NCBI RefSeq assembly: GCF_023806485.1
Contig: NZ_JAMSLR010000001.1
Coordinates: 434,001-498,000, forward strand
Origin: Thermalbibacter longus
GTDB lineage: Bacteria; Chloroflexota; Chloroflexia; Thermomicrobiales; Thermomicrobiaceae
Reading direction: 5' to 3'
Length of the DNA: 64,000 nucleotides
The stretch's first letter is position 1, and every line of letters begins with the position of its first letter. The translations under genes and the position numbers were made by a program. This document shows, piece after piece, positions 1 through 64,000 of the stretch. The notes below the pieces were generated by a model that saw only the letters and a list, made by a program, of their open reading frames with translations, ran no database searches and was not told where the DNA came from.

Positions 1-122
1 TCGACCAGGCTGTCGAGGGCAGCGAGCGAGGCTGGCGAGAAGTCTAAGTGTTCACCGCTCAGATCGCTGATGCTCGACGCGAACGTCTCGGCGAGACGTA
101 CCAGATCCTCAGCAGACTCCAT
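1..122 (-). CDS. Hypothetical protein, N-terminal part (runs off the left edge)
   Basis: An ATG at 120-122 opens a frame that stays open to the window edge. The first residues read MESAEDLVRLAETF and then a segment LDFSPASLAALDSLV. This kind of 'LD(F/Y)SP-SLAALD' segment is familiar from small uncharacterised bacterial proteins, but I cannot assign a function. A purine-rich AAGGAG abuts the ATG directly, so spacing is poor and the start is uncertain. It is divergent from the CoA-ester lyase gene, with about 240 bases between them. Confidence 0.55.
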   Translation of the reverse strand, partial: MESAEDLVRLAETFASSISDLSGEHLDFSPASLAALDSLV

Positions 123-365
123 CTCCTTGGTCTCCCGGTGGGCAGTCGCGGTCGCCCGGTAACCGCAGCCAGCGTCGACTTCTCTCGCGCCTGAAGGATA
201 CCCGAGCCTCGTCGGGGGCCGGGCACTCTGCCCTCGATCGAGACGGCTGAGTTCGGTGCACCGCGCTGGATGCTGGCGACCGGTCTATCGATCACCTGGA
301 GCAGGATCGGCTCCCCTCCTGGTATGCTGTGGCGGCTGAACGGATAGCTGGATCCGGAGGGGGAA

Positions 366-1286
366 ATGGTCGCGTATCCCCAGCGGAGCGTGCTCTCGGT
401 GCCGGGCTCGCGGCCGAATATGATCGAGAAGGCGCTACGGAGCGAGGCGGATCTGGTGTTCATCGACCTCGAGGATGCGGTGGCTCCCGAGGCCAAGGCC
501 AGCAGCCGGGACAACGTCATTCGTGCCCTGCGAGAGCTGGACTGGCGCGGCCGCCCACGCGCCTTCCGCGTGAATGCCCTCGACACGCCCTATTTCTACC
601 GAGACCTGATCGAGGTCGTCGAAGCGGTGGGGGAACAGGTCGATCTGGTGATCCTGCCCAAGATCGAGCGGGGGGCCGATGTCTACCTGGTTGCCACGCT
701 GCTCGGCCAGCTCGAGGCTGTCGTCGGGAGAGACCAGCCCGTCCGTCTCCAGGCGCAGATCGAGACCGCCCGGGGTCTCCTGAATTGTGGCGAGATCGCG
801 ATGGCGCGCGAGCGGCTCGATGCCCTCGTCTTCGGACCGGGCGACTATGCGGCTTCCGTTCAGATCCCATCGACTGCGATCGGCACGCCCGACGAGTGGG
901 ATCAACACTACCCTGGTCACCGGTTCGGATACGCCATGCATCAGATCCTAGTGGTGAGCCGAGCGGCCGGCCTTCAAGTCATCGACGGCCCGTACGCCGA
1001 CTTCCGGGATCTTGAGGGGTTGCGTGCTTCCTGCCTGCGGGCGCGAGCGCTCGGTTACGATGGCAAGTGGTGTATTCACCCCGCCCAGATCCCGGTGATC
1101 AACCAGGTCTTCACCCCCACGATGGAGGAGGTGCGTTGGGCGCAGGAGGTGCTGGCGGCGTATGAGCAAGCTCGCTCCAGTGGGCAGGGCGCTCTGGCGA
1201 TCGGCACCACGATGATCGATGCCGCCAGCATACGCGTGGCCGAGCGCACCATCGCTCGCGCGCGCGTCGCTAGGCTGATCGAGTAG
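366..1286 (+). CDS. HpcH/HpaI aldolase / CitE-family CoA-ester lyase
   Basis: 306 residues, the usual length for CitE-like lyases (citrate lyase beta, malyl-CoA/citramalyl-CoA lyase type), which cleave or form C-C bonds next to a CoA thioester using Mg2+. Family marks are visible: SVPGSRPNMIEKAL at the N-terminus, FIDLEDAV near residue 36, the metal-ligand region QIETARGLLN near 142, GPGDYA near 165 and GYDGKWCIHPAQI near 235. GGAGGGGG sits a few bases before the ATG. No citrate lyase alpha or gamma subunit is nearby, so a stand-alone malyl-, citramalyl- or methylmalyl-CoA lyase is more likely than true citrate lyase. The exact substrate cannot be read from sequence. Confidence 0.85.
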   Translation: MVAYPQRSVLSVPGSRPNMIEKALRSEADLVFIDLEDAVAPEAKASSRDNVIRALRELDWRGRPRAFRVNALDTPYFYRDLIEVVEAVGEQVDLVILPKIERGADVYLVATLLGQLEAVVGRDQPVRLQAQIETARGLLNCGEIAMARERLDALVFGPGDYAASVQIPSTAIGTPDEWDQHYPGHRFGYAMHQILVVSRAAGLQVIDGPYADFRDLEGLRASCLRARALGYDGKWCIHPAQIPVINQVFTPTMEEVRWAQEVLAAYEQARSSGQGALAIGTTMIDAASIRVAERTIARARVARLIE

Positions 1287-1408
1287 GAGATCTGGCTGCC
1301 CAGTCCATCGCTCGTCCGCGGGCAGAATTGCTTTGTCCATTCACTGAATTCGTGCTACGGTTGCACCGGTGCCCGTGAGCGAAGAACGCGCCGCAACGGA
1401 GGGCTACT

Positions 1409-1864
1409 GTGCCGCTCGACATCCGGCTAGGCTTGCTCATCGTCCTGTGTGTCATCATGCTGCTGACCATCGAAGTCACCGAGGACTACGTCGAGCAGGA
1501 TTGGCCGCGGCTGCGTCGGCCGCCGGATGGCTGGAGCCACGCGGAAGCTCTTCGCATGTTCTGGACCGGGGTGGGGTTACTGGTCTTCCCCGGGCTGGTC
1601 CTGGTGATTCTCAACCTGGCGCTGCTGATCGCGCAGGACCTGCCGCAGACGCCGGTGCAGGTGCTCGGGGGGTTCCTGGTCTTGCTCGGCTGGGCGATCT
1701 TCGTAGCCGTGGTTAGCCAGTTCGGTGCGCTCAGCGACTACATCGAGGATCTCGGCCCGGTGGCGCCGCTGGCCGTGTCAGCGTTGCTGGTGATGGGTGA
1801 TCTCTTGCTCCTGATCGAGCTGTTAGGGTTGATCCCGAACGACCTGCGCGCGCTCCTCCCGTAG
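1409..1864 (+). CDS. Hypothetical integral membrane protein
   Basis: 151 residues starting at GTG, preceded by GGAGG with good spacing. Three or four hydrophobic spans are visible: residues 4-24, about 55-80, 88-110 and 124-145. An acidic, proline-rich linker (EVTEDYVEQDWPRLRRPPDG) lies after the first span. No known domain recognised. It follows the CoA-lyase gene in the same direction with a 122-base gap and ends eight bases before the rex stop codon on the other strand. The track record of such proteins gives no function. Confidence 0.7.
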   Translation: MPLDIRLGLLIVLCVIMLLTIEVTEDYVEQDWPRLRRPPDGWSHAEALRMFWTGVGLLVFPGLVLVILNLALLIAQDLPQTPVQVLGGFLVLLGWAIFVAVVSQFGALSDYIEDLGPVAPLAVSALLVMGDLLLLIELLGLIPNDLRALLP

Positions 1865-1871
1865 CACCAGC

Positions 1872-2588
1872 CTAGGCGCGGAAACTGCCAGGAGTTCGCC
1901 CGCCGTTGCTGCCTGGCCACGACGTGGTGAACGAGCCTGGCGACAGGACCGAATCAGGTATCGGTGCCGGCTCGAGGTAATAGGTCAGGCTCTGGAGCGC
2001 GCTGGTCGGGTCGATCTCGCGCATCCAGATGCCGGGTGGAAGCCGCAGGATCACCGGGGCGTAGTTGAGGATCGCGCGTACCCCGCCGGCAATCAGTTGA
2101 TCCGCGGCCTGCTGCGCGGCATCGGCCGGAACGGCGATGATTCCGATCTTGATGCCGGACTCTCGGACGACCGATTCGATCTGGTAGTCGGGTAGGACGA
2201 CGACCCCGTTGACGACCTGTCCGATATGGTCGGGATTGTGGTCGAAGATCGCAGCGATGCGGAACCCGTCCTCTTCGAAGCCACGGTAGTGGGCAATGGC
2301 CTGGCCCAGGCGCCCGAAGCCGACGAGCGCGACATCCCAAGTGCGATCGAGGTGGAGGATACGCGTAATCTCCTCGATTAGGTGGCGGACGTCGTAGCCC
2401 TTCCCCTGTTTGCCGAAGCGGCCGAAGAACGAGAGATCACGACGGATCTGCGCAGCGGTGACGCCGAGATGGGTCGCCAGCTCCTCGGAGGAGACGCTGT
2501 CGATTCCGGCAGCAGCGAGCCGTCGCAGTGTCCGAACGTAGATCGGCAGCCGGCGGATGACGATGTCCGGGATAGCGCCGTTCCTCAC
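1872..2588 (-). CDS. rex: Redox-sensing transcriptional repressor Rex
   Basis: 238 residues. Rex senses the NADH/NAD+ ratio and represses fermentation and respiration genes when NADH is low. The N-terminal winged helix reads PDIVIRRLPIYVRTLRRL followed by SSEELATHLGVTAAQIRRDLSFFG and a basic GKQGKGYDV segment. The Rossmann NAD(H) domain begins at VALVGFGRLGQAI with the GxGxxG pattern. The frame is open further upstream, but the GTG at 2586-2588 has GAGGAG eight bases before it and gives the normal Rex N-terminus, so I start there. A near-consensus promoter lies about 100 bases upstream. It neighbours nadE, which makes NAD, a fitting partner. Confidence 0.95.
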   Translation of the reverse strand: MRNGAIPDIVIRRLPIYVRTLRRLAAAGIDSVSSEELATHLGVTAAQIRRDLSFFGRFGKQGKGYDVRHLIEEITRILHLDRTWDVALVGFGRLGQAIAHYRGFEEDGFRIAAIFDHNPDHIGQVVNGVVVLPDYQIESVVRESGIKIGIIAVPADAAQQAADQLIAGGVRAILNYAPVILRLPPGIWMREIDPTSALQSLTYYLEPAPIPDSVLSPGSFTTSWPGSNGGRTPGSFRA

Positions 2589-2687
2589 CGAAACAACTCC
2601 TCGGTGGGTATGGAATACCGGGTACGGCATAGGCGATGAAGCACGACCCGGCCAGAGAATCCGCACAAACGCTGAAGCTTCGGCGCA

Positions 2688-2716
2688 ATGCTACCACTCG
2701 CGCCGATCAGCGTCAA
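2688..2716 (-). promoter_or_regulatory. Predicted sigma-70 type promoter for rex
   Basis: On the minus strand TTGACG (2711-2716) and TAGCAT (2688-2693) are separated by exactly 17 bases, and point toward the rex start about 95 bases downstream. No obvious Rex operator (TTGTG-N6-CACAA type) was seen around it. Confidence 0.6.
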
Positions 2717-2740
2717 CGTGACCGGATGCGCTGCTCTTCT

Positions 2741-4498
2741 CTAGCCGTGATAGCGGTTCGCGATCGGCAATCGCCGGTCACGGCCGAAGGCCCGTGGTGT
2801 GAGCTTTACGCCCGGCGGGGCCTGGCGCCGCTTGTACTCCGCGCGGTCGACCATGCGGATGACGCGCTCAACGGTCGCCGGGTCGAACCCCTCGCGCACC
2901 AGGTCGTCCACGCTTGCGTCCCGCTCGACGTAACGTTCCAGCAGCGGATCGAGGATCTCGAACGGCGGCAGCGTGTCGACGTCTTTCTGATTGGGGCGCA
3001 GCTCTGCCGAGGGCGGCTTGGTGAACACCCGCTCCGGGATGACCGGGGAGAGGCTGTTGCGATACCGTGCCAGCTCGTAGACCAGGAGCTTGGGCACGTC
3101 CTTCAACACCGCGAAGCCACCGGCCATATCGCCGTAGAGCGTGGCGTAACCGCATGCCATCTCCGACTTGTTCCCCGTGGTCAGGACGATCGGCCCGAAG
3201 CGGTTCGAGTAGGTCATCAGGATGGTGCCGCGGATACGCGCTTGCAGGTTCTCGTCGGCTACGTCGGGTAGTTCCGGCTGGTTGCCGAGCGGGGCGAGCA
3301 CCTGCCGGAACGCCTGGTGCACCGGCTCGATCGGCACGACGTGGAAGCGAATTCCCAGCGCCGATGCGAGTTGCTGGGCATCCTCCAAGCTCGCGGCAGA
3401 GGAGTAGCGGCTGGGCATGGCCAGCCCGGTGACGTTCTCCGGCCCCAGGGCATCGGCCGCGATGCAGGCAGTCAACGACGAGTCGATGCCGCCGGAGAGG
3501 CCGATCACCGCTGTTCGGAACCCGGTCTTACGCACGTAGTCCCGCACACCAGTCACGAGCGCGGCGTAGATCTCGGCCGGCCCGTCGAGCGGTACCCGGA
3601 GCTGGCGAAGCTCTTCCGGGATAGGCGGGAGCGTCTGGTCAGGGAGCGGCAGTCTCACCTCGCGGTCGTGGACCACCATCGTCGCCGTGTCGTCGCTAGT
3701 GGCCAGCCAGCGCCGTCGGGGGTCGTGTAGCCAGCTCGAGAGCACAGCGTCCACGGCGATATCGACGACGAGGAGATCTTCGTCGAAGGATGCCGCGTGG
3801 GCGAGCACCTCACCGTCGGGGCCGAGCACCAGGCTGTTGCCGTCGAAGACGAGCTCGTCTTGGCCCCCCACCATATTCACGTAAGCCAGGTAGCAACCGG
3901 CGTCGCTGGCCCGGGTCTGGAGCATGGTCTGGCGCTGCATCCACTTGCCGCGGTGGTAGGGTGAGCCATTGATGTTGATAATGAGATCGATGCCGGTCGC
4001 GGCCAGGCTACTGGCCGGGCCCACCGGGTACCAGATATCCTCGCAGATCGTCACTCCGAAGCGCAGCGGGCCCCACAGAAAGCGATAGGTGAGATCGCCC
4101 CGGGCAAAGTAGCGATCCTCGTCGAAGACGCCGTAGGTGGGCAGGTGGTGCTTGGGAACTACCGCGACGACCTCACCTCCGGCGAGTACCGCCGCGCCGT
4201 TGTAGAGCACGCCGTTGTCCACCCACGGGATTCCCACCACCAGGACGATCTCCGGCGCGACGTCCAGCAGGTCGAGCAGCGCGTCACGAGCGGCTTCGAT
4301 GAAGCTGACCTTCAGCAAGAGGTCCTCCGGCGGGTAGCCCGTGACCGCGAGCTCGGGAAAGGCGACGAGGGACGCGCCGGCCTGGCGAGCGCAGAGCGTA
4401 GCCTTCCGTATACGGTCGACGTTACCGTCGAGGTCGCCGACCGTGGGATCGATCTGGGCGAGGGCGATCCGCCACACATCGATATTGCTCGGTGTCAT
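2741..4498 (-). CDS. nadE: Glutamine-dependent NAD+ synthetase
   Basis: 585 residues, the length of the two-domain enzyme that converts deamido-NAD to NAD+ with ATP and glutamine. The N-terminal nitrilase-type glutaminase has its triad: Glu49 in FPELAVTGY, Lys116 in PKHHLP and Cys152 in TICEDIWYP. The synthetase domain carries the ATP pyrophosphatase P-loop SGGIDSS at about 335-341, followed by TTGNKSEMACGY and the NPL-type tail PSAELRPNQKD. AGGAGG lies ten bases before the ATG. It is the last step of NAD biosynthesis and sits beside the NADH sensor rex. Confidence 0.96.
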   Translation of the reverse strand: MTPSNIDVWRIALAQIDPTVGDLDGNVDRIRKATLCARQAGASLVAFPELAVTGYPPEDLLLKVSFIEAARDALLDLLDVAPEIVLVVGIPWVDNGVLYNGAAVLAGGEVVAVVPKHHLPTYGVFDEDRYFARGDLTYRFLWGPLRFGVTICEDIWYPVGPASSLAATGIDLIININGSPYHRGKWMQRQTMLQTRASDAGCYLAYVNMVGGQDELVFDGNSLVLGPDGEVLAHAASFDEDLLVVDIAVDAVLSSWLHDPRRRWLATSDDTATMVVHDREVRLPLPDQTLPPIPEELRQLRVPLDGPAEIYAALVTGVRDYVRKTGFRTAVIGLSGGIDSSLTACIAADALGPENVTGLAMPSRYSSAASLEDAQQLASALGIRFHVVPIEPVHQAFRQVLAPLGNQPELPDVADENLQARIRGTILMTYSNRFGPIVLTTGNKSEMACGYATLYGDMAGGFAVLKDVPKLLVYELARYRNSLSPVIPERVFTKPPSAELRPNQKDVDTLPPFEILDPLLERYVERDASVDDLVREGFDPATVERVIRMVDRAEYKRRQAPPGVKLTPRAFGRDRRLPIANRYHG

Positions 4499-4976
4499 GC
4501 CCGGATTCCTCCTGCTGCCTGCTCCCCAATCCAGCAGAGTGTAGCAAGGATCGGGCAGAGGTGGCCCCTCGGCGCGAGCGATGCATCACGCATATTCCAG
4601 ATGTTTCGGATCTGCAACGGCTCATGTCCTGGGGTGGCGCAGCCGGTAGGATAGGCGGGTCCCAGGAGGCAGGACGGTGCAAGCGATGGCCCCGACAGCT
4701 TCCCAGAGCTGGAGACGCGCGCCATCCTGACCCGGCCAAACTAAGGCAGAAGACCAACTCGCTCGGCTCGAGGGAACGCTGAGCTACGGAACGAACGCGG
4801 CACGCTCGCCTCCGAGGCGAGTGGCGCGGGCGACTCGTGCGGTGCACGAGGCGTGGTGAGAGATGCACGAAGTACGGTTGGGGCACGTGCTCGTGCCCGG
4901 ACTGTCGTCGTATCGACCGTGGACGCTGCTTCTGCGACGCGACCAGCGCCTCGCGATTTCGCTAGCGCGTGTCAAC
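4499..4976. other. Intergenic region between relA end and nadE start
   Basis: About 480 bases with no convincing gene; short frames here lack ribosome sites or family resemblance. A perfect 7-bp hairpin (4805-4821, CTCGCCT/AGGCGAG) without a U-tract follows the relA stop on the minus strand and may slow or end that transcript. Closer to nadE, TTGCAG (4612-4617) and TATGCG (4589-4594), 17 bases apart on the minus strand, are a modest promoter candidate for nadE. Confidence 0.5.
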
Positions 4977-7250
4977 TCACCCACTGTCGTCGGAAACCGG
5001 TGTGGGGGTAGCCAGGGGCTCGCGGCGGACGTCGTAGACGTCGCGGACGCCTTCGAGCTTCTGCAGCACCCGGCTGAGCTGCTGGACGTTGGCGACCTCC
5101 AGCGTCATCAGGATCGTGACGGTCCGATCCGGGTGGACGTTGGTCATCACCGAGAGGGCGTTGACCCCCTCGTCGGCGACTAGCGTCGTCACGTCGCGCA
5201 GCAGGCCGACTCGATCCCAGCCCTCGATGCGGATCGTCACCGGGTAGCGCTGGGGAGTCTCGCCCCAGGTGACCTGGATGATGCGCTCCGGCTCGCTCGC
5301 GTGCAGGATATTGTGGCAGTCGGCCCGGTGGACCGTGACGCCGCGGCCGCGAGTGACGTACCCGACGATCGGGTCGCCGAAGACCGGCTTGCAGCAGTTG
5401 GCCAAGCGGGTATAGAGATCGCCGATACCGGTCACTCGCAGGCTTGGAGCTGGCGTCGGAGACGAGACCGGCCCGCTGAGTGCCTTGCGGTCTTCGTGCT
5501 CGGCAATCCTCGCCGCAATCTGTTGCAGGCTCACAGCCCCGTAGCCGATTGCGGCCAAAAAGTCCTCGAGCTTCTGATAACGGGGAAAGAGCTTGAGCAG
5601 GTCTTCGGGCTTGAGCTCGACTCCCAGCCGGCGCAGTTCTTGCTCCAGGAGATGGCGCCCTTGAGCGATGTTCTCCTCACGCTGCTGCCGTCTGAACCAC
5701 TGGCGAATCTTCTCCCGGGCGGAGGCCGTGGTGACATAGCCGTTGCTCGGGATGAGCCAGTCACGGCTGGGGCCGACCCGTGACTTGGAGGTCATGATCT
5801 GGACCACTTGGCCACTCTGAAGCTTGTAGTTGAGCGGCACGATCTGCCCGTTGACCTTTGCCCCGACGCACTGGTGACCGACCTCGGTGTGGATCCGGTA
5901 GGCGAAGTCCACCGGGGTAGCTCCGGCCGGCAGTTCGATGATGTCGCCCTTGGGCGTGAAGACGTAGATCATCTCCGGGAAGATGTCGGTCTTGATCGAC
6001 TCGACAAACTCCTGGGCATCGACGATCTCGTCGCGCCACTCGAGCAGTTGCCGGAACCAGGCGATCTTGGCCTCAAGCGTAGGATCAGGCCGAGCCCCCT
6101 CCTTGTAGCGCCAGTGGGCTGCGATACCGTACTCGGCGAGCTGGTGCATCTCGTGGGTGCGGATTTGCACTTCGAGCGGGATGCCCTGCGGACCGATCAC
6201 CGCGGTGTGGATGGACTGATAGAGATTCTCCTTGGGAGTTGCGATGTAGTCATCGAATTCGCCAGGGATCGGGTGCCACATACTGTGGATCACGCCGAGA
6301 GCGCCGTAACAGTCCTTCTTCTCGTCGACGATGACGCGAATGCCCAGTACATCGTAGATCTCGTCGAAGCTACGGTTCTTCTGGCGCATCTTGTGCACGA
6401 TCGAGGCGATGTGCTTCTCCCGGCCGGTGACCTCGGCACGGATGCCGGCTTCCTCCAGCGCCTGCTTGACCTGGGCAATGATCTGCTGCAAGTACTGCTC
6501 GCGGTGATGACCCCGGCGCAAGAGCGCCTGCTCGATGCTCTCGTAGGTCTGTGGCTCGAGATACTTGAGCGCCAGGTCCTCGAGCTCAGCTTTGAACTGG
6601 CCAATCCCGAGCCGGTTGGCGAGCGGCGCGTAGATGTCCACCGTCTCTCGGGCGATCCGGAGCTGCTTAGAGCGCGGTAGGTGCTCGAGCGTGCGCATGT
6701 TGTGCAGGCGGTCGGCGAGCTTGATCAGTACCACGCGCACGTCCTCGGCCATCGCCAGCAGCATCTTGCGCAGGCTCTCGGCCTGGCGAGCCTTCTCCCG
6801 CTCGGTCGGTCCCCCTTCAGAGGCCCATCGGATCTGGCTCAACTTGGTGACGCCGTCGACCAGGTGAGCGATTCGCTCGCCGAACTGTGCCCTGAGATCG
6901 TCGATCGTAACGTCGGTATCCTCGAGGACGTCATGGAGAAGGGCAGCGGCGATCGTCTCCTGGTCGAGCTGAAGGCCAGCCAGGATCTCTGCTACCGCGA
7001 GTGGGTGGGTAATGTACGGCTCGCCCGAGCGGCGAAGCTTACCAGCATGGGCGCGCGCGGCAAACTCGTAAGCCCGGCGGACCAGTGAGAGATCGGCTCC
7101 CGGAAGGAAATTGCGGAAGACAGGCTCGACCTCTTCCCACGACGGCGCGCTCAACACCGTGGCCGTGGGGGCGTCTGGCTCTGCGTTCGCCGGAGTGTCC
7201 GCCGGCGATTCCTGGGGTATCGGCGCCGACATGTTCCTGGAACCCTGCAT
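4977..7250 (-). CDS. Bifunctional (p)ppGpp synthetase/hydrolase (RelA/SpoT, Rsh)
   Basis: 757 residues, full-length long RSH enzyme controlling the stringent response. Order: HD hydrolase domain with AALLHDVLEDTDVT (His106-Asp107) and intact upstream THPLAVAEIL, so hydrolase activity is expected. The synthetase domain follows with RLHNMRTL, EDLALKYLEP and YQSIHTAVIGP. A TGS domain (IYVFTPKGDIIELPAGATPVDFAY) follows at about 410, then a zinc-finger-like region near VGYVTRGRGVTVHRADC, and a C-terminal ACT domain (TIRIEGWDRVGLLRDVTTL). The first ATG lacks a clear ribosome site; an internal ATG at 7232 with AGGA just before it is an alternative start. Confidence 0.95.
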   Translation of the reverse strand: MQGSRNMSAPIPQESPADTPANAEPDAPTATVLSAPSWEEVEPVFRNFLPGADLSLVRRAYEFAARAHAGKLRRSGEPYITHPLAVAEILAGLQLDQETIAAALLHDVLEDTDVTIDDLRAQFGERIAHLVDGVTKLSQIRWASEGGPTEREKARQAESLRKMLLAMAEDVRVVLIKLADRLHNMRTLEHLPRSKQLRIARETVDIYAPLANRLGIGQFKAELEDLALKYLEPQTYESIEQALLRRGHHREQYLQQIIAQVKQALEEAGIRAEVTGREKHIASIVHKMRQKNRSFDEIYDVLGIRVIVDEKKDCYGALGVIHSMWHPIPGEFDDYIATPKENLYQSIHTAVIGPQGIPLEVQIRTHEMHQLAEYGIAAHWRYKEGARPDPTLEAKIAWFRQLLEWRDEIVDAQEFVESIKTDIFPEMIYVFTPKGDIIELPAGATPVDFAYRIHTEVGHQCVGAKVNGQIVPLNYKLQSGQVVQIMTSKSRVGPSRDWLIPSNGYVTTASAREKIRQWFRRQQREENIAQGRHLLEQELRRLGVELKPEDLLKLFPRYQKLEDFLAAIGYGAVSLQQIAARIAEHEDRKALSGPVSSPTPAPSLRVTGIGDLYTRLANCCKPVFGDPIVGYVTRGRGVTVHRADCHNILHASEPERIIQVTWGETPQRYPVTIRIEGWDRVGLLRDVTTLVADEGVNALSVMTNVHPDRTVTILMTLEVANVQQLSRVLQKLEGVRDVYDVRREPLATPTPVSDDSG

Positions 7251-7301
7251 TGCATCGTTGTGAGTGGCAGCCTAGGCAAGGCCGATCGGAGTATCCCTCT
7301 A

Positions 7302-7330
7302 ACTATACCGGTGGGCACCAACGCGGTCAA
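7302..7330 (-). promoter_or_regulatory. Predicted promoter for relA/spoT
   Basis: Minus-strand TTGACC (7325-7330) and TATAGT (7302-7307) with a 17-base spacer, about 50 bases upstream of the start codon. This is one of the best promoter matches in the window. Confidence 0.65.
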
Positions 7331-7463
7331 CTTCGATCGCCGAACCGTCGCGGAGCGGAGCCGGCCTGGACGCGGTCGGGCGCGCGAAGGTTTACGCCGT
7401 CAGGCGTGGCCCCGTGGCGGTTCTGGCTGGCAAGAATCACGCCGTGACGAGTTACAGGGCGAT

Positions 7464-7485
7464 GGGGCGGCTCGCTTGCCGCCCC
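7464..7485 (-). terminator. Hairpin after the lipoprotein gene
   Basis: Perfect 8-bp stem GGGGCGGC/GCCGCCCC with a 6-base loop, 27 bases past the stop codon of the minus-strand lipoprotein gene. There is no U-run, so it may be an RNA end-stabilising hairpin or a non-canonical terminator. Confidence 0.4.
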
Positions 7486-7511
7486 ACGAGCCTACCCTCT
7501 ACACAGGTGCG

Positions 7512-8321
7512 CTATTCGATCGTTCCACCTGATGGAGGTGGTGAAACGTCGCCCTCCGGCGTGACCTGTGATGTCGTTGTAGCCGTCGCCGGCTGCGGAC
7601 GTCGTCGGGTCATCAGCACGATGCCCGCTCCGATCAGCAGGATGGCGACAATCACCGCCGCGACGATCAGAACCAGCAACCCGCCGAACGCGCTCGGTGT
7701 TTCCGAACGCGCACTGATCGTCATCGTGCCGCTGTACGGCAGCGTCCACTGGATGCGGCCGTCCTCCAGCAGCGTGCCGTTATGTTCCTTGATCTCTCCG
7801 GGAAGGCGGGCAGTGTAGGTAATCGTGAGCATCTGGCTCATCATCTGCGTGGGGACTTGCTCGCCCGCCGCTTGGCCCGCGTTGTTGAAGAAGGCATCCG
7901 CATCGAAGGTGAGATCGAGCGTATAGGAGTTGCCGTCACGCCGGAACGAGCCACTGAAGCTGTTGATGGGAGTGCCCTCGCTGCCGGTCGACAGAAGCTG
8001 GTTCAGTTGCGCGCCGAGGTCGGTGGCATCGTCAACCTCGCTCCGCATCAGGAACCCGGCCTCCTGCTCGGTGTTGATCTGCTCGATGGTGACGCCTGGG
8101 GGCGGGGTCGCCTGTGGTTGGAGCTGTTCCTCCAAATCTTGCTCGGAGACTCCCATTGACTGCAAAGCCTGTTTGGAAATGGTAAAGCGGATACTGTGCG
8201 TGGCGCTACCGTCCTCGGCGAAGTCGCTCTGGACATCCATCTGCATACAGGCGCCGGTCACAGTCGCGAGAACCAGGGACAGCACGACGAACCTGAACAC
8301 ACGGAAGGAGCGCGCGTTCAT
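7512..8321 (-). CDS. Putative membrane-anchored lipoprotein (DUF3153/LppM-like)
   Basis: 269 residues from an ATG at 8319-8321 with GAGGTG six bases upstream; the frame is open further upstream but the sequence there is not protein-like. The N-terminus is a lipoprotein-type signal: MNARSFRVFRF, a hydrophobic stretch, then TGACMQMD with a candidate lipid-anchor Cys (the -3 residue is Thr, not the usual Leu). The mature part resembles the LppM/DUF3153 style, 'DFAEDGSATHSIRFTISKQ', and a C-terminal span (LLVLIVAAVIVAILLIGAG) is followed by a basic tail. Topology is therefore outside domain anchored at both ends. Function unknown. Confidence 0.75.
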   Translation of the reverse strand: MNARSFRVFRFVVLSLVLATVTGACMQMDVQSDFAEDGSATHSIRFTISKQALQSMGVSEQDLEEQLQPQATPPPGVTIEQINTEQEAGFLMRSEVDDATDLGAQLNQLLSTGSEGTPINSFSGSFRRDGNSYTLDLTFDADAFFNNAGQAAGEQVPTQMMSQMLTITYTARLPGEIKEHNGTLLEDGRIQWTLPYSGTMTISARSETPSAFGGLLVLIVAAVIVAILLIGAGIVLMTRRRPQPATATTTSQVTPEGDVSPPPSGGTIE

Positions 8322-8531
8322 TCTTCGCACCTCGCACTTAGAGCGGCACGAACAAGCGCAGCATAGCACAGACATTACACTGCGAGAATAGCCTACGAGT
8401 CCTGCTTTCGGGCAAGCTCCCTCGGCTTTGCGTAAGCAAATTGTATGGGCCCGCTGGCAGATGAGAGTGCCGCCCAAGAGCTCAGGACCCCTGGGCGGCT
8501 GCTCTGTATCGGATCTGTGCCGGCTCAAGTG

Positions 8532-10319
8532 TCAGCCGGTCGTCAGGGCCAGCGACTTCGTCTCCACTACCTGCCGTGCCATCGCCGTGAAGTCATCGAG
8601 TGGCATCGGTCCGAGGTTCTCGTTCGTGCGCAGGCGCACCGCCACGTTGTCCGACGCCGCCTCCTTGTCACCCACGACGAGCATGTAGGGGATTTTCTGG
8701 ATTTGTGCATTGCGGATCTTTGCTTGCATCCGCTCATCGCCCGCGTCGAGCTCGGCACGTAGACCGGCCGACTGCAGTCGCTCGACTACCTGCTGGGCGT
8801 AGGGCAGGTGGCGATCCGCGATCGGTATGACCACTGCCTGCACCGGGGCGAGCCAGACCGGGAAGGCACCTGCGAAGTGCTCGATGAGGATGCCAATGAA
8901 CCGCTCCAGCGACCCGTAAATCACGCGGTGGATGACCACTGGCGTCTTCTCCGACCCGTCGCGGTCGGTGTAGGTGCAGTCGAATCGTCGTGGGAGCTGG
9001 AAATCGAGCTGGATCGTGCCGGTCTGCCAGGAGCGGCCGATTGCGTCCTCCATCAGGATGTCGATCTTCGGCCCGTAGAAGGCGCCCTCGCCCTCGCCGA
9101 GCAGGTAGTTACCCGGGCCAGCGTGCTTGTCGAGAATGCGCTTGAGGGCGTCCTCGGCTTTGTTCCAGGTCTCGGGGTCGCCCAGGTAGCTCTCCGGTCG
9201 CGTGCCCAGCCGTAGCGTGTACTTGAGGCCGAAGATGCCGTAGAACAGGTTGGCGATCTCGAGAATCCGGTCGAACTCCTCCTCGATCTGGTCCTCCGTG
9301 ACGAAGATGTGGGCATCATCCTGCTGGAACTTCCGCACCCGCAACAAGCCGTGCAGCGTGCCCGACCGCTCGTAGCGGTGGAGGATGTCGCAGTCGGAGA
9401 GGCGGAGCGGCAGATCCCGGTAGCTGCGCTTCTTGAGGTTATAGACCACCATGGCGTTCGGGCAGTTCATGGGCTTGACGCCGTAGGTGAGGTGTTCTTC
9501 GACCGGGATGACGAACATGTTCTCCCGGTAGTGCTCCCAGTGCCCGGAGGTTTCCCACAAGCTCTTGTCGTTGATCAGCGGGGCAGCGATCTCCTGGTAA
9601 CCGCGCCGCTCGTGCTCCTCTCGCCAGAAAGCGAGCAGCGTGTTGAGGATCTTCAGCCCCTTCGGCAGCCAGTAGGGCATGCCGGGCGCTGTCTGGTCGA
9701 AGTGGAACAGCTCCAGCTCGCGTCCCAGGCGGCGATGATCTCGGCGCTCGGCTTCCTCCAGCCGGTGCAGGTATCGCTCCAGCTCCTCCCGCGTGGGGAA
9801 GGATGTGCCGTAGATCCGTTGGAGCTGCGGCCGGCGCTCATCGCCACGCCAGTAGGCGCCGGCGATCTTGAGCAGCTTGAAGACTCCGATCTTGGACGTG
9901 TCCTCGACGTGCGGCCCTCGACAGAGGTCGACGAAGCTGTCGTGCGTGTAGGTCGAGATAACTTCTCCTTCGGGAAACTCGTCGATGAGCTCCAGCTTGT
10001 ATGGCTGATCCTCGAAGATCTGGCGCGCCTCTTGGCGACTGACGACACTCCGCACGAAGGGGTAGGCCGCCTCTTTGATCTCGGCCATGCGCCGCTCGAT
10101 CGTCGCCAGATCCTCCGGTGTCAGCGGCCGGGGAAGATCGAAGTCGTAGTAGAACCCATCGGCAATGGCTGGGCCGATGCCGAGCTTGGCGCCCGGGAAC
10201 ATCTCGAGCACTGCCTGGGCCATCACGTGCGCGCAGGAGTGCCGCATCCTCGCCAGCTCGAGCTCGGCTTTGCTCTCTGCGGCGACCTGAAGATCCATCT
10301 CCTCCGTAATCTGTGGCAT
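8532..10319 (-). CDS. thrS: Threonyl-tRNA synthetase lacking the N-terminal TGS domain
   Basis: 595 residues; charges tRNA-Thr with threonine. The editing domain is present: HSCAHVMAQ (His27, His31) and the Cys-His part FVDLCRGPHV. Class II catalytic motifs follow: GHWEHYRENMF, LKPMNCPN-type (VKPMNCPNAMV), LHGLLRVRKFQQDD and the C-terminal motif GSLERFIGILIEH. The anticodon-binding domain ends the protein. Standard enzymes carry a roughly 60-residue TGS domain first; here only about 25 residues precede the editing domain. GGAGG is six bases before the ATG. A T-box leader precedes the gene. Confidence 0.96.
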   Translation of the reverse strand: MPQITEEMDLQVAAESKAELELARMRHSCAHVMAQAVLEMFPGAKLGIGPAIADGFYYDFDLPRPLTPEDLATIERRMAEIKEAAYPFVRSVVSRQEARQIFEDQPYKLELIDEFPEGEVISTYTHDSFVDLCRGPHVEDTSKIGVFKLLKIAGAYWRGDERRPQLQRIYGTSFPTREELERYLHRLEEAERRDHRRLGRELELFHFDQTAPGMPYWLPKGLKILNTLLAFWREEHERRGYQEIAAPLINDKSLWETSGHWEHYRENMFVIPVEEHLTYGVKPMNCPNAMVVYNLKKRSYRDLPLRLSDCDILHRYERSGTLHGLLRVRKFQQDDAHIFVTEDQIEEEFDRILEIANLFYGIFGLKYTLRLGTRPESYLGDPETWNKAEDALKRILDKHAGPGNYLLGEGEGAFYGPKIDILMEDAIGRSWQTGTIQLDFQLPRRFDCTYTDRDGSEKTPVVIHRVIYGSLERFIGILIEHFAGAFPVWLAPVQAVVIPIADRHLPYAQQVVERLQSAGLRAELDAGDERMQAKIRNAQIQKIPYMLVVGDKEAASDNVAVRLRTNENLGPMPLDDFTAMARQVVETKSLALTTG

Positions 10320-10363
10320 CGCTGCACCTCCCTCGTCGGGTGATACTAGCCCTCGCTAACGAT

Positions 10364-10625
10364 CCGGGCCTGCCGCCCCGGAGGGACGACAGGCCCGGCC
10401 TGACGTGGTTCCACCCTCATTTCGCCGCGTCGCCACGAGCCGAACGACACGGCGCTCGTTACTGCCCGGTAACGGGGGCCTCCGGGTCTGGCTACTAGCC
10501 TCGCATTCGCCAGCCGGCTCGCGGGGGGTTTTCACCGGGTGGTTTCCCGACGAGGCTCGCAGCCACGGGCCTCGTCTCTCTGGAGGGGCCTGACCCGGCT
10601 ACTCGTCCCGGTCGACGCCTTTCCG
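10364..10625 (-). ncRNA. T-box leader of thrS
   Basis: The minus strand between tRNA-Val and thrS carries the hallmark T-box sequence AGGGTGGAACCACG (plus coordinates 10404-10417), which pairs with the tRNA acceptor end. Upstream are stem-I-like elements: GACGAG pairing with CTCGTC, an AGAGAG segment, then GGGAAACCACC where an ACC threonine specifier could lie. Downstream is a 9-bp stem CCGGGCCTG/CAGGCCCGG (10364-10398). That stem has no U-run and lies about 45 bases before the start codon. A GATAAT box at 10631-10636 suggests transcription starts near 10624. Uncharged tRNA-Thr should raise thrS expression. The specifier assignment is tentative. Confidence 0.85.
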
Positions 10626-10678
10626 CATCCATTATCGCACATGCTGGTCGAACGTGCGGAGGGAAGCTGCGCGGTCCC

Positions 10679-10707
10679 AAAAGAAAAGCCGCCGGTGAAA
10701 CCGGCGG
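10679..10707 (-). terminator. Rho-independent terminator of tRNA-Val
   Basis: Minus-strand stem CCGCCGGT/ACCGGCGG with a 3-base loop (plus 10689-10707), followed directly by a U-rich tract CTTTTCTTTT. It lies just past the tRNA and separates it from the thrS leader. Confidence 0.85.
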
Positions 10708-10723
10708 GTCGATCAGAACGGGG

Positions 10724-10797
10724 TGGGCGGTAGTAGACTCGAACTACTGACCTCCACGATGTCAACGTGGCGCTCTAACCTGCTGAGCTAACCGCCC
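10724..10797 (-). tRNA. tRNA-Val (anticodon GAC)
   Basis: A 74-base cloverleaf. Acceptor GGGCGGT pairs with ACCGCCC and discriminator A follows. The D arm is TAGCTCAGCAGGTTAGAGC. The anticodon stem CCACG/CGTGG encloses loop TTGACAT, giving GAC, and the T arm has GTTCGAGTC. The 3' CCA is not encoded. A strong promoter precedes it and a terminator follows it, so it is a single-gene unit. Confidence 0.95.
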
Positions 10798-10811
10798 CCG
10801 TTGCATGAACG

Positions 10812-10840
10812 AGTATAGCGTCTCCCTGGGTGCCTGGCAA
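10812..10840 (-). promoter_or_regulatory. Promoter of tRNA-Val
   Basis: Minus-strand TTGCCA (10835-10840) and TATACT (10812-10817), 17 bases apart, end 14 bases before the mature tRNA 5' end. Confidence 0.7.
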
Positions 10841-11010
10841 GGGGCGCCGCCGGTCCTGTTGGGCCCGTGAACAGGCAGAGCGTACCTGGTCGGCCGCGTC
10901 GGGCTTTCACCCAGAAAGTGAACCGAACGGTGCATCGCTGGGGTTTCGTCCGTACACTATGACCGGTGCGCATGTGGACGGGCGGCAACTGACTCGAGGG
11001 CGTTGGCTGC

Positions 11011-13620
11011 ATGAGTACGCCGATCCGGCGCCAGTACCTCGCCATTAAGCGACAGTATCCCGACATCATCGTCTTCTTCCGGTTGGGCGACTTCTACGAG
11101 ACCTTCGACGACGATGCCCGGCTGGCCGCCTCGGTGCTCGACATCACCCTCACATCGCGCGAGATGGGACGCGGCCAGCGCGTTCCGATGGCGGGCATCC
11201 CCTGTCACGCCGCTGAGAGCTACATCGCCCGCCTGGTGGCCGCCGGCTACAAGGTCGCGGTCTGTGACCAGATCGGCGAGCCGAATGGCCGGCAGCTCGT
11301 CGAGCGCCGGGTGACCCGGGTGGTCACACCTGGGACGGTAACTGATCCCGCGATGCTCGAGGCCAGCCGCAACACCTATATCGCGGCTGCGCTGTTGGAA
11401 GGCGAGCGAGCGGGATTGGCGGTCGCCGACCTCTCGACGGGCGAGTTCGTCACTACCGAGATCGTGGCCGAGCGGTCAGAGGAGGCAGTGGCGGCGTTGC
11501 AGCGCGAGTTGCTGCGTCTCGCTCCCGCCGAAATCATCCGCCCGCCAGCCGTCGGGGACCAGCCTGACCTCTTGGGCCAGGCCATCCCCGAAGGTGCCTA
11601 CGTAACGCCGACCGAGCCAGCGAGCTGGCGCTTCCACTCGGCCGAGCAGGCGCTGAAGGAGCACTTCGAGGTCGAGACTCTCGAGGGGTTCGGCTGTGCC
11701 GGGAAACCGCTGGCGGTACGCGCGGCCGGCGCGCTGCTCCAGTACCTCACCGAGACCCAGATGGGGAGCCTGGCGCAGATCGTCGAGCTGAGCACGTACA
11801 GCCTGGATCGCTATATGACACTCGACGCTCAGACGCGCCGCAACCTCGAGTTGACCGAGAGCAGCCGCGGCGAGCGCCGCCACTCGCTGATCGCCGTGCT
11901 CGACCAGACGAGGACGCCGATGGGGGCGCGGCTACTCCGGCGGTGGGTCGGCCAGCCGCTGCTCGACCTGGAGGAGATCCGGGAACGGCAGCGTGGGGTA
12001 AGCGCGCTGGTGCGCAACGCGCTCGCGCGGGCTCGTCTACGGGAGCTGCTCGGACAGGTTGCCGATCTGGAGCGACTCATCAACCGTGTCGTTACCGGCG
12101 CGGCTGGTCCGCGCGAGCTCGCGAGCCTGGGGCGTTCACTCGCCACGTTGCCGTCGATCCGCGAGGCGCTGGCGCCAGCGCCAGAACTGGCAGGGCTGGC
12201 CACCCTCCCAGAGTGCGATGACCTGGTGCGGTTGATCGACACGGCGCTCGTCGATGACCCACCGGCAGCGCTGGGCCAGGCGCCGGCTATTCGGCCCGGC
12301 TTCAGTCCGGAGCTCGACGGGCTTCGTACGGCCTCACGCGAGGCGCGCGAGTGGATCGCGGGGTTGGAGCAGGCTGAGCGTGAGCGCACCGGTATCAAGT
12401 CGCTCAAGGTGGGATACAACAAAGTCTTCGGCTACTACATCGAGGTCAGCAACGCCAACCGGGCGCTCGTCCCGCCCCATTACCAGCGGAAGCAGACGCT
12501 CGTCGGAGCCGAGCGCTACATCACGCCGGAGCTGAAGGAGTACGAGAGCCGGGTGCTCCACGCCGAGGAGCGGATCGCAGAGCTGGAGGCTGAGGTCTAC
12601 CGGCGACTGCTCGCCGAGGTCGCGGCAGCGGCCGACCGAGTGCGGCGCATCGCTCGCCAGCTCGCGCAGCTCGATACGCTGGCCAGCTTGGCTGAAGTGG
12701 CAGTGCGCCGCCGCTATGTGTGCCCGGAGGTGGACGAGAGCACGGTCATCGAGATCGCCGGGGGCCGGCACCCAGTGGTAGAGGCTGCCCTGGATGCTGG
12801 GAGCTTCGTGCCCAACGATACCCTGCTCGACACCGAAGACCAGCAGATCGTCATCCTGACCGGCCCCAATATGGCGGGCAAGTCCACGTACCTGCGGCAG
12901 GTCGCCCTGATCGTTCTCCTGGCGCAGATCGGATCCTTCGTCCCGGCCGAGCGGGCGCGCATCGGGCTAGTCGATCGCATCTTCACTCGCATCGGCGCTC
13001 AGGACGACATCGCTAGCGGCCAGAGCACCTTCATGGTCGAGATGATCGAGACGGCGACGATTCTGCACCACGCGACGCGCCGCTCGCTGGTGGTGCTCGA
13101 CGAGATCGGCCGGGGCACCAGCACCTACGACGGCCTGGCAATCGCCCGCGCGGTGGTGGAGCACCTGCACAACAGCAGCCGGCTCGGTTGCCGCACCCTC
13201 TTCGCGACCCACTATCACGAGCTGACCGCTCTGGAGCGCGTGTTGCCGCGCGTGAGAAACTACCGGGTGGACGTGCTCGAGGAGGGCGAGCGTGTCGTCT
13301 TCCTGCACCGCGTCGTTCCGGGCGGTGCTGACAAGAGCTACGGGATCCATGTGGCACAGCTCGCTGGGCTGCCACGAGCAGTCCTGCGGCGGGCACGGGA
13401 GATTCTGGCCGAGCTCGAAGCTGGCAATCGCAGCGAGCGACGGCGGCGTCGCGAGGCCATGGAGCGCGTTCCAGCCGCGGCGCTGCAGCTCACGCTGTTC
13501 GCGCCGCCGCACCCGGTACTCGAGGAGCTGAAGCAGCTCGATATCGAAGCCCTCTCGCCGATCGAGGCGTTGACGACTCTCTACGAGCTGCAGCGCCGCC
13601 TGCGGGAAGACGGGTCATGA
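11011..13620 (+). CDS. mutS: DNA mismatch repair protein MutS
   Basis: 869 residues, full-length MutS1. It binds mismatches and starts repair with MutL. The mismatch-binding Phe-x-Glu motif is in RLGDFYETF (Phe28, Glu30). The clamp and lever region spans about 250-560. The ATPase domain has Walker A GPNMAGKST near 618, then STFMVEM, Walker B-type LVVLDEIGRGTSTYDG and ATHYHEL. The start ATG has only a distant GAGGG, but the N-terminus PIRRQYLAIKRQYPD matches the family. A TACACT box at 10953-10958 may be its -10. The last codons overlap a convergent MFS gene by six bases. Confidence 0.97.
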   Translation: MSTPIRRQYLAIKRQYPDIIVFFRLGDFYETFDDDARLAASVLDITLTSREMGRGQRVPMAGIPCHAAESYIARLVAAGYKVAVCDQIGEPNGRQLVERRVTRVVTPGTVTDPAMLEASRNTYIAAALLEGERAGLAVADLSTGEFVTTEIVAERSEEAVAALQRELLRLAPAEIIRPPAVGDQPDLLGQAIPEGAYVTPTEPASWRFHSAEQALKEHFEVETLEGFGCAGKPLAVRAAGALLQYLTETQMGSLAQIVELSTYSLDRYMTLDAQTRRNLELTESSRGERRHSLIAVLDQTRTPMGARLLRRWVGQPLLDLEEIRERQRGVSALVRNALARARLRELLGQVADLERLINRVVTGAAGPRELASLGRSLATLPSIREALAPAPELAGLATLPECDDLVRLIDTALVDDPPAALGQAPAIRPGFSPELDGLRTASREAREWIAGLEQAERERTGIKSLKVGYNKVFGYYIEVSNANRALVPPHYQRKQTLVGAERYITPELKEYESRVLHAEERIAELEAEVYRRLLAEVAAAADRVRRIARQLAQLDTLASLAEVAVRRRYVCPEVDESTVIEIAGGRHPVVEAALDAGSFVPNDTLLDTEDQQIVILTGPNMAGKSTYLRQVALIVLLAQIGSFVPAERARIGLVDRIFTRIGAQDDIASGQSTFMVEMIETATILHHATRRSLVVLDEIGRGTSTYDGLAIARAVVEHLHNSSRLGCRTLFATHYHELTALERVLPRVRNYRVDVLEEGERVVFLHRVVPGGADKSYGIHVAQLAGLPRAVLRRAREILAELEAGNRSERRRRREAMERVPAAALQLTLFAPPHPVLEELKQLDIEALSPIEALTTLYELQRRLREDGS

Positions 13621-14829
13621 CGGGGCAGGGGCGGTCTCGCGGCTCGGTTCGGGCACACGAGAGCGCAGCGCGACCAGCGGCGCGAGCAGCACCACGGCCA
13701 TAAGCGCGGAGGCGAAGAAAATCGAGCGGGGGCCAGCCAGTTCGTAGAGGGTGGTGAACCACAGCGGCGAGACCCCGCGCACCAGGAACTTAGCCGCGCC
13801 GAAGTAGGCCGAGACGGTACCTCGGATCTCGGGGATAGCGCGGATTGCCAGCGTGTTGAGTGCCGCCCAGGTGCCGATTCCGAAGCCGCCGAGCAGAAAG
13901 TTTCCGATGGCAAAGGCGAGAGGCGACGGCGCCATCCCCATCCAAACCAAGGAGAGTGCCATGCCGCCAGCGCCGAGCGCGGCGCCACGGTAGACGCCGA
14001 TGCGTTCGATGATGTAGCCGCCGGCCGGGCCGAGGAAGAGCCCGGCTAGCCCGTTTACTGCCAGGATGGCTCCTGTAGAGCCAGTGGCGATACCCCAGAG
14101 ATCGCGCAGAACCTCGCCGTAGAGGTACTGGGCTCCTTGCATCGCGCCGCTCGCCAGGAAGGAGAGGCTGGCCAGCAGCAGGACGGTGGTGCCGATAGAC
14201 CGGTAAATCGCTGCGAGCTCGCCGCGCAGATCCGTTGAGCGGCGCCGCGCCGGAACCTCCCGCCCGTAGCTCCGGAACCAGGCCAGGAACCAGAATGCCA
14301 GAGCCCAGGTCAGCATAGCTGCCAGGAGGTAGTACGCTTGCCAGCCTAGAGGCGCGACCAGACCGGCTACTACCGCGCCCATCATCGTGCCGGCGAGGTT
14401 CGTGCTCGAGAAGATACCCATCGCGCGGCCGTAGCGGTGGGGAGGAAGCACATCGCCGAGCGTCGCCATCAGGATCGGTGTCATGAAGGCATTGGTGATC
14501 CCCTGCAGCACCTGGCCGAGGAGGAAGACCGGAAAGCTGGGCGCCAGCCCACAGAGGAGCGTCGCGGCGCCATAGCTCGCGAACCCGAGCAGGATGGACG
14601 AGCGCCGCGACGTCAGGTCGGAAATGCTGCCGGAGACGAGCTGCACTCCGGCATAGGCAATCATGTAGGCCGGTACGCTCAGCGAGAAGGTGGCCCGGTC
14701 GACGTCGAACGCGTCCATCATCATATGGAAGTAGACCGGGATGGCCCCGCTGCCGAACGGGCCTGCCGCCGCCCCGAGGTAGAACGGGGCGAGCCTCCAC
14801 TGGTTGATCCCCTCCAGGCGTGTGGTCAC
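13615..14829 (-). CDS. MFS transporter
   Basis: 404 residues with about twelve hydrophobic spans and typical major facilitator marks, such as the cytoplasmic loop SGSISDLTSRRSSILLGF after the second span. Predicted proton-driven uptake or efflux of an unknown small molecule. The frame is open to 14865, but a TATACT -10-like box at 14856-14861 lies inside that extension. A GTG at 14827-14829 giving MTTRLEGINQWRLAPFYLG is therefore the more sensible start. Convergent with mutS, overlapping by six bases. Confidence 0.85.
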   Translation of the reverse strand: MTTRLEGINQWRLAPFYLGAAAGPFGSGAIPVYFHMMMDAFDVDRATFSLSVPAYMIAYAGVQLVSGSISDLTSRRSSILLGFASYGAATLLCGLAPSFPVFLLGQVLQGITNAFMTPILMATLGDVLPPHRYGRAMGIFSSTNLAGTMMGAVVAGLVAPLGWQAYYLLAAMLTWALAFWFLAWFRSYGREVPARRRSTDLRGELAAIYRSIGTTVLLLASLSFLASGAMQGAQYLYGEVLRDLWGIATGSTGAILAVNGLAGLFLGPAGGYIIERIGVYRGAALGAGGMALSLVWMGMAPSPLAFAIGNFLLGGFGIGTWAALNTLAIRAIPEIRGTVSAYFGAAKFLVRGVSPLWFTTLYELAGPRSIFFASALMAVVLLAPLVALRSRVPEPSRETAPAPS

Positions 14830-15205
14830 CGGTGCGCTCTCGCTTCCCGCCGGGCAGTATAGCAACCGGCCGGGCGTTGGGAGCGATGGCGCTCTCTCTG
14901 GCGGCTGCGCGCTCGCCTCCCCGCATCATAATTGTGCGTTCAGCACAAAAGAGCCTCCTCACTTTGGTCGTTCAAACCTGGTTGCATGCTCTGGCGGTCA
15001 CTATAGTGGCGTCAGCTATCGGTGACGCCTTCAGCGTTTTGGGGAGATGCACAAGTGACGGCGCTAAATTCGATCCGTCGAGCGCGTCCTCCATAGGGCC
15101 ACTCGTGCTGGTTGCACGCCGGGGAGTGCCGTGCAGCCGGCTACCTGTTTCGCTCGAGTAGGCGTGGCTGCCGTGAAGCAGCCGCAGGTGGAGGGATGCT
15201 CGACG
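14830..15205 (+). promoter_or_regulatory. Control region upstream of amt-glnK
   Basis: About 375 bases between the divergent MFS and amt genes. A TATAGT box at about 15002-15007 sits in a perfect 10-base palindrome CACTATAGTG. A 6-bp hairpin GCGTCA/TGACGC follows 3 bases later. Another hairpin, GGCTGC/GCAGCC, lies about 20 bases before the amt ribosome site. The palindrome over the -10 could be an operator. No known riboswitch recognised. Confidence 0.4.
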
Positions 15206-16504
15206 ATGAGCGAGGGACACATCGCCTGGATGCTCGTTTCGACGGCGCTGGTCTTGCTGATGACTCCGGCCCTGGGGTTTTTCTACGGCGGGCTGGTGCG
15301 CGCGAAGAACGCGCTCAACACCCTGATGATGAGCTTCGCTGCGCTTGGCTTCGTGGGGTTAGGATGGGCGCTTCTCGGCTATTCGCTCGCATTTACCACC
15401 GGCACGCCGCTGATCGGTGGTTTCTCGCACGCGCTGCTGCGCGGGGTGGGCCTGGAGGCCCAGGGTGAGATCCCGCAGATCTTGTTCATGGCATTCCAGG
15501 GGACGTTCGCCATCATCACAGCGGCACTCATCTCCGGCGCTATCGTGGAGCGGATGCGCTTCGGCTCGTACCTCGCGTTCCTGGCGCTGTGGGGACTGCT
15601 CATCTATGCCCCGGTAGCGCACTGGGTCTGGGGCGGCGGCTGGCTGGCGGACCTCGGCGCGCTCGACTTCGCAGGCGGCACGGTGGTGCATGTCAACGCG
15701 GGCGTTGCGGCACTGGCCGCGGCCCTGGCGGTCAAGCAGCGCCGGGACTACGGCCGGCAAGCGATCCTGCCGCATCACATCCCATTCACGCTGCTCGGCG
15801 CGGCACTGCTCTGGCTCGGCTGGTTCGGCTTTAACGGTGGCAGCGCTCTGGCGGCCAACGCGTCGGCGTCGCTGGCCTTCGTCAACACGATGCTGGCGCC
15901 GATGGCGACGCTAGTCGCTTGGATGGCGCTCGATGTGCTGCGCACCGGCAAGTCGACGGCCGTCGGCATGGCGACGGCGATCGTCGTAGGCCTGGTCGCA
16001 ATCACACCGGCGGCTGGCTTCGTGGCGCCGATCTCGGCAGTGATCCTCGGCGGCCTGGCCGCGGTGCCGAGCTACTATGCATTGCTCTGGAGAGCCCGCA
16101 CCCGGCTCGACGACTCGCTCGACGTCTTCGCCGCCCACGGCGTCGGCGGCATCAGCGGCGCCCTGTTGACCGGGGTGTTCGCGCAGCAGTCGTGGAACGG
16201 GGTAGCTGATGGGCTGTTGTTCGGCAACCCGCAACAGCTCGTGGTGCAGGCGATCGCGGTCTTAGCCGTGATGGCCTACAGCGGGATCGGCAGCTTCCTG
16301 ATCCTCAAGCTCGTCGGCCTGGTAGCGACGCTGCGCGTGACGCCGGCAACCGAGAGCATCGGCCTGGATGTCTCTGAGCACGGTGAAGAGGCGTACGGGA
16401 GTGGCGAGGGGGCCATCTTGGTGCCGTCGTCCGACCTGCTTGCTGCTGGGAGCGCTGTGGCGCCAGCGCCACGCTCGCTGCAGGCTTCGGGAGGTGATGC
16501 ATGA
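15206..16504 (+). CDS. amt: Ammonium transporter Amt
   Basis: 432 residues with eleven hydrophobic spans. Family marks: ALGFFYGGLVRAKNALN near the N-terminus, WVWGGGWLADLGALDFAGGTVVHVNAG with the conserved Asp and the pore region, and DVFAAHGVGGISGALLTG with the second pore His. The frame extends upstream, but the ATG at 15206 gives the family N-terminus MSEGHIAWML and follows GGAGGG. It overlaps glnK by four bases (ATGA), the classic amt-glnK arrangement in which the PII protein plugs the channel when nitrogen is plentiful. Confidence 0.95.
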   Translation: MSEGHIAWMLVSTALVLLMTPALGFFYGGLVRAKNALNTLMMSFAALGFVGLGWALLGYSLAFTTGTPLIGGFSHALLRGVGLEAQGEIPQILFMAFQGTFAIITAALISGAIVERMRFGSYLAFLALWGLLIYAPVAHWVWGGGWLADLGALDFAGGTVVHVNAGVAALAAALAVKQRRDYGRQAILPHHIPFTLLGAALLWLGWFGFNGGSALAANASASLAFVNTMLAPMATLVAWMALDVLRTGKSTAVGMATAIVVGLVAITPAAGFVAPISAVILGGLAAVPSYYALLWRARTRLDDSLDVFAAHGVGGISGALLTGVFAQQSWNGVADGLLFGNPQQLVVQAIAVLAVMAYSGIGSFLILKLVGLVATLRVTPATESIGLDVSEHGEEAYGSGEGAILVPSSDLLAAGSAVAPAPRSLQASGGDA

Positions 16505-16851
16505 AGCTCGTCGTCGCGATCGTCCGCACCGAGAAGCTGAACGACGTGCTGGAGGCGCTGTTCCGGGCCGAGGTGCGCGGGTTGACTATCACGCCGGCCC
16601 GCGGGCACGGTGGAGAGACCGAGCAGGTCGAGACCTACCGGGGAACGACCATCAAGATGGAGCTCTCACAGAAGGTGCGGCTGGAGATCGGTGTCTCGGA
16701 TCATTTCGTGGAGCCGACCGTCGAGGCGATCATGAGCGCGGCCCGCACCGGCGAGGTCGGTGACGGCAAGATCTTCGTGCTACCAGTCGAGCGTGTCTAT
16801 CGGATTCGTACCGGCGAGCGGGACGAGGCGGCGGTGACGCCGGTCGCCTAG
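16501..16851 (+). CDS. glnK: PII-family nitrogen regulator GlnK without the uridylylated tyrosine
   Basis: 116 residues; trimeric sensor of 2-oxoglutarate, ATP and ADP that controls Amt. The fold is recognisable: MKLVVAIVRTEKLNDVLEAL, the T-loop GHGGETEQVETYRGTTIK, then VRLEIGVSD and GEVGDGKIFVLPVERVYRIRTGERD (the C-loop with the nucleotide-binding Arg residues). Counting from Met1, Tyr46 is kept but position 51, uridylylated in enterobacterial PII, is Ile. Control by nucleotide binding alone is therefore inferred. Translationally coupled to amt. Confidence 0.95.
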   Translation: MKLVVAIVRTEKLNDVLEALFRAEVRGLTITPARGHGGETEQVETYRGTTIKMELSQKVRLEIGVSDHFVEPTVEAIMSAARTGEVGDGKIFVLPVERVYRIRTGERDEAAVTPVA

Positions 16852-16876
16852 ATCACCATGCCTACCCACCCACCGA

Positions 16877-16905
16877 CCGCCCGCGGGGGCTGACCCCGCG
16901 GGCGG
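16877..16905. terminator. Two-way terminator hairpin between glnK and gltB
   Basis: Perfect 12-bp inverted repeat CCGCCCGCGGGG/CCCCGCGGGCGG with a 5-base loop, 25 bases after glnK and 78 bases after the gltB stop on the other strand. No U-run on either side, but its position between convergent genes fits bidirectional termination. Confidence 0.65.
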
Positions 16906-16983
16906 CACCTCGTCGAATATCCCCGATTTCTCACTCGCGTTGTCGCGAGCCCGGTGCCGTCGGCGAGCGGCGGAGCTTGGTTC

Positions 16984-19900
16984 TCAGTCCGCTGCCGAGG
17001 CCGCGGCCACAGCCTGGCGCGCGCGGCGCACCGGCTGCTCAGCCGGCGCCTCGATCGCCGGGTGCGGGACGACCTTCCAGAAGCGCGGCAGATACTCCTG
17101 CCAGTGGGCCAGGATCTGCTGCCCGCGCCGGCTCCCCGTCCAGGCGACGTGCCGCTCGATGAGCGAGTGCAGCCGCTCGGCGTCCTCAGGCTCGGTCACG
17201 CGCTCCAACCCGACATACTCGGAGTTGTACCGTGCAGGGAAGGTGCCGTGCAGGTCGAGCACGTAGGCGATGCCGTTGGTCATGCCCGAAGCGAAGTTGC
17301 GTCCGGTCTCGCCCAGGACGACCACGGTTCCGGCGGTCATGTACTCGCAGCCATGGTCGCCGACGCCCTCGACGACGGCGACCGCACCGGAGTTGCGCAC
17401 CGCAAAGCGCTCTCCGGCCTGGCCGGCGACGTACAGCTCACCGCCGGTCGCCCCGTAGAGCACCGTGTTGCCGACGATCACGTGCGGGCGCGACTCATCT
17501 ACTGGTTCCTCTCGCGGCCGAACGATGATCTCGCCGCCGGCCATTCCCTTGCCGACGTAGTCGTTGGCGTCGCCGTCGAGGATCAGCCGCAAGCCGTGCG
17601 TGCACCAGGCACCGAAGCTCTGGCCCGCCTGTCCGGTTAGCTGCAGCTCAATTAGACCTGCTGGCGGCCGCTCGCGGCCGTAGCGCAGGCTGAGCGTGCC
17701 GGCCAGCCGCGCGCCGACTGCCCGGTGGTGGTTCCGTACCTGGGCCGTGATCCGCACCGGCCGGGCCTCCTCGATCGCCGGCAGTGCCTGCTCGAGGATC
17801 TGGTCATCGAGCGGAGGGCCGCTGACGTCGTCGAAGTCGTTCCGCTCTCGGAGGCAGCGGCGTGGAGCGTCTGGCCCGCCTGGCACCGCGAGGATCGGCG
17901 AGAGGTCGAGGGTAGCGCCGGGCCCGTCGATGTTCTTCGCCTGCTCGAGCAGCTCTACCCGGCCGACGATCTCGTCCAGCCGGCGGGCGCCGAGCTGGGC
18001 GAGATAGTGACGGACGTCCTCTGCGAGCTGGGTGAAGAAGTTGATCACCTGCTCGGGCGTGCCCTTGAAGCGGGCGCGCAGATCCTCGCGCTGGGTGGCG
18101 ATGCCGGTGGGGCAGGTATTCAGGTGGCACTGCCGGGCCATGTCGCAGCCGATCGCGACGAGCGCGGCGGTGCCGAAGCCGAACTCCTCCGCGCCGAGGA
18201 GCGCGGCGATGACGACGTCGCGAGCGGTCTGCAGACCGCCGTCCGTCCGCAGCCGCACCCGGCTGCGGAGGTCGTTGAGTACCAGTGTCTGCTGGGTCTC
18301 AGCCAGGCCCAGCTCCCAGGGGACACCGGCGTACTTGATCGACGAGAGCGGGGAAGCGCCGGTGCCGCCCGAGTGGCCGCTGATCAGAATGTAGTCGGCA
18401 TGAGCCTTGGCGACGCCGGCCGCGATGGTGCCCACCCCGGCCTCAGCCACGAGCTTGACACCGACGCGGGCCCGGGGGTTGACCTGCTTGAGGTCGTAGA
18501 TGAGCTGCGCCAGGTCTTCGATACTGTAGATGTCGTGGTGCGGCGGAGGCGAGATCAAGGAGATGCCGGGGATCGCGTGGCGCAGTCGCGCGATCAACGC
18601 GGTCACCTTGTGCGCTGGAAGCTGCCCGCCCTCACCCGGCTTGGAGCCCTGGGCAATCTTGATCTCCAATTCGTCTGCCCGGGTGAGGTACTCAGTGGTC
18701 ACGCCGAAGCGTGCCGAGGCCACCTGCTTGATCCGGCTGTGCGGGGTGTCCGGGCCCGGCTCGTAATACCAGTCAGGATCCTCCCCGCCCTCACCACTGT
18801 TGCTCCGGGCGCCGATGCGGTTCATCGCGATGGCGAGCGTGCGGAAGGCCTCGGGGCTGAGGGCTCCCAGGGACATCGCGGTGACCACGAAGCGGCGCCG
18901 GATTTCCTCGGCCGGCTCGACCTCTTCGAGCGGGACTGGCGTCGTCGGCTTGAAAGCGAGCAGGTCACGCAGCGTGGCCGGCTCGCGTTCTTCGACCAAG
19001 CGGACGTAGGCGCGGTAGCGCTCGCGATCGCCGCTCTCGGCTACCTGCTGGAGCGCGCGCACGTTGGTCGGGCTGTAGGCGTGGTATTCCCCATCCTTGC
19101 GGAAGCGCACCATGCCGTAGTCGGGTAGCTTGGTGGCCTCGCCGCAGTAGGCCTCGCGGTGGCGCTGCAACACCCGCTCGGCGATGCCGGCGAGATCCAG
19201 GCCGGCCAGGCGCGCCGGCGTGCCGGTGAAGAAGCGTTCCACGACCTCCGGGGCCAGGCCGATAATCTCGAAGAGCTGGGCACCTTGGTAGCTGGCTAGC
19301 GTGGAGATGCCCATCTTGGACATCACCTTCAGCAGGCCGGCGTCCAGTGACTTCTTGTAGCGGATGGCCAGATCGTCGGCGCTGAGCTCCTCGCACCCGC
19401 GCGTCCCGGCCAGGGCGCGTGCAGCCTCCAGTGCCAGGTAGGGGTGGATCGCGCTCGCGCCGTAGCCGATCAGCACCGCGGCTTGGTGGACATCCCAGAC
19501 GTCGCCGGTATCGCAGACGATGGAGGCGCGCATGCGCTTCCCGGCGCGGATCAAGTGGTGGTGGATCCCGCCGACCGCCAGTGGCATCGGTATCGGCGCG
19601 TGCTCCGAGTCGACGTCGCGGTCGCTCACGATCAGAATGGTCGCGCCGGCGTCGACCGCGCGCTCGGCCTCCGCGAGAAGGGTCTCGAGCGCGGCCTGTA
19701 GCCCTGCTGGCCCAGCGGCGACGGGAAAGACGGCCCGCAGCGTGACCGGTTGCAGTTCGGCCCTGTCGAGCGACTGGAGCGCGGCGAAATCAGGCTCGAG
19801 TAGCACCGGGCTGGGCAGGTGCAGCAGCCGGGCGTGCTCCGGGGTCTCGGCCAGCATGCTCTTGCGCGGTCCGAGATAGACGTCGAGCGACATGACCAGC

Positions 19901-21516
19901 TTCTCGCGGAGCGGGTCGATCGGCGGGTTGGTGACCTGGGCGAAGCGCTGGCGGAAGAAGTGGGCGAGCGGCCGCGGGAAGCGGGAGAGCACGGCCAGCG
20001 GCGCGTCGTCGCCCATGGACCAGAGCGGCTCCTTGGCCTCGGCTGCCATGGGGTGGATCACCAGCCGCTGGTCCTCGGCGCTGAAGCCGAAGGCGATCTG
20101 CCGGGCGAGCTGGCCGTTCCCGTCATGCTCGTGCCCGTTGGCGTGGGACCGGGCCGGTGAGAGCCGGTAGAATCCGGATCGCACCCACTCCCGGTATGGC
20201 CGCCGGGCGGCGAGCTGTGCCTTGATCTCCTCGTTGCGCCAGAGCTGCCCGGTCTCGACATCGACGGCGAGCATCTGCCCTGGTCCAAGCCGTCCGCGCT
20301 CGATGACCTGCCGACCGCTGAGGTCGATGACGCCGGTCTCGCTGGCCAGCACCACCAACCCGTCCTCGGTCACCGAGTAGCGGGCCGGACGCAGGCCGTT
20401 GCGGTCGAGCACGGCGCCAGCGATCCGACCATCGGTGAAGGCGATCGCGGCCGGGCCGTCCCAAGGCTCCATTAGGCCGGCGTGGTAGGCATAGAAGCCG
20501 CGCAAGTCCTCGTCCATCGCTGGCATGTTCTCCCAGGCCTCGGGGATCAGCATGGCGACGGCGTGGAGGATATCGCGCCCAGAAAGCTCGATCAGCTCGA
20601 GCACGTTGTCGAGGCTCATCGAGTCGCTGCCCGTGGGATCGATGAGCGGCAGCACGTCAGCGATACGCTCGCCCCAGACCTCGGACGCGAGTTCTGGCTC
20701 GCGAGCTCGCATCCAGTTGCGGTTGCCTTGCAAGGTGTTGATCTCGCCGTTGTGAGCTAGCCGGCGGAAGGGTTGGGCAAGGTGCCAGGTCGGGAACGTG
20801 TTGGTGCTGTACCGCTGGTGGAAGAGCGCCAGCGCGCTCTCGAACTCAGGATCGCGCAGGTCGAGGTAGAAGTCCCCGAGGTCGCGGGCGACGAACAGGC
20901 CCTTGTAGACCAGCGTGCGGCAGGAGAGCGACGGGACGAAGAAGCCCGCGATGCTCTGTTCCTTCGCGAAGCGCTCGGCAAGCCGGCGGGCTAAGTAGAG
21001 CCGCCGTTCGAACTCGAGGGTGTCGAGCCCGCTCGGCCGAGCGGTGATCACCTGCCAGATGGCCGGCATCGTCTCGCGCGCCTTGAGGCCGAGCACTTCC
21101 GGTCGCACCGGCACCGGGCGCCAGACCAGGGCCGGCGACCCCTGCGCGGCCAGGGCCTGTTCGAGCGCAGCCTGGCAGGCGTCCGCACCCGCTGAGTCGT
21201 GGGCGGGCAAGAAGACCACCCCGGCTGCGAGGTCAGCGGGGTCGAGGTGGAGGCCAGTCAGCCGGGCCAGCTCGCGGGCCAGCAGCCGGCGCGGAAGCTG
21301 GATCGTGATCCCGGCTCCGTCGCCGGTCTTGGCATCGGCGTCTACCGCGCCCCGGTGGGTCAGGTTGACCACGGCCTCGAGGGCATATTGGACAATCTGG
21401 TGACTGGGCTTGCCGGAGAGGTCGGCCACGAAGCCTGTTCCGCAGGCATCGTGCTCGTACTCCGGGCGATAGAGCGGCGCCTGTGCCGCGCGTGCGTCCC
21501 ACGCTGATCGCTGCAT
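16984..21516 (-). CDS. gltB: Glutamate synthase large subunit
   Basis: 1510 residues, full length for the GltB/ferredoxin-GOGAT family, which makes two glutamates from glutamine and 2-oxoglutarate. Order: Ntn glutaminase with catalytic Cys25 in HDACGTGF, exposed after removal of a 24-residue propeptide; central domain; FMN-binding synthase domain with SGHSGGTGASPLSSIKYAG; the 3Fe-4S ligands in CDMARQCHLNTCPTG; and the C-terminal GXGXG helix domain (GDANDYVGKGMAGGEI, GNTVLYGATGGELYVAG). No gltD lies in the window, so the electron donor could be ferredoxin or a distant small subunit. AGGGAG precedes the ATG. The upstream region is very long (see leader). Confidence 0.96.
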   Translation of the reverse strand: MQRSAWDARAAQAPLYRPEYEHDACGTGFVADLSGKPSHQIVQYALEAVVNLTHRGAVDADAKTGDGAGITIQLPRRLLARELARLTGLHLDPADLAAGVVFLPAHDSAGADACQAALEQALAAQGSPALVWRPVPVRPEVLGLKARETMPAIWQVITARPSGLDTLEFERRLYLARRLAERFAKEQSIAGFFVPSLSCRTLVYKGLFVARDLGDFYLDLRDPEFESALALFHQRYSTNTFPTWHLAQPFRRLAHNGEINTLQGNRNWMRAREPELASEVWGERIADVLPLIDPTGSDSMSLDNVLELIELSGRDILHAVAMLIPEAWENMPAMDEDLRGFYAYHAGLMEPWDGPAAIAFTDGRIAGAVLDRNGLRPARYSVTEDGLVVLASETGVIDLSGRQVIERGRLGPGQMLAVDVETGQLWRNEEIKAQLAARRPYREWVRSGFYRLSPARSHANGHEHDGNGQLARQIAFGFSAEDQRLVIHPMAAEAKEPLWSMGDDAPLAVLSRFPRPLAHFFRQRFAQVTNPPIDPLREKLVMSLDVYLGPRKSMLAETPEHARLLHLPSPVLLEPDFAALQSLDRAELQPVTLRAVFPVAAGPAGLQAALETLLAEAERAVDAGATILIVSDRDVDSEHAPIPMPLAVGGIHHHLIRAGKRMRASIVCDTGDVWDVHQAAVLIGYGASAIHPYLALEAARALAGTRGCEELSADDLAIRYKKSLDAGLLKVMSKMGISTLASYQGAQLFEIIGLAPEVVERFFTGTPARLAGLDLAGIAERVLQRHREAYCGEATKLPDYGMVRFRKDGEYHAYSPTNVRALQQVAESGDRERYRAYVRLVEEREPATLRDLLAFKPTTPVPLEEVEPAEEIRRRFVVTAMSLGALSPEAFRTLAIAMNRIGARSNSGEGGEDPDWYYEPGPDTPHSRIKQVASARFGVTTEYLTRADELEIKIAQGSKPGEGGQLPAHKVTALIARLRHAIPGISLISPPPHHDIYSIEDLAQLIYDLKQVNPRARVGVKLVAEAGVGTIAAGVAKAHADYILISGHSGGTGASPLSSIKYAGVPWELGLAETQQTLVLNDLRSRVRLRTDGGLQTARDVVIAALLGAEEFGFGTAALVAIGCDMARQCHLNTCPTGIATQREDLRARFKGTPEQVINFFTQLAEDVRHYLAQLGARRLDEIVGRVELLEQAKNIDGPGATLDLSPILAVPGGPDAPRRCLRERNDFDDVSGPPLDDQILEQALPAIEEARPVRITAQVRNHHRAVGARLAGTLSLRYGRERPPAGLIELQLTGQAGQSFGAWCTHGLRLILDGDANDYVGKGMAGGEIIVRPREEPVDESRPHVIVGNTVLYGATGGELYVAGQAGERFAVRNSGAVAVVEGVGDHGCEYMTAGTVVVLGETGRNFASGMTNGIAYVLDLHGTFPARYNSEYVGLERVTEPEDAERLHSLIERHVAWTGSRRGQQILAHWQEYLPRFWKVVPHPAIEAPAEQPVRRARQAVAAASAAD

Positions 21517-22053
21517 CGCGGTCTACTCCCTTCCCTCGTCGTCGAGGTCGCAGCTCCGCTCCGTCGCGGTCTGCGTTACTGCTGGGCCAGTCCCGGTTCT
21601 GCACGTCGTGCGCGTGTTCGTCCGGTCTGCTGTCGTCCCCCTTCGCTTCAGACCATTCCCTGAATCGCCGGCTCCCGGCCTGCATTTCGCCCGTGCTTGG
21701 CCTCAATCGAAATCCTTGAGAAGCCTGCTAGCCGCAGGCGTGCGGGCGCTTGCGCCCCTTAGTTGAATGTGTGGTTTGGCGATCAGTGAACTCGGCCGGC
21801 CTGGGATCTAGCGCCTAAGCCGGCCGCTGGTAGTGCCGGCGTGACCGTTACGGCATACGCCGCGACGTCCCGGCGTACTCGGCAGTGAGTAGGCTTTCGT
21901 GTGGCGGAGAGGCGTGCCTAGCAACCGGCCCGGCATCATGGGGCACGGTGAGAGGGAGAAGCGCAATTCGCTCGAGTGCAGCGCTGCTTCCACGAGTCCT
22001 CCTTCGCTGGCCCGCGCGCCGTTGCGCGGCCACCCCGAGCGGATAACTGTTAG
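21517..22053 (-). promoter_or_regulatory. Long 5' leader of gltB
   Basis: From the predicted promoter the untranslated leader would be about 535 bases. It contains hairpins GGGCGC/GCGCCC, GCCTGC/GCAGGC and CTCAA/TTGAG between roughly 21690 and 21770. It also holds a 61-codon frame (21808-21993) starting GTG four bases after GGAGG. That frame is rich in Arg, Ser and Pro and resembles no family, so I do not call it a gene. Leader-based control is possible but unproven. Confidence 0.4.
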
Positions 22054-22059
22054 CACCGT

Positions 22060-22088
22060 AGCATAGCGTATCCGCCACCTCGATGCAA
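22060..22088 (-). promoter_or_regulatory. Predicted promoter for gltB
   Basis: Minus-strand TTGCAT (22083-22088) and TATGCT (22060-22065), 17 bases apart. It is the nearest convincing promoter upstream of gltB, about 540 bases from the start codon. Confidence 0.5.
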
Positions 22089-22310
22089 GAACTCGAATGT
22101 GCGCGGCTATCAGATTTTTTCATGAGGCCATAAGGAGTCCTTGACCGTTCACGGCCATCTGCTCGTTCCGGCGACGAGTTCCTGAGCTGTCGGCCGGTCG
22201 AGTAATCAGGCCGGGTCGGGGCTCCCGTAGCGCGCGAACGTGCAGAACCCGCCGGGCGGCCGAGATTCATCAGCGTATCGCGCTCGAGCAGGCGGAAGGC
22301 AACAACGTGC

Positions 22311-22497
22311 GGCCCCGACGGGCCTCGCTCTCCCGGCTTCTCCGCCGGCCTCGGAGTTCACCTCCCCTCTGGCTTTCGCCAGGCGGAGCTGACCTGTACC
22401 GGTGCCGCTTCCCCTTGCGGGTAGGCGGTCAACTCTTCCGGCTTCCCGGTCGAGTCGGATGTCTTAGCCGGTCCGAGCTCAACTCCTCGGGACCGCA
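22311..22497 (-). ncRNA. Orphan structured RNA resembling HEARO / IscB omega RNA
   Basis: About 185 bases on the minus strand form a chain of stems. The first is GGTC(C)CGAG/CTCGGACC. GGCTAAGACATCCG comes next, then CCGG-GAAG-CCGG and CCGC..CCC-GCAA-GGG..GCGG (22405-22427 region). After these come CTCC..CTGGC-GAAA-GCCAG..GGAG (22351-22389), CCGGC/GCCGG and GGCCC/GGGCC. Loops GCAA and GAAA are stable GNRA loops only on this strand. From memory, the known omega RNA of OgeuIscB contains GGCTGAGACATTCG followed by a CCG-loop-CGG stem; 12 of 14 bases match here in the same order. No IscB (RuvC/HNH) frame follows. Its own promoter starts it exactly at the first stem. Confidence 0.6.
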
Positions 22498-22502
22498 CCA
22501 CT

Positions 22503-22531
22503 AGTACAGCACATGTTTGCCCCTGTGTCAA
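22503..22531 (-). promoter_or_regulatory. Strong promoter of the orphan structured RNA
   Basis: Minus-strand TTGACA (22526-22531) and TGTACT (22503-22508) with a 17-base spacer. A start seven bases downstream falls at about 22496, the very beginning of the first stem of the RNA. Confidence 0.75.
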
Positions 22532-22692
22532 GACCTGAATCGATATGGTCCCCAGGCTGCTCGTCCATGGATCAACGACGTTCCCATTTCGCGAAACTTG
22601 CGCGCTGGTTCGGGCCTTGGGCCACCATGGCCGCGTCTGCGACAATCGGACAGTCGTACTGAACTCGCGGCGTGTGGGGAGCGCTGTCGCAG

Positions 22693-23850
22693 GTGGAAGA
22701 GAAGACTCCAGATCCAACGATTGCCGAGCCCGCGCCGGCCGTCTCGCCACCGACCGTGCCGCCGGGGCCAAGGCCAGGAAAGGCGGCCGAGTGGTGGCCT
22801 CAGGCCCTCGCCGTCGCCGCTGGTATCTGTCTCGCGGCGGTCGCAGTCGGCGTCGTGCTCCTCATCCTGCGACTGGTCAACGTGCTCGTTATCCTGTTCC
22901 TGAGCGTGCTGATCGCTGCGACCGTCGCCCGGCCGGTGCGCGCGCTCGAGCGTCGACGGGTTCCGCCAATAGTCGCCATCAGCGTGGTCTATCTGCTGGT
23001 GCTCGTCGCGCTCGGGCTCGTGATCGTGCTCATCATCCCGCCCTTGATAAGCCAGATTGCCAGCGTCGGACGACAATTTCCGGAACTGCTCGACCGCTAC
23101 CAGGAACTCCGTCGGCTTTACGAGGGCCTGCGGCAGCAGTATCCCGAGCTTCGCCAGTTCGAGCAGGAGGCCAGCGGTTTGGGTGGACAATTTCTCTCCG
23201 GCCTCGGAGCCTCGCTCTCGCGCTTGCCCCAGCGACTCTTCGGGCTACTGTTCGACGCTCTGAGCGTTATGGTCATCTCGACGCTCCTGGTGGCACGGCG
23301 CAGGGAACTACTGCTGGCTGTCCTCGATCTCACTCCACCCGACCACCGCGAGCGGGTACGCGTGGTGCTGACGGCTGTTTGGGTACGGTTGGGGCAGTAC
23401 CTGGGCGCGAAACTCACGGTCATGGTGATCGTGGGGGCCCTGACCTACCTGGCGCTCCGGCTGATCGGAATTCCGTCGCCGCTCCTTCTGGCGGTAATCG
23501 TCGCCCTCTGTGAGATCATCCCGCGGGTCGGGACCTGGTTGGCGCGCATACCGCTGTTCGTCCTGGCGGCGACAGCGGGCTGGTTCGCGCTCGGGCTCAC
23601 GATTGTGACCTCGATTGCTATCCAGAACCTCAAGGGCCTGGTGATCTCTCCCTTCATCGAGGGCTCACAGCTCGATCTTCACCCGCTGCTGGCTTTCCTC
23701 TCGGTCCTGATCGGCGCAGCCCTCCTCGGTCTCGCCGGCGCCGCGCTGGCGATCCCGGCAGCGGCGGCCCTCCAGGTGATCGCCGAGGAGGTCGTACTGC
23801 CGTGGTACCGCCGCCGGCTGGCGGGGGCGAGCTCCGACCGGCGTGCCTGA
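22693..23850 (+). CDS. AI-2E family transporter (UPF0118 permease)
   Basis: 385 residues with about eight membrane spans, arranged as in the AI-2E exporter/Na+(Li+)/H+ antiporter-like family. There is an N-terminal span pair, an amphipathic loop around QFPELLDRYQELRRLYEGLRQQYPELRQFE, then a C-terminal block with the conserved PSPLLLAVIVALCEIIPRVG and SPFIEGSQLDLHPLLAFLSVLIGAALLGLAGA. Substrate unknown. The GTG at 22693 lies 11 bases after GGGGAG; another GTG at 22672 is in frame. The charged, proline-rich first 40 residues are cytoplasmic. Confidence 0.85.
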   Translation: MEEKTPDPTIAEPAPAVSPPTVPPGPRPGKAAEWWPQALAVAAGICLAAVAVGVVLLILRLVNVLVILFLSVLIAATVARPVRALERRRVPPIVAISVVYLLVLVALGLVIVLIIPPLISQIASVGRQFPELLDRYQELRRLYEGLRQQYPELRQFEQEASGLGGQFLSGLGASLSRLPQRLFGLLFDALSVMVISTLLVARRRELLLAVLDLTPPDHRERVRVVLTAVWVRLGQYLGAKLTVMVIVGALTYLALRLIGIPSPLLLAVIVALCEIIPRVGTWLARIPLFVLAATAGWFALGLTIVTSIAIQNLKGLVISPFIEGSQLDLHPLLAFLSVLIGAALLGLAGAALAIPAAAALQVIAEEVVLPWYRRRLAGASSDRRA

Positions 23851-23925
23851 GTGCGTCCCGAGCCGAGCGAGCCTGATACCATTGCTCCGGTGTGGTGGAA
23901 TCGGGGTCAGGAGGAACTGTTCAGT

Positions 23926-24666
23926 ATGGCGACGGGAGCGAGAGAACAGGTGCCTGGGCGGCCCTCGCGCCGGGCGCAACGCCGGTTGGCCGAGCAGCAG
24001 GCCGCGCGCCGGCGACGCTTGATGCTGCTCGGCGGCGCCGTGGCCATCGCCGTGGCCGCGGTAGTGGTTCTGATCCTAGCCAACCGGCCATCGACTGGTG
24101 ACGAGGTCGCCCCGGTGCAGGCGGTCACTTCGGACTATGGCGATATCCCGCGTGATGGGCGCGTGCTCGGTGATCCGAACGCGCCTGTCCTCGTCGTCGA
24201 GTGGGGCGATTACCAGTGCCCGGCCTGTCTCCAGTTCAAGCAAGTCCTGTTCCCGCAGCTCGTGCAGGACTACATCGCGACCGGCAAGATCCGGTTCGAG
24301 TACCGCGATTTCGCGTTCATCGGCGAAGAGTCGACGCTGGCGGCCGAGGCTGCGCTGTGCGCGCAGGAACAAGGAAAGTTCTGGGAATACCACGACACGC
24401 TCTTCGCCAACCAGCGCGGCGAGAACGTCGGCTCGTTCACGTCGGCGCGTCTGAAGCGGATGGCCGAAATCGTCGGGCTCGACATGGGTCAGTTCAACTC
24501 GTGCCTCGATAGCCGCCGGCACCAGGGTGAGGTCGAGGCGATGCGACAGGAGGGGCAGAGCCTCGGGGTGAACGCGACTCCGACCTTTTTCGTGAACGGA
24601 CAGAAGCTGCAGATCCGATATTACCAAGACCTCCTGAACGCGATCGAGGCGGAGCTGAACCGATGA
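23926..24666 (+). CDS. DsbA-family thiol-disulfide oxidoreductase, membrane anchored
   Basis: 246 residues. A basic N-terminus (RRAQRRLAEQQAARRRR) precedes a single membrane span at about 32-52, so the thioredoxin-fold domain lies outside the membrane. The active site is DYQCPACLQF with Cys98 and Cys101, and the cis-Pro loop is GVNATPTFFVNG, both typical of the DsbA/BdbD group. AGGAGG is 11 bases before the ATG at 23926; the frame continues upstream without protein-like sequence. It overlaps the VKOR gene by four bases, so enzyme and re-oxidant are co-translated. Confidence 0.92.
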   Translation: MATGAREQVPGRPSRRAQRRLAEQQAARRRRLMLLGGAVAIAVAAVVVLILANRPSTGDEVAPVQAVTSDYGDIPRDGRVLGDPNAPVLVVEWGDYQCPACLQFKQVLFPQLVQDYIATGKIRFEYRDFAFIGEESTLAAEAALCAQEQGKFWEYHDTLFANQRGENVGSFTSARLKRMAEIVGLDMGQFNSCLDSRRHQGEVEAMRQEGQSLGVNATPTFFVNGQKLQIRYYQDLLNAIEAELNR

Positions 24667-25175
24667 ACCGGATGGCGCGCTGGCAGCTACTCTCGCTCGT
24701 GCTCGCGCTGGCCGGAATCGGCGTCGCCGGGTACCTGACCACTGCGCACTACCGGCAGGAAATCCTGGTCTGCGGGGTCGGCGACTGCCAGACGGTGCAG
24801 AATAGCCCCTACGCTGAGATTGGGGGCGTGCCCATCGCGCTGCTCGGCGCCGGGATGTACGTAACGTTGGTTGCGGTCGGGCTAGCCCGCTGGCGGTGGC
24901 CGGAACGGCATGAGTTGCTGACGGCGGGGGCCTTCGCGATCGCGCTGGCAGGCACGCTCTATGCCGCCTATCTCACCTATCTCGAGATCTGGGTTATCAG
25001 AGCGATCTGCCAGTGGTGCGTCGTGTCGGCGCTCTTGACGCTCGGGATCCTGCTCGTGGAGTCGTTCGGGCTCAGCCGGCTCCTGAGTCCAGAGACAGAC
25101 CAGGCGTTGTCCCGTTCGCAGTCCCAACCAGGTCGACGCGAAGCTGCATCCGAGCGTGGTCTGAGCCGCCGGTGA
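24663..25175 (+). CDS. Vitamin K epoxide reductase (VKOR) family protein
   Basis: 170 residues with four membrane spans. Bacterial VKOR re-oxidises DsbA and passes electrons to quinone, replacing DsbB. Both cysteine pairs are visible: the loop pair Cys37 and Cys42 in LVCGVGDCQTVQ, and the quinone-side CxxC Cys116/Cys119 in RAICQWCVVSA. The Ser/Asn-rich YAEIGGVPIALLGAG segment is also typical. It starts inside the stop of the dsbA-like gene. The C-terminal 25 residues are polar and unconserved. Confidence 0.93.
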   Translation: MNRMARWQLLSLVLALAGIGVAGYLTTAHYRQEILVCGVGDCQTVQNSPYAEIGGVPIALLGAGMYVTLVAVGLARWRWPERHELLTAGAFAIALAGTLYAAYLTYLEIWVIRAICQWCVVSALLTLGILLVESFGLSRLLSPETDQALSRSQSQPGRREAASERGLSRR

Positions 25176-25212
25176 GTGCTGCGGGAGCGCGTGTATCTGC
25201 GGATACTGCAGG

Positions 25213-25791
25213 TCAGGCGTCAGACTCGCTCGTCCCTCGAGCAGTGGTCTCGCGCCTCGCTGCGTAGAGGTCCAGCAATCGCTCCCGGCTCATCCAGGCC
25301 TCGCCGGGCCAGCCGCGCTCCCGGAAGCGTTCGGCCGCCTGCCAGCCGCGCGGGTGGTAGACCGCGAGCAGCCCCACGAAGAAGTACCGCTGGAGACGAG
25401 CGGTGCCGGTCACTGGGAGCGGGCGTGCCTCGAACCCGAGACGCCGGCCGGCACGCGCGAATAGGGTGACGCCGCGAAGCGCGCGCACCTCGCCCAGTTC
25501 GCCCGCGCCCACGAGGGACGCCAGCGTCTGGAGGTCTTCGCGTGCCGCCCGCAGCAAGCTCCACGGTTTGTCCCTCGCCTCGACGGCAGCTCGGAGCAGT
25601 CGTCGGTTATCGAAATGGAGGTCGATGATCCTGTGCCCGGGGCGTACGGTGCAGCCGTCCCGGAGCGTTACCGGCAGGCCCGTATAGACCAGCAGCCGGT
25701 AGCGGAAGATCCCACCGGGTCCGAGCGGCCGCGTGTGCCACCACCAGTGCGTTAAGCGTTCCCAGCCGAGCCAGACGCTGAGCACGCCCAC
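25213..25791 (-). CDS. YkoP-like protein
   Basis: 192 residues from a GTG at 25789-25791; the frame is open further upstream, across the end of the previous gene, and no start has a clear ribosome site. The pattern FRYRLLVYTG, TLRDGCTVRPGHRIIDLHFDNRRLL and LLRAAREDLQTLA resembles Bacillus subtilis YkoP, a protein of unknown function. Last gene of a three-gene operon with a deacetylase and a glycosyltransferase, which suggests a role in envelope lipid or polysaccharide modification. Confidence 0.7.
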   Translation of the reverse strand: MGVLSVWLGWERLTHWWWHTRPLGPGGIFRYRLLVYTGLPVTLRDGCTVRPGHRIIDLHFDNRRLLRAAVEARDKPWSLLRAAREDLQTLASLVGAGELGEVRALRGVTLFARAGRRLGFEARPLPVTGTARLQRYFFVGLLAVYHPRGWQAAERFRERGWPGEAWMSRERLLDLYAARRETTARGTSESDA

Positions 25792-25844
25792 TGCGCGCCC
25801 GCCGCCGGCTCGGCCCAGCCGCAGCAGTGCCCAGGGGAGCCAGC

Positions 25845-26561
25845 TCAGTACGGCCAGGAGCGACCGATGCCGAGATGAGCCAGCAGCCAGCGAACGAACG
25901 TGGTCAACAGGCCCAGCCGGAGCGGCAGCCGGCGCAGCCTGCGGGGTGAGGTGGCGATCCAGCTCGCGCTCAGGTGGCAGACCTGTACTCCCGATCGTTC
26001 CGCGCGCTGGAGGAACTCGCGATCCTCCGCGATCTGCAGACGCTCGTCGAAGCCGCCGAGAGCCAGGAACAGCTCGCGCGAACAATAAAACATCTGAGCC
26101 CGGATGTGGAAGCGTCGCTTGCCGAGCTCCATCAACCAGAAAAATGCGCGGTCGAGGAGATCGCGCGAGTCGGCGACGATCCGGATGCTGCCGGCTGGGT
26201 ATCCGCCGCGGTACGTCTCGATGACCCGCATAACGAGGTCAGTCGCCATAGCGGAATCAGCGTCCAAGAAGATCAGGATCTCCCCGGTAGCCTCTCGAGC
26301 GCCTAGGTTTTTCGCTCGGGCTCGGCTGGGGAGAGGCTCGTGCAGGAGGCGCACCTGAAGTCTCGGAGTGTTGCTGGCGAACTCCCGCACCACCGTGGCA
26401 GTGCGATCGTGTGAACCGTTGTCGACCACGACCACCTCGAGTCGCTCTAGCGGCCATGACTGGCTGGCGATCGACTCGAGAGTCCGCCCGATGAAGGTCT
26501 CCTCGTTGCGGGCCGGGATGACGATGCTGACCTCAGGTCGGCCAGTCGAGCAGCTCGCCAT
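25845..26561 (-). CDS. Glycosyltransferase family 2
   Basis: 238 residues. GT-A fold features: VSIVIPARNEETFIGRTLESIASQ at the N-terminus, VVVVDNGSHDRTA, then the metal-binding ILIFLDADSAM (DxD) and FDERLQIAEDREFLQRAERSG near residue 185. It transfers a sugar from a nucleotide or lipid donor to an unknown acceptor. The ATG lies inside the end of the deacetylase gene (29-base overlap), so the two are probably coupled. A short C-terminal hydrophobic stretch (LGLLTTFVRWLLAHLGI) may associate with the membrane. Confidence 0.85.
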   Translation of the reverse strand: MASCSTGRPEVSIVIPARNEETFIGRTLESIASQSWPLERLEVVVVDNGSHDRTATVVREFASNTPRLQVRLLHEPLPSRARAKNLGAREATGEILIFLDADSAMATDLVMRVIETYRGGYPAGSIRIVADSRDLLDRAFFWLMELGKRRFHIRAQMFYCSRELFLALGGFDERLQIAEDREFLQRAERSGVQVCHLSASWIATSPRRLRRLPLRLGLLTTFVRWLLAHLGIGRSWPY

Positions 26562-27288
26562 AGGTCACCGGTCTCCGCTCGCGCAGCAACAGGGCGAGCT
26601 CGCGCAGCACGCGCGCGCAGGCGGGGGATCGGGAAGCGCCCTGAGGATGGAGAAACACCGACACGGCTGGCGCGTGCGCCCGCCAGGGGCGCAGCAGCGC
26701 CGCTCCGGCCCGGACGAGAGCCTCGTTCAGCGGCCCGGCGCCGAGGTAGCCCAGCCAAGGTACTGCTATGCGTCGCCTAGACCTGAGATCGTGCACCCAG
26801 AGCATCTCGACCAGATAGCGGAAACCCAGCTCTCGCAGGAGGTCTGGTAGCTCCGGGGTGGATAGCCAGGCGGGCGGGCAAAAGCCGCTGACCTCGAACC
26901 CGAGATCTCGCAGGAGCTTGCGTCCCGACTGAAGACGGGCCCGCTGGTCGGGCCACGCCAGGCTGGCGAACTCCGCGTCCTCGCGCGCAAAGGCGGCGGC
27001 GCGCACGCGAGTCGCGAGCGAGCCGCGCCAGGGGCCTTCCCTCCGATGGGTGAAGCCGTGCAGCACGATCTCCGACCCGCTTCGCACCTCCGCCTGGAGC
27101 ATATTGACTAGGTCGGGGGAGCGACCGAGGTCGCCGTCCCTGCGGTCGGAAGAGATCACGAGGAGGCTGCGCGGCCGAGCCCCGAGCTCGTCCAGCCGTC
27201 CGAGGAGCCAGCGCACCTCAACTAGATTGGCAGGCGCGACATCGTGGATCGAGACGATGACGGCCTGTTCGCGTTTCCTGGCTGCCAT
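26533..27288 (-). CDS. Polysaccharide deacetylase / DUF2334-like protein
   Basis: 251 residues. The metal-dependent deacetylase pattern is visible: VIVSIHDVAP with the catalytic Asp and a following His environment, GSEIVLHGFTH (the His-x3-His metal site) and GFCPPAWLSTPELPDLLRELGF. Length and pattern fit the DUF2334-type branch, which acts on sugar polymers or lipid-linked sugars. First gene of the operon with the glycosyltransferase and the YkoP-like gene. Divergent from hsp20. No good ribosome site is seen before the ATG. Confidence 0.78.
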   Translation of the reverse strand: MAARKREQAVIVSIHDVAPANLVEVRWLLGRLDELGARPRSLLVISSDRRDGDLGRSPDLVNMLQAEVRSGSEIVLHGFTHRREGPWRGSLATRVRAAAFAREDAEFASLAWPDQRARLQSGRKLLRDLGFEVSGFCPPAWLSTPELPDLLRELGFRYLVEMLWVHDLRSRRRIAVPWLGYLGAGPLNEALVRAGAALLRPWRAHAPAVSVFLHPQGASRSPACARVLRELALLLRERRPVTYGELLDWPT

Positions 27289-27466
27289 GTCGAGCCTGTT
27301 TCAGGTGCCATTAAGCCATCCACCCCACATGGTAGCGAGCGCCGGACTGCACTGGAAGGAGGGTATGGCTGCCTGCGAAAACCCGTCGCCCGTGACGGCC
27401 GCCGTGGTCGCCTACTCGCTGTGCTGTTTGTCGCTCAGCATCTCTCACTCGTGCGAGGGATAAGAC

Positions 27467-27495
27467 TTGACACAATTCGTGTAGATGAGTATATA
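27467..27495 (+). promoter_or_regulatory. Promoter of hsp20
   Basis: TTGACA (27467-27472), 17 bases, TATATA (27490-27495) running into TATATATATCG, unusually AT-rich for this genome. An imperfect inverted repeat CTCACTCG-TG-CGAGGGA lies just upstream at about 27444-27460. No perfect CIRCE element was found. Confidence 0.75.
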
Positions 27496-27559
27496 TATCG
27501 TCGGAAAGCGCCGGTGACGGCGCTGGTAAAGGAGCGCTGAGGAAGGAGGGTGATGAGCA

Positions 27560-28033
27560 ATGTTGGAGCGCTGGAGCCCGTTTGCGGAGATGGAGCGGAT
27601 GTGGAGCGAGCTGGATCGGGTCTTCAACGAGGCCTTCGGTCGCACGCGGCCGCTGGCAGCCCGTTCGTGGACGTATCGCCCGCTGACGGACATCTACGAC
27701 ACGGGCGACGCGCTGGTTGTGAAGGTGGCGGTGCCGGGCGCGAGCCCTGAGGACATCGAGGTCAGCGTCGAGCAGAACGCGCTGACGATCCGGGGTCATT
27801 ACGGGTACCAGCTCAGCGAGGAGGACGCGAAGAAGGTGACCTGGTACCGCCGCGAGATCGGTATGGGCGAGTTTGCTGAGACCTTCACGCTGCCGGCGCC
27901 CGTGGATGCCGATCACGCCGAGGCGAGCTTCGCGGACGGCATCCTGACGCTGACGCTGCCGAAGGCCGAGCAGGCTCGGATCAAGCGGATCCCGGTCCAG
28001 GCGCACAAGGCGCTCGCGGGCTCGCTCAACTAG
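27560..28033 (+). CDS. Small heat shock protein, Hsp20/alpha-crystallin family
   Basis: 157 residues. An ATP-independent chaperone that holds unfolding proteins. N-terminal WSPFAEMERMWSELDRVFNEAF, alpha-crystallin domain from PLTDIYDTGDALVVKVAVPGASPEDIEVSVEQNALTI, the loop FAETFTLPAPVDADHAEASFADGILTLTLPKAE and a C-terminal basic IPV (the I-x-I/V anchor: RIPVQ). GGAGGG lies ten bases before the ATG. It has a strong AT-rich promoter and its own terminator, so it is a single-gene unit. Confidence 0.95.
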   Translation: MLERWSPFAEMERMWSELDRVFNEAFGRTRPLAARSWTYRPLTDIYDTGDALVVKVAVPGASPEDIEVSVEQNALTIRGHYGYQLSEEDAKKVTWYRREIGMGEFAETFTLPAPVDADHAEASFADGILTLTLPKAEQARIKRIPVQAHKALAGSLN

Positions 28034-28051
28034 TCGCGCGCGTCGAGTCCA

Positions 28052-28083
28052 CCCCGGCGGCATCGCCGGGGCGTTTTTCTTTT
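28052..28083 (+). terminator. Rho-independent terminator of hsp20
   Basis: Stem CCCCGGCG/CGCCGGGG with a GCAT loop, then TTTTTCTTTT, 18 bases past the stop codon. Confidence 0.92.
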
Positions 28084-28202
28084 ATCCCCGAGATCCGGTG
28101 AAAAGCGGAACGATCCTGACCGCATTCCGTGCTACGCTCGTCCTGGATGGGCCCATTGACGGTTGCACAGCCAGGATCGAAGCGAAGGGACGGTTGGGAG
28201 GC

Positions 28203-28718
28203 ATGCTCGTAGAGGTGATCCGCACGCTGTATTCCTACAACCGCTGGGCGACCGAGCGCGTGCTCGACGCGGCGGGGCGGCTGACACCGGAACAGCTCCA
28301 TGCTCCCGGCGAAGCCGGGCATGGTTCGATCCACAACACGTTGCTGCACATCATCAGCACCCAGCGGAGCTGGCTCTCCTGGTGGGACGGGTCGTTGTCG
28401 CCGGAAGAGGCCTACCGTTTCCGGCTGAATCCCACCGATTACCCCGACCTGCTATCGTTGCGGCGAGCCTGGGAAGAACTGGAGCGGGACACCGCTGCGT
28501 TCGTCTCGCGGCTCAGCGACGATGACCTCCAAGGTATCCGCGAGATGCCCCTCCCTGACGGAAACGTGTTCCGGCCGGCGCTGTGGCAAATGATGCTTCA
28601 CGTGGCCAATCACGGGACACAGCACCGCAGCGAGGTCGCGGCGATGCTCACCCATTTCGATTGTTCGCCGGGCGGGCTCGATCTGCTCTTCTATCTCTGG
28701 CCCCGCGGGGCGAGCTGA
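28203..28718 (+). CDS. DinB-family metal-binding protein
   Basis: 171 residues from an ATG with GGGAG nearby; the upstream extension of the frame is not protein-like. DinB/YfiT four-helix proteins bind a metal through three His. Here these fit HNTLLHII near residue 45 and NHGTQHRSEV near 135. N-terminal LYSYNRWATERVLDAAGRLTPEQL is typical of the family. Possible role as a thiol-dependent transferase; substrate unknown. Confidence 0.87.
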   Translation: MLVEVIRTLYSYNRWATERVLDAAGRLTPEQLHAPGEAGHGSIHNTLLHIISTQRSWLSWWDGSLSPEEAYRFRLNPTDYPDLLSLRRAWEELERDTAAFVSRLSDDDLQGIREMPLPDGNVFRPALWQMMLHVANHGTQHRSEVAAMLTHFDCSPGGLDLLFYLWPRGAS

Positions 28719-28810
28719 GTCCAGGATCCACCTCTGCTCCGCTCCGGTGACGACGTGCCATACTGGAGGAGAAGGTCGATTCGGGCACTCAGAGCGGTGG
28801 GAGGGGCGGG

Positions 28811-29686
28811 ATGCGCATCGGGGTCGTGTTTCCGCAGACCGAGATCGGGCCAGACCCGGCCGTGATCCGCGAGTACGCTCAGGTAGCAGAGGAGCTGGGG
28901 TACAGCCATATCCTGGTCTATGACCATGTGGTGGGTGTCGACGTCTCGCAGTATCCCGGTTGGACCGGTCCGTACACGTCGAAGAGCCAGTTCCACGAGC
29001 CATTCGTGCTCTTCGGTTACCTGGCCGCGATCACCCGAAGGCTGGAACTGGTTACCGGGGTGATAATCCTGCCCCAGCGCCAGACCGTGCTGGTGGCGAA
29101 GCAGGCCGCCGAGGTCGACGTGCTGTCAGGTGGGCGGCTGCGCCTCGGTGTCGGGGTCGGCTGGAACCAGGCCGAGTACATCGCGCTGAACGAGAACTTC
29201 CACAACCGTGGCAAGCGGGAAGAGGAGCAGATCGAGGTCATGCGGCTCCTCTGGACACAGGAGACGGTGACCTTCGAGGGGCGCTGGCACCGGTTGCCTG
29301 CCGTCGGCATTAACCCGCTGCCGGTCCAGCGGCCTATCCCAGTGTGGCTCGGCGGCATGTCGGAGGCGGCGCAGCGCCGGGCTGCCAGGATCGCCGATGG
29401 CTGGATGCCGCAGTTCCGGCCCGACGCGCGGCTGCGTGAGATGGTGGAGCGCCTCCGAGGATGGGTACAGGAGGCTGGCCGCGACCCGTCCGGCTTCGGG
29501 ATCGAGGGCCGGTTGACGCTGGCACAAGTCCCGCGCGACGAATGGCTGCGCGATGTCGATGCCTGGCGGGAGCTCGGCGCGAGCCATCTCTGCATCAATA
29601 CGATGGGCCTGGGCTTGCCGCATCCGCGCGCGCACATCGACATGATCCGGCAGATAGCCCAGGAGCTCGGCCTGCGCCCGAGCTGA
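28811..29686 (+). CDS. LLM-class F420-dependent oxidoreductase
   Basis: 291 residues of the luciferase-like (beta/alpha)8 family that uses coenzyme F420 (or FMN) in hydride transfer. Marks: MRIGVVFPQTEIGPDPAVI, EELGYSHILVYDHVVG, LVTGVIILPQRQTVLVAKQAAEVDVLSGGRLRLGVGVGWNQAEY and PVWLGGMSEAAQRRAARIADGWMP. GGGAGGGGCGGG precedes the ATG. Substrate unknown. A second member of the family lies at 54.6 kb, which points to an F420-using organism. Confidence 0.88.
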   Translation: MRIGVVFPQTEIGPDPAVIREYAQVAEELGYSHILVYDHVVGVDVSQYPGWTGPYTSKSQFHEPFVLFGYLAAITRRLELVTGVIILPQRQTVLVAKQAAEVDVLSGGRLRLGVGVGWNQAEYIALNENFHNRGKREEEQIEVMRLLWTQETVTFEGRWHRLPAVGINPLPVQRPIPVWLGGMSEAAQRRAARIADGWMPQFRPDARLREMVERLRGWVQEAGRDPSGFGIEGRLTLAQVPRDEWLRDVDAWRELGASHLCINTMGLGLPHPRAHIDMIRQIAQELGLRPS

Positions 29687-29701
29687 CAGCCGATCGACCA
29701 C

Positions 29702-29938
29702 CGAAGTTCTCGTACCTGGGGAGCTCGAGCGCTGAGCGTGTACCGCTTCTGGCGCGACCCCGACTACGCCGTGGGCGCGCTGGTGGCCGGGCTGATGGCC
29801 GACGCCCTCGGGCTCCGCTGGGCGATTCTCGGGGCCGGCGTGCTGACCGCTCTGTCCGGTCTGGTGGTCATGCAGCCGATGGAAAACTTTGGAGTAGATC
29901 GAGCGCGTATCTTACCCGCCTTCGATCCCCGTCGTTGA
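29702..29938 (+). pseudogene. C-terminal remnant of an MFS transporter
   Basis: About 75 codons read ARALSVYRFWRDPDYAVGALVAGLMADALGLRWAI..., which matches the 'YRFWRD-GYA-GALLAG-IAD' region found in the C-terminal half of many MFS transporters. The rest of the protein (more than 300 residues) is missing: the LLM gene ends only 15 bases upstream. The fragment ends MQPMENFGVDRARILPAFDPRR, unlike a normal tail. It is a relic of a larger gene lost by deletion. Confidence 0.6.
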
Positions 29939-30084
29939 CGCACTCTACGCTAGAGATGTCCAGAACGGCTGATTACGTAGCGGGCTGGCACCGGGGAGAT
30001 CGGTAGCCTAAGCTTCTTCCGGTACAGGAAGCGACGGCCCTGCCTGGCGCGGGCTGGATCTACGTAGCCCGGGAGGAGCGTTGG

Positions 30085-30615
30085 ATGAGCTCATCGCCTG
30101 TTGCTGGCGGGGATGGGAGATTGGCGCTGGACATCGCCCCGCGACCGGAACCGCCCGAGCGCATCGATCCTCGCGCCCTGCGGGCCTGGCAGGTCTCTGG
30201 AGCGATCTCAGCCATGACGACTCTGGTCGTAGCTCTGGCCGTCGCGGCGGTGGCCTGGCGCCTCGGATTGCCCTGGCCGCTCGCCTGTCTGCCACCGCTG
30301 CTCGCGATCGTGGCAGTCCCTTTCTGGGTCTGGTTCATTCCACGGGTGCGGTGGCGTCGCTGGCAGTATGCGGTGAGCGATCGGGACATCGAGCTGCAGC
30401 AAGGAGTCTTGATCGTTACCCGCACGTTGATCCCGATGTCCCGAGTCCAGCACGTCGACACGCGGCAGGGGCCGATCCTGAGACACTACGGCCTCGCCAG
30501 TGTCGCGATCGCGACGGCCGCGGGGACGAAGGAGATCCCGGCGCTGGCGGTCGAGGTCGCCGACGCGCTACGTGATCGTATCGCTGCGCTTGCTGGGGTT
30601 GCCGAAGATGTCTGA
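30085..30615 (+). CDS. PH (bPH2/DUF304) domain membrane protein, YdbS-like
   Basis: 176 residues. Two close membrane spans at about 42-80, then one bacterial PH domain beginning RRWQYAVSDRDIELQQGVLIVTRTLIPMSRVQHVDTRQGPILRHYGLASVAI. The pattern 'IP-SRIQHVDT-QGPL-R-YGL' is diagnostic of YdbS. GGGAGGAGCGTTGG before the ATG is a good site. It overlaps the following YdbT-like gene by eight bases; the pair is a common operon linked in Bacillus to resistance to cell-envelope stress. Confidence 0.88.
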   Translation: MSSSPVAGGDGRLALDIAPRPEPPERIDPRALRAWQVSGAISAMTTLVVALAVAAVAWRLGLPWPLACLPPLLAIVAVPFWVWFIPRVRWRRWQYAVSDRDIELQQGVLIVTRTLIPMSRVQHVDTRQGPILRHYGLASVAIATAAGTKEIPALAVEVADALRDRIAALAGVAEDV

Positions 30616-32095
30616 GCCGCGCAGGCTGCACCCGGTGGGCATCGTGCTCCGCGCGCTACGGCAGTTGCGAGAACTCGCTGTCCCTGCACTGCTTCCGGGC
30701 CTAGTTACGCTGCTACGAGAGGGCTTCGACCTATCCAGCCTGCGCGCGGCTTCGTGGGTACTCGTACTCCCAGCAGGCGTGCTCGTCTTTTCGGTGCTCT
30801 ACGGTATCCTGGCGTGGTACCGGCATACCTACTGGGTGGCGGGCGCCGAACTCCGGGTCGAGCAAGGGATCCTGAACCGCAAGCAGCGAATCATCCCGAT
30901 CGAGCGCATCCAGGCGGTCGACGTGTCGCAGGGAGTGCTCCAGCGTCTGCTCGGTCTCGCCAAAGTCGAGATCCAGACCGCCGGCGGAACGGCACCGGAA
31001 GTCGTCCTGACCGCTGTGTCCGTTCGCGCGGCCGAGGAGTTGCGTCTGGCACTTCGCCGACCAGGGGTGCTCGGCCCGGTAGAGGCCGGGAGGGCGGGAC
31101 AGGAGCCGGCGCGGCGCCTGTCCACTCAGGACTTGCTCTTGGCCGGTGCGACATCTGGACGCGCTGGCGTGGCGCTTTCGCTCGTCGGTTCGGTCATGTC
31201 CCTGTTCGATGAGGCGATTCCCTGGGAAAAGGTTCCCTTGCTCCCGGGCCATCTGGGCGGGCCGTGGACAGTACTGGGCATCGGGGTCTGCGTTATTGCC
31301 CTGGCCTGGCTACTGAGCGTGCTGGGCATGGTGCTGGCGCATGCCGGCTTCACTCTGCGGCGCGAGGGAGAGACACTCCTAATCGAGCGGGGCCTCCTGG
31401 AGCGGCGAGTGGCATCGCTGCCGGTGGATCGGATCCAGGCAGTGCGGATCGTCGAAGGGCCCTTCCGGCAGCCGTTCGGACTCGTGGAGCTACGGGTCGA
31501 GAGCGCCGCCTATGGACTCACAGCTAGCGAATCCACGGTGCTCTTCCCGCTCCTTCGCCGCCGGGAGGTGTTGCCGTTCCTGCGGGCCTTCCTTCCGGAA
31601 TATGCGGTGGAAGCGAACCTGATTTCGCTCCCGGCCCGCGCTCGTCCCCGCTATGCACTGCGGACCGATCTGATGGGGCTCGCAATGGCCGGGGCGAGCC
31701 TTCTCCTCTGGTTGCAGTTTCCTATGGGCTTTCTGGGGTTCGGCTTGCCACTAGCAGCCGCGCTGCTCGGTCTCTGGCAATACCGTGATGCGGGGTGGGC
31801 CGTCATTGGCGGGTCGCTCGTGCTGCGGTGGCGCACGCTCTCGCGCGTGACCGCGATCGTGCGCCGGCGGCGCGTCCAGATGGCGGAGATCATACGCTCG
31901 CCGCTCCAGCGGAGATCAGGACTAGCCACGTTCGTTGTCCGTGTCACCTCTGGAGCGAGCGGTCGGGCATTCGCCCTGCGTCATCTCGATGCCCGTGACG
32001 CTGCAGCGCTGCTCACCTGGATCGGCGAGCAGAGCCGCAAGGTAGCTGCGACCGGGACTGCCGTGTCGGAAGACACCCGCGTTTCCTGGCATTGA
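30608..32095 (+). CDS. PH (bPH2/DUF304) domain membrane protein with three repeats, YdbT-like
   Basis: 495 residues with hydrophobic pairs separating three PH-type units: HTYWVAGAELRVEQGILNRKQRIIPIERIQAVDVSQG, then HAGFTLRREGETLLIERGLLERRVASLPVDRIQAVRIVEGPFRQPFGL, and a third unit from AGWAVIGGSLVLRWRTLSRVTAIVRRRRVQMAEI. The start ATG overlaps the previous stop, giving the normal N-terminus. Function is unknown; partner of the YdbS-like protein. Confidence 0.88.
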   Translation: MSEPRRLHPVGIVLRALRQLRELAVPALLPGLVTLLREGFDLSSLRAASWVLVLPAGVLVFSVLYGILAWYRHTYWVAGAELRVEQGILNRKQRIIPIERIQAVDVSQGVLQRLLGLAKVEIQTAGGTAPEVVLTAVSVRAAEELRLALRRPGVLGPVEAGRAGQEPARRLSTQDLLLAGATSGRAGVALSLVGSVMSLFDEAIPWEKVPLLPGHLGGPWTVLGIGVCVIALAWLLSVLGMVLAHAGFTLRREGETLLIERGLLERRVASLPVDRIQAVRIVEGPFRQPFGLVELRVESAAYGLTASESTVLFPLLRRREVLPFLRAFLPEYAVEANLISLPARARPRYALRTDLMGLAMAGASLLLWLQFPMGFLGFGLPLAAALLGLWQYRDAGWAVIGGSLVLRWRTLSRVTAIVRRRRVQMAEIIRSPLQRRSGLATFVVRVTSGASGRAFALRHLDARDAAALLTWIGEQSRKVAATGTAVSEDTRVSWH

Positions 32096-32133
32096 TCCGG
32101 TATCACCAGTTGCTGGTTGCCGCATCGTTTGCA

Positions 32134-32163
32134 TTGTCTCTCTACGGCAACGTGCAGTAGACT
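32134..32163 (+). promoter_or_regulatory. Possible promoter of the mgtE leader
   Basis: TTGTCT (32134-32139) and TAGACT (32158-32163), spacer 18. It would give a leader of about 410 bases before mgtE. Confidence 0.4.
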
Positions 32164-32169
32164 GGCGGG

Positions 32170-32400
32170 GCGAATGCGGATCCGTGTTCGTGGCCCCGTC
32201 TTGCAGGATGTAGGGCCTGAGCCCGATCCGCGTCGCGGTTCGAGGGATAACAGCGTGGAAGCAGGTAGCTCACCAGCTCAATCACTTGTCCCCGCTGGCT
32301 GACCGGCTGCAGTGTGGGCTTCGGCATCGGCTCCTCGCCCCCGGTCAGTCCGGGGGCGTGTCGTGTGAAGGGCTCTGGAGACGGAGGTTGCCGATGCCGA
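32170..32400 (+). ncRNA. Structured leader of mgtE, class unknown
   Basis: A perfect 11-bp long-range stem pairs 32321-32331 (TCGGCATCGGC) with 32390-32400 (GCCGATGCCGA). Inside it a perfect 9-bp hairpin CGCCCCCGG/CCGGGGGCG (32336-32358) has a TCAGT loop, followed by GAAGGGCTCTGGAGACGGAGG. The 3' strand of the long stem contains the start codon of a small ORF. The conserved M-box (ykoK) Mg2+ riboswitch core was looked for and not found. A switch that opens or closes the small ORF is an inference. Confidence 0.5.
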
Positions 32401-32597
32401 TCGCTGGTCGTGTCCGGCACCTGCTCGACGTGCCCGAACAGCGTTTTCCGTACCACCCCCTAACGACGAGAGAGGGTAGACCCCTCTCCAGATCATCGCG
32501 CCTCCGCCACTTGACCCAAGCACGCCTCTGGACCGGGACTCGCGCGCTGGCTCCACTCGAGGTCACCTCCGGGAGGAGGAATGCCGATGGCAACTGA
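32394..32597 (+). CDS. Candidate leader ORF overlapping mgtE
   Basis: 67 codons starting ATG six bases after GGAGG (32383-32387), beginning MPIAGRVRHLLDVPEQRF and ending 17 bases inside mgtE in another frame. No family resemblance; it is rich in Arg and has five Pro. Its ATG is buried in the 11-bp stem described above. It may act as a regulatory upstream ORF rather than encode a working protein, and it could be chance. Confidence 0.35.
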   Translation: MPIAGRVRHLLDVPEQRFPYHPLTTREGRPLSRSSRLRHLTQARLWTGTRALAPLEVTSGRRNADGN

Positions 32598-33939
32598 GAT
32601 GGATCTCCGTGCCCTGCTGGCCGATGCCATCGAGCGTCGTGACCGTGAGGCGGCCGAGGAGACGCTCTGGCAGCTCTCTGAGCAGGACGAGCTCGGGCGA
32701 GCGCTGCAAGAACTCGACCCCCCGCGATTGACCCGGCTGGCGCAACTGCTCGGCGACGAGCATTTCGGTGAGTTCCTCGCTGAGCTGGAGCCGTCGGAGG
32801 CCGCCGACGTGCTGGAGCGGTTGAGCTGGGGCGAGGCGGCCGACGTGCTGGAGGCGATGGCGCCGGACGATGCTGCGGACGTCTTCGCCGAGCTGGAGCC
32901 CGAAGAGGCTGGACGTATCCTGGTGGCGATGGAGCCGCTGGAGGCTCAGGAGTTGCAGGAGCTCCTGAGCTATCCGCCGGACACGGCGGGCGGGCGGATG
33001 ACGCCGGCCTACGTGGCGCTCTCACCCAGCGTGCGCGTCGACCAGGCGATCGTCGCGTTGCGGCAGCTCGCCCAGGCGGCCGAGACGATCTACTACGTCT
33101 ACGTGACTGACGAGGAGGGGCACCTGCTCGGCGTCGTTTCGATGCGCGACCTCGTCCTCAGCCCGCCTGATCGAACCGTCGGAGACGTGATGGAGACCGA
33201 CCTAGTCAGGGTAGCGGCTAAAGCTGACCAGGAGGAGGCCGCGCGCATCCTCATCGAAGAGGGGTTGCTCGCGATCCCAGTCGTGGACGAGGACAACCGA
33301 CTGCTCGGGATCATCACCGTCGACGATGTGGCCGACATTCTCGAGCGCGAGGCGACGGAAGACATCGAACGGCTGGGCGGTTCACAGCCGCTCGAAGTGC
33401 CGTACATGCGGGCCAGCCCGCTCTTGCTCTGGCGCAAGCGGGTCGGCTGGCTGCTCCTCCTGTTCGTCGGATCCGCCTACACGGTCAGCGTGACGAACTA
33501 CTACGAGGACCTGATCGCCCAGGTCACTGCCTTGGCGCTCTTTATCCCGCTGCTGATCGGGACAGGGGGCAACGCCGGCTCCCAAGTAGTGACAACGCTC
33601 GTCCGGGCGATCGCGCTCGAGGGGATCGGCCTGCGCGACATCCCGCGCATTCTCCCGAAAGAGATCGTGACGGCCCTGATGCTCGGCCTGGTGATGGCGA
33701 TCGTCGCGTTCGGCCGGGCCGAGATCGAAGGCCTGGGTCGCGACCTCAGCCTCGCGGTCGCCTGCGCGATCTTCGCGATCGTGCTCTGGGCGGTGACGGT
33801 CGCTGCCGTGCTGCCGCCGGTTCTGAAGCGGCTGCGCATCGATCCGGCCGTGGTCTCGGCACCGCTTATCGCCACGCTCGTCGACGGGACCGGGTTGATC
33901 ATCTACTTCAACATCGCCCGGCTGATCCTCGGGCTGTGA
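32581..33939 (+). CDS. mgtE: Magnesium transporter MgtE
   Basis: 452 residues. Cytoplasmic N domain (residues 1-135) of acidic helical repeats, DVLERLSWGEAADVLEAMAPDDAADVF. Two CBS domains follow (MTPAYVALSPSVRVDQAI and VMETDLVRVAAKADQEEAARIL...LLGIITVDDVADIL), then five membrane spans with the signature PLLIGTGGNAGSQ. The N and CBS domains gate the channel by Mg2+ binding. GGGAGGAGGA immediately precedes the ATG. It has a long folded leader. Confidence 0.95.
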   Translation: MPMATEMDLRALLADAIERRDREAAEETLWQLSEQDELGRALQELDPPRLTRLAQLLGDEHFGEFLAELEPSEAADVLERLSWGEAADVLEAMAPDDAADVFAELEPEEAGRILVAMEPLEAQELQELLSYPPDTAGGRMTPAYVALSPSVRVDQAIVALRQLAQAAETIYYVYVTDEEGHLLGVVSMRDLVLSPPDRTVGDVMETDLVRVAAKADQEEAARILIEEGLLAIPVVDEDNRLLGIITVDDVADILEREATEDIERLGGSQPLEVPYMRASPLLLWRKRVGWLLLLFVGSAYTVSVTNYYEDLIAQVTALALFIPLLIGTGGNAGSQVVTTLVRAIALEGIGLRDIPRILPKEIVTALMLGLVMAIVAFGRAEIEGLGRDLSLAVACAIFAIVLWAVTVAAVLPPVLKRLRIDPAVVSAPLIATLVDGTGLIIYFNIARLILGL

Positions 33940-34022
33940 CGGTCTCCGTCGCACCCCTCGCTAACGGCAGGGCGTCGTATCCTTGAGCCGAACACGCGAC
34001 TGCTCTAGGGAAGGGAGTGGCG

Positions 34023-34970
34023 ATGGCCTCGATGGTACAGGAGCTGGAGCCGGGATTGTTCCAGATCGATCTCCAGTTCCAGGGTGTGCCCAACGTGATC
34101 GCGGCCTATCTCCTGGAAGGGCGTCATGGCCTGACGCTGGTCGAGACCGGCCCGACGACGACGCTGGCGGCCTTGCTCGAGGGTATCCGCACGGCCGGGT
34201 ACGACCCGGAGCAGATTACCCAGCTCGTGGTCACGCATATCCATCTCGATCATGCGGGCGCAGCCGGCGTGCTGCTCGACCAACTGCCTCGAGCGCGGCT
34301 GCTCGTTCACCGCGTCGGGCTCCCTCATCTGATCGACCCCTCGCGGCTCCTGGCCAGCGCCGGTCGCATCTACGGTGACCGGATGGAGGAGCTGTGGGGC
34401 GAGGTACGGCCTTGCCCAGCCGAGCGCGTGGTGGCGGTGGACGATGGCGATGTCATCGAGACCGGAGCGCGGACGCTGCGAGCGGTCGCGACGCCCGGGC
34501 ACGCGTCGCATCACCACGCCTTCCACGATCTCAGCACCGGGGCTCTCTTCACTGGCGACGTGGCCGGGATTCGGATCAACGGCCGGCCGTACGTCTACCC
34601 TCCGACCCCACCGCCTGACATCGACCTGTCGCAGTGGCGGCAGAGCGTGGCCCGCCTGCGTGCGCTGCGGCCCAGGCGGCTCTACCTGACGCACTTCGGT
34701 GCCGCGGACGACCCTGACTGGCACTTCGACGACCTGCTGTGCCGCCTCTTCATCTGGGCCGGCTGGTCTGCTGCTCGCTTGGCGGCCGAAACCGACACAA
34801 CGACCCTGTCCGGCGAGCTACAAGCGCTCGCCGACGCCGAGCTAGTGGAGGTCACGGGTGACGAGGCACCTCTGCAGCCGTACTGGCTTGCCTCGGGCAG
34901 CTACCAGATGACGGTCGACGGATTGGCGCGCTACTTTCGTCGTCACCGGCCGACCGCGACCGGCCGGTAA
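34023..34970 (+). CDS. MBL-fold metallo-hydrolase
   Basis: 315 residues. The metallo-beta-lactamase motif VTHIHLDHAGAAG (HxHxDH) is complete, with a downstream ATPGHASHHHAF and FTGDVAGI supplying the other metal ligands, and YLTHFGAADDPD near the C-terminus. Similar to hydrolases of the glyoxalase II-like or lactonase-like branch. A helical C-terminal extension of about 80 residues follows. GTG at 34017 is possible, but ATG at 34023 has AAGGGAG at proper spacing. Substrate unknown. Confidence 0.87.
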   Translation: MASMVQELEPGLFQIDLQFQGVPNVIAAYLLEGRHGLTLVETGPTTTLAALLEGIRTAGYDPEQITQLVVTHIHLDHAGAAGVLLDQLPRARLLVHRVGLPHLIDPSRLLASAGRIYGDRMEELWGEVRPCPAERVVAVDDGDVIETGARTLRAVATPGHASHHHAFHDLSTGALFTGDVAGIRINGRPYVYPPTPPPDIDLSQWRQSVARLRALRPRRLYLTHFGAADDPDWHFDDLLCRLFIWAGWSAARLAAETDTTTLSGELQALADAELVEVTGDEAPLQPYWLASGSYQMTVDGLARYFRRHRPTATGR

Positions 34971-34994
34971 CCGTGCCGGAGCGGGAGCTTCATC

Positions 34995-36206
34995 ATGACT
35001 GATGCATCGACGCGCCGCCGCGCCCTCAACCTGATTTTGCTCCTCGGCCTCGTTAGCCTGCTCGGCGACATCACCTACGAGGGAGCCCGCAGCATCAGCG
35101 GCCCGTACCTGGCCCTGCTCGGTGCTGGGGCCGGCGTGGTCGGTCTCGTCGCCGGCCTGGGTGAATTCTTCGGCTACGCCTTCCGAACTGTTGCTGGCTA
35201 CTTGGCGGACAGGCTCCGAAGCTACTGGCTCTTCACCTTTCTCGGCTACGCCTCTCTACTCGCGATTCCGGCCTTGGCGCTGACCGGGCACTGGCTCGCG
35301 GCGGCCGTGCTGCTCACGGTGGAGCGGCTGGGCAAGGGCCTCCGCACTCCGGCACGGGACGCGATCCTCTCGCACGCGACAGCCCACGTGGGTCGCGGGT
35401 TCGGGTTCGGCCTGCACGAGGCGATGGACCAGGTGGGAGCGATCATCGGCCCGCTGCTCTTCACGGTAGCGCTGGTCTTCGATGGCGAACGAGGCTACCG
35501 GCTGGGATTCTTGATGCTTCTGGTTCCGGCGACCCTGACCCTTCTCGTGCTCGGTAGCGCCTGGCGGCGGGAACCTGAGCCGGCTCGCCTGGAAGCGCGG
35601 GCCGCTGACGGGCACCCGGGCTCTGGCTGGCGCAGCTTGCCGCCGGTGTTCTGGCGCTACACGGTCTTCTCAGCGCTGGCGGTCGCCGGGCTGGCTCAGT
35701 TCCCTTTGATCGCCTATCATCTCGGCCACCGGCAGGTGGTGGCTGAGCTCTGGATCCCGCTGCTGTATGCCGTGGCTATGGGAGTCGACGGGCTAGTGGC
35801 CATCGCCGCGGGATTGGCCTATGACCGCGCCGGGCTGGCGTCGCTGCTGCTGGTGCCGGTCCTGACCGCGGCAGCGGCCGCGCTCGCCTTCACTGCGGCG
35901 GTGCTGCCGGTGGTGATCGGCGTCGTCCTGTGGGGCATCGTGATGGGGCTGGTCGAGACGAATATGCGGGCGGCTGTCGGTGACCTCTCACCGCGGGACG
36001 CGCGCGGTCTGGCCTACGGCGTCTTCAACACCGTGTTCGGCCTCTCCTGGCTGGCTGGGGGCGTCACCATGGGACTGCTCTACCGGTTCGGAGCCTCGCG
36101 GGTTATCGTCTTTGCAGTCGCGCTCGAGCTGCTGGCGCTGGCGAGCTTCCGCTGGCTGAGGCCGGCGCTCTTCCGGCGGCCGGCCGGTTCCGGCGCCACA
36201 TACTGA
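34995..36206 (+). CDS. MFS transporter
   Basis: 403 residues, about twelve spans. LLGLVSLLGDITYEGARSISGPYLALLGAGAGVVGLVAGLGEFFGYAFRTVAGYLADRLRSYW shows the motif A region, and RLGKGLRTPARDAILSHA is typical of a family of putative drug or sugar-phosphate transporters. Good GGGAG site. It follows the MBL gene by 24 bases and precedes a hypothetical gene by 24 bases, so the three are probably one operon. Confidence 0.85.
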   Translation: MTDASTRRRALNLILLLGLVSLLGDITYEGARSISGPYLALLGAGAGVVGLVAGLGEFFGYAFRTVAGYLADRLRSYWLFTFLGYASLLAIPALALTGHWLAAAVLLTVERLGKGLRTPARDAILSHATAHVGRGFGFGLHEAMDQVGAIIGPLLFTVALVFDGERGYRLGFLMLLVPATLTLLVLGSAWRREPEPARLEARAADGHPGSGWRSLPPVFWRYTVFSALAVAGLAQFPLIAYHLGHRQVVAELWIPLLYAVAMGVDGLVAIAAGLAYDRAGLASLLLVPVLTAAAAALAFTAAVLPVVIGVVLWGIVMGLVETNMRAAVGDLSPRDARGLAYGVFNTVFGLSWLAGGVTMGLLYRFGASRVIVFAVALELLALASFRWLRPALFRRPAGSGATY

Positions 36207-36230
36207 GCAGTCTGGTGAGGATCCAGAGCG

Positions 36231-36977
36231 ATGATGGAACGGGAGCTCGATGCAGATGCCCTGTTGGCGGCGGTGAAGAGGCTGCGGCGGGAGCACCCGG
36301 AGACGCGGATCGTAACCGAACTCGTGGCGCCGCCAGGTGAGCATGTCGTCGTCCGGGTGACAGTCGAACTTCCCGGTCACGGCAGCGTCTCAGCTCTCGG
36401 CAGCGCAGAGGCTGGGGAATCGCCCAGGTGGGTCGAGCTGGCTGAAGACCGGGCACTCCAGCGTGCCTTGGACCGGCTCGGCTCCGCAACACTGGATGCG
36501 CTCGCACCGGCCGGGGCCGGAACGCCGACCTCCCCGGTTACTGCGGGTGATCGGCGGAGTTGGGACCAGGGAAGCGAATCGCTGAAGTCGGCACGTGCTG
36601 AGGGGCTGTCCACGCAACCGGCGGAGCTGGTCGGCGTGATGTCCTCGCCAGGGAAGGCCGACGTTGCCGGGCAGGCCTCAACCGACATTGGGCCGGCAGG
36701 AGGAATCGGCCGTGAGCCTGGGACGCCCCCGGCTTCTGCTGCCCAGGCACGATACACAGTTGCCGGGCCGGAAGAGCTATCGCGGCGCGAGAGCAGGGAG
36801 CCGCGCCCGGCGACGCGCGCGGAGTATGGGTGGGACGAGTTCTGGCGCTGGGCCCGCGCACGCGGCTTCTCTCGCAAGGACCAGATCGCCGAGGCGTTGG
36901 GTTATTCCGTGACCGACCTGACCCCACGCGAGCTGCGCGCGGCGCTCGAGGCGCATCTGCGCCAGCGCAGGCAGTAG
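36231..36977 (+). CDS. Hypothetical protein with conserved ends and a low-complexity middle
   Basis: 248 residues, not recognised. N-terminal part (to about 85) reads ALLAAVKRLRREHPETRIVTELV...VRVTVEL...GSAEAGESPRWVELAEDRALQRALDRLGS. The last 45 residues (WDEFWRWARARGFSRKDQIAEALGYSVTDLTPRELRAALEAHL) form a compact helical module. The centre (about 90-190) is Gly/Ser/Pro/Ala-rich and looks disordered. The N-terminal pattern faintly recalls single-strand annealing or replication accessory proteins that end in a similar 'FW-WA' module, but I would not assign it. Confidence 0.7.
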   Translation: MMERELDADALLAAVKRLRREHPETRIVTELVAPPGEHVVVRVTVELPGHGSVSALGSAEAGESPRWVELAEDRALQRALDRLGSATLDALAPAGAGTPTSPVTAGDRRSWDQGSESLKSARAEGLSTQPAELVGVMSSPGKADVAGQASTDIGPAGGIGREPGTPPASAAQARYTVAGPEELSRRESREPRPATRAEYGWDEFWRWARARGFSRKDQIAEALGYSVTDLTPRELRAALEAHLRQRRQ

Positions 36978-37051
36978 CGCTGGCGGCCGGGCTGCTCCTG
37001 CACCCGATGAGACCCGTGGCTTCAGAGAGCAGACCAGGGAAGGAGGTGGCG

Positions 37052-37903
37052 ATGAAGGTTCTGATCTCGGCAGATATGGAGGGTACGGCCGGCATCGTGG
37101 CGTGGGAACAGGTGATCCCGCCCGAGCTCGCGGTATGGTCGCGCCCGGCCCCCTCGGAGTACGAGTGGGCCCGCCGGCTGATGCTGGCTGAGGTCAACGC
37201 CGCCGTCCGCGGGGCCCGGGCGGCTGGGGCGACCGAGATCATCGTCAACGAGGCCCATGATGGGATGCGCAACTTGCGGCCGGATGAGCTGGATCCGGAC
37301 GCCTGGTTGATCAGCGGATCGCGCAAGCCGCTCTCCATGATGGCTGGCCTGGATGAGAGCGTCGACGCGGTGATCTTCACTGGCTATCACGCTCGTGCTG
37401 GGACGCCCAACGGGGTGCTGGCGCATACATGGACGACCTGGGTACGCGATGTGCAGTTCGGCGATGTCTCGGTGGGCGAGTACGGGCTGAACGCGGCGGT
37501 GGCCGGCCATTTCGGCGTGCCGGTGGTCATGGTGGCCGGCGACGAGCAGGCGGTGCGCCAGACTCAGGAGCTGCTCGGTGAGGCCGTCGTCGGGGTAATC
37601 GTCAAGTACGGCCTGGGTATGACGGCGGCGCGGCATCTCCACCCGGCGCGGGCCTGCGCCGCGATCGAGCAGGGGGCCCGGCTGGCAGTCAGCCGGGCGA
37701 GGGAGATCCCGCCCTATCGACCAGCGTATCCCCTGCCAGTCACGGTCACGCTCGATAATGCCGAGGCGGCGGACCTGGCCTGCAACGTTCCCGGTGTCGA
37801 GCGAGCCGGAGACACGAGCGTGCGTTACCTGGCCGAGGACGGCCTGAAGCTGTACCGGCGCTGGCAGGCAGTGATGCAGGCGGCTGCCGGGGCCACGCGC
37901 TGA
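37052..37903 (+). CDS. M55-family D-aminopeptidase (DppA-like)
   Basis: 283 residues. Zinc peptidase that trims D-amino acid peptides such as those from cell-wall turnover. Starts MKVLISADMEGTAGI, the metal-ligand motif SADMEG, with IIVNEAHDGMRN (catalytic His region), AVIFTGYHARAGTPNGVLAHTW and GDEQAV. AAGGAGG lies five bases before the ATG. The frame is open upstream but the family N-terminus is clear. Confidence 0.92.
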   Translation: MKVLISADMEGTAGIVAWEQVIPPELAVWSRPAPSEYEWARRLMLAEVNAAVRGARAAGATEIIVNEAHDGMRNLRPDELDPDAWLISGSRKPLSMMAGLDESVDAVIFTGYHARAGTPNGVLAHTWTTWVRDVQFGDVSVGEYGLNAAVAGHFGVPVVMVAGDEQAVRQTQELLGEAVVGVIVKYGLGMTAARHLHPARACAAIEQGARLAVSRAREIPPYRPAYPLPVTVTLDNAEAADLACNVPGVERAGDTSVRYLAEDGLKLYRRWQAVMQAAAGATR

Positions 37904-37940
37904 CGGGTATCGGGCTGCCGTCGACCGCTCGCCGCCTGGC

Positions 37941-39671
37941 TTACCGGTAGGCTGCGCGCCGCTTCAACCAGGCGAGGAGGTCGGGGAGCGGTCGCGTGTT
38001 CACTACGTGCCGGGCCTCGACCCAGCCGCGCCGCGCGGTTGCAACGGCATAGCGCATGTTCTCCAGTTGCCGAACGGAGTGGGCGTCGCTGTTCGTTGCG
38101 AGGGGCACGCCCAGTTCCGTCGCGCGTCGAGACCAGACATCGTCGAGGTCGAGCCGGTCAGGTTGCCCGTTGATCTCGACCGCGACTCCGTGCTCGGCAG
38201 CGGCCTTTAGAACCGGCTCCAGGTCGATGTCGTACGGGGGCAGGCTCGGCAGCAAGCGACCAGTCGGATGGCCGAGGATATCCACGGCCGGATGCTCGAT
38301 CGCCCGGAGCACACGCGCGGTCATCCGCTCGCGCGAGAGCTCGAACGCGCTGTGGATCGACGCGGTAACGATGTCGAACAGCTCGAGTACCTCGTCCGGG
38401 TAGTCGAGCGTGCCGTCGGGCAGGATGTTTACCTCGGCGCCGTGCAGGACGCGGAACGGGGCGTACCGCTCGTTCAGCTCGTCGACGAGTTGGCGCTGCT
38501 TCCGTACCTGTTCGGGGGAGAGCCCGCGGGCAACGGCCAGCGACTGGGAGTGGTCCGAGAAGGCGAGGTACTCGTAGCCACGCGCGATGGCGGCTTCGAC
38601 CATCCGCTCGGGCGCGTCGTGGCCGTCGCTCCAGTCGGTGTGGGCGTGGAGGTCGCCCCGGATCTGCGACAGCTCGACGAGCTGCGGCAGGCGATGCTCT
38701 CGCGCTGCCTCGATCTCGCCGCGGTTCTCACGCAGTTCCGGTGGAACCCATTGGAGCGCGAGCGCCTGGTAGATCTCCTCTTCGGTGCGACTGGCAAGCC
38801 GTTGGCCGCCCTTATCGAACAGCCCGTATTCCGAAAGCTTCCACCCACGCTCGGCGGCAAGCCCACGCAGGGCGATGTTGTGCTCTTTCGAGCCGGTGAA
38901 GTACTGGAGGGCCGCGCCGTAACAGTCCGGCTCCACGATCCGCAGATCGACCTGGAGACCCTCGCGAGTGAGAATCGAGGGGCGTGTCGGGCCGGTGGCC
39001 AGGACTTCCCGTGCGATCGGGAGCTGGGCGAAAGCGTGGCTGACCTCCGGTGGCTGTCGTGAGGAGACAAGAATGTCGATATCTCCGATCGTCTCCTTCA
39101 TGCGGCGAAGACTGCCGGCCGGCTCGATCGCCTCCACTGCGGGGTGCCTCCTGAGCAGCGCTGCGACCTCTTCGGCGATCGGGAGCGCCACCCCCAGTAG
39201 CAGCCTTCGGGTGCGCTGGGCCAGCCGGGCCGCCTCGCGGGCGATGCGCTCCTCGACCTTTGGGCCGAAGCCGGGGAGGTCGCGGAGCCGGTGCTCCTGT
39301 GCCGCCCGCAACAGCTCGGAGATGGTGGTGATTCCGAGCGTCTCGTAGAGACGGTGAGCGCGAGCCGGACCGATGCCGGGCACCTCTAGGAGGTCGACTG
39401 CTACCTCCGGTACCTCCTGCTTGAGCTCCTCGTAATAGCGCAGGCGTCCGGTCTCCAGGTATTCCTGGATCTTGGCGGCCAGGGCTTCGCCAATGCCCGG
39501 GATATCGTCGAGCCGGCCCTGCCGCGCGATCTCCTCGATATCCTCGGAGAGAGCGCGGATGTTCTGCGCCGCGGTGGTGTACGCGCGGATGCGGTACGGG
39601 TTCTCGTCTTTGAGCATCAACAGCTCGGCGATGGTCTCCAGGAGCTGGGCGACTTCCTCGTTGCGCCGCAT
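37941..39671 (-). CDS. polX: Family X DNA polymerase/3'-5' exonuclease PolX
   Basis: 576 residues. N-terminal PolX core: helix-hairpin-helix repeats DDIPGIGEALAAKI and LLEVPGIGPARAHRLYETLGI, then the palm with GSLRRMKETIGDIDILVSS (two catalytic Asp in GDIDILV) and the third Asp in LQVDLRIVEP. The C-terminal PHP domain starts IRGDLHAHTDWSDGHD, with AFSDHSQ, HGAEVNI, IHSAF and ATNSDAH metal-binding motifs all intact. Base-excision repair role. ATG at 39671 follows GGGAGG; the 14 residues upstream of it are not family-like. Confidence 0.95.
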   Translation of the reverse strand: MRRNEEVAQLLETIAELLMLKDENPYRIRAYTTAAQNIRALSEDIEEIARQGRLDDIPGIGEALAAKIQEYLETGRLRYYEELKQEVPEVAVDLLEVPGIGPARAHRLYETLGITTISELLRAAQEHRLRDLPGFGPKVEERIAREAARLAQRTRRLLLGVALPIAEEVAALLRRHPAVEAIEPAGSLRRMKETIGDIDILVSSRQPPEVSHAFAQLPIAREVLATGPTRPSILTREGLQVDLRIVEPDCYGAALQYFTGSKEHNIALRGLAAERGWKLSEYGLFDKGGQRLASRTEEEIYQALALQWVPPELRENRGEIEAAREHRLPQLVELSQIRGDLHAHTDWSDGHDAPERMVEAAIARGYEYLAFSDHSQSLAVARGLSPEQVRKQRQLVDELNERYAPFRVLHGAEVNILPDGTLDYPDEVLELFDIVTASIHSAFELSRERMTARVLRAIEHPAVDILGHPTGRLLPSLPPYDIDLEPVLKAAAEHGVAVEINGQPDRLDLDDVWSRRATELGVPLATNSDAHSVRQLENMRYAVATARRGWVEARHVVNTRPLPDLLAWLKRRAAYR

Positions 39672-39824
39672 GGCCGTGCCTCCCTGCTGGCCCAGCGTCT
39701 CGCATCCATACATAACTATGCTCCAGGCGCTCGCGGCGCAGGCATCATCGGCGAAGGGAGTACCCGACCGTGCTGTCCAGCGTGCGGTGGACGCAATCTA
39801 TGCGCGCTCAGTTGCGGGGCTGCC

Positions 39825-41045
39825 TTACTTGCCCGATACCGGTGGGATCAGCGGGATGAAGAGGAGCCCTAGAAGCGAGACCCAGGCCGACCACCAGAAG
39901 GCCGGCTCGATGCCGATCAGGTCTGCCAGCGCGCCGAAGCCGAGGGCAGCCAAGCTCTGCGCGACGAAGCTGGTAGCCAGCGTGAGGCCAGCGACCGGGC
40001 CTCGAGCCTCGGGCATGATGTCGTTAGCCAGCGCCAGGGTCACCGAGCGGGGCGGCATCGCGGCTAGGCCGATCAAGACGATGAGCCCGAGCACTGCCCA
40101 CGAGCCGTTTTCGAGCGCCAGGTAAACGAGCGTCAGCGGCGCGGTCAGAAGAGCCGACAGCGCCAGCGTTGGCCGGCGTCCCAGCCGGTCGGAAAGCGTG
40201 CCGCCGATCAATCCACCGATGATACCGCTAGCATAGAGCGTCGAGAGCGCGACACCTCCGTAGAGGTCGCTGTGGCCGCGGGTTTGCAAGAGTTTCACCA
40301 GGAAGAACGTCATTGGCGTGACCGAGACGGTGTTGAGCGCTGTGACTCCCAGTAACCCCGTCATCGGCAGCCAGCGCCGGCGCAGTAGTCGCCGAAGAGG
40401 CTGCTCCCCTCGTCGCTGCCTGGATGCCTCGTCGCCGGCTCGCGTGTCGAGCGTCAAGTAGAGAGTGACGGCGGCGACGAGGCCGACAGCCATCACGACG
40501 GCCGTGTCTTCGAGGGTGAGGAACGCGATGGCAGCGGTGATCAGTAGCGGCCCGAGCGTGCGGGCTAGCTCGCCTCCCGTCATGAAGATCGCCATCGCGC
40601 GACCGGTGTGTCTCCCGCCGAACTCGCCGACCAGCGCGACCGCCGGAGCGTGGAACGCGGCTGAAGAGATGCCCGAACAAAGAAGGAGCAGCACGACCAC
40701 GGCGAAGTGTGGTGCCAGCCCGACGAGCGAGAGCGACACAGCCGCAGTCGCTGGGGCCAGGATCACGAACCAGCGCCGGCTGGTGCGGTCGGCCAGGTAG
40801 CCGATGAAGGGCTGGAGGATGGACGGCATCTGTTGGGCCGGCACCATGAGGCTGGCGACCGCGAGGGGGATGGACAGTTTCGTCTGCACGGCCGGTACCA
40901 GCACGCCGAGGAAAGAGGGGTAGAGGTCGTGGGCGAAGTGTGCCCAGGCCATCAGCGCGACTCCCTTGCGGTCGTAGACCGTGCCGTACTCGTCGCGCGC
41001 GGCCAGTCTGCCGGTAGCCGCTCGCGGAATCGCGCTGTGGTTCAT
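39825..41045 (-). CDS. MFS transporter, fosmidomycin-resistance (Fsr)-like
   Basis: 406 residues, twelve spans. Pattern WAHFAHDLYPSFLGVLVPAVQTKLSI, QQMPSILQPFIGYLADRTSRRWFVI, GISSAAFHAPAVALVGEFGGRHTGRAMAIFMTGGELARTLGP matches the Fsr/YfnC branch of efflux proteins. GGGGAGGG lies seven bases before the ATG at 41045. A TATACT-type -10 box at 41118-41123 is the likely promoter. Substrate unknown. Confidence 0.87.
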   Translation of the reverse strand: MNHSAIPRAATGRLAARDEYGTVYDRKGVALMAWAHFAHDLYPSFLGVLVPAVQTKLSIPLAVASLMVPAQQMPSILQPFIGYLADRTSRRWFVILAPATAAVSLSLVGLAPHFAVVVLLLLCSGISSAAFHAPAVALVGEFGGRHTGRAMAIFMTGGELARTLGPLLITAAIAFLTLEDTAVVMAVGLVAAVTLYLTLDTRAGDEASRQRRGEQPLRRLLRRRWLPMTGLLGVTALNTVSVTPMTFFLVKLLQTRGHSDLYGGVALSTLYASGIIGGLIGGTLSDRLGRRPTLALSALLTAPLTLVYLALENGSWAVLGLIVLIGLAAMPPRSVTLALANDIMPEARGPVAGLTLATSFVAQSLAALGFGALADLIGIEPAFWWSAWVSLLGLLFIPLIPPVSGK

Positions 41046-41298
41046 ACCGATCCCTCCCCGGGGCGCCGCTCCTCGCTGCCTGGACCCAGAGCTGCGAGCG
41101 GGCGGCCGCGTGCCCAGAGTATAAGTCACATCGGGGTATCGAGGGTCAGCTCGCTGGCCGGGTTCGATTTCGCCAGTCTACGATTACGCCGATCGCGCGT
41201 CCGGGCGAGGTTAGGGGCGCTGCCGCTCAGGACGGTGCGTTCTATCGGATCGCAGTGAGTGCGAGCAGGCGAGGGTGTGGCGCGGTAGAGGAGAGCCG

Positions 41299-43089
41299 TT
41301 GCGAAGCGAACTGGCGGGAGTAACGAACGCCACGCCGCCACGTCAGCGGCCTGAAGCGGGCCGAGCCAGGCCGACGATGCGGGGGCTGGTCGAACACCGT
41401 CTGCTGCTCGCCGGCCTGCATCTGCTGGTGATCCTCGGTCTGCTCGCCTCGTTCGCCGCGAGCGTCGTGGCAAGCCGCTACTTCACCCGAGGCGTCGAGA
41501 CAGGCGAGGCTGGGCCGGCGATTCCCTATACCGATTTGAATCCCCTGGGCATCAACACGTTCCTGCAAGACGAGCCCGACCCCGAGATGGTGCGCCGCTC
41601 GCTCGACATGATCGCAGCCGCTGGCTTCACCTATATCCGCCAGCCGTTCTTCTGGTACGAGATCGAACCCCAGCCCGATGTGTACTGGGATTACAAGTGG
41701 AACGTCAGCACTTGGGAGAAGTACGACCGCATCGTCGAATTGGCCAATGCACGCGGTCTGGAGATCATTGCCCGGCTGGACAAGCCGCCGCGCTGGGCAC
41801 GGGAGGGCCAGCCGAACCTCGATCAGTTCCCGGACGGCCCTCCGACCCGGATCGAGGACTACGCGGACTTCGTCGCGACGGTGGTGAGCCGTTACCGCGG
41901 CAAGATACGTTACGTCCAGATCTGGAATGAGCCGAACCTGCAGGGGGAGTGGGGCGGCCAGCCGATCGACCCTGCCGCTTTCACGGAACTCCTCAAAGCG
42001 GCGTATCTCGCAGCCAAGCAGGCCAACCCCGACGTGGTCGTGTTGATGCCCGGCCTCGCTCCGACCGATCAGACCGGCCCGGCAAACCTGAGCGACCTGC
42101 TCTTCCTTCAGGGCATGTACGATGCCGGGGCGGCGGACTACTTCGACATCGCCACCGCGATGGTCTACGGCTACGGGTACAGCCCGTACGACCGTCGAGT
42201 GGGCTTCGAGCGCAACAATTTCTCCCGAGTGATCCAGCTCCGGGAGATCATGGTTCGGAACGGCGATGCCGACAAGCCGATCTGGGCTGTCGAATACGCT
42301 TGGGTATCGCTGCCTGAAGGCTGGCAGGGACGCCCATCGGTGTGGGGCGAGCCCGTCAGCGAGGAGGACCAAGCGCGCTATCTCTACCAGGGGTATCTGC
42401 GTGCCCAGCGCGAGTGGCCCTGGATGGGCGTGATGTGCGTTTGGTACTTCCGCTGGCCGATCCCCCCTGATGACCCTGTCAACTGGCCCGATCCGACCCG
42501 CGGCTTCGCCATCGTCAACTGGGACTTCACCCCGAGGCTGGCCTACGATGTCCTGGCCCGCGCGCGGCCGGTGCTCGACCGCGCCTGGACAGGTCTCTAC
42601 CTCGCCGGCAGCCGCTACCTGCACCACGACGGGGGCTGGCGCTCGGACGAAGGGGACACCGGGCCGCTGCTGCGGCCGCAGCAGGCTGGGGAGACGCTCC
42701 GCATTCCATTCGCTGGGCCACGGCTGGACCTGCTGATCAGCGGCCCTGGTCAGGGCTTCGCGGTCACGATCGACGGCGTGCCACCCGCCGGTCTCCCCCG
42801 CGATGAGCAGGGGCGAGCCGTGGTGCGCGCGGACGCGGCCGGGCTCGCGCGGGTCACGGTCGCCAGCGGGCTGGACGATGGCCCGCACGTCGCCGAGCTG
42901 ACCGCGCTGGCTGGCGGTGACAGTTCGGCGGCGCTGGCCGGCTTCGCCGTTGTAAGGCGTTCACCGGTGGCCCAGGCGCTTCCGCTCGTGTTCGGGGCGA
43001 TCGGGGTCGCGCTCGCGCTGAATCTGGCCTCGCTCGGCCTGAACCTGCGGCATCCGCCCGCGCCCCCTGTCGGACGCGGCAGCCGCTAG
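41299..43089 (+). CDS. Membrane-anchored glycoside hydrolase (GH39/GH5-like clan A)
   Basis: About 596 residues. A hydrophobic N-terminal anchor (LLLAGLHLLVILGLLASFAASVV) directs the protein outward and a second hydrophobic span lies near the end (ALPLVFGAIGVALALNLASLGLNL). The (beta/alpha)8 domain carries acid/base Glu in QIWNEPNLQGEW and a likely nucleophile Glu in PIWAVEYAWVSL. A beta-type domain follows (about 430-560). The TTG at 41299 has GAGGAG five bases upstream; other in-frame starts are GTG 41275 and a later ATG before LVEHR. Substrate unknown. Confidence 0.8.
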   Translation: MRSELAGVTNATPPRQRPEAGRARPTMRGLVEHRLLLAGLHLLVILGLLASFAASVVASRYFTRGVETGEAGPAIPYTDLNPLGINTFLQDEPDPEMVRRSLDMIAAAGFTYIRQPFFWYEIEPQPDVYWDYKWNVSTWEKYDRIVELANARGLEIIARLDKPPRWAREGQPNLDQFPDGPPTRIEDYADFVATVVSRYRGKIRYVQIWNEPNLQGEWGGQPIDPAAFTELLKAAYLAAKQANPDVVVLMPGLAPTDQTGPANLSDLLFLQGMYDAGAADYFDIATAMVYGYGYSPYDRRVGFERNNFSRVIQLREIMVRNGDADKPIWAVEYAWVSLPEGWQGRPSVWGEPVSEEDQARYLYQGYLRAQREWPWMGVMCVWYFRWPIPPDDPVNWPDPTRGFAIVNWDFTPRLAYDVLARARPVLDRAWTGLYLAGSRYLHHDGGWRSDEGDTGPLLRPQQAGETLRIPFAGPRLDLLISGPGQGFAVTIDGVPPAGLPRDEQGRAVVRADAAGLARVTVASGLDDGPHVAELTALAGGDSSAALAGFAVVRRSPVAQALPLVFGAIGVALALNLASLGLNLRHPPAPPVGRGSR

Positions 43090-43433
43090 CCGGACTGATC
43101 GAGCTCGTCGAGCGGATCCCACAGGTGCTTCTCCAAGTCGACCTGGTACTCGTCGACGAAGGTGACTCCTTCGTCCTCGAGCAGCGCGCGCATGACCGCC
43201 GGGTGGCCCCAGGCCCAGCCGCCGGTCAGCTCGCCGTTGCGGTTCACCACCCGGTGGGCAACGTCGGAGACTTCGGGTGGGCTGTGGTGCAGGAGCCAGC
43301 CGACCATGCGAGCCGAGCGAGCGGCTCCGGCGGCCCGGGCGATCCGGCCATAGGTGGTCACCCGGCCTGGCGGGATGCGGCGCACCAGGGCGTAGACGCG
43401 CTCGGCGAAGTCTGGCGGCTCTCCCCCGCTCAT
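43086..43433 (-). CDS. Alkyltransferase-like (ATL) protein, MGMT family without the active Cys
   Basis: 115 residues. The MGMT DNA-binding domain is clear: RIPPGRVTTYGRIARAAGAARSARMVGWLLHHSP. The alkyl-acceptor motif PCHRV is here VAHRVVNRNGELTGG, so the reactive Cys is replaced by Ala. Proteins of this type bind O6-alkylguanine and hand it to nucleotide excision repair. The ATG at 43433 follows AGGGG. Convergent with the glycosidase, overlapping by four bases. Confidence 0.88.
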   Translation of the reverse strand: MSGGEPPDFAERVYALVRRIPPGRVTTYGRIARAAGAARSARMVGWLLHHSPPEVSDVAHRVVNRNGELTGGWAWGHPAVMRALLEDEGVTFVDEYQVDLEKHLWDPLDELDQSG

Positions 43434-43589
43434 CGCTCGTCCCCTCTCTGCGGGCCGCTTCAAGCAGCCCAGCCCGTTACGAGGAAAAACCAGGCGGGCT
43501 GTACCTCTGCAGTCCGCCTGTCCTTTCGTCGGCGGGCCGCAACCTGCCAGCCCGCACGGTACATTGCGGCCCGCTGGCTCCTGACCGGA

Positions 43590-43892
43590 TCAACGACCGC
43601 AGTGTGTGTTGCACTGGTCACGAATTCCGGCCGCTGAGTGCCCCGTCTGTGGGATCTCGTATGGACGGGGGCTGCCGAAGAGTGGTTCCCAGAGGAAGAG
43701 CAGCACCCATGTTATGATCGGCAGCATGGCGAGGAAATACCATCGCCGATCCAGATCTGTGCGCGTGAGGACATACAATGGAATCAGCACGGTTAACAGA
43801 AAGCCTGCCCAACTGAACAGCAGCGGCGCAAGGAGAGCAAGAGCCAAAAGCAGGCTATAGAGTGTGCTCTGGCCATCGCGTGAGTTTACCAT
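43590..43892 (-). CDS. Small hypothetical membrane protein
   Basis: 100 residues. MVNSRDGQSTL is followed by two hydrophobic spans (about 12-42 and 52-68), then a polar tail rich in His, Gly and Arg with two Cys. GGAGT lies about seven bases before the ATG. Base composition here and in the upstream remnant is lower in GC than the surroundings. Located 84 bases after the headless secreted-protein gene in the same direction, so the two may have arrived together. No family recognised. Confidence 0.6.
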   Translation of the reverse strand: MVNSRDGQSTLYSLLLALALLAPLLFSWAGFLLTVLIPLYVLTRTDLDRRWYFLAMLPIITWVLLFLWEPLFGSPRPYEIPQTGHSAAGIRDQCNTHCGR

Positions 43893-43976
43893 CTGCCCAC
43901 TCCATTCCGGATGGTGCGGTGCGTTCTGAGCGTACGTAACCTAGCGCTGCCCCACATGTGCCTCGATCGACGGCGG

Positions 43977-44462
43977 TCAGTACCAACGCCATGTCGTGTT
44001 GTAGTCAGTTCGATACTGAGCCGATCCGTTAGCATACACACGCTGCTCAAGCCATGGATACTGATAAGTCCAACATTCTGAACCGAGGCATTGAGAGAAG
44101 CTGCCTTGGGTGAATGCCGTGTATGACCATGAGTCGATTCCTCCTGATGTTGAATCACCGATGTGGCCGTGGAATACCCAGGTGAAGTCGTGGATCTCTG
44201 CCCAGCGGTTGCGATAGAGCGACGTAATCGTGGACCCGTTCCAACACCACTCAATCGTCTGATGGTAACTCCACAATTTGCTACCGAACACACTGCTGTA
44301 ACCGGTTCTCGTGATTCCGACAGACCAGCATCCGCTAACCTGAACTGAACCCCCTCCCGTTTGGGCCGGCAGAAGTCGGCGTTCGATTGTCTCGATAGTA
44401 TAGACTTGGCGCAGTCCTTCGAGGATCGCACGCCGGTCTTCTGCGGGGAGCAGGGAATATAG
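43977..44462 (-). pseudogene. Secreted-protein gene without a start codon
   Basis: 161 codons are open from just after a TAG (44463-44465) to the stop. The upper part reads LLPAEDRRAILEGLRQVYTIETIERRLL and continues VSGCWSVGITRTGYSSVFGSKLWSYHQTIEWCWNGSTITS. The Cys/Trp-rich tail ends in SQYRTDYNTTWRWY-like sequence. I recall similar 'WCYNGS-IT' and 'GHIG-STSGG' proteins as secreted hypothetical proteins of Actinobacteria. No ATG, GTG or TTG occurs in frame before the GTG at 44291, which would cut into the conserved part, and no signal peptide is left. So the 5' end is lost. A working short form from 44291 cannot be excluded. Confidence 0.55.
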
Positions 44463-44600
44463 CTATGCAGGTCAGGGTCGATGATCGCTCAACCCTGAAA
44501 CATCGGCCGAGTCGCCGCGGGCTGGATGCGGGGAGTAGACTTGAGAGGCATGGATGCCAATGCATCCGCGAGAGATCACGATGCCTGGGGGACGACACCG

Positions 44601-47210
<2,610 letters not shown>

Positions 47211-47333
47211 TACCACACCTCGCCTCGAAGCAGCCGAGATTGTGTCGCGCTCTCGGCCGGCCGGACCAAGTCCCCACCGGACGGGAGCGTCGCTGCCACC
47301 TGAACGAACGCGCCTACCCGCGAGCCTTGGGGC

Positions 47334-47339
47334 TACAAT
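47334..47339 (+). promoter_or_regulatory. Possible -10 box for the two-component operon
   Basis: TACAAT, a close match to the -10 consensus, in the 231-base gap between secA and the response-regulator gene. No clear -35 partner is seen at 17 bases. Confidence 0.35.
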
Positions 47340-47441
47340 TGCTCTGCCGAGCAGGGGGGTGGGTCTGAGGCCACTGAGGAGATCGAGGCAGGTGGTGGAC
47401 TCGCCCGTGCACGCTCGGCTCAGCGGCGAGACGGTAGCGTC

Positions 47442-48152
47442 ATGTATGTGCTCTATGTCGTCGAGGACGATGCGGCGCTGCGAGAGCTCCTGAGCGAGGC
47501 ACTCGCGCGCTACGGCTATGCCGTGCGCTCTGCGACAGGTGACGCCTTCACTCGGATCGCAACCGAGGTCGAGGAGATCAAGCCGCACCTCGTCCTGCTC
47601 GACGTGAACCTGCCAGTCTACGATGGTTTCTACTGGGCTCGACGCATCCGTGTGGTCAGCAAGCTGCCCATCCTCTTCATCTCGGTGCGTGGCGAGCCGC
47701 TGGATCAAGTGCGGGCGCTGGAGCAGGGCGGGGATGATTACATCGTCAAGCCGTTCCACCTGGAAGTACTGCTCGCCAAGGTCGAGGCCCTGCTCCGCCG
47801 CGCCTACGGCGAGCTGGCGGACGCCGGCGAGATGCTCGTGACCTATGCTGGGCTGCGAGTTGACCAGAGGCGGGGCGAACTGGTTTACGGCGAGCGTCAT
47901 GTTTCGTTGACACCTACCGAGTTACGGCTGGCGACCCGGCTGGTCCAGGCCCGGGGGAAGCCCGTCTCGCGGGAAGATCTACTCGTCGTCGCCTGGAATG
48001 ACGAGACGTTCGTAGATGACAACACGCTGACCGTCAACATCGCGCGGCTACGGCGCAAGCTCGGCGAGCTCGGCCTGGCAGATGCCCTGCAAACGATCCG
48101 CGGTGTCGGGTACCGCCTAGTTATGCCCAGTGATCTGATGGCTTCCGCTTAG
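47442..48152 (+). CDS. OmpR/PhoB-type response regulator of a Bce/Bra-like system
   Basis: 236 residues. Receiver domain with acidic pocket VVEDDAALRELL, phospho-acceptor Asp in LVLLDVNLPVYDG (near residue 54) and the Lys in DDYIVKPFHLEVLLAKV. The C-terminal winged helix has LTPTELRLATRLVQARGKPVSREDLL and NTLTVNIARLRRKLGELGL...TIRGVGYRL. Gene order RR, HK, ABC ATPase, permease is that of Bce-type peptide-antibiotic modules. The ATG has a poor ribosome site. Confidence 0.92.
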   Translation: MYVLYVVEDDAALRELLSEALARYGYAVRSATGDAFTRIATEVEEIKPHLVLLDVNLPVYDGFYWARRIRVVSKLPILFISVRGEPLDQVRALEQGGDDYIVKPFHLEVLLAKVEALLRRAYGELADAGEMLVTYAGLRVDQRRGELVYGERHVSLTPTELRLATRLVQARGKPVSREDLLVVAWNDETFVDDNTLTVNIARLRRKLGELGLADALQTIRGVGYRLVMPSDLMASA

Positions 48153-48281
48153 CTTCGGCTGATCGCTCGTCCTGATCGCCGGAGCGGGGCTGTCCCAGGC
48201 AAGCATGAAGTTCTCCTTTGCGGCGAGACGATGAGGTCGTCCGACGCTCTCTCTCGACGAGCGATCTGGAAGGGGTGCGCC

Positions 48282-49421
48282 GTGGGTCAGGTGAGGATTC
48301 GGAAGAGTCGCGCTGCTGCGACCCGCTTCGTGTTTGGCTACGCGCTCGATCACTGGCGCTACGTTCTTCCGACGTTACTCGGGCTCGCGCTGTCCCTTTC
48401 AGTGTTCGCGCTGGCCGCTACCCTGAGTAGCCCGCCATACCATGCATGGGACGTGACCTATGCTGCACTACTTGCCCTCATCGGGCTCGTTTTCGGCTTG
48501 AGTTGGGATGCTCTCGCGCGCTACCAGGACCGGATGCGACTGGAACGGATCGCCAGTGTTGAGGATGTGGAACAGGTCACGCGATGGCTCCCGCCGGCGC
48601 ATGCGACGACCGCCGATGCCGAACAGTGCTTCGCTGCTATCCGGGCCTGTGACAGGGCCTGGCGGAATCACCAGGCGAGCACCCAAGAGCGGGTCTTCTT
48701 CTACACCACCCTAGCCGCCCGCGCGGTCCACAGCATGAAGACTCCGCTCCAGGCACTGGCGCTCCTGGTGCAGGCGGGCGAGCACGCGGCGCAGGACGGC
48801 CGGCTCGAGCGCGAGTGGCCGGAGCTGGCGCGCCGTGCCTGGGCCGAGCTGCGCCGGCTCGATGGTCTCGTGTCACAGGTCCTGCACAGCGTTCGCCTGG
48901 AAGACTTCGCCCGCGATCTTGTGCCCGAACGAGTCTCGTTGCCCGCGCTCGCGCGCGAGGTCATCAACGCCTTCAAGCACGACTGGGTGATCCGTGGGAT
49001 CTATCCTCGCCTGGAAATAGACGGAGATCCAGAGACCTACACCGTGTTCACCGACCGCAAGTGGTTGCGGCTGATCCTGGAACAGGTCACGCGTAACGCA
49101 TTGCAGTATGGCCGGTCGAGCTTTACCGTCCGCCTGGCGAGGGATGGAGAAGATGCAGGCTTCCGGTTGGAGATGCGCGACGACGGCGAGGGGATGCCTC
49201 CGGAAGACCTGGCTCGGGCCTGTGAGCCGTTCTACACCGGAGCCCAGGGGCGCAAGGTTGCTACGGCCACCGGCATCGGACTCTACCTCGCGCGTGAGGC
49301 CGCGAACCGCCTGGGCTTGCGTCTGTCCCTGTCTTCCTGGCCAGGTGGTGGGACGACGGTAACGCTCACTTTTCCCCGGGCGCAGTACTTTGCCCCGGAG
49401 CATGCACGACTGCCCGGCTAG
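48282..49421 (+). CDS. Sensor histidine kinase of a Bce/Bra-like system
   Basis: 379 residues. Two close membrane spans (YVLPTLLGLALSLSVFALAATL and VTYAALLALIGLVFGL) with almost no extracellular loop, the intramembrane-sensing architecture that reads its partner transporter rather than a ligand. H-box AVHSMKTPLQALALLVQ, then N-box EQVTRNALQYG, G1 DDGEGMPPEDL and G2 GIGLYLAREAANRLG. The GTG at 48282 follows AAGGGG; an ATG at 48231 is in frame. It follows the response regulator by 129 bases. Confidence 0.9.
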   Translation: MGQVRIRKSRAAATRFVFGYALDHWRYVLPTLLGLALSLSVFALAATLSSPPYHAWDVTYAALLALIGLVFGLSWDALARYQDRMRLERIASVEDVEQVTRWLPPAHATTADAEQCFAAIRACDRAWRNHQASTQERVFFYTTLAARAVHSMKTPLQALALLVQAGEHAAQDGRLEREWPELARRAWAELRRLDGLVSQVLHSVRLEDFARDLVPERVSLPALAREVINAFKHDWVIRGIYPRLEIDGDPETYTVFTDRKWLRLILEQVTRNALQYGRSSFTVRLARDGEDAGFRLEMRDDGEGMPPEDLARACEPFYTGAQGRKVATATGIGLYLAREAANRLGLRLSLSSWPGGGTTVTLTFPRAQYFAPEHARLPG

Positions 49422-49459
49422 ACATCGCGTGGCCCCATCGCTCCGATTTCGCTCCCAGA

Positions 49460-49474
49460 TGACGAAACTGTAAG
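49460..49474 (+). promoter_or_regulatory. Likely binding site for the Bce/Bra-type response regulator
   Basis: TGACG-AAAC-TGTAAG lies about 130 bases before the ABC ATPase gene. As I recall, regulators of the BceR/BraR group bind TGACA-N4-TGTAAG-like sequences in front of their transporter genes; this matches at all but one base of the half-sites. It stands out in a GC-rich gap and supports control of the transporter by the neighbouring regulator. Confidence 0.5.
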
Positions 49475-49507
49475 CCAGCGTCTCGCGATCGTCACATCCA
49501 TAGCATG

Positions 49508-49540
49508 CTGCTCCAGTAACTCTCCGCTACGCTGGAGCAG
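49508..49540 (+). promoter_or_regulatory. Perfect 9-bp inverted repeat upstream of the ABC transporter
   Basis: CTGCTCCAG and CTGGAGCAG are separated by 15 bases containing TACGCT, a possible -10 box. It could be an operator or an RNA hairpin at the transcript start. Confidence 0.35.
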
Positions 49541-49606
49541 AGGCTAGGTTCGCGGCGTGTCGTTGGCATGGAATGCCGGGATCCGCCTTGGAGAGGAGCG
49601 TGCGGG

Positions 49607-50362
49607 TTGGAGATTCTGCGTGTGGAGCATCTGCAGAAGGTGTATCAATCTCGTGGCGGGGCAGCGCATCTAGCGCTGGACGACGTCAGTTTTGCGGTCG
49701 AAGCTGGAACATTCCTCGCCGTAATGGGGCCATCGGGGAGCGGCAAGACGACGCTGCTCAATCTGGTTGCCGGGCTCGACCGGCCGACCGGAGGCTCGGT
49801 GATCCTGGCCGATCAGCGCCTCGACCGGCTCTCTGAGGAACAACTCGCGCGCGTTCGGCGGCGTTATCTCGGGTTCGTCTTTCAAGATTTCCACCTCCTG
49901 GATCCGCTGACGGTGGAGGAGAACGTGCTCCTGCCCCTCACGTTGGAGCGCGCGGCGCGGGAGCCGGAGATTGCTCGTGTGCGGGAGGTGCTCGCTCGGC
50001 TTGGCCTGGCGGACAAGCGAGATCGATTTCCTTTCGAACTGTCCGGCGGCGAGCAACAGCGTGTCGCCATCGCTCGGGCAATTGTCCATCGCCCGGCGCT
50101 GCTCCTGGCCGACGAGCCGACCGGAAACCTCGACTCGGCAACGAGCCGCATCATCCTCGAGACATTCGCTGATCTTCACCGTGCCGACGGCGCTACCATG
50201 CTGATGGTGACGCATGACCCATTCGCGGCCAGCTACGCCGAGCGGATCCTGATGCTCAAGGACGGTCGGCTCTATGCCGAGCTGCTGCGTGGCGCGGATG
50301 ACCGACCGGCATTCTACCAACGCATCATCGATGCCCTTTCGGCGCTGGAGGTGGCGGCATGA
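49607..50362 (+). CDS. ABC transporter ATP-binding protein (BceA-like)
   Basis: 251 residues, MacB/LolD/BceA subfamily. Walker [10 protein letters not shown] near residue 40, Q-loop [22 protein letters not shown], signature [15 protein letters not shown], Walker [14 protein letters not shown] and the switch His [12 protein letters not shown]. The TTG at 49607 ([14 protein letters not shown]) has GAGAGGAG eight bases upstream and gives the family N-terminus, so I prefer it to the ATG at 49568. It overlaps the permease by four bases. Confidence 0.93.
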
Positions 50363-52566
50363 GCTGGCGCGTGCTCTGGCGACGGCTGATGTTCAGGAAC
50401 TTCCGCGCCTATGCTGGATACGTGCTCATCTTCTCGGTGGCGGTGACGATCTTCTATCTCTTCCAGACACTCTCCACGGGACTGGGCAGCGCGAGCGCGA
50501 TCCAGCGGCGAGACTACCTTACCGACGTGATCGGGGTCATGCGAGGCATCGTCTTCGTTTTCGCGCTCTTCTTCGTGGCCTACTTCCACCGGCTGCTCCT
50601 CCTCGGCGAGAGCCGGGCGCTGGGGCTCTTAGGCACGTTCGGGATGTCGCGACACACGCGGCGGGGATTGGTGCTGTGGGAGAGCATCCTGCTCGGCACG
50701 GCCGGCCTGACGCTGGGCCTTGCCCTCGGCCTGCTCCTCGAGCCGCTGTTCCTGCTCGCGGCAGGCGTATTCCTGCGGCTGCCCTGGCGGCTTGCCTACG
50801 AGTTTCGGCCGCAGTTGCTCCTGTTGACAGCCCTCGCGTTCGCCGTACTGGTGTTGCTCGAAGGAGGCATTTCAGCCGAACTGGCAGTGCGCCGCTGGCC
50901 GCGGCAGCTCCTCTCGGCCTCAAGGGCTGTGGAAGAGGTTCGCCAACCATCTAGGGTGCGGGCAATACTCGGCCTCATCCTTCTCGCCGCTGCCTATCTT
51001 CTGGCCGCAGTGATCCATCCGCGCATACTTGAACGCTACACAGAGGAGCAGGCGGAGGTTGGCTGGCTGGGCCTTTGGCTACTTCTTACCCCGATCATTC
51101 TGCTGCTCACGCTCCTTGGCAGCTACTGGCTGCTGGCCGAGGGGCTACGACTGCTCCTACGTCACCGGCTCGTGGCTCCTGGAAGCCGTGCCGAGTCCCT
51201 CCTGGCCAGAGCTCGGCTCGGTGCCCGTCTTCGCGCGCACGCAGGTTCCGGAGCAATCATCGCCGGACTCTTGGCGTTCGTGGTTACGGATACCTGCATG
51301 CTGATCGGGGTACAGGCCCAGGTTCTGAGATCCACGCTCCTGCTCAACCCTGTCGTGGTCCAGATCACGCACCCGGAGAACGATGAGGCAGCGATCGACG
51401 CCGAGGCTCAGCGGATCGCCAGTAGCCTGAGCGAGGCTGGGTTTGGCCCGGTTCAGGCGGTTCGTCTTCGCCTGGTGCTCGGCGCGACTCCGTTGCTGCC
51501 GTTTGACGAGGACGGGCTCGCTCATTTCGGGCACCCGAGGGGCGGCTGGTACACCGATCGGATCAAGGGTGTCAACATCATCGCCCACAGCGCCTATACC
51601 CACCTAATCGGGGCAATCGAGGTAGCTCATCCAAGCCTGACCGGGATCTTCCCGGCAGTGCCGGAGCTGCAGCCGGGTCAAGCGTTCGCCATCCGAACCA
51701 GGTTCGAGGAGGAGCGACGAGGCTGGAACGACCCGGCGGTCCAATGGCTTTCGGTCGGCCGGACGTTCAATGTGCTCGGCTACGACGTGTTCCGCGTCGC
51801 GCCGGAGGAGGTAACGCCAGACGAGCTCGCACGGGCACCACTCCTGGAGGTCACGCTTGTCGGCCGCGCGAGTACTGCCGGGCTTCCGACGAACATGGCT
51901 GCTGGCTTCGTGAACCAGACGTTCTTGGTGGTCGACGATGCCACGTTCTCGGCCCTGGAGACGAGCGTGCGGGAGTTTGATCCCGAGTCAATCTATTCCT
52001 TTACCGGCCTCTTCTACCCGCGCTGGCGCGACAGCCAGGCTGTGCTGATGCGACTGCTGCCGGATTACCCGGTCAGGATGACGTCCGAACTCAACGTCCA
52101 GCCGCTGCCGTTGATCTATGCGGAGCAGTACCGCGAATTCGGTGTGCTGCTGTTCACCTTGTCGGCAATCGCGTTGCTGTTCCTGTTCGCCTCAGGAGCG
52201 GTCATCCACTTCAAGGTGAGCGAGCGCCTGGAGAGCGATGTTCGCCAGGTGACGGCGCTGCGTCGAGTGGGAGCGACGAAGTGGCATGTCCGAGGCATTT
52301 TCGTGCGCGAAGCGGCAGTTTTGCTGCTTGCTCCGTTCCTTCTGGGGATGGTGCACAGCGCTGTCGCGCTGATCGATTGGGTGAGCATGCTGGACATGGA
52401 AGCGGTCTTCGACCGCAACTTCGACATCTGGGGTTTCACGTATCGCACCTTTCTAGGCATGGCTCTCGGGATCGGGCTGGTAGTGGCCGTCTACGGAGGC
52501 GCGGTGATCTACCGGTACGCGGGCCGAATCTGGGATCGTTCCGGCCCGGCTGCGCGTGGCTGGTGA
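50359..52566 (+). CDS. ABC transporter permease, FtsX/BceB-like
   Basis: 735 residues, ten predicted spans in the BceB pattern: one span, then a group of three (FVFALFFVAYFHRLL, GLVLWESILLGTAGLTLGLALGLLL), a second group around 200-320. A large outside domain of about 220 residues follows (roughly 335-570), then three C-terminal spans (LLFTLSAIALLFLFASGAVIHF ... ALGIGLVVAVYGGAVIY). The outside domain senses or grips the antimicrobial peptide. Overlap with the ATPase gene indicates coupling. With the RR and HK it forms a complete sensing and resistance module. Confidence 0.9.
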   Translation: MSWRVLWRRLMFRNFRAYAGYVLIFSVAVTIFYLFQTLSTGLGSASAIQRRDYLTDVIGVMRGIVFVFALFFVAYFHRLLLLGESRALGLLGTFGMSRHTRRGLVLWESILLGTAGLTLGLALGLLLEPLFLLAAGVFLRLPWRLAYEFRPQLLLLTALAFAVLVLLEGGISAELAVRRWPRQLLSASRAVEEVRQPSRVRAILGLILLAAAYLLAAVIHPRILERYTEEQAEVGWLGLWLLLTPIILLLTLLGSYWLLAEGLRLLLRHRLVAPGSRAESLLARARLGARLRAHAGSGAIIAGLLAFVVTDTCMLIGVQAQVLRSTLLLNPVVVQITHPENDEAAIDAEAQRIASSLSEAGFGPVQAVRLRLVLGATPLLPFDEDGLAHFGHPRGGWYTDRIKGVNIIAHSAYTHLIGAIEVAHPSLTGIFPAVPELQPGQAFAIRTRFEEERRGWNDPAVQWLSVGRTFNVLGYDVFRVAPEEVTPDELARAPLLEVTLVGRASTAGLPTNMAAGFVNQTFLVVDDATFSALETSVREFDPESIYSFTGLFYPRWRDSQAVLMRLLPDYPVRMTSELNVQPLPLIYAEQYREFGVLLFTLSAIALLFLFASGAVIHFKVSERLESDVRQVTALRRVGATKWHVRGIFVREAAVLLLAPFLLGMVHSAVALIDWVSMLDMEAVFDRNFDIWGFTYRTFLGMALGIGLVVAVYGGAVIYRYAGRIWDRSGPAARGW

Positions 52567-52777
52567 TCGCCTGAAAGGCAAATCTGATTCCACACTCGGT
52601 GTGTTATCGCCGCCTGCAGGTGTGGTGCAGGCACTCTTACAACAGGCTCGCGTGCCCGCCTTCCTCAGGTACGTTTGCGATACGACACGGTCGGCGCTGG
52701 AGCTTCATCGTGTTCGAGCGGTTCCGAGGGGAGGCAAGGTGCTCAAGGATCCGGTCCCGCCGCGGTAGCCGTAACCG

Positions 52778-53565
52778 ATGCTCCTGATTGGCGTCGCGAT
52801 CTCGATCGGGATGGCGTGTGGGTCAGCGGTGCAGAGCCGTTTACGTGTCCCCACATCGGGCTCCGCCGTTGTGGGAACTGAGAAGGGTTCCACTGTCTTC
52901 CCTTCACGTGCACCGTGCCGGTCGACAGAAATGGCGCTGGCACCCGCCGACTCCATGTCCGGGCCCACCGGCCATCACAGCCTGGCGCTCGCGTTGACCA
53001 ATAGCAGGACGAGATGGTGTTCCTTCTTTGGATACCCAGCTATCCGATTGCTCGATCCCGAAGGGCGCGAACTGCCCTTCGGTTACCAGCAGAGCGGCGA
53101 GTCACCTCGCGACCGCCGATCCGCGTCACTTTCGCCCCTGGCGACGTCGCCTACGTGACGATCAGCACGTATCGGTGCGATCTCGAGGATCGAGGAACGA
53201 CGACGACGGTCGCGCTGGTGCTGCCTGGGGACACGAGTGCGTTGGCGACAAGCATTCCGCTGTCGCTCAACCTCGGCTACCGCGGCTCCAGCGATCCTGG
53301 CTCGACGGTCTCCATCTTTCCCTTCGGCGCCTCGCTCGACGATATCCTGGCACGAGAGCTTCTAGTAGCGGGGCGCTGCCAGCCTGAAGGGCGAGTCAGC
53401 ACGCTGTCACAGCCGAGCAGGCCGTTCGCCGAGCGGTTGGCCCAACGGGCATCCGATTGGCTCTTTCCAGTAGGGCCGGCATCGGGCAGCATAGGGGAGT
53501 GCGTCTCTGGCTGGCACGGGCTGGGTGCGGGCGCGCGAGGCGAGGGAGGGGAGAGAGGGCGATGA
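52778..53565 (+). pseudogene. Frameshifted DUF4232 lipoprotein gene
   Basis: Frame 1 from ATG 52778 has a lipoprotein-like signal MLLIGVAISIGMACGS (candidate Cys14). It continues PCRSTEMALAPADSM..GHHSLALALTNSRTRWCSFFGYPAIRLLDPEGRELPFGYQQ, which is the first half of a DUF4232 domain. It then runs off-register and stops at 53158. The second half, RVTFAPGDVAYVTISTYRCDLEDRGTTTTVALVLPGD..., is in another frame that runs to 53565. The shift falls at about 53095-53125. One indel would restore a single protein. Mutation, sequencing error or, less likely, programmed shifting are options. Confidence 0.65.
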
Positions 53566-54629
53566 CCGTTCCAACCACCAACTCGGCGATGTACCAGACC
53601 ATCCACCGGCAACCGGCGGAGCTGCGTCGGCTGCTCTCGGACGGCTGGGAGCAGGCGGCCGAAGCGGCCGAGCGGCTCCAGGGCGCCCGTCGTGTCTACA
53701 CCGTCGGCATCGGGACCAGCTACCACGCGGCGCTAGTCGGCTCCTGGCTGCTGCGCGCGGCCGGCTGCGACGCCCGCGCCGTCAACTCCTTCGATTTCGC
53801 GGTCTACCCAGAGGCGGTCGACCTGGGGCCGGAGGACGCCGTGGTCGTACTCGCTCACACCGGCGTCAAGCGCTACTCCAGCGAGGCCCTGGCGAGGGCG
53901 CGCGCCGCCGGGGCGATCACGCTCTCGGTCGGGAGCCTCACCGCCGAGCACCCCGGCTCGCAGCTTGTGCTGCGCACCGTCGATCGGGAACGCTCGGCCG
54001 CCTACACCGCATCGCACACGGCCGCGATGACGGTGCTGGCTCAGGTTGCGACCGAGCTGGGCGAGCGGCGCCGGGCTCCGGCAGTCGCCAGCTTCCGCGA
54101 GGCACTGATGAACCTGCCGGACCAGGTGGCAGAGGTGCTGGCCAGGGAGGACGAAGTCTGGCCGATCGCCCGCCTTGCTGCCGAGCGGCGGGTGTACGTG
54201 ACCGGAGCCGGGCCGAACGAGGCGACGGCTCTCGAGGCGGTGATCAAGGTTCGCGAAGCAGCCTATGGCCAGATCGACGCGCTGGCGCTGGAGCAGTTTC
54301 TCCACGGGCCGATCGTCGCGGTCAACGCCGGTGACCAGGCAATCCTGGTCCACGTGCCCGGCCGGGCGACGGAGCGCGTGCGGGAGATCGCGCTGGTGCT
54401 CGACGCGATCGGCGCCGAGCTCTGGGTCATCGGCCGGCCGGTGGAGGGATTGACAGGCGCGGCTGTCTTTATGCTGCCCGAGACGCCGGAGCTGCTCTCG
54501 CCGCTGCTGGCGGTGGTGCCGGTCCAGCTCCTGGCCTGCCAGATGGCCGCAGTGAAGGGGGTCAACCCGGATACCTTCCGCCGGGATGACTCGCGCTATG
54601 CCGCCGCCTTCGGCCTGCTGAAGCTGTGA
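53562..54629 (+). CDS. SIS-domain sugar isomerase-like protein
   Basis: 355 residues with two SIS (sugar isomerase) domains, like the isomerase half of GlmS without its glutaminase. First domain: RVYTVGIGTSYHAALVGSWLLRAAG and VVVLAHTGVKRYSSEALARARAAGA; second: RVYVTGAGPNEATALEAVIKVREAAYGQIDALALEQFLHGPIVAV, with the GlmS-like E-QFLHGP motif. C-terminal NPDTFRRDDSRYAAAFGLLKL resembles sugar-phosphate deaminases or isomerases (AgaS, NagB-II, FrlB types). GGGAGAGAGGGCG precedes the ATG. Substrate is a phosphorylated (amino) sugar by inference. Confidence 0.85.
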   Translation: MTVPTTNSAMYQTIHRQPAELRRLLSDGWEQAAEAAERLQGARRVYTVGIGTSYHAALVGSWLLRAAGCDARAVNSFDFAVYPEAVDLGPEDAVVVLAHTGVKRYSSEALARARAAGAITLSVGSLTAEHPGSQLVLRTVDRERSAAYTASHTAAMTVLAQVATELGERRRAPAVASFREALMNLPDQVAEVLAREDEVWPIARLAAERRVYVTGAGPNEATALEAVIKVREAAYGQIDALALEQFLHGPIVAVNAGDQAILVHVPGRATERVREIALVLDAIGAELWVIGRPVEGLTGAAVFMLPETPELLSPLLAVVPVQLLACQMAAVKGVNPDTFRRDDSRYAAAFGLLKL

Positions 54630-54632
54630 TGC

Positions 54633-55568
54633 CTACCGGAACTGCGGCATTACCTGATCGACGAAGATCTCCAGCGCCTGCCAGTCCACGGGCGGGCGGA
54701 TCGCCAGGTTGAGGCTCCGCACGCCGGCCTCGCTGTAGGCCGCGATCTGCTCGGCCACTGCCGCCGGCCCGCCGATCAGGTAGCCGGGCTGCTCCGGCGC
54801 CTGCGGGCCCACCTGCCGCACCAGCCGCTCGCGGGCTGCCGACACCGCTCGCTGGTCATCGCTCCGCGCCATGTAGAAACCCACCTGCACTGCATCGCGC
54901 ACCGTCGCGGGGTCACGACCCTCCACCTCGCACCAGTGCTCCAGTGCGGCCCGCTTGCGGCGGTAGTCCTCCGGTGAGATGTAAGGGATGTTCCAGCCGT
55001 CGGCGTAGCGCGCCGCGATTCGGGCGGTGCGCCGCTCCCCAGCACCGCCGATCCACAAGGGCAGGCGCTCCTGGAGCGGCTTGGGCAGGATGCGCGCGTT
55101 CGCTAGTTGGACGTCTCGTCCCTGGAAGGTCACCGCGTCTTCGGTGAGGAGCCGCCGCAGGGCCTGGATCCCCTCTTCGAGCTGATCCAGCCGCTCCTTC
55201 GCCGTGAGGAACGGGTAGCCGAAGGCCCGGTACTCTGGCTCGTGCCAGCCGGCGCCGAGTCCGATCTCCAGCCGGCCGCCGCTGAGATGGTCGATAGTGA
55301 CGATCGACTTGGCCAGCAGGCCCAAATTGCGGAACTGGACGGCGAAGACCATGCAGCCGAAGCGGAGGCGCCGCGTCTCGCAGGCGATCGCCGCGAGCAA
55401 CGCCACGGCCTCGTAGTGGGGGATGAGGTCGGAGGTACGGGCGTAGAAGTGGTCCCAGACCGAGAGCCAATCGAAGCCGTGGTCATCGGCGAAGCGCCAC
55501 AGCCGGCGCAGCTCGTCGATCGTCGTATCTTGCGGGCCGACGTGGATGCCGAACGACAGCCCTGGCAT
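54633..55568 (-). CDS. LLM-class F420-dependent oxidoreductase
   Basis: 311 residues, luciferase-like fold. MPGLSFGIHVGPQDTTIDELRRLWRFADDHGFDWLSVWDHFYAR, RLRFGCMVFAVQFRNLGLLAKSIVTIDHLSGGRLEIGLGAGWHEPEYRAFG and PLWIGGAGERRTARIAARYADGWNIPY are characteristic. It uses F420 or flavin; substrate unknown. The gene tail faces the SIS gene with only three bases between stops. A promoter is predicted about 60 bases upstream. Confidence 0.88.
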   Translation of the reverse strand: MPGLSFGIHVGPQDTTIDELRRLWRFADDHGFDWLSVWDHFYARTSDLIPHYEAVALLAAIACETRRLRFGCMVFAVQFRNLGLLAKSIVTIDHLSGGRLEIGLGAGWHEPEYRAFGYPFLTAKERLDQLEEGIQALRRLLTEDAVTFQGRDVQLANARILPKPLQERLPLWIGGAGERRTARIAARYADGWNIPYISPEDYRRKRAALEHWCEVEGRDPATVRDAVQVGFYMARSDDQRAVSAARERLVRQVGPQAPEQPGYLIGGPAAVAEQIAAYSEAGVRSLNLAIRPPVDWQALEIFVDQVMPQFR

Positions 55569-55619
55569 GCGTCACCCTCCTCGTGATCGGCCGAAACGGG
55601 GGCCAGCGACCTCGCCCGC

Positions 55620-55649
55620 ATCCTACCGAATCGATGCGCGATCGACCAA
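55620..55649 (-). promoter_or_regulatory. Predicted promoter for the LLM oxidoreductase
   Basis: Minus-strand TTGGTC (55644-55649) and TAGGAT (55620-55625), spacer 18. Confidence 0.5.
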
Positions 55650-55709
55650 GCCCGGCCTCGCATATCCCACGCCGCCGGACGGACGTTACCGGGGCGTGTG
55701 CCCTGTTGC

Positions 55710-55743
55710 AGAGTAGGGGTGCATGATCATGCGCCCCTACTCT
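55710..55743. repeat. 34-base near-perfect palindrome downstream of dapB
   Basis: Arms AGAGTAGGGG and CCCCTACTCT flank a central palindrome GCATGATCATGC; only the pair at 55720/55733 is mismatched (a wobble pair in plus-strand RNA). It lies 146 bases past the dapB stop, in a 320-base gap without genes. No U-run follows. It may terminate or protect the dapAB transcript, or be a mobile palindromic element. Confidence 0.65.
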
Positions 55744-55889
55744 CTTGTGTGACAGAGTCGGCGGCCCCTCGGGGGCCAACCACCCGGGTACCGGTCCACG
55801 GCTGTGCCGCAAGCCTCACGGTCCAGAATGTGAATGCGACTGCGCTCGCCAGCCTGGCAGAGTTCCAAGCGTGCTCAGGCACCGCCCGC

Positions 55890-56681
55890 CTAGGCGAGAT
55901 GCCCAAGACGCTCGGCCAGCAGGTCGTCGAGCACATACCACCCGGGCGGCCGGCCCGCAAGCCACTTCGCGGCGGCGAGTGCTCCGGCTGCGTAGGCGCG
56001 CCGGCTGTGGACCCGATGGGAGAGCTCGAGCAGCTCGTCCTCGCTCCCGAACAGGACGCAGTGCCGGCCCGGCTCACCACCGCCACGAATCGCATGCATC
56101 CCGATCTCGCCTGGGCGGCGTGGCGCGATCCCCTGGCGTCCGTTGATGACCGGCGAGCTCGTCTCCGGCTGGCCGGCGCGGATAGCCTCCAGTAGCGCCA
56201 GCGCAGTGCCGGAAGGGGCGTCGCGCTTGTGCCGGTGGTGGTGCTCGATGATCTCGATATCCCAGTCGCCTAACGCTCGAGCCAAGAGCGGGAGGAGGGC
56301 CCGTACCACCGCGATCCCGAGACTGAAATTGCTAGCGTGGAGGACGGGCACGCACGCTGACGCTGCTCTCAACTCCTCGAGGTGGCCCTCGCTGAGCCCG
56401 GTTGTCCCGGTTGCCAGCGCGCAGCCCGCCTCGGCACAGGCGCGCGCGTAGTGAGCCGTCGCCGAAGGCTGGGTGAAGTCGATGAGCACGTCGCTCTCGC
56501 GGAGCACCGACTGGGCGTCGGCGGTGATCCGGATGCCGCCTTGCAGGCAGAGATCGCTGGCGTGTTCCCGCTCCGGCCGGATCAAGCCGCCAGTGAGGGC
56601 AATCCCCGGGTCGGCGAGGGCGAGCTCGGCTACCTCGCGTCCCATCCGTCCAGTGATGCCGGCGATGGCGAGACGCAGCAT
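55890..56681 (-). CDS. dapB: 4-hydroxy-tetrahydrodipicolinate reductase
   Basis: 263 residues. Second diaminopimelate-lysine pathway enzyme in this pair; uses NAD(P)H. N-terminal Rossmann motif IAGITGRMGREVAEL, ATGTTGLSEGHL, and the catalytic/substrate motif EHHHRHKRDAPSGTALAL. The ATG at 56681 follows GGAGG and shares one base with the dapA stop (TGATG), so translation is coupled. The upstream frame extension lies within dapA and is ignored. Confidence 0.96.
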   Translation of the reverse strand: MLRLAIAGITGRMGREVAELALADPGIALTGGLIRPEREHASDLCLQGGIRITADAQSVLRESDVLIDFTQPSATAHYARACAEAGCALATGTTGLSEGHLEELRAASACVPVLHASNFSLGIAVVRALLPLLARALGDWDIEIIEHHHRHKRDAPSGTALALLEAIRAGQPETSSPVINGRQGIAPRRPGEIGMHAIRGGGEPGRHCVLFGSEDELLELSHRVHSRRAYAAGALAAAKWLAGRPPGWYVLDDLLAERLGHLA

Positions 56682-57586
56682 CACTGCACCTCCGTCGCCG
56701 CGGCCAGCCGGGCCGCCGTGTGGGGGCATCCAGCCAGCGCCTGAGACAGCCGCTGACGGTTCGTCGACGACATCGGGGCGAGCGGCAGGCGCACCTCGGA
56801 GCGGCAGAGCCCGAGCAGCTCGGCGGCTGCCTTGACCGGCACCGGGTTGGTCTCGAGGAACAGCGCCCGGACCAGCGGGAACAGTTCATGTTGGAGCCGT
56901 CGCGCCCGAGCGAGGTCGCCCGCGAGCGCGGCATGGACGAGGTCGCGTGTCGCCGCCGGCACGATGTTGGCGAGCACCGATACGACGCCGGCCCCACCCA
57001 CGGTGATGATCGGCAGCGTGAGCGAGTCGTCACCGGAGAGGACGGCGGCTCGGCCTTCGAGCGCGAGCACCAGCTCGCTGGCCTGATCGAGCGAGCCGCT
57101 CGACTCCTTCACCCCGATGACCGTGGCCAGGTCGAGGAGCCGGACCACAGTGTCAGGCAGTAGATTGACGCCGGTGCGGCCCGGGACGTTGTAGAGCACG
57201 AGCGGGAGGTCGACCGCGTCGGCGATTGCGACCACGTGCCGGAGGATACCGTCTTGCTGCGGGCGGTTGTAGTAGGGCGTGACGATCATGGCGGCGGTCG
57301 CGCCGAGCTCGCGGGCAATGCGTGTGCGCTCGATGCTAACCGCGGTCGAATTGGTGCCGGTGTTGGCGATGACGGGTACGCGGCCGGCTGCCTGGTCGAT
57401 CACCGTCTCGATCACCAGGCGCCACTCACGCTCGCTGAGCGCTGGCGTCTCGCCGGTGGTGCCGCACGGGACGAGGCCGTCAGTGCCCTCACGGATCTGC
57501 CACTCTACCAGATGTCGTAGGGTTCGCAGATCCAGCTCACCATCGATGAACGGAGTCACGAGCGCGACGAAACTTCCACGCAGCAT
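56681..57586 (-). CDS. dapA: 4-hydroxy-tetrahydrodipicolinate synthase
   Basis: 301 residues. Condenses pyruvate with aspartate semialdehyde. Marks: ALVTPFIDGELDL, GTTGETPALSEREW (substrate-binding GTTGE), TPYYNRPQQDGILRH (catalytic Tyr), VLYNVPGRTGVNL and the Schiff-base Lys in VIGVKESSGSLDQ. GAGGGGAG precedes the ATG. Operon with dapB; a promoter with a long leader lies upstream. Confidence 0.96.
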   Translation of the reverse strand: MLRGSFVALVTPFIDGELDLRTLRHLVEWQIREGTDGLVPCGTTGETPALSEREWRLVIETVIDQAAGRVPVIANTGTNSTAVSIERTRIARELGATAAMIVTPYYNRPQQDGILRHVVAIADAVDLPLVLYNVPGRTGVNLLPDTVVRLLDLATVIGVKESSGSLDQASELVLALEGRAAVLSGDDSLTLPIITVGGAGVVSVLANIVPAATRDLVHAALAGDLARARRLQHELFPLVRALFLETNPVPVKAAAELLGLCRSEVRLPLAPMSSTNRQRLSQALAGCPHTAARLAAATEVQ

Positions 57587-57742
57587 GGCAAACGCTCCCC
57601 TCTTCCATCTCTTACCGATGCGAACGGTTAGGCCGGGCGGCCGGGCGCGAGGCGGCTCTGCCGGTCAAAATCGCGATGGCAGTGCCGAGCGATTCGGCTC
57701 GCCGGGCTCTCGGACAGTCTTCGCTGTGCTGGGAACCAGGGG

Positions 57743-57871
57743 TCAGCGTTTGCGTTTCGCGGAGTGGGGGAAACGGCGGATGCTCGCGTGGAGCGCGCGA
57801 GCGAACTCAGTGGCGACAGTGCCCGCACGATACGCGTGGCAGGTGACGACGTGAGAGTCCGGGCTGGTCAC
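57743..57871 (-). CDS. Candidate leader peptide upstream of dapA
   Basis: 42 codons from a GTG directly preceded by GGGAGGAG, inside the predicted dapA leader. The product begins MTSPDSHVVTCHAYRAG and ends with the basic tail SAKRKR just before TGA. Two Lys codons (AAA) flank Arg at the very end, which is suggestive for a lysine-pathway operon, but no clear terminator/antiterminator pair follows. It may also be chance. Confidence 0.35.
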   Translation of the reverse strand: MTSPDSHVVTCHAYRAGTVATEFARALHASIRRFPHSAKRKR

Positions 57872-57917
57872 TGCTCCTCCCGTCGTCGACGGACGGCTTC
57901 TCAGCCTCTGGGCACGC

Positions 57918-57946
57918 ATCCTAGCAGGGGGTACATGGGTTGTCAA
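57918..57946 (-). promoter_or_regulatory. Promoter of dapAB
   Basis: Minus-strand TTGACA (57941-57946) and TAGGAT (57918-57923), 17 bases apart. It gives a leader of about 325 bases. No lysine riboswitch core was recognised in it. Confidence 0.65.
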
Positions 57947-58119
57947 TACTGAGCATGTGCCGGAACTGACGACCGATGCGCCATCGCTCACGCAAGAGGT
58001 AGTCCCGCCGTGGCAATCTGGCAAGCCAGCGCCAGGCGGCGGGTTCTCGGAGCTGGCGGTCGCGGGCTGTACCTGCAGGAGCGCTTGCGGCGCGCGGTCA
58101 CAATAGCCGAACGCTCTCC

Positions 58120-58148
58120 TTGACAGGCGCAAGACTGCTCTCTACGCT
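58120..58148 (+). promoter_or_regulatory. Promoter of the fatty-acid oxidation operon
   Basis: TTGACA (58120-58125) and TACGCT (58143-58148), 17 bases apart, about 170 bases before the acyl-CoA ligase start. The stretch 57947-58119 between the divergent promoters shows nothing else recognisable. Confidence 0.65.
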
Positions 58149-58158
58149 GGCGGTGTGA

Positions 58159-58181
58159 CCTGTATTCTATTAGGATGCAGG
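58159..58181 (+). promoter_or_regulatory. Candidate operator (inverted repeat) after the promoter
   Basis: CCTGTAT-N9-ATGCAGG, six of seven arm positions complementary, AT-rich centre, located 11 bases past the -10 box where a repressor could block transcription. A TetR/FadR-type fatty-acid repressor is a guess; none is encoded nearby. Confidence 0.4.
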
Positions 58182-58316
58182 TATGTCACGAGCATGGCTG
58201 CGGAGCCGCTCGATGGGATCGACGTGAAGCTGCCCGCGTCACTAGCGAGAAGCGCGTGCCTCGACATACCATGAGCGATAGAGGTTGTCCAGCCGGGGAC
58301 CGAGGGAGGATGGCGC

Positions 58317-59909
58317 ATGGTGAGCCCGACGTTGACTGTCAACGCGATGCTCCGTCGCGCGATGCGGCTCTTCCCGACGAGGGAGATCCTCGAGCGAATG
58401 GACGATGGCAGCGTCCGCGAGGTGCGTTATCAGGACATCTCGCGTCGGGCTATCCGGTTGGCCGATGGTTTGCGCCGCATCGGTCTCCAGCCGGGCGACC
58501 GCGTCGCGACTCTGCTCTGGAATCGTGCTGCCCACCTCGAGGCGTATCTCGCCATCCCGGCAGCCGGCGGCATCATCCACACGCTGAACCTGCGGCTCAA
58601 CCCCCAGGATCTTGCCTACATCGTCAACCACGCCGAGGACCGCTTCCTACTGCTCGATGCCAGCCTGCTTCCGGTGTTCGAGGCGTTCCGTGACTCGGTC
58701 CAGCTCGAGCGTGTGTTCGTGGTGGGTGAGCCCCCGGCCGGCGCTGGCCTGGAGCGGTATGAGGATCTGCTTGCCTCCGGAAACCCTGATGAGGTGGTGC
58801 CGGAGATAGATCCCGAGACTCCAGCATTTCTTTGCTATACGTCAGGCACGACCGGGCGGCCCAAGGGGGCGCTGTGGACGCATGCTCAGCTCGCCATAGC
58901 CGCGCTCGCGTTGACCTCATCGATCACGTTCTCGATCAGCCGGGACGACAGCGTCTTGATGACGGTGCCGATGTTCCACGTGGTCGGGTGGGCGTTACCG
59001 TACGCCGCTCTGCTCGTGGGCTCGCGCATCGTGTTTCCCGGTCCACGGCCGCATGCGCAAGACATTCTGGACTTGCTGTCCGGTCAGCAGGCGACCTTTG
59101 CCGCTGGCGTTCCGACTGTCTGGCACGATATCGCGAACCTGATGGAGTCCAACCCTGGGCGCTGGGAACTCTCGCCGCGGTTGCGGGTCGTGCTGGGCGG
59201 GAGTGCGGCTCCCGAGGCGCTGTTACGCCGGCTCGAAAAGCTGGGAATGACCGCGATTCACGGCTGGGGAATGACCGAGGTCTTGCTGGGCCTGCAGGCC
59301 CATGTCAAGCTCGACCAGTTCCAAACCGAAGAGCGCTATTCGTGGCTGGCCAAGCAGGGGATACCCGCACCGTTCGTCGAAGCGCGGGTCGTTGGGGAAG
59401 ATGGGCGCGAGGTGGCCTGCGACGGCAAGACGCCTGGCGAGCTACAGGTTCGAGGTCCTTGGGTGGCCACCAGCTATTACCGCAACGAGAGTCCGGAGGC
59501 ATTCGATGGCGGCTGGCTGCGGACCGGAGATATCGCAGTTGTGGATGGGGAGGGGTACATCAAGATCGTTGATCGGGCCAAAGACCTGATCAAGTCGGGC
59601 GGCGAGTGGATCAGCACGATAGAGCTCGAAGGTGCGCTGATGGGGCATCCCGCGGTCGAAGAGGCAGCGGTCATCGGCGTGCGGCACGAGCGATGGCAGG
59701 AGCGTCCCCTCGCTGTCGTCGTCCTCCGGGCGGGCCAGCAGGCGACGGCTGAAGAGTTGCGCGCGTACCTCGCCGAGCGGTTCGTTCGCTGGTGGCTACC
59801 GGATGCGTTCGTCTTCGTCGATGCGCTGCCCAAGACATCGACCGGCAAGCTCGCGAAGGCGGAGCTTCGCGAGCGGTTCAAGAACTGGGAATGGGAGGGG
59901 GACGCGTGA
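58317..59909 (+). CDS. Long-chain acyl-CoA ligase (AMP-binding)
   Basis: 530 residues, ANL superfamily; activates fatty acids with ATP and CoA. Motifs: P-loop YTSGTTGRPKGALWTH near 180, VPMFHVVGWALPYAALLVGSRIVFPG, GGSAAPEALLRRLEKL, HGWGMTEVLLG, GWLRTGDIAVVDGEGYIKIVDRAKDLIKSGGEWIST and the catalytic Lys in PKTSTGKLAKAELRERF. GAGGGAGGATGGCGC gives the ribosome site. First gene of an operon; its stop overlaps the next start (GTGA). Confidence 0.93.
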   Translation: MVSPTLTVNAMLRRAMRLFPTREILERMDDGSVREVRYQDISRRAIRLADGLRRIGLQPGDRVATLLWNRAAHLEAYLAIPAAGGIIHTLNLRLNPQDLAYIVNHAEDRFLLLDASLLPVFEAFRDSVQLERVFVVGEPPAGAGLERYEDLLASGNPDEVVPEIDPETPAFLCYTSGTTGRPKGALWTHAQLAIAALALTSSITFSISRDDSVLMTVPMFHVVGWALPYAALLVGSRIVFPGPRPHAQDILDLLSGQQATFAAGVPTVWHDIANLMESNPGRWELSPRLRVVLGGSAAPEALLRRLEKLGMTAIHGWGMTEVLLGLQAHVKLDQFQTEERYSWLAKQGIPAPFVEARVVGEDGREVACDGKTPGELQVRGPWVATSYYRNESPEAFDGGWLRTGDIAVVDGEGYIKIVDRAKDLIKSGGEWISTIELEGALMGHPAVEEAAVIGVRHERWQERPLAVVVLRAGQQATAEELRAYLAERFVRWWLPDAFVFVDALPKTSTGKLAKAELRERFKNWEWEGDA

Positions 59910-62158
59910 TTCGCCGGATCGGGATCGTCGGTGCGGGGTCGATGGGCGGCGCGATTGCCGGCCTGGCTGCCTCTGCCGGCCTGGAAGTCGTGCTTCTCGA
60001 CGTCAGGGGCGAGGACGACCCGAGCGCCCCGGCGCGGCGCGGGCTGGAACGTGCGATCGCCAGCCGCGCTTTCCTGGATCCGGAGGCAGTGCGCCGGGTA
60101 ACAGTGGGGAATATCGACGACCACCTCGCCCTGCTCGCGGAGTGCGACTGGATTCTGGAAGCGATCGTAGAAGACCGCGAGCTCAAGCGAGACCTGTTCC
60201 GAGCGCTGGTCTCGATCGCCCGCGAGGATGCGATCATCACGACCAATACCTCCACATTCACGCTCGGCTCGCTCCTGCCGCGCGATGCCATGGCGGTTCG
60301 TAACCGCTTCTTCGCGACGCACTTCTTTAACCCGCCTCGAGCACTCCTCCTGGTCGAGGTTGCCTGCCTGCCGGAAGCTGATCAGCGACGTTTCGACCGG
60401 TTCGTGCGCTTCCTCGAGCGCCGGCTGGGGCGACGCGCGCTCGTCGTGCGCGACACGCCTGGGTTCGTCGCCAACCGCTTCGGCATTTACGCGCTCGTCC
60501 TGGCGATTCGGTACACTGGCGACCTCGGGCTGGCGCTGGAAGAGGTCGATGCGCTGACTGGCCCGCTGCTGGGGCGCCCTCGCTCGGCGACGTTCCGCAC
60601 CGTGGATCTGACCGGCCTGGACATTCTCGTGCTGGGTACCGGGAGCTTGCGGGCCTCGACCGGCGATGACTACACGCTGCCTTCTTGGGTCGAACGGCTA
60701 TATGCCGCCGGCCACCTGGGGGACAAGACCGGCGGAGGCTTTTTCCGGCGGGAAGGTGAGCGGAACCTGGCGCTCGATGCCAGCAGCGGCGACTACCGGC
60801 CGTATCGCGACCCGGCTATTCCTGGCCTGGCGGAATTGCTCGGCCAGCCGTTTCCGCAGCGCTTGCGCGGGGCGATCGAGCTTCCGGATCCGTACGGAGC
60901 ATACGTCCGCGCTCTGCTCGGTGGGACCTACCGGTATGTCCTGGAGAGAACGCCCGAAGTGGCGCCTGACCTTCCCACGGTCGACCGGGCATTGGAATGG
61001 GGGTTCGGCTGGGCCGCCGGACCGTACCGGCAGATGGATGCGCTGGGGCTCGATCTGGTGCGCGAGCTGGTGACGATCGCCGGTGGAGACGAGCCGGAAC
61101 TGCTGTCCCGCGCACGTCGCCGGGAAGGCTTCTATTCCACAGACGGCGTGCTCGACATCGCGAGTGACGCGGTCGTGCCATTGAGCTCGTTGCCGACCGC
61201 CAGACGGACGAATCAGGCGAATGCCTGGTCAGCTCTCGATCGCCATGGCATGCGGGAGGTCGCCGATGGGGTCGTGGCCCTGCTCGTGCGCGAAATCGGC
61301 GAGTTTCCCGCAATGGTCGAAGCGGCCACGCGGGAGGCGGGTCTGCAGGCGCTCGTCGTGGTGCCGCGGCTCGACAGTCTCGGTTACCCCTACGAGCAGT
61401 TGCTGCGGTATGCGGAGAGCGGTGAGTGGCAGGCGCTCGACGAGCTCCTCGCGCGCGTGCAGGGTGCGTTCACGGCTATCGCCGGATTGGGCGTGCCGCT
61501 GGTGGTGGTGCTCGACGGGGCGGCGCGGGGCGCAGCGACGACCTTGGCGCTCTGGGCCGACCGAACGGTTGCCTATGTTACGACCACCTTCGGCTTCCCC
61601 GAAGTCGCGGCCGGCCTGCTGCCGTTCGGAACGATCACGGGTGTGCTGGCTCGGAGAACCGGTGACGCCGTGCTGTTCGACGAGAACGCGACGCTGGAGC
61701 CCGAGGGGACATCGGGCACAGTGGAGCCGGCGATTGCCTCTTGGCCGGCGCTTGCAAAGAGCGCTTCCATCGACTCAGCCCCGAGGGCCCGCCGCCTCGG
61801 TTTCCTGTCGCCAGGCGACGTCATCACGCTGGATCGTGACGGGATGCTGGAGATCGCCGGCACGATGCCGTCGACCCTTGCAGGTAGTATTCTGGCGCGC
61901 AACTCGAGCCTTCCGAAACTGGCGCCGATGATGCGCGATCGCTTGACCGCCGAAACCGCGGAGCTTGCCGAGAGAGCTGGTCTTCCGTCGCATCTGGCCG
62001 AGATGTGGGACCAGCTTATGGCTCAACTCGGCAGTGGAGCGGCGATCGCAGACGCCCTGGCTCGAGAGCGCAAGGCGTGGGCGCGCCTCTTGCGAGCCAG
62101 TGAAGCTCGCGAGCGGCTTCGGACGGTGCTGCAGCAGGCGAGCGCGGGAAGACGATAG
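59906..62158 (+). CDS. 3-hydroxyacyl-CoA dehydrogenase, FadN-like, with degenerate hydratase tail
   Basis: 750 residues. NAD-binding domain VIRRIGIVGAGSMGGAIAGLAASAG, NTSTFTLGSLL, HFFNPPRALLLVEVA and VRDTPGFVANRFGIYAL identify the 3-hydroxyacyl-CoA dehydrogenase. A second HAD-type helical domain follows, then a crotonase-like domain (about 470-700) where VLDGAARGAATTLALWADRTVAY and FPEVAAGLLPFGTITG lack the catalytic Glu residues. The layout is that of Bacillus FadN. GTG start overlaps the ligase stop; GGGAGGGGG precedes it. Confidence 0.9.
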   Translation: MIRRIGIVGAGSMGGAIAGLAASAGLEVVLLDVRGEDDPSAPARRGLERAIASRAFLDPEAVRRVTVGNIDDHLALLAECDWILEAIVEDRELKRDLFRALVSIAREDAIITTNTSTFTLGSLLPRDAMAVRNRFFATHFFNPPRALLLVEVACLPEADQRRFDRFVRFLERRLGRRALVVRDTPGFVANRFGIYALVLAIRYTGDLGLALEEVDALTGPLLGRPRSATFRTVDLTGLDILVLGTGSLRASTGDDYTLPSWVERLYAAGHLGDKTGGGFFRREGERNLALDASSGDYRPYRDPAIPGLAELLGQPFPQRLRGAIELPDPYGAYVRALLGGTYRYVLERTPEVAPDLPTVDRALEWGFGWAAGPYRQMDALGLDLVRELVTIAGGDEPELLSRARRREGFYSTDGVLDIASDAVVPLSSLPTARRTNQANAWSALDRHGMREVADGVVALLVREIGEFPAMVEAATREAGLQALVVVPRLDSLGYPYEQLLRYAESGEWQALDELLARVQGAFTAIAGLGVPLVVVLDGAARGAATTLALWADRTVAYVTTTFGFPEVAAGLLPFGTITGVLARRTGDAVLFDENATLEPEGTSGTVEPAIASWPALAKSASIDSAPRARRLGFLSPGDVITLDRDGMLEIAGTMPSTLAGSILARNSSLPKLAPMMRDRLTAETAELAERAGLPSHLAEMWDQLMAQLGSGAAIADALARERKAWARLLRASEARERLRTVLQQASAGRR

Positions 62159-62167
62159 GGTAGGCAG

Positions 62168-62950
62168 ATGGAGCAAGGACAGCAGGCTACGACGGTCATC
62201 ACTGAGCGGGTGGGGCAGGTCCTGGTTCTCCGGCTGAACCGGCCGGAGAAGCTCAACGCTATCAGCCCGCAGATGATGCGGGAGATCGCGAGCACTCTCC
62301 ATGAGGCGCGAGTCGACGAATCCGTGCGTGTCGTTGCCCTGACGGGAAACGAGCGGGCGTTCTCCGTGGGAGCTGATATCGACGTCTTCGCGGGTGCTAC
62401 AGCGCGGGACCTGTCGGGCCCGCAGTCCGATGCTCACTTGTGGTCGACGATCTGGCGTTTCGAGAAGCCGCTCGTCGCCGCGGTATCGGGCTATGCCTTC
62501 GGGGGCGGCTTCGAGCTAGCTCTCGCCTGCGATCTGATCGTGGCCTCGGAGACGGCGCGCTTCGCCAGCCCGGAGATCCGCCTGGGGCTGATCCCCGGCG
62601 CCGGCGGGACGCAGCACCTGGCCAGAAGGCTCGGCAAGTACCTCGCGATGGAGCTGGTGCTCACCGGGCGCGAGCTATCTGCTCGGGAGGCGCAGCAACT
62701 CGGACTGGTGAACCGCGTCGTCCCGGTGGATCAGTATCTCACCGAGGCGCTGGAGCTTGCCGCAAATATTGCGAGCTACTCGCCGGAGGCGGCACGGGCA
62801 GCCAAAGCCGCTATCGCGCTCGGACCGGAGATGCCCTGGGATGCCGCTGTGGCCTTCGAGCGCGAGCTCTTCCTCCGCGTCTTCGAGAGCGAGGAGGCGC
62901 GCCGAGCCGTGCGCGAGTTCCTCGAGCGGCGGCAGCGTCGCTCCTCGTGA
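62168..62950 (+). CDS. Enoyl-CoA hydratase/isomerase
   Basis: 260 residues, crotonase family. VLVLRLNRPEKLNAISPQMM, AFSVGADIDVFA (oxyanion hole), VSGYAFGGGFELALACDLIVASETARFASPEIRLGLIPGAGGTQHLAR with both catalytic Glu positions present (GGFEL and SPEI). Supplies the hydratase function missing from the FadN-like tail. Nine bases after the previous gene; weak ribosome site. No thiolase or acyl-CoA dehydrogenase follows here. Confidence 0.93.
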   Translation: MEQGQQATTVITERVGQVLVLRLNRPEKLNAISPQMMREIASTLHEARVDESVRVVALTGNERAFSVGADIDVFAGATARDLSGPQSDAHLWSTIWRFEKPLVAAVSGYAFGGGFELALACDLIVASETARFASPEIRLGLIPGAGGTQHLARRLGKYLAMELVLTGRELSAREAQQLGLVNRVVPVDQYLTEALELAANIASYSPEAARAAKAAIALGPEMPWDAAVAFERELFLRVFESEEARRAVREFLERRQRRSS

Positions 62951-63012
62951 AGGAAGGCTAGCCGGCGCCTGGAAGCTGCCCCTTCCTACACCGAGAGGCC
63001 GTGGTTGGCGTC

Positions 63013-63717
63013 TCATGCCGGGGCACGCGGCGAGGCAGGATCCAGCCACCAGACCCGAACCTCTCCACCCAGCAGGTCTTCGACAAGGGTAGCCAGTTCG
63101 GCCGCAGCCAGGTGCAGGGCGCTCTCGGTCACGTGTGCGAAGCCGTCGATCGGGAACAGAAGATCGGTCGTATCCGGAGTGACCAGGCCGGTGCGGCTCT
63201 GGCGCCAGACCCACCGGCGGGTGCGAACGTCCGAAGCGTGGGCGTAGACGATCTCGCCGGGTTCCGGTACCTCCGCCGGACCGTCGCCCATCGGCAGGAA
63301 GCAATCGCCTGGCCGGGCCAGCCGAACGGTGATCCCCAGCGGCGCGGTTCCCAAGTCGTGGGCGCCGATCGGCACGAGGTAGCGCAGCGAGACGCTGTTC
63401 GCCAGATCGACCGCTGAGTTGATGCTCGGAGGCGGCTTACCTTTCAGCGTGCGCCGGACCAGGGCTTCGACCGAGCTCTGATAGGTGCTCGGCGACCAGC
63501 CAAGGTCGCGGAATGTCTCCCGCCAGGCGGCGATCGCCGGATGCAGCTTGGGGTCACGCTCGCCGAAATTAGCCGCGACGGCGTCGATTGCCAGTGCGAG
63601 CCGTTCGGCGGCCAACGGCGCGCTTCGCCGGTTGTCGACACCGAGTGCTACCACAGCCGCGAAGCGCGCTTCCCACACTCGCTCGAACACCTCGCTGGCG
63701 ATCTCGAGGAACGCCAC
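63013..63717 (-). CDS. B3/B4 (PheRS beta-like) domain protein
   Basis: 234 residues. Related to the B3/B4 tRNA-binding and editing domain of phenylalanyl-tRNA synthetase beta but free-standing: SINSAVDLANSVSLRYLVPIGAHDLGTAPLGITVRLARPGDCFLPMGDG, then EIVYAHASDVRTRRWVWRQSRTGLVTPDTTDLLFPIDG. Stand-alone copies may edit mischarged tRNA or bind amino acids; role here unknown. GTG start with GAGGAG nine bases upstream. Convergent with the enoyl-CoA hydratase gene. Confidence 0.87.
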   Translation of the reverse strand: MAFLEIASEVFERVWEARFAAVVALGVDNRRSAPLAAERLALAIDAVAANFGERDPKLHPAIAAWRETFRDLGWSPSTYQSSVEALVRRTLKGKPPPSINSAVDLANSVSLRYLVPIGAHDLGTAPLGITVRLARPGDCFLPMGDGPAEVPEPGEIVYAHASDVRTRRWVWRQSRTGLVTPDTTDLLFPIDGFAHVTESALHLAAAELATLVEDLLGGEVRVWWLDPASPRAPA

Positions 63718-63839
63718 CGGCCCATCTCCTCGTAGCGCCGGATGATTACGCCGCTCGCTGGATCGTAGCAGGCTCGGGGCGCCGTGAACAGGTCACATCG
63801 TTCGCTGGGGAGGCGCGGAGCCTGCACTGAACGCGGTGG

Positions 63840-64000
63840 TTACGGGCAGGGTAGCAGCTCGCGGCGCTGAGCTACTTGCTGGTAAACCTGGAGAACGGCG
63901 TTAGTGACCCCGTGCCAGGAGTAGCGGACGGCCGCCTGGCGGGCACCGACCTGCATGCGGGTGCGCAAGCGGTGATCGGCGAGCGCCCGGCGAATCGCCG
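63840..64000 (-). CDS. Glycosyltransferase (GT4-like), C-terminal part
   Basis: The last 53 codons of a gene that enters from the right edge: AIRRALADHRLRTRMQVGARQAAVRYSWHGVTNAVLQVYQQV. This 'AI-ALL-D--LR--M---GR--A--YSW--V---L--VY' pattern is the usual end of family 4 (GT-B) glycosyltransferases. The tail QRRELLPCP is not conserved. Confidence 0.75.
   Translation of the reverse strand, partial: AIRRALADHRLRTRMQVGARQAAVRYSWHGVTNAVLQVYQQVAQRRELLPCP

Follow-up and report, generated by a model that had tools for sequence, protein, structure and literature searches.

A probable leader-peptide attenuator upstream of mgtE and other Mg2+-transport genes in Thermomicrobiales

Introduction

The M-box riboswitch controls Mg2+ transporters, mgtE included, in other bacteria. 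The closest worked example to the leader described here is Salmonella mgtQ, an 8-aa ORF within an operon, where Asp2 and Glu5 make ribosomes abort and thereby free the sequestered ribosome-binding site (RBS) of mgtB; this RBS lies in a stem-loop (3:4), and an alternative 2:3 pairing forms when the upstream ORF (uORF) is aborted (PMC8092293). In the enterobacterial mgtL-mgtA and corL-corA systems efficient uORF translation represses, the output is at the level of transcription, and the mgtL peptide carries acidic N-terminal residues (PMC11282234, PMC11552253). A further element, the mgtE motif SRC-65-1, is a riboswitch candidate rather than a uORF, and has been reported exclusively in Thioalkalivibrio (PMC11109978).

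The leader analyzed here precedes mgtE in a 64,000-nt stretch of the genome of Thermalbibacter longus (hereafter the window, from which all coordinates are taken), and consists of a short peptide ORF (ORF1), a GC hairpin and a sequestered RBS. As in Salmonella mgtQ-mgtB, a short uORF with an acidic codon 2 (here partly imposed by our search patterns) stands before a Mg2+ transporter gene, and a switch between an RBS-sequestering stem-loop 3:4 and a 2:3 pairing on uORF abort is proposed (PMC8092293). Unlike mgtQ-mgtB, the GC hairpin lies inside the RBS helix, the targets are mgtE, corA and a small gene that we call orf62, and the phylum is Chloroflexota; furthermore, MgtB is unrelated to MgtE, and the mgtQ peptide does not look like those of ORF1 (PMC8092293). 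With mgtL-mgtA and corL-corA the system shares a leader peptide ahead of Mg2+ transporters, but those leaders act by Rho-dependent termination and have EPDP-type peptides, whereas the Thermomicrobiales leader has MDAGS-type peptides and a sequestered RBS in every clade, with predicted intrinsic terminators in g2 and g4 (PMC11282234, PMC11552253). On inspection MDAGS-type peptides showed no resemblance to EPDP or mgtQ peptides, although such peptides are too short for a homology test. SRC-65-1 is likewise a structured RNA before mgtE, and its model takes in the Shine-Dalgarno (SD) sequence; it differs from our leader in its published description and host range (PMC11109978). Searches of the open-licence literature did not turn up any published leader peptide from Thermomicrobia. 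By analogy, the leader most likely works like mgtL, mgtQ and corL while looking unrelated to them in sequence; it is a new leader family of a known kind.

Results

The mgtE leader contains a stable RBS-sequestering helix

A preliminary description of the locus had proposed that an 11-bp stem pairs perfectly around a 9-bp hairpin, that an ATG in its 3' strand opens a 67-codon ORF (ORF2) with a good ribosome site, that ORF2 ends inside mgtE, and that the M-box core is absent. All of these points were confirmed (Table 1). TCGGCATCGGC (32321-32331) pairs with GCCGATGCCGA (32390-32400), surrounding the GC hairpin and masking the RBS and ATG of ORF2. When the 426-nt leader was dinucleotide-shuffled 200 times, only 1% of the shuffles contained a perfect stem of 11 bp within a 90-nt span. 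The 92-nt element spanning 32315-32406 has a folding energy of -54.2 kcal/mol (z = -3.6), and none of 200 shuffles was equally stable; the wider stretch 32290-32620 was unremarkable in the shuffle comparison (z = +0.36). The stem exceeds chance, and covariation accompanies its conservation in related leaders across genus and family as well as in a second family of the same order. The putative promoter was read directly at this locus and in its relatives L040 and L039; a consensus promoter scan returned none.

Table 1. Features of the mgtE leader and adjacent genes (window coordinates).
Feature	Coordinates	Strand	Remarks
Putative sigma-70-type promoter	32134..32163	+	TTGTCT-18-TAGACT; common to three g1 species
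SD sequence of ORF1	32242..32247	+	GAGGGA
ORF1, leader peptide MEAGSSPAQSLVPAG	32255..32302	+	15 codons; GTG start, TGA stop
GGCTGACCGG, candidate antiterminator/anti-sequestor strand	32297..32306	+	At ORF1 stop codon; complementary to hairpin 5' arm and loop
5' strand of RBS-sequestering helix	32321..32334	+	TCGGCATCGGC plus CTCC; covariation, fold z -3.6
GC hairpin	32336..32358	+	GCCCCCGG-TCAGT-CCGGGGGC; 9 bp, loop TCAGT, and an additional C-G pair that closes the stem
CCGGTCAGTCC, pairs with 32297-32306 in the alternative fold	32341..32351	+	
SD sequence and start codon of ORF2, with 3' strand of the sequestering helix	32383..32400	+	
ORF2	32394..32597	+	67 codons; GGAGG 32383-32387; stops 11 nt inside mgtE
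mgtE, Mg2+ transporter	32587..33939	+	Pfam MgtE, MgtE_N, CBS

The M-box model (RF00380) matched neither the window nor the whole T. longus genome. Among the 4227 models of Rfam 15, none scored above its gathering score in the window or in 15 related loci, and permissive scans gave chance-level matches only. Genus g4 and families f11 and f13 do carry RF00380, which was not found in g1, g2, g3, g6 or f3; most genera of the lineage appear to lack an M-box. Four g4 genomes (G006, G010, G013 and G017) carry both an M-box and the leader-orf62 element.

ORF1 is the conserved coding part of the leader

The preliminary description had overlooked ORF1, and it is this ORF that makes up the conserved coding part of the leader. 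Its family comprises 37 distinct peptide sequences of 15-32 codons, typically beginning M(D/E)AGS; examples are MDSGGVPERSTCSTG in the genus of the window, MDAGSSSSNSGSTNG in g4, MEPGSTHKGVTVLSG in g2 and MDAGSPGYSTIESPRD in f3. At codons 3-5 the difference rates at codon positions 1, 2 and 3 were 0.41, 0.32 and 0.61, and among the 22 leaders of the xxGS type they were 0.06, 0.00 and 0.47. The aligned position of the ORF1 start holds TTG, GTG or ATG, and the stop codon is TGA, TAG or TAA. By this third-position variation and the use of three start and three stop codons, ORF1 behaves as a coding sequence. Asp or Glu occupies codon 2 throughout, but the search patterns required GAN after the start codon and thus partly imposed it, the only pattern-free case being G050 (MEPGSS...); the orf62-based scan placed no such demand on Ala3, Gly4 and Ser5. 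Most of the peptides have no second acidic residue among their early codons. The length of ORF1 and its spacing to the hairpin differ between clades.

There is no amino acid that is repeated along the entire peptide, and none is commonly enriched across the ORF1 family. A trp-type amino-acid attenuator was rejected on the lack of a common enriched amino acid and on the nature of the targets, which are transporters and orf62. In family f3 (L014 and other f3 loci) the sequence CGTGAAGGGAG before the ORF1 start is conserved at the nucleotide level; this exceeds what an SD sequence would require, hinting at an extra RNA-level constraint.

The leader is confined to Thermomicrobiales and precedes three types of target

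The leader was found in ∼37 genomes, restricted to Thermomicrobiales. When 84,980 species, each represented by one genome, were scanned with a pattern, there were 17 matches, all labelled Thermomicrobiales or related Chloroflexi, and within the class the matches fell in the order Thermomicrobiales only. The leader lies directly before mgtE in three g1 and three g6 species, and seven f3 genomes have the order leader-orf62-mgtE (G022, G029, G031, G033, G038, G039 and G053). Except for the corA case described next, the remaining leaders precede orf62 alone, and a leader before orf62 occurs in f3 and in all f1 genera with orf62 (g1, g2, g3, g4 and g6). At L096 in G058 (G058:C763, ∼8.5 kb) the leader is followed by a short anonymous ORF and then by corA (Pfam CorA, E 1e-31), without orf62, which represents a third target type. 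In family f1 no leader was found before corA, and mgtE of g2, g3 and g4 has no such leader. ORF1, a short SD-bearing ORF, thus precedes mgtE, orf62-mgtE and corA in an mgtL/mgtQ/corL-type layout, and two unrelated Mg2+ transporter families have one leader in common. Two further leaders (MDADSPRFSSMDFLRN and MDAGSRRFSSVELLPS) lie at contig ends (G056:C275, L165; G049:C221, L100).

A DNA search revealed a second copy of the hairpin in the T. longus genome itself (G000:C23; 96% identity over 28 bases). This type of copy, before a 62-63-aa orf62, is present in 4/4 genomes of the genus; the mgtE-leader copy was found in three of them, the fourth assembly being incomplete (81%). Alignment of the mgtE and orf62 leaders brought out elements in common: a block GGCTGACCGG, the hairpin CCCCCGGTCAGTCCGGGGG and, immediately 5' of this hairpin, a strand complementary to the RBS. 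A covariance model trained solely on f1 leaders gave exactly two strong matches in this genome. It also picked up a new f3 leader, in G050 (MEPGSSRNPDRRLP), ahead of an orf62 gene that had escaped the protein search. The G050 leader is an independent success of the model.

Compensatory changes maintain the RBS helix, and an alternative pairing is predicted

We tabulated 38 related leaders, and 21 representatives (one per clade or locus type) were used in permutation tests. The hairpin was located by pattern or, in ∼7 leaders whose entries are less certain, as the best GC stem. In 38/38 leaders the strands of the RBS helix pair better with each other than with those of other clades. The mean duplex energy was -21.4, against -15.0 (sd 0.66) after permutation, and none of 20,000 permutations was as low (n = 21). 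Re-paired helices include TCGGCATCGGC/GCCGATGCCGA in the mgtE leader studied, GCGTATCAC/GTGGTGCGC in L050, CACCTCC/GGAGGTG in the g1 orf62 leader, and CCGCCC/GGGCGG in f3. The duplex between the end of ORF1 and the hairpin gave -22.1 against a permuted -19.5, again with 0/20,000 permutations as low (n = 21), and CCGG directly follows the ORF1 stop codon in 21 of the 38 leaders. Two mutually exclusive structures that link ORF1 to the RBS are thus predicted, the RBS helix and the ORF1-end/hairpin pairing. A T-rich run after the hairpin gives the shape of an intrinsic terminator in g2 and g4, but not in g1, g6 and most of f3. In equilibrium folding the RBS was largely paired in most leaders with either ribosome position, even with an early stall.

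ORF2 is probably a coupling cistron

ORF2 has 67, 116 or 117 codons in the genus of the window, the longer forms being those of two relatives, and always ends 11 nt inside mgtE. The g6 loci differ: in L012 ORF2 stops on the mgtE ATGA, in L006 it continues in frame into mgtE, and in L007 the two overlap. Its position is the one where f3 genomes carry orf62. Its dN is close to dS, which reveals no protein-level selection, and a protein search returned no recognisable homologue, not even within the genus. In simulations at this GC content the frame survived such divergence without a stop with P = 0.22-0.28, and conservation of the frame is by itself weak evidence. ORF2 as a functional peptide was rejected on these three grounds. 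Because the ORF2 peptide is unconserved, ORF2 is probably a coupling cistron only, whose translation matters and whose product does not.

The mgtE start at 32587 is common to the genus. The open frame extends up to an ATG at 32581, but this codon is not ATG in the same-genus relative L040; we therefore place the start at 32587, and hence the ORF2/mgtE overlap is 11 nt. The gene has its own SD sequence, GGAGGAGGAA (32572-32581), and encodes a normal MgtE_N-CBS-MgtE protein. The same genome carries a second, distant mgtE (G000:C45:22952-23469, L043; ∼42% identity) without the leader.

The orf62 family

The orf62 products are 59-73 aa long, with the motif RYxIxxxDxxPVVRxVPV and a basic tail (for example L033:2075-2260, G000:C23:365474-365659; homologues L044-L090 and L164). 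They were found only in Thermomicrobiales, and have no Pfam or NCBIfam name. Within the genus, comparisons with the species of the window gave dN/dS of ∼0.2 to 0.3, by which measure orf62 is a real protein there. An AlphaFold2 model had a mean pLDDT of 67, with only an N-terminal beta hairpin confident. Across the family and the order, nearly every copy has a short SD-bearing ORF ∼150 nt upstream; in the case of L087 (G059), no upstream leader matched the search pattern. Most copies are not adjacent to a Mg2+ gene. On its genomic contexts, orf62 is a candidate new small protein of Mg2+ homeostasis.

Discussion

In our view the element is probably an attenuator of Mg2+-transport genes that works through a leader peptide (uORF) and is peculiar to Thermomicrobiales. 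We infer the polarity of the switch and also that Mg2+ is the signal, the latter because two unrelated Mg2+ transporters share the leader. The proposed layout comprises ORF1 (1), its end (2), the hairpin with the anti-RBS strand (3) and the RBS (4), with 3:4 as the off and 2:3 as the on state. With sufficient Mg2+, ribosomes would complete ORF1, and the ribosome at the stop codon would cover the ORF1-end strand, leaving the hairpin and the sequestering helix free to form and thereby shutting off downstream expression. The output would be intrinsic termination where a T-run is present, and elsewhere blocked translation, probably with Rho. At low Mg2+, ribosomes would abort or stall in the first ORF1 codons; the end of ORF1 could then pair with the hairpin (CTGACCGG/CCGGTCAG) and trap the anti-RBS strand in a loop, allowing the next ORF to be translated. 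At the mgtE locus studied this ORF is ORF2, whose translation would be coupled to that of mgtE and would protect the RNA against Rho. Since equilibrium folding favours the sequestered state in most leaders, the on state would have to be kinetic, arising during transcription. Against the attenuator reading, MDAGS matches known ribosome-destabilising sequence less well than EPDP or repeated acidic residues, most orf62 copies lie away from Mg2+ genes, and mgtE of g2, g3 and g4 is leaderless.

Alternatively, a leader-peptide attenuator might respond not to Mg2+ but to another signal, be it an amino acid or charged tRNA, antibiotic exposure or general translation stress, mgtE being only one member of a wider stress regulon. 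Most leaders do precede orf62, which has no assigned function, rather than a Mg2+ gene; Ser, Thr, Pro and Gly abound in several ORF1 peptides, and conservation falls on the first five residues, as happens when ribosomes stall early in elongation. However, the peptides lack an amino acid that recurs throughout, and both the seven genomes with orf62 immediately ahead of mgtE and the leader before corA point to Mg2+; we regard a non-Mg2+ signal as unlikely. The stem and ORF2 could also be chance, or remnants of a duplicated orf62 leader, without effect on mgtE, as the ordinary openness of the ORF2 frame, its neutral substitution pattern and the good RBS that mgtE itself has ∼190 nt downstream would allow. 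We judge this quite improbable: the leader is kept before mgtE in six species of two genera with its stem re-paired by compensatory changes, and promoter, ORF1 and hairpin are all retained in g1.

A true riboswitch, in which the RNA itself binds Mg2+ or another ligand and ORF1 is incidental, would account for the strong conserved RNA structure and for the nucleotide-level conservation before the start codon in f3. Nevertheless, the conserved part 5' of the hairpin retains a start, a stop and an open frame, with variation at third codon positions, no conserved aptamer-like junction was seen, no Rfam family matched, and ORF1 length and ORF1-hairpin spacing vary between clades; a riboswitch is, in our view, most improbable. 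The preliminary description had suggested a Mg2+-responsive or translation-coupled switch of an unrecognised class. Of this proposal, a translation-coupled switch is upheld by the covariation of the stem and the lack of a riboswitch match, but the role of key element passes from the 67-codon ORF to the 15-codon ORF1; a directly Mg2+-binding aptamer is unsupported, and a switch sensed by the ribosome fits better.

More specifically, the leader-peptide attenuator may be a separately evolved ribosome-based Mg2+ sensor, in which M-D/E-A-G-S aborts early elongation at low Mg2+ and thereby controls MgtE, CorA and orf62; we hold this tentatively, at slightly short of an even chance. If true, Mg2+ sensing through the stability of the translating ribosome would have evolved in Chloroflexota as well, serving the unrelated MgtE channel through a peptide and an RNA output that differ from the enterobacterial mgtA, mgtB and corA cases. 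A single leader would then have termination or RBS sequestration as its output in sister genera, and one could test which sequences at the start of a nascent chain make ribosomes, those of thermophiles included, unstable when Mg2+ is low. Likewise, orf62 would be a likely new player in Mg2+ homeostasis.
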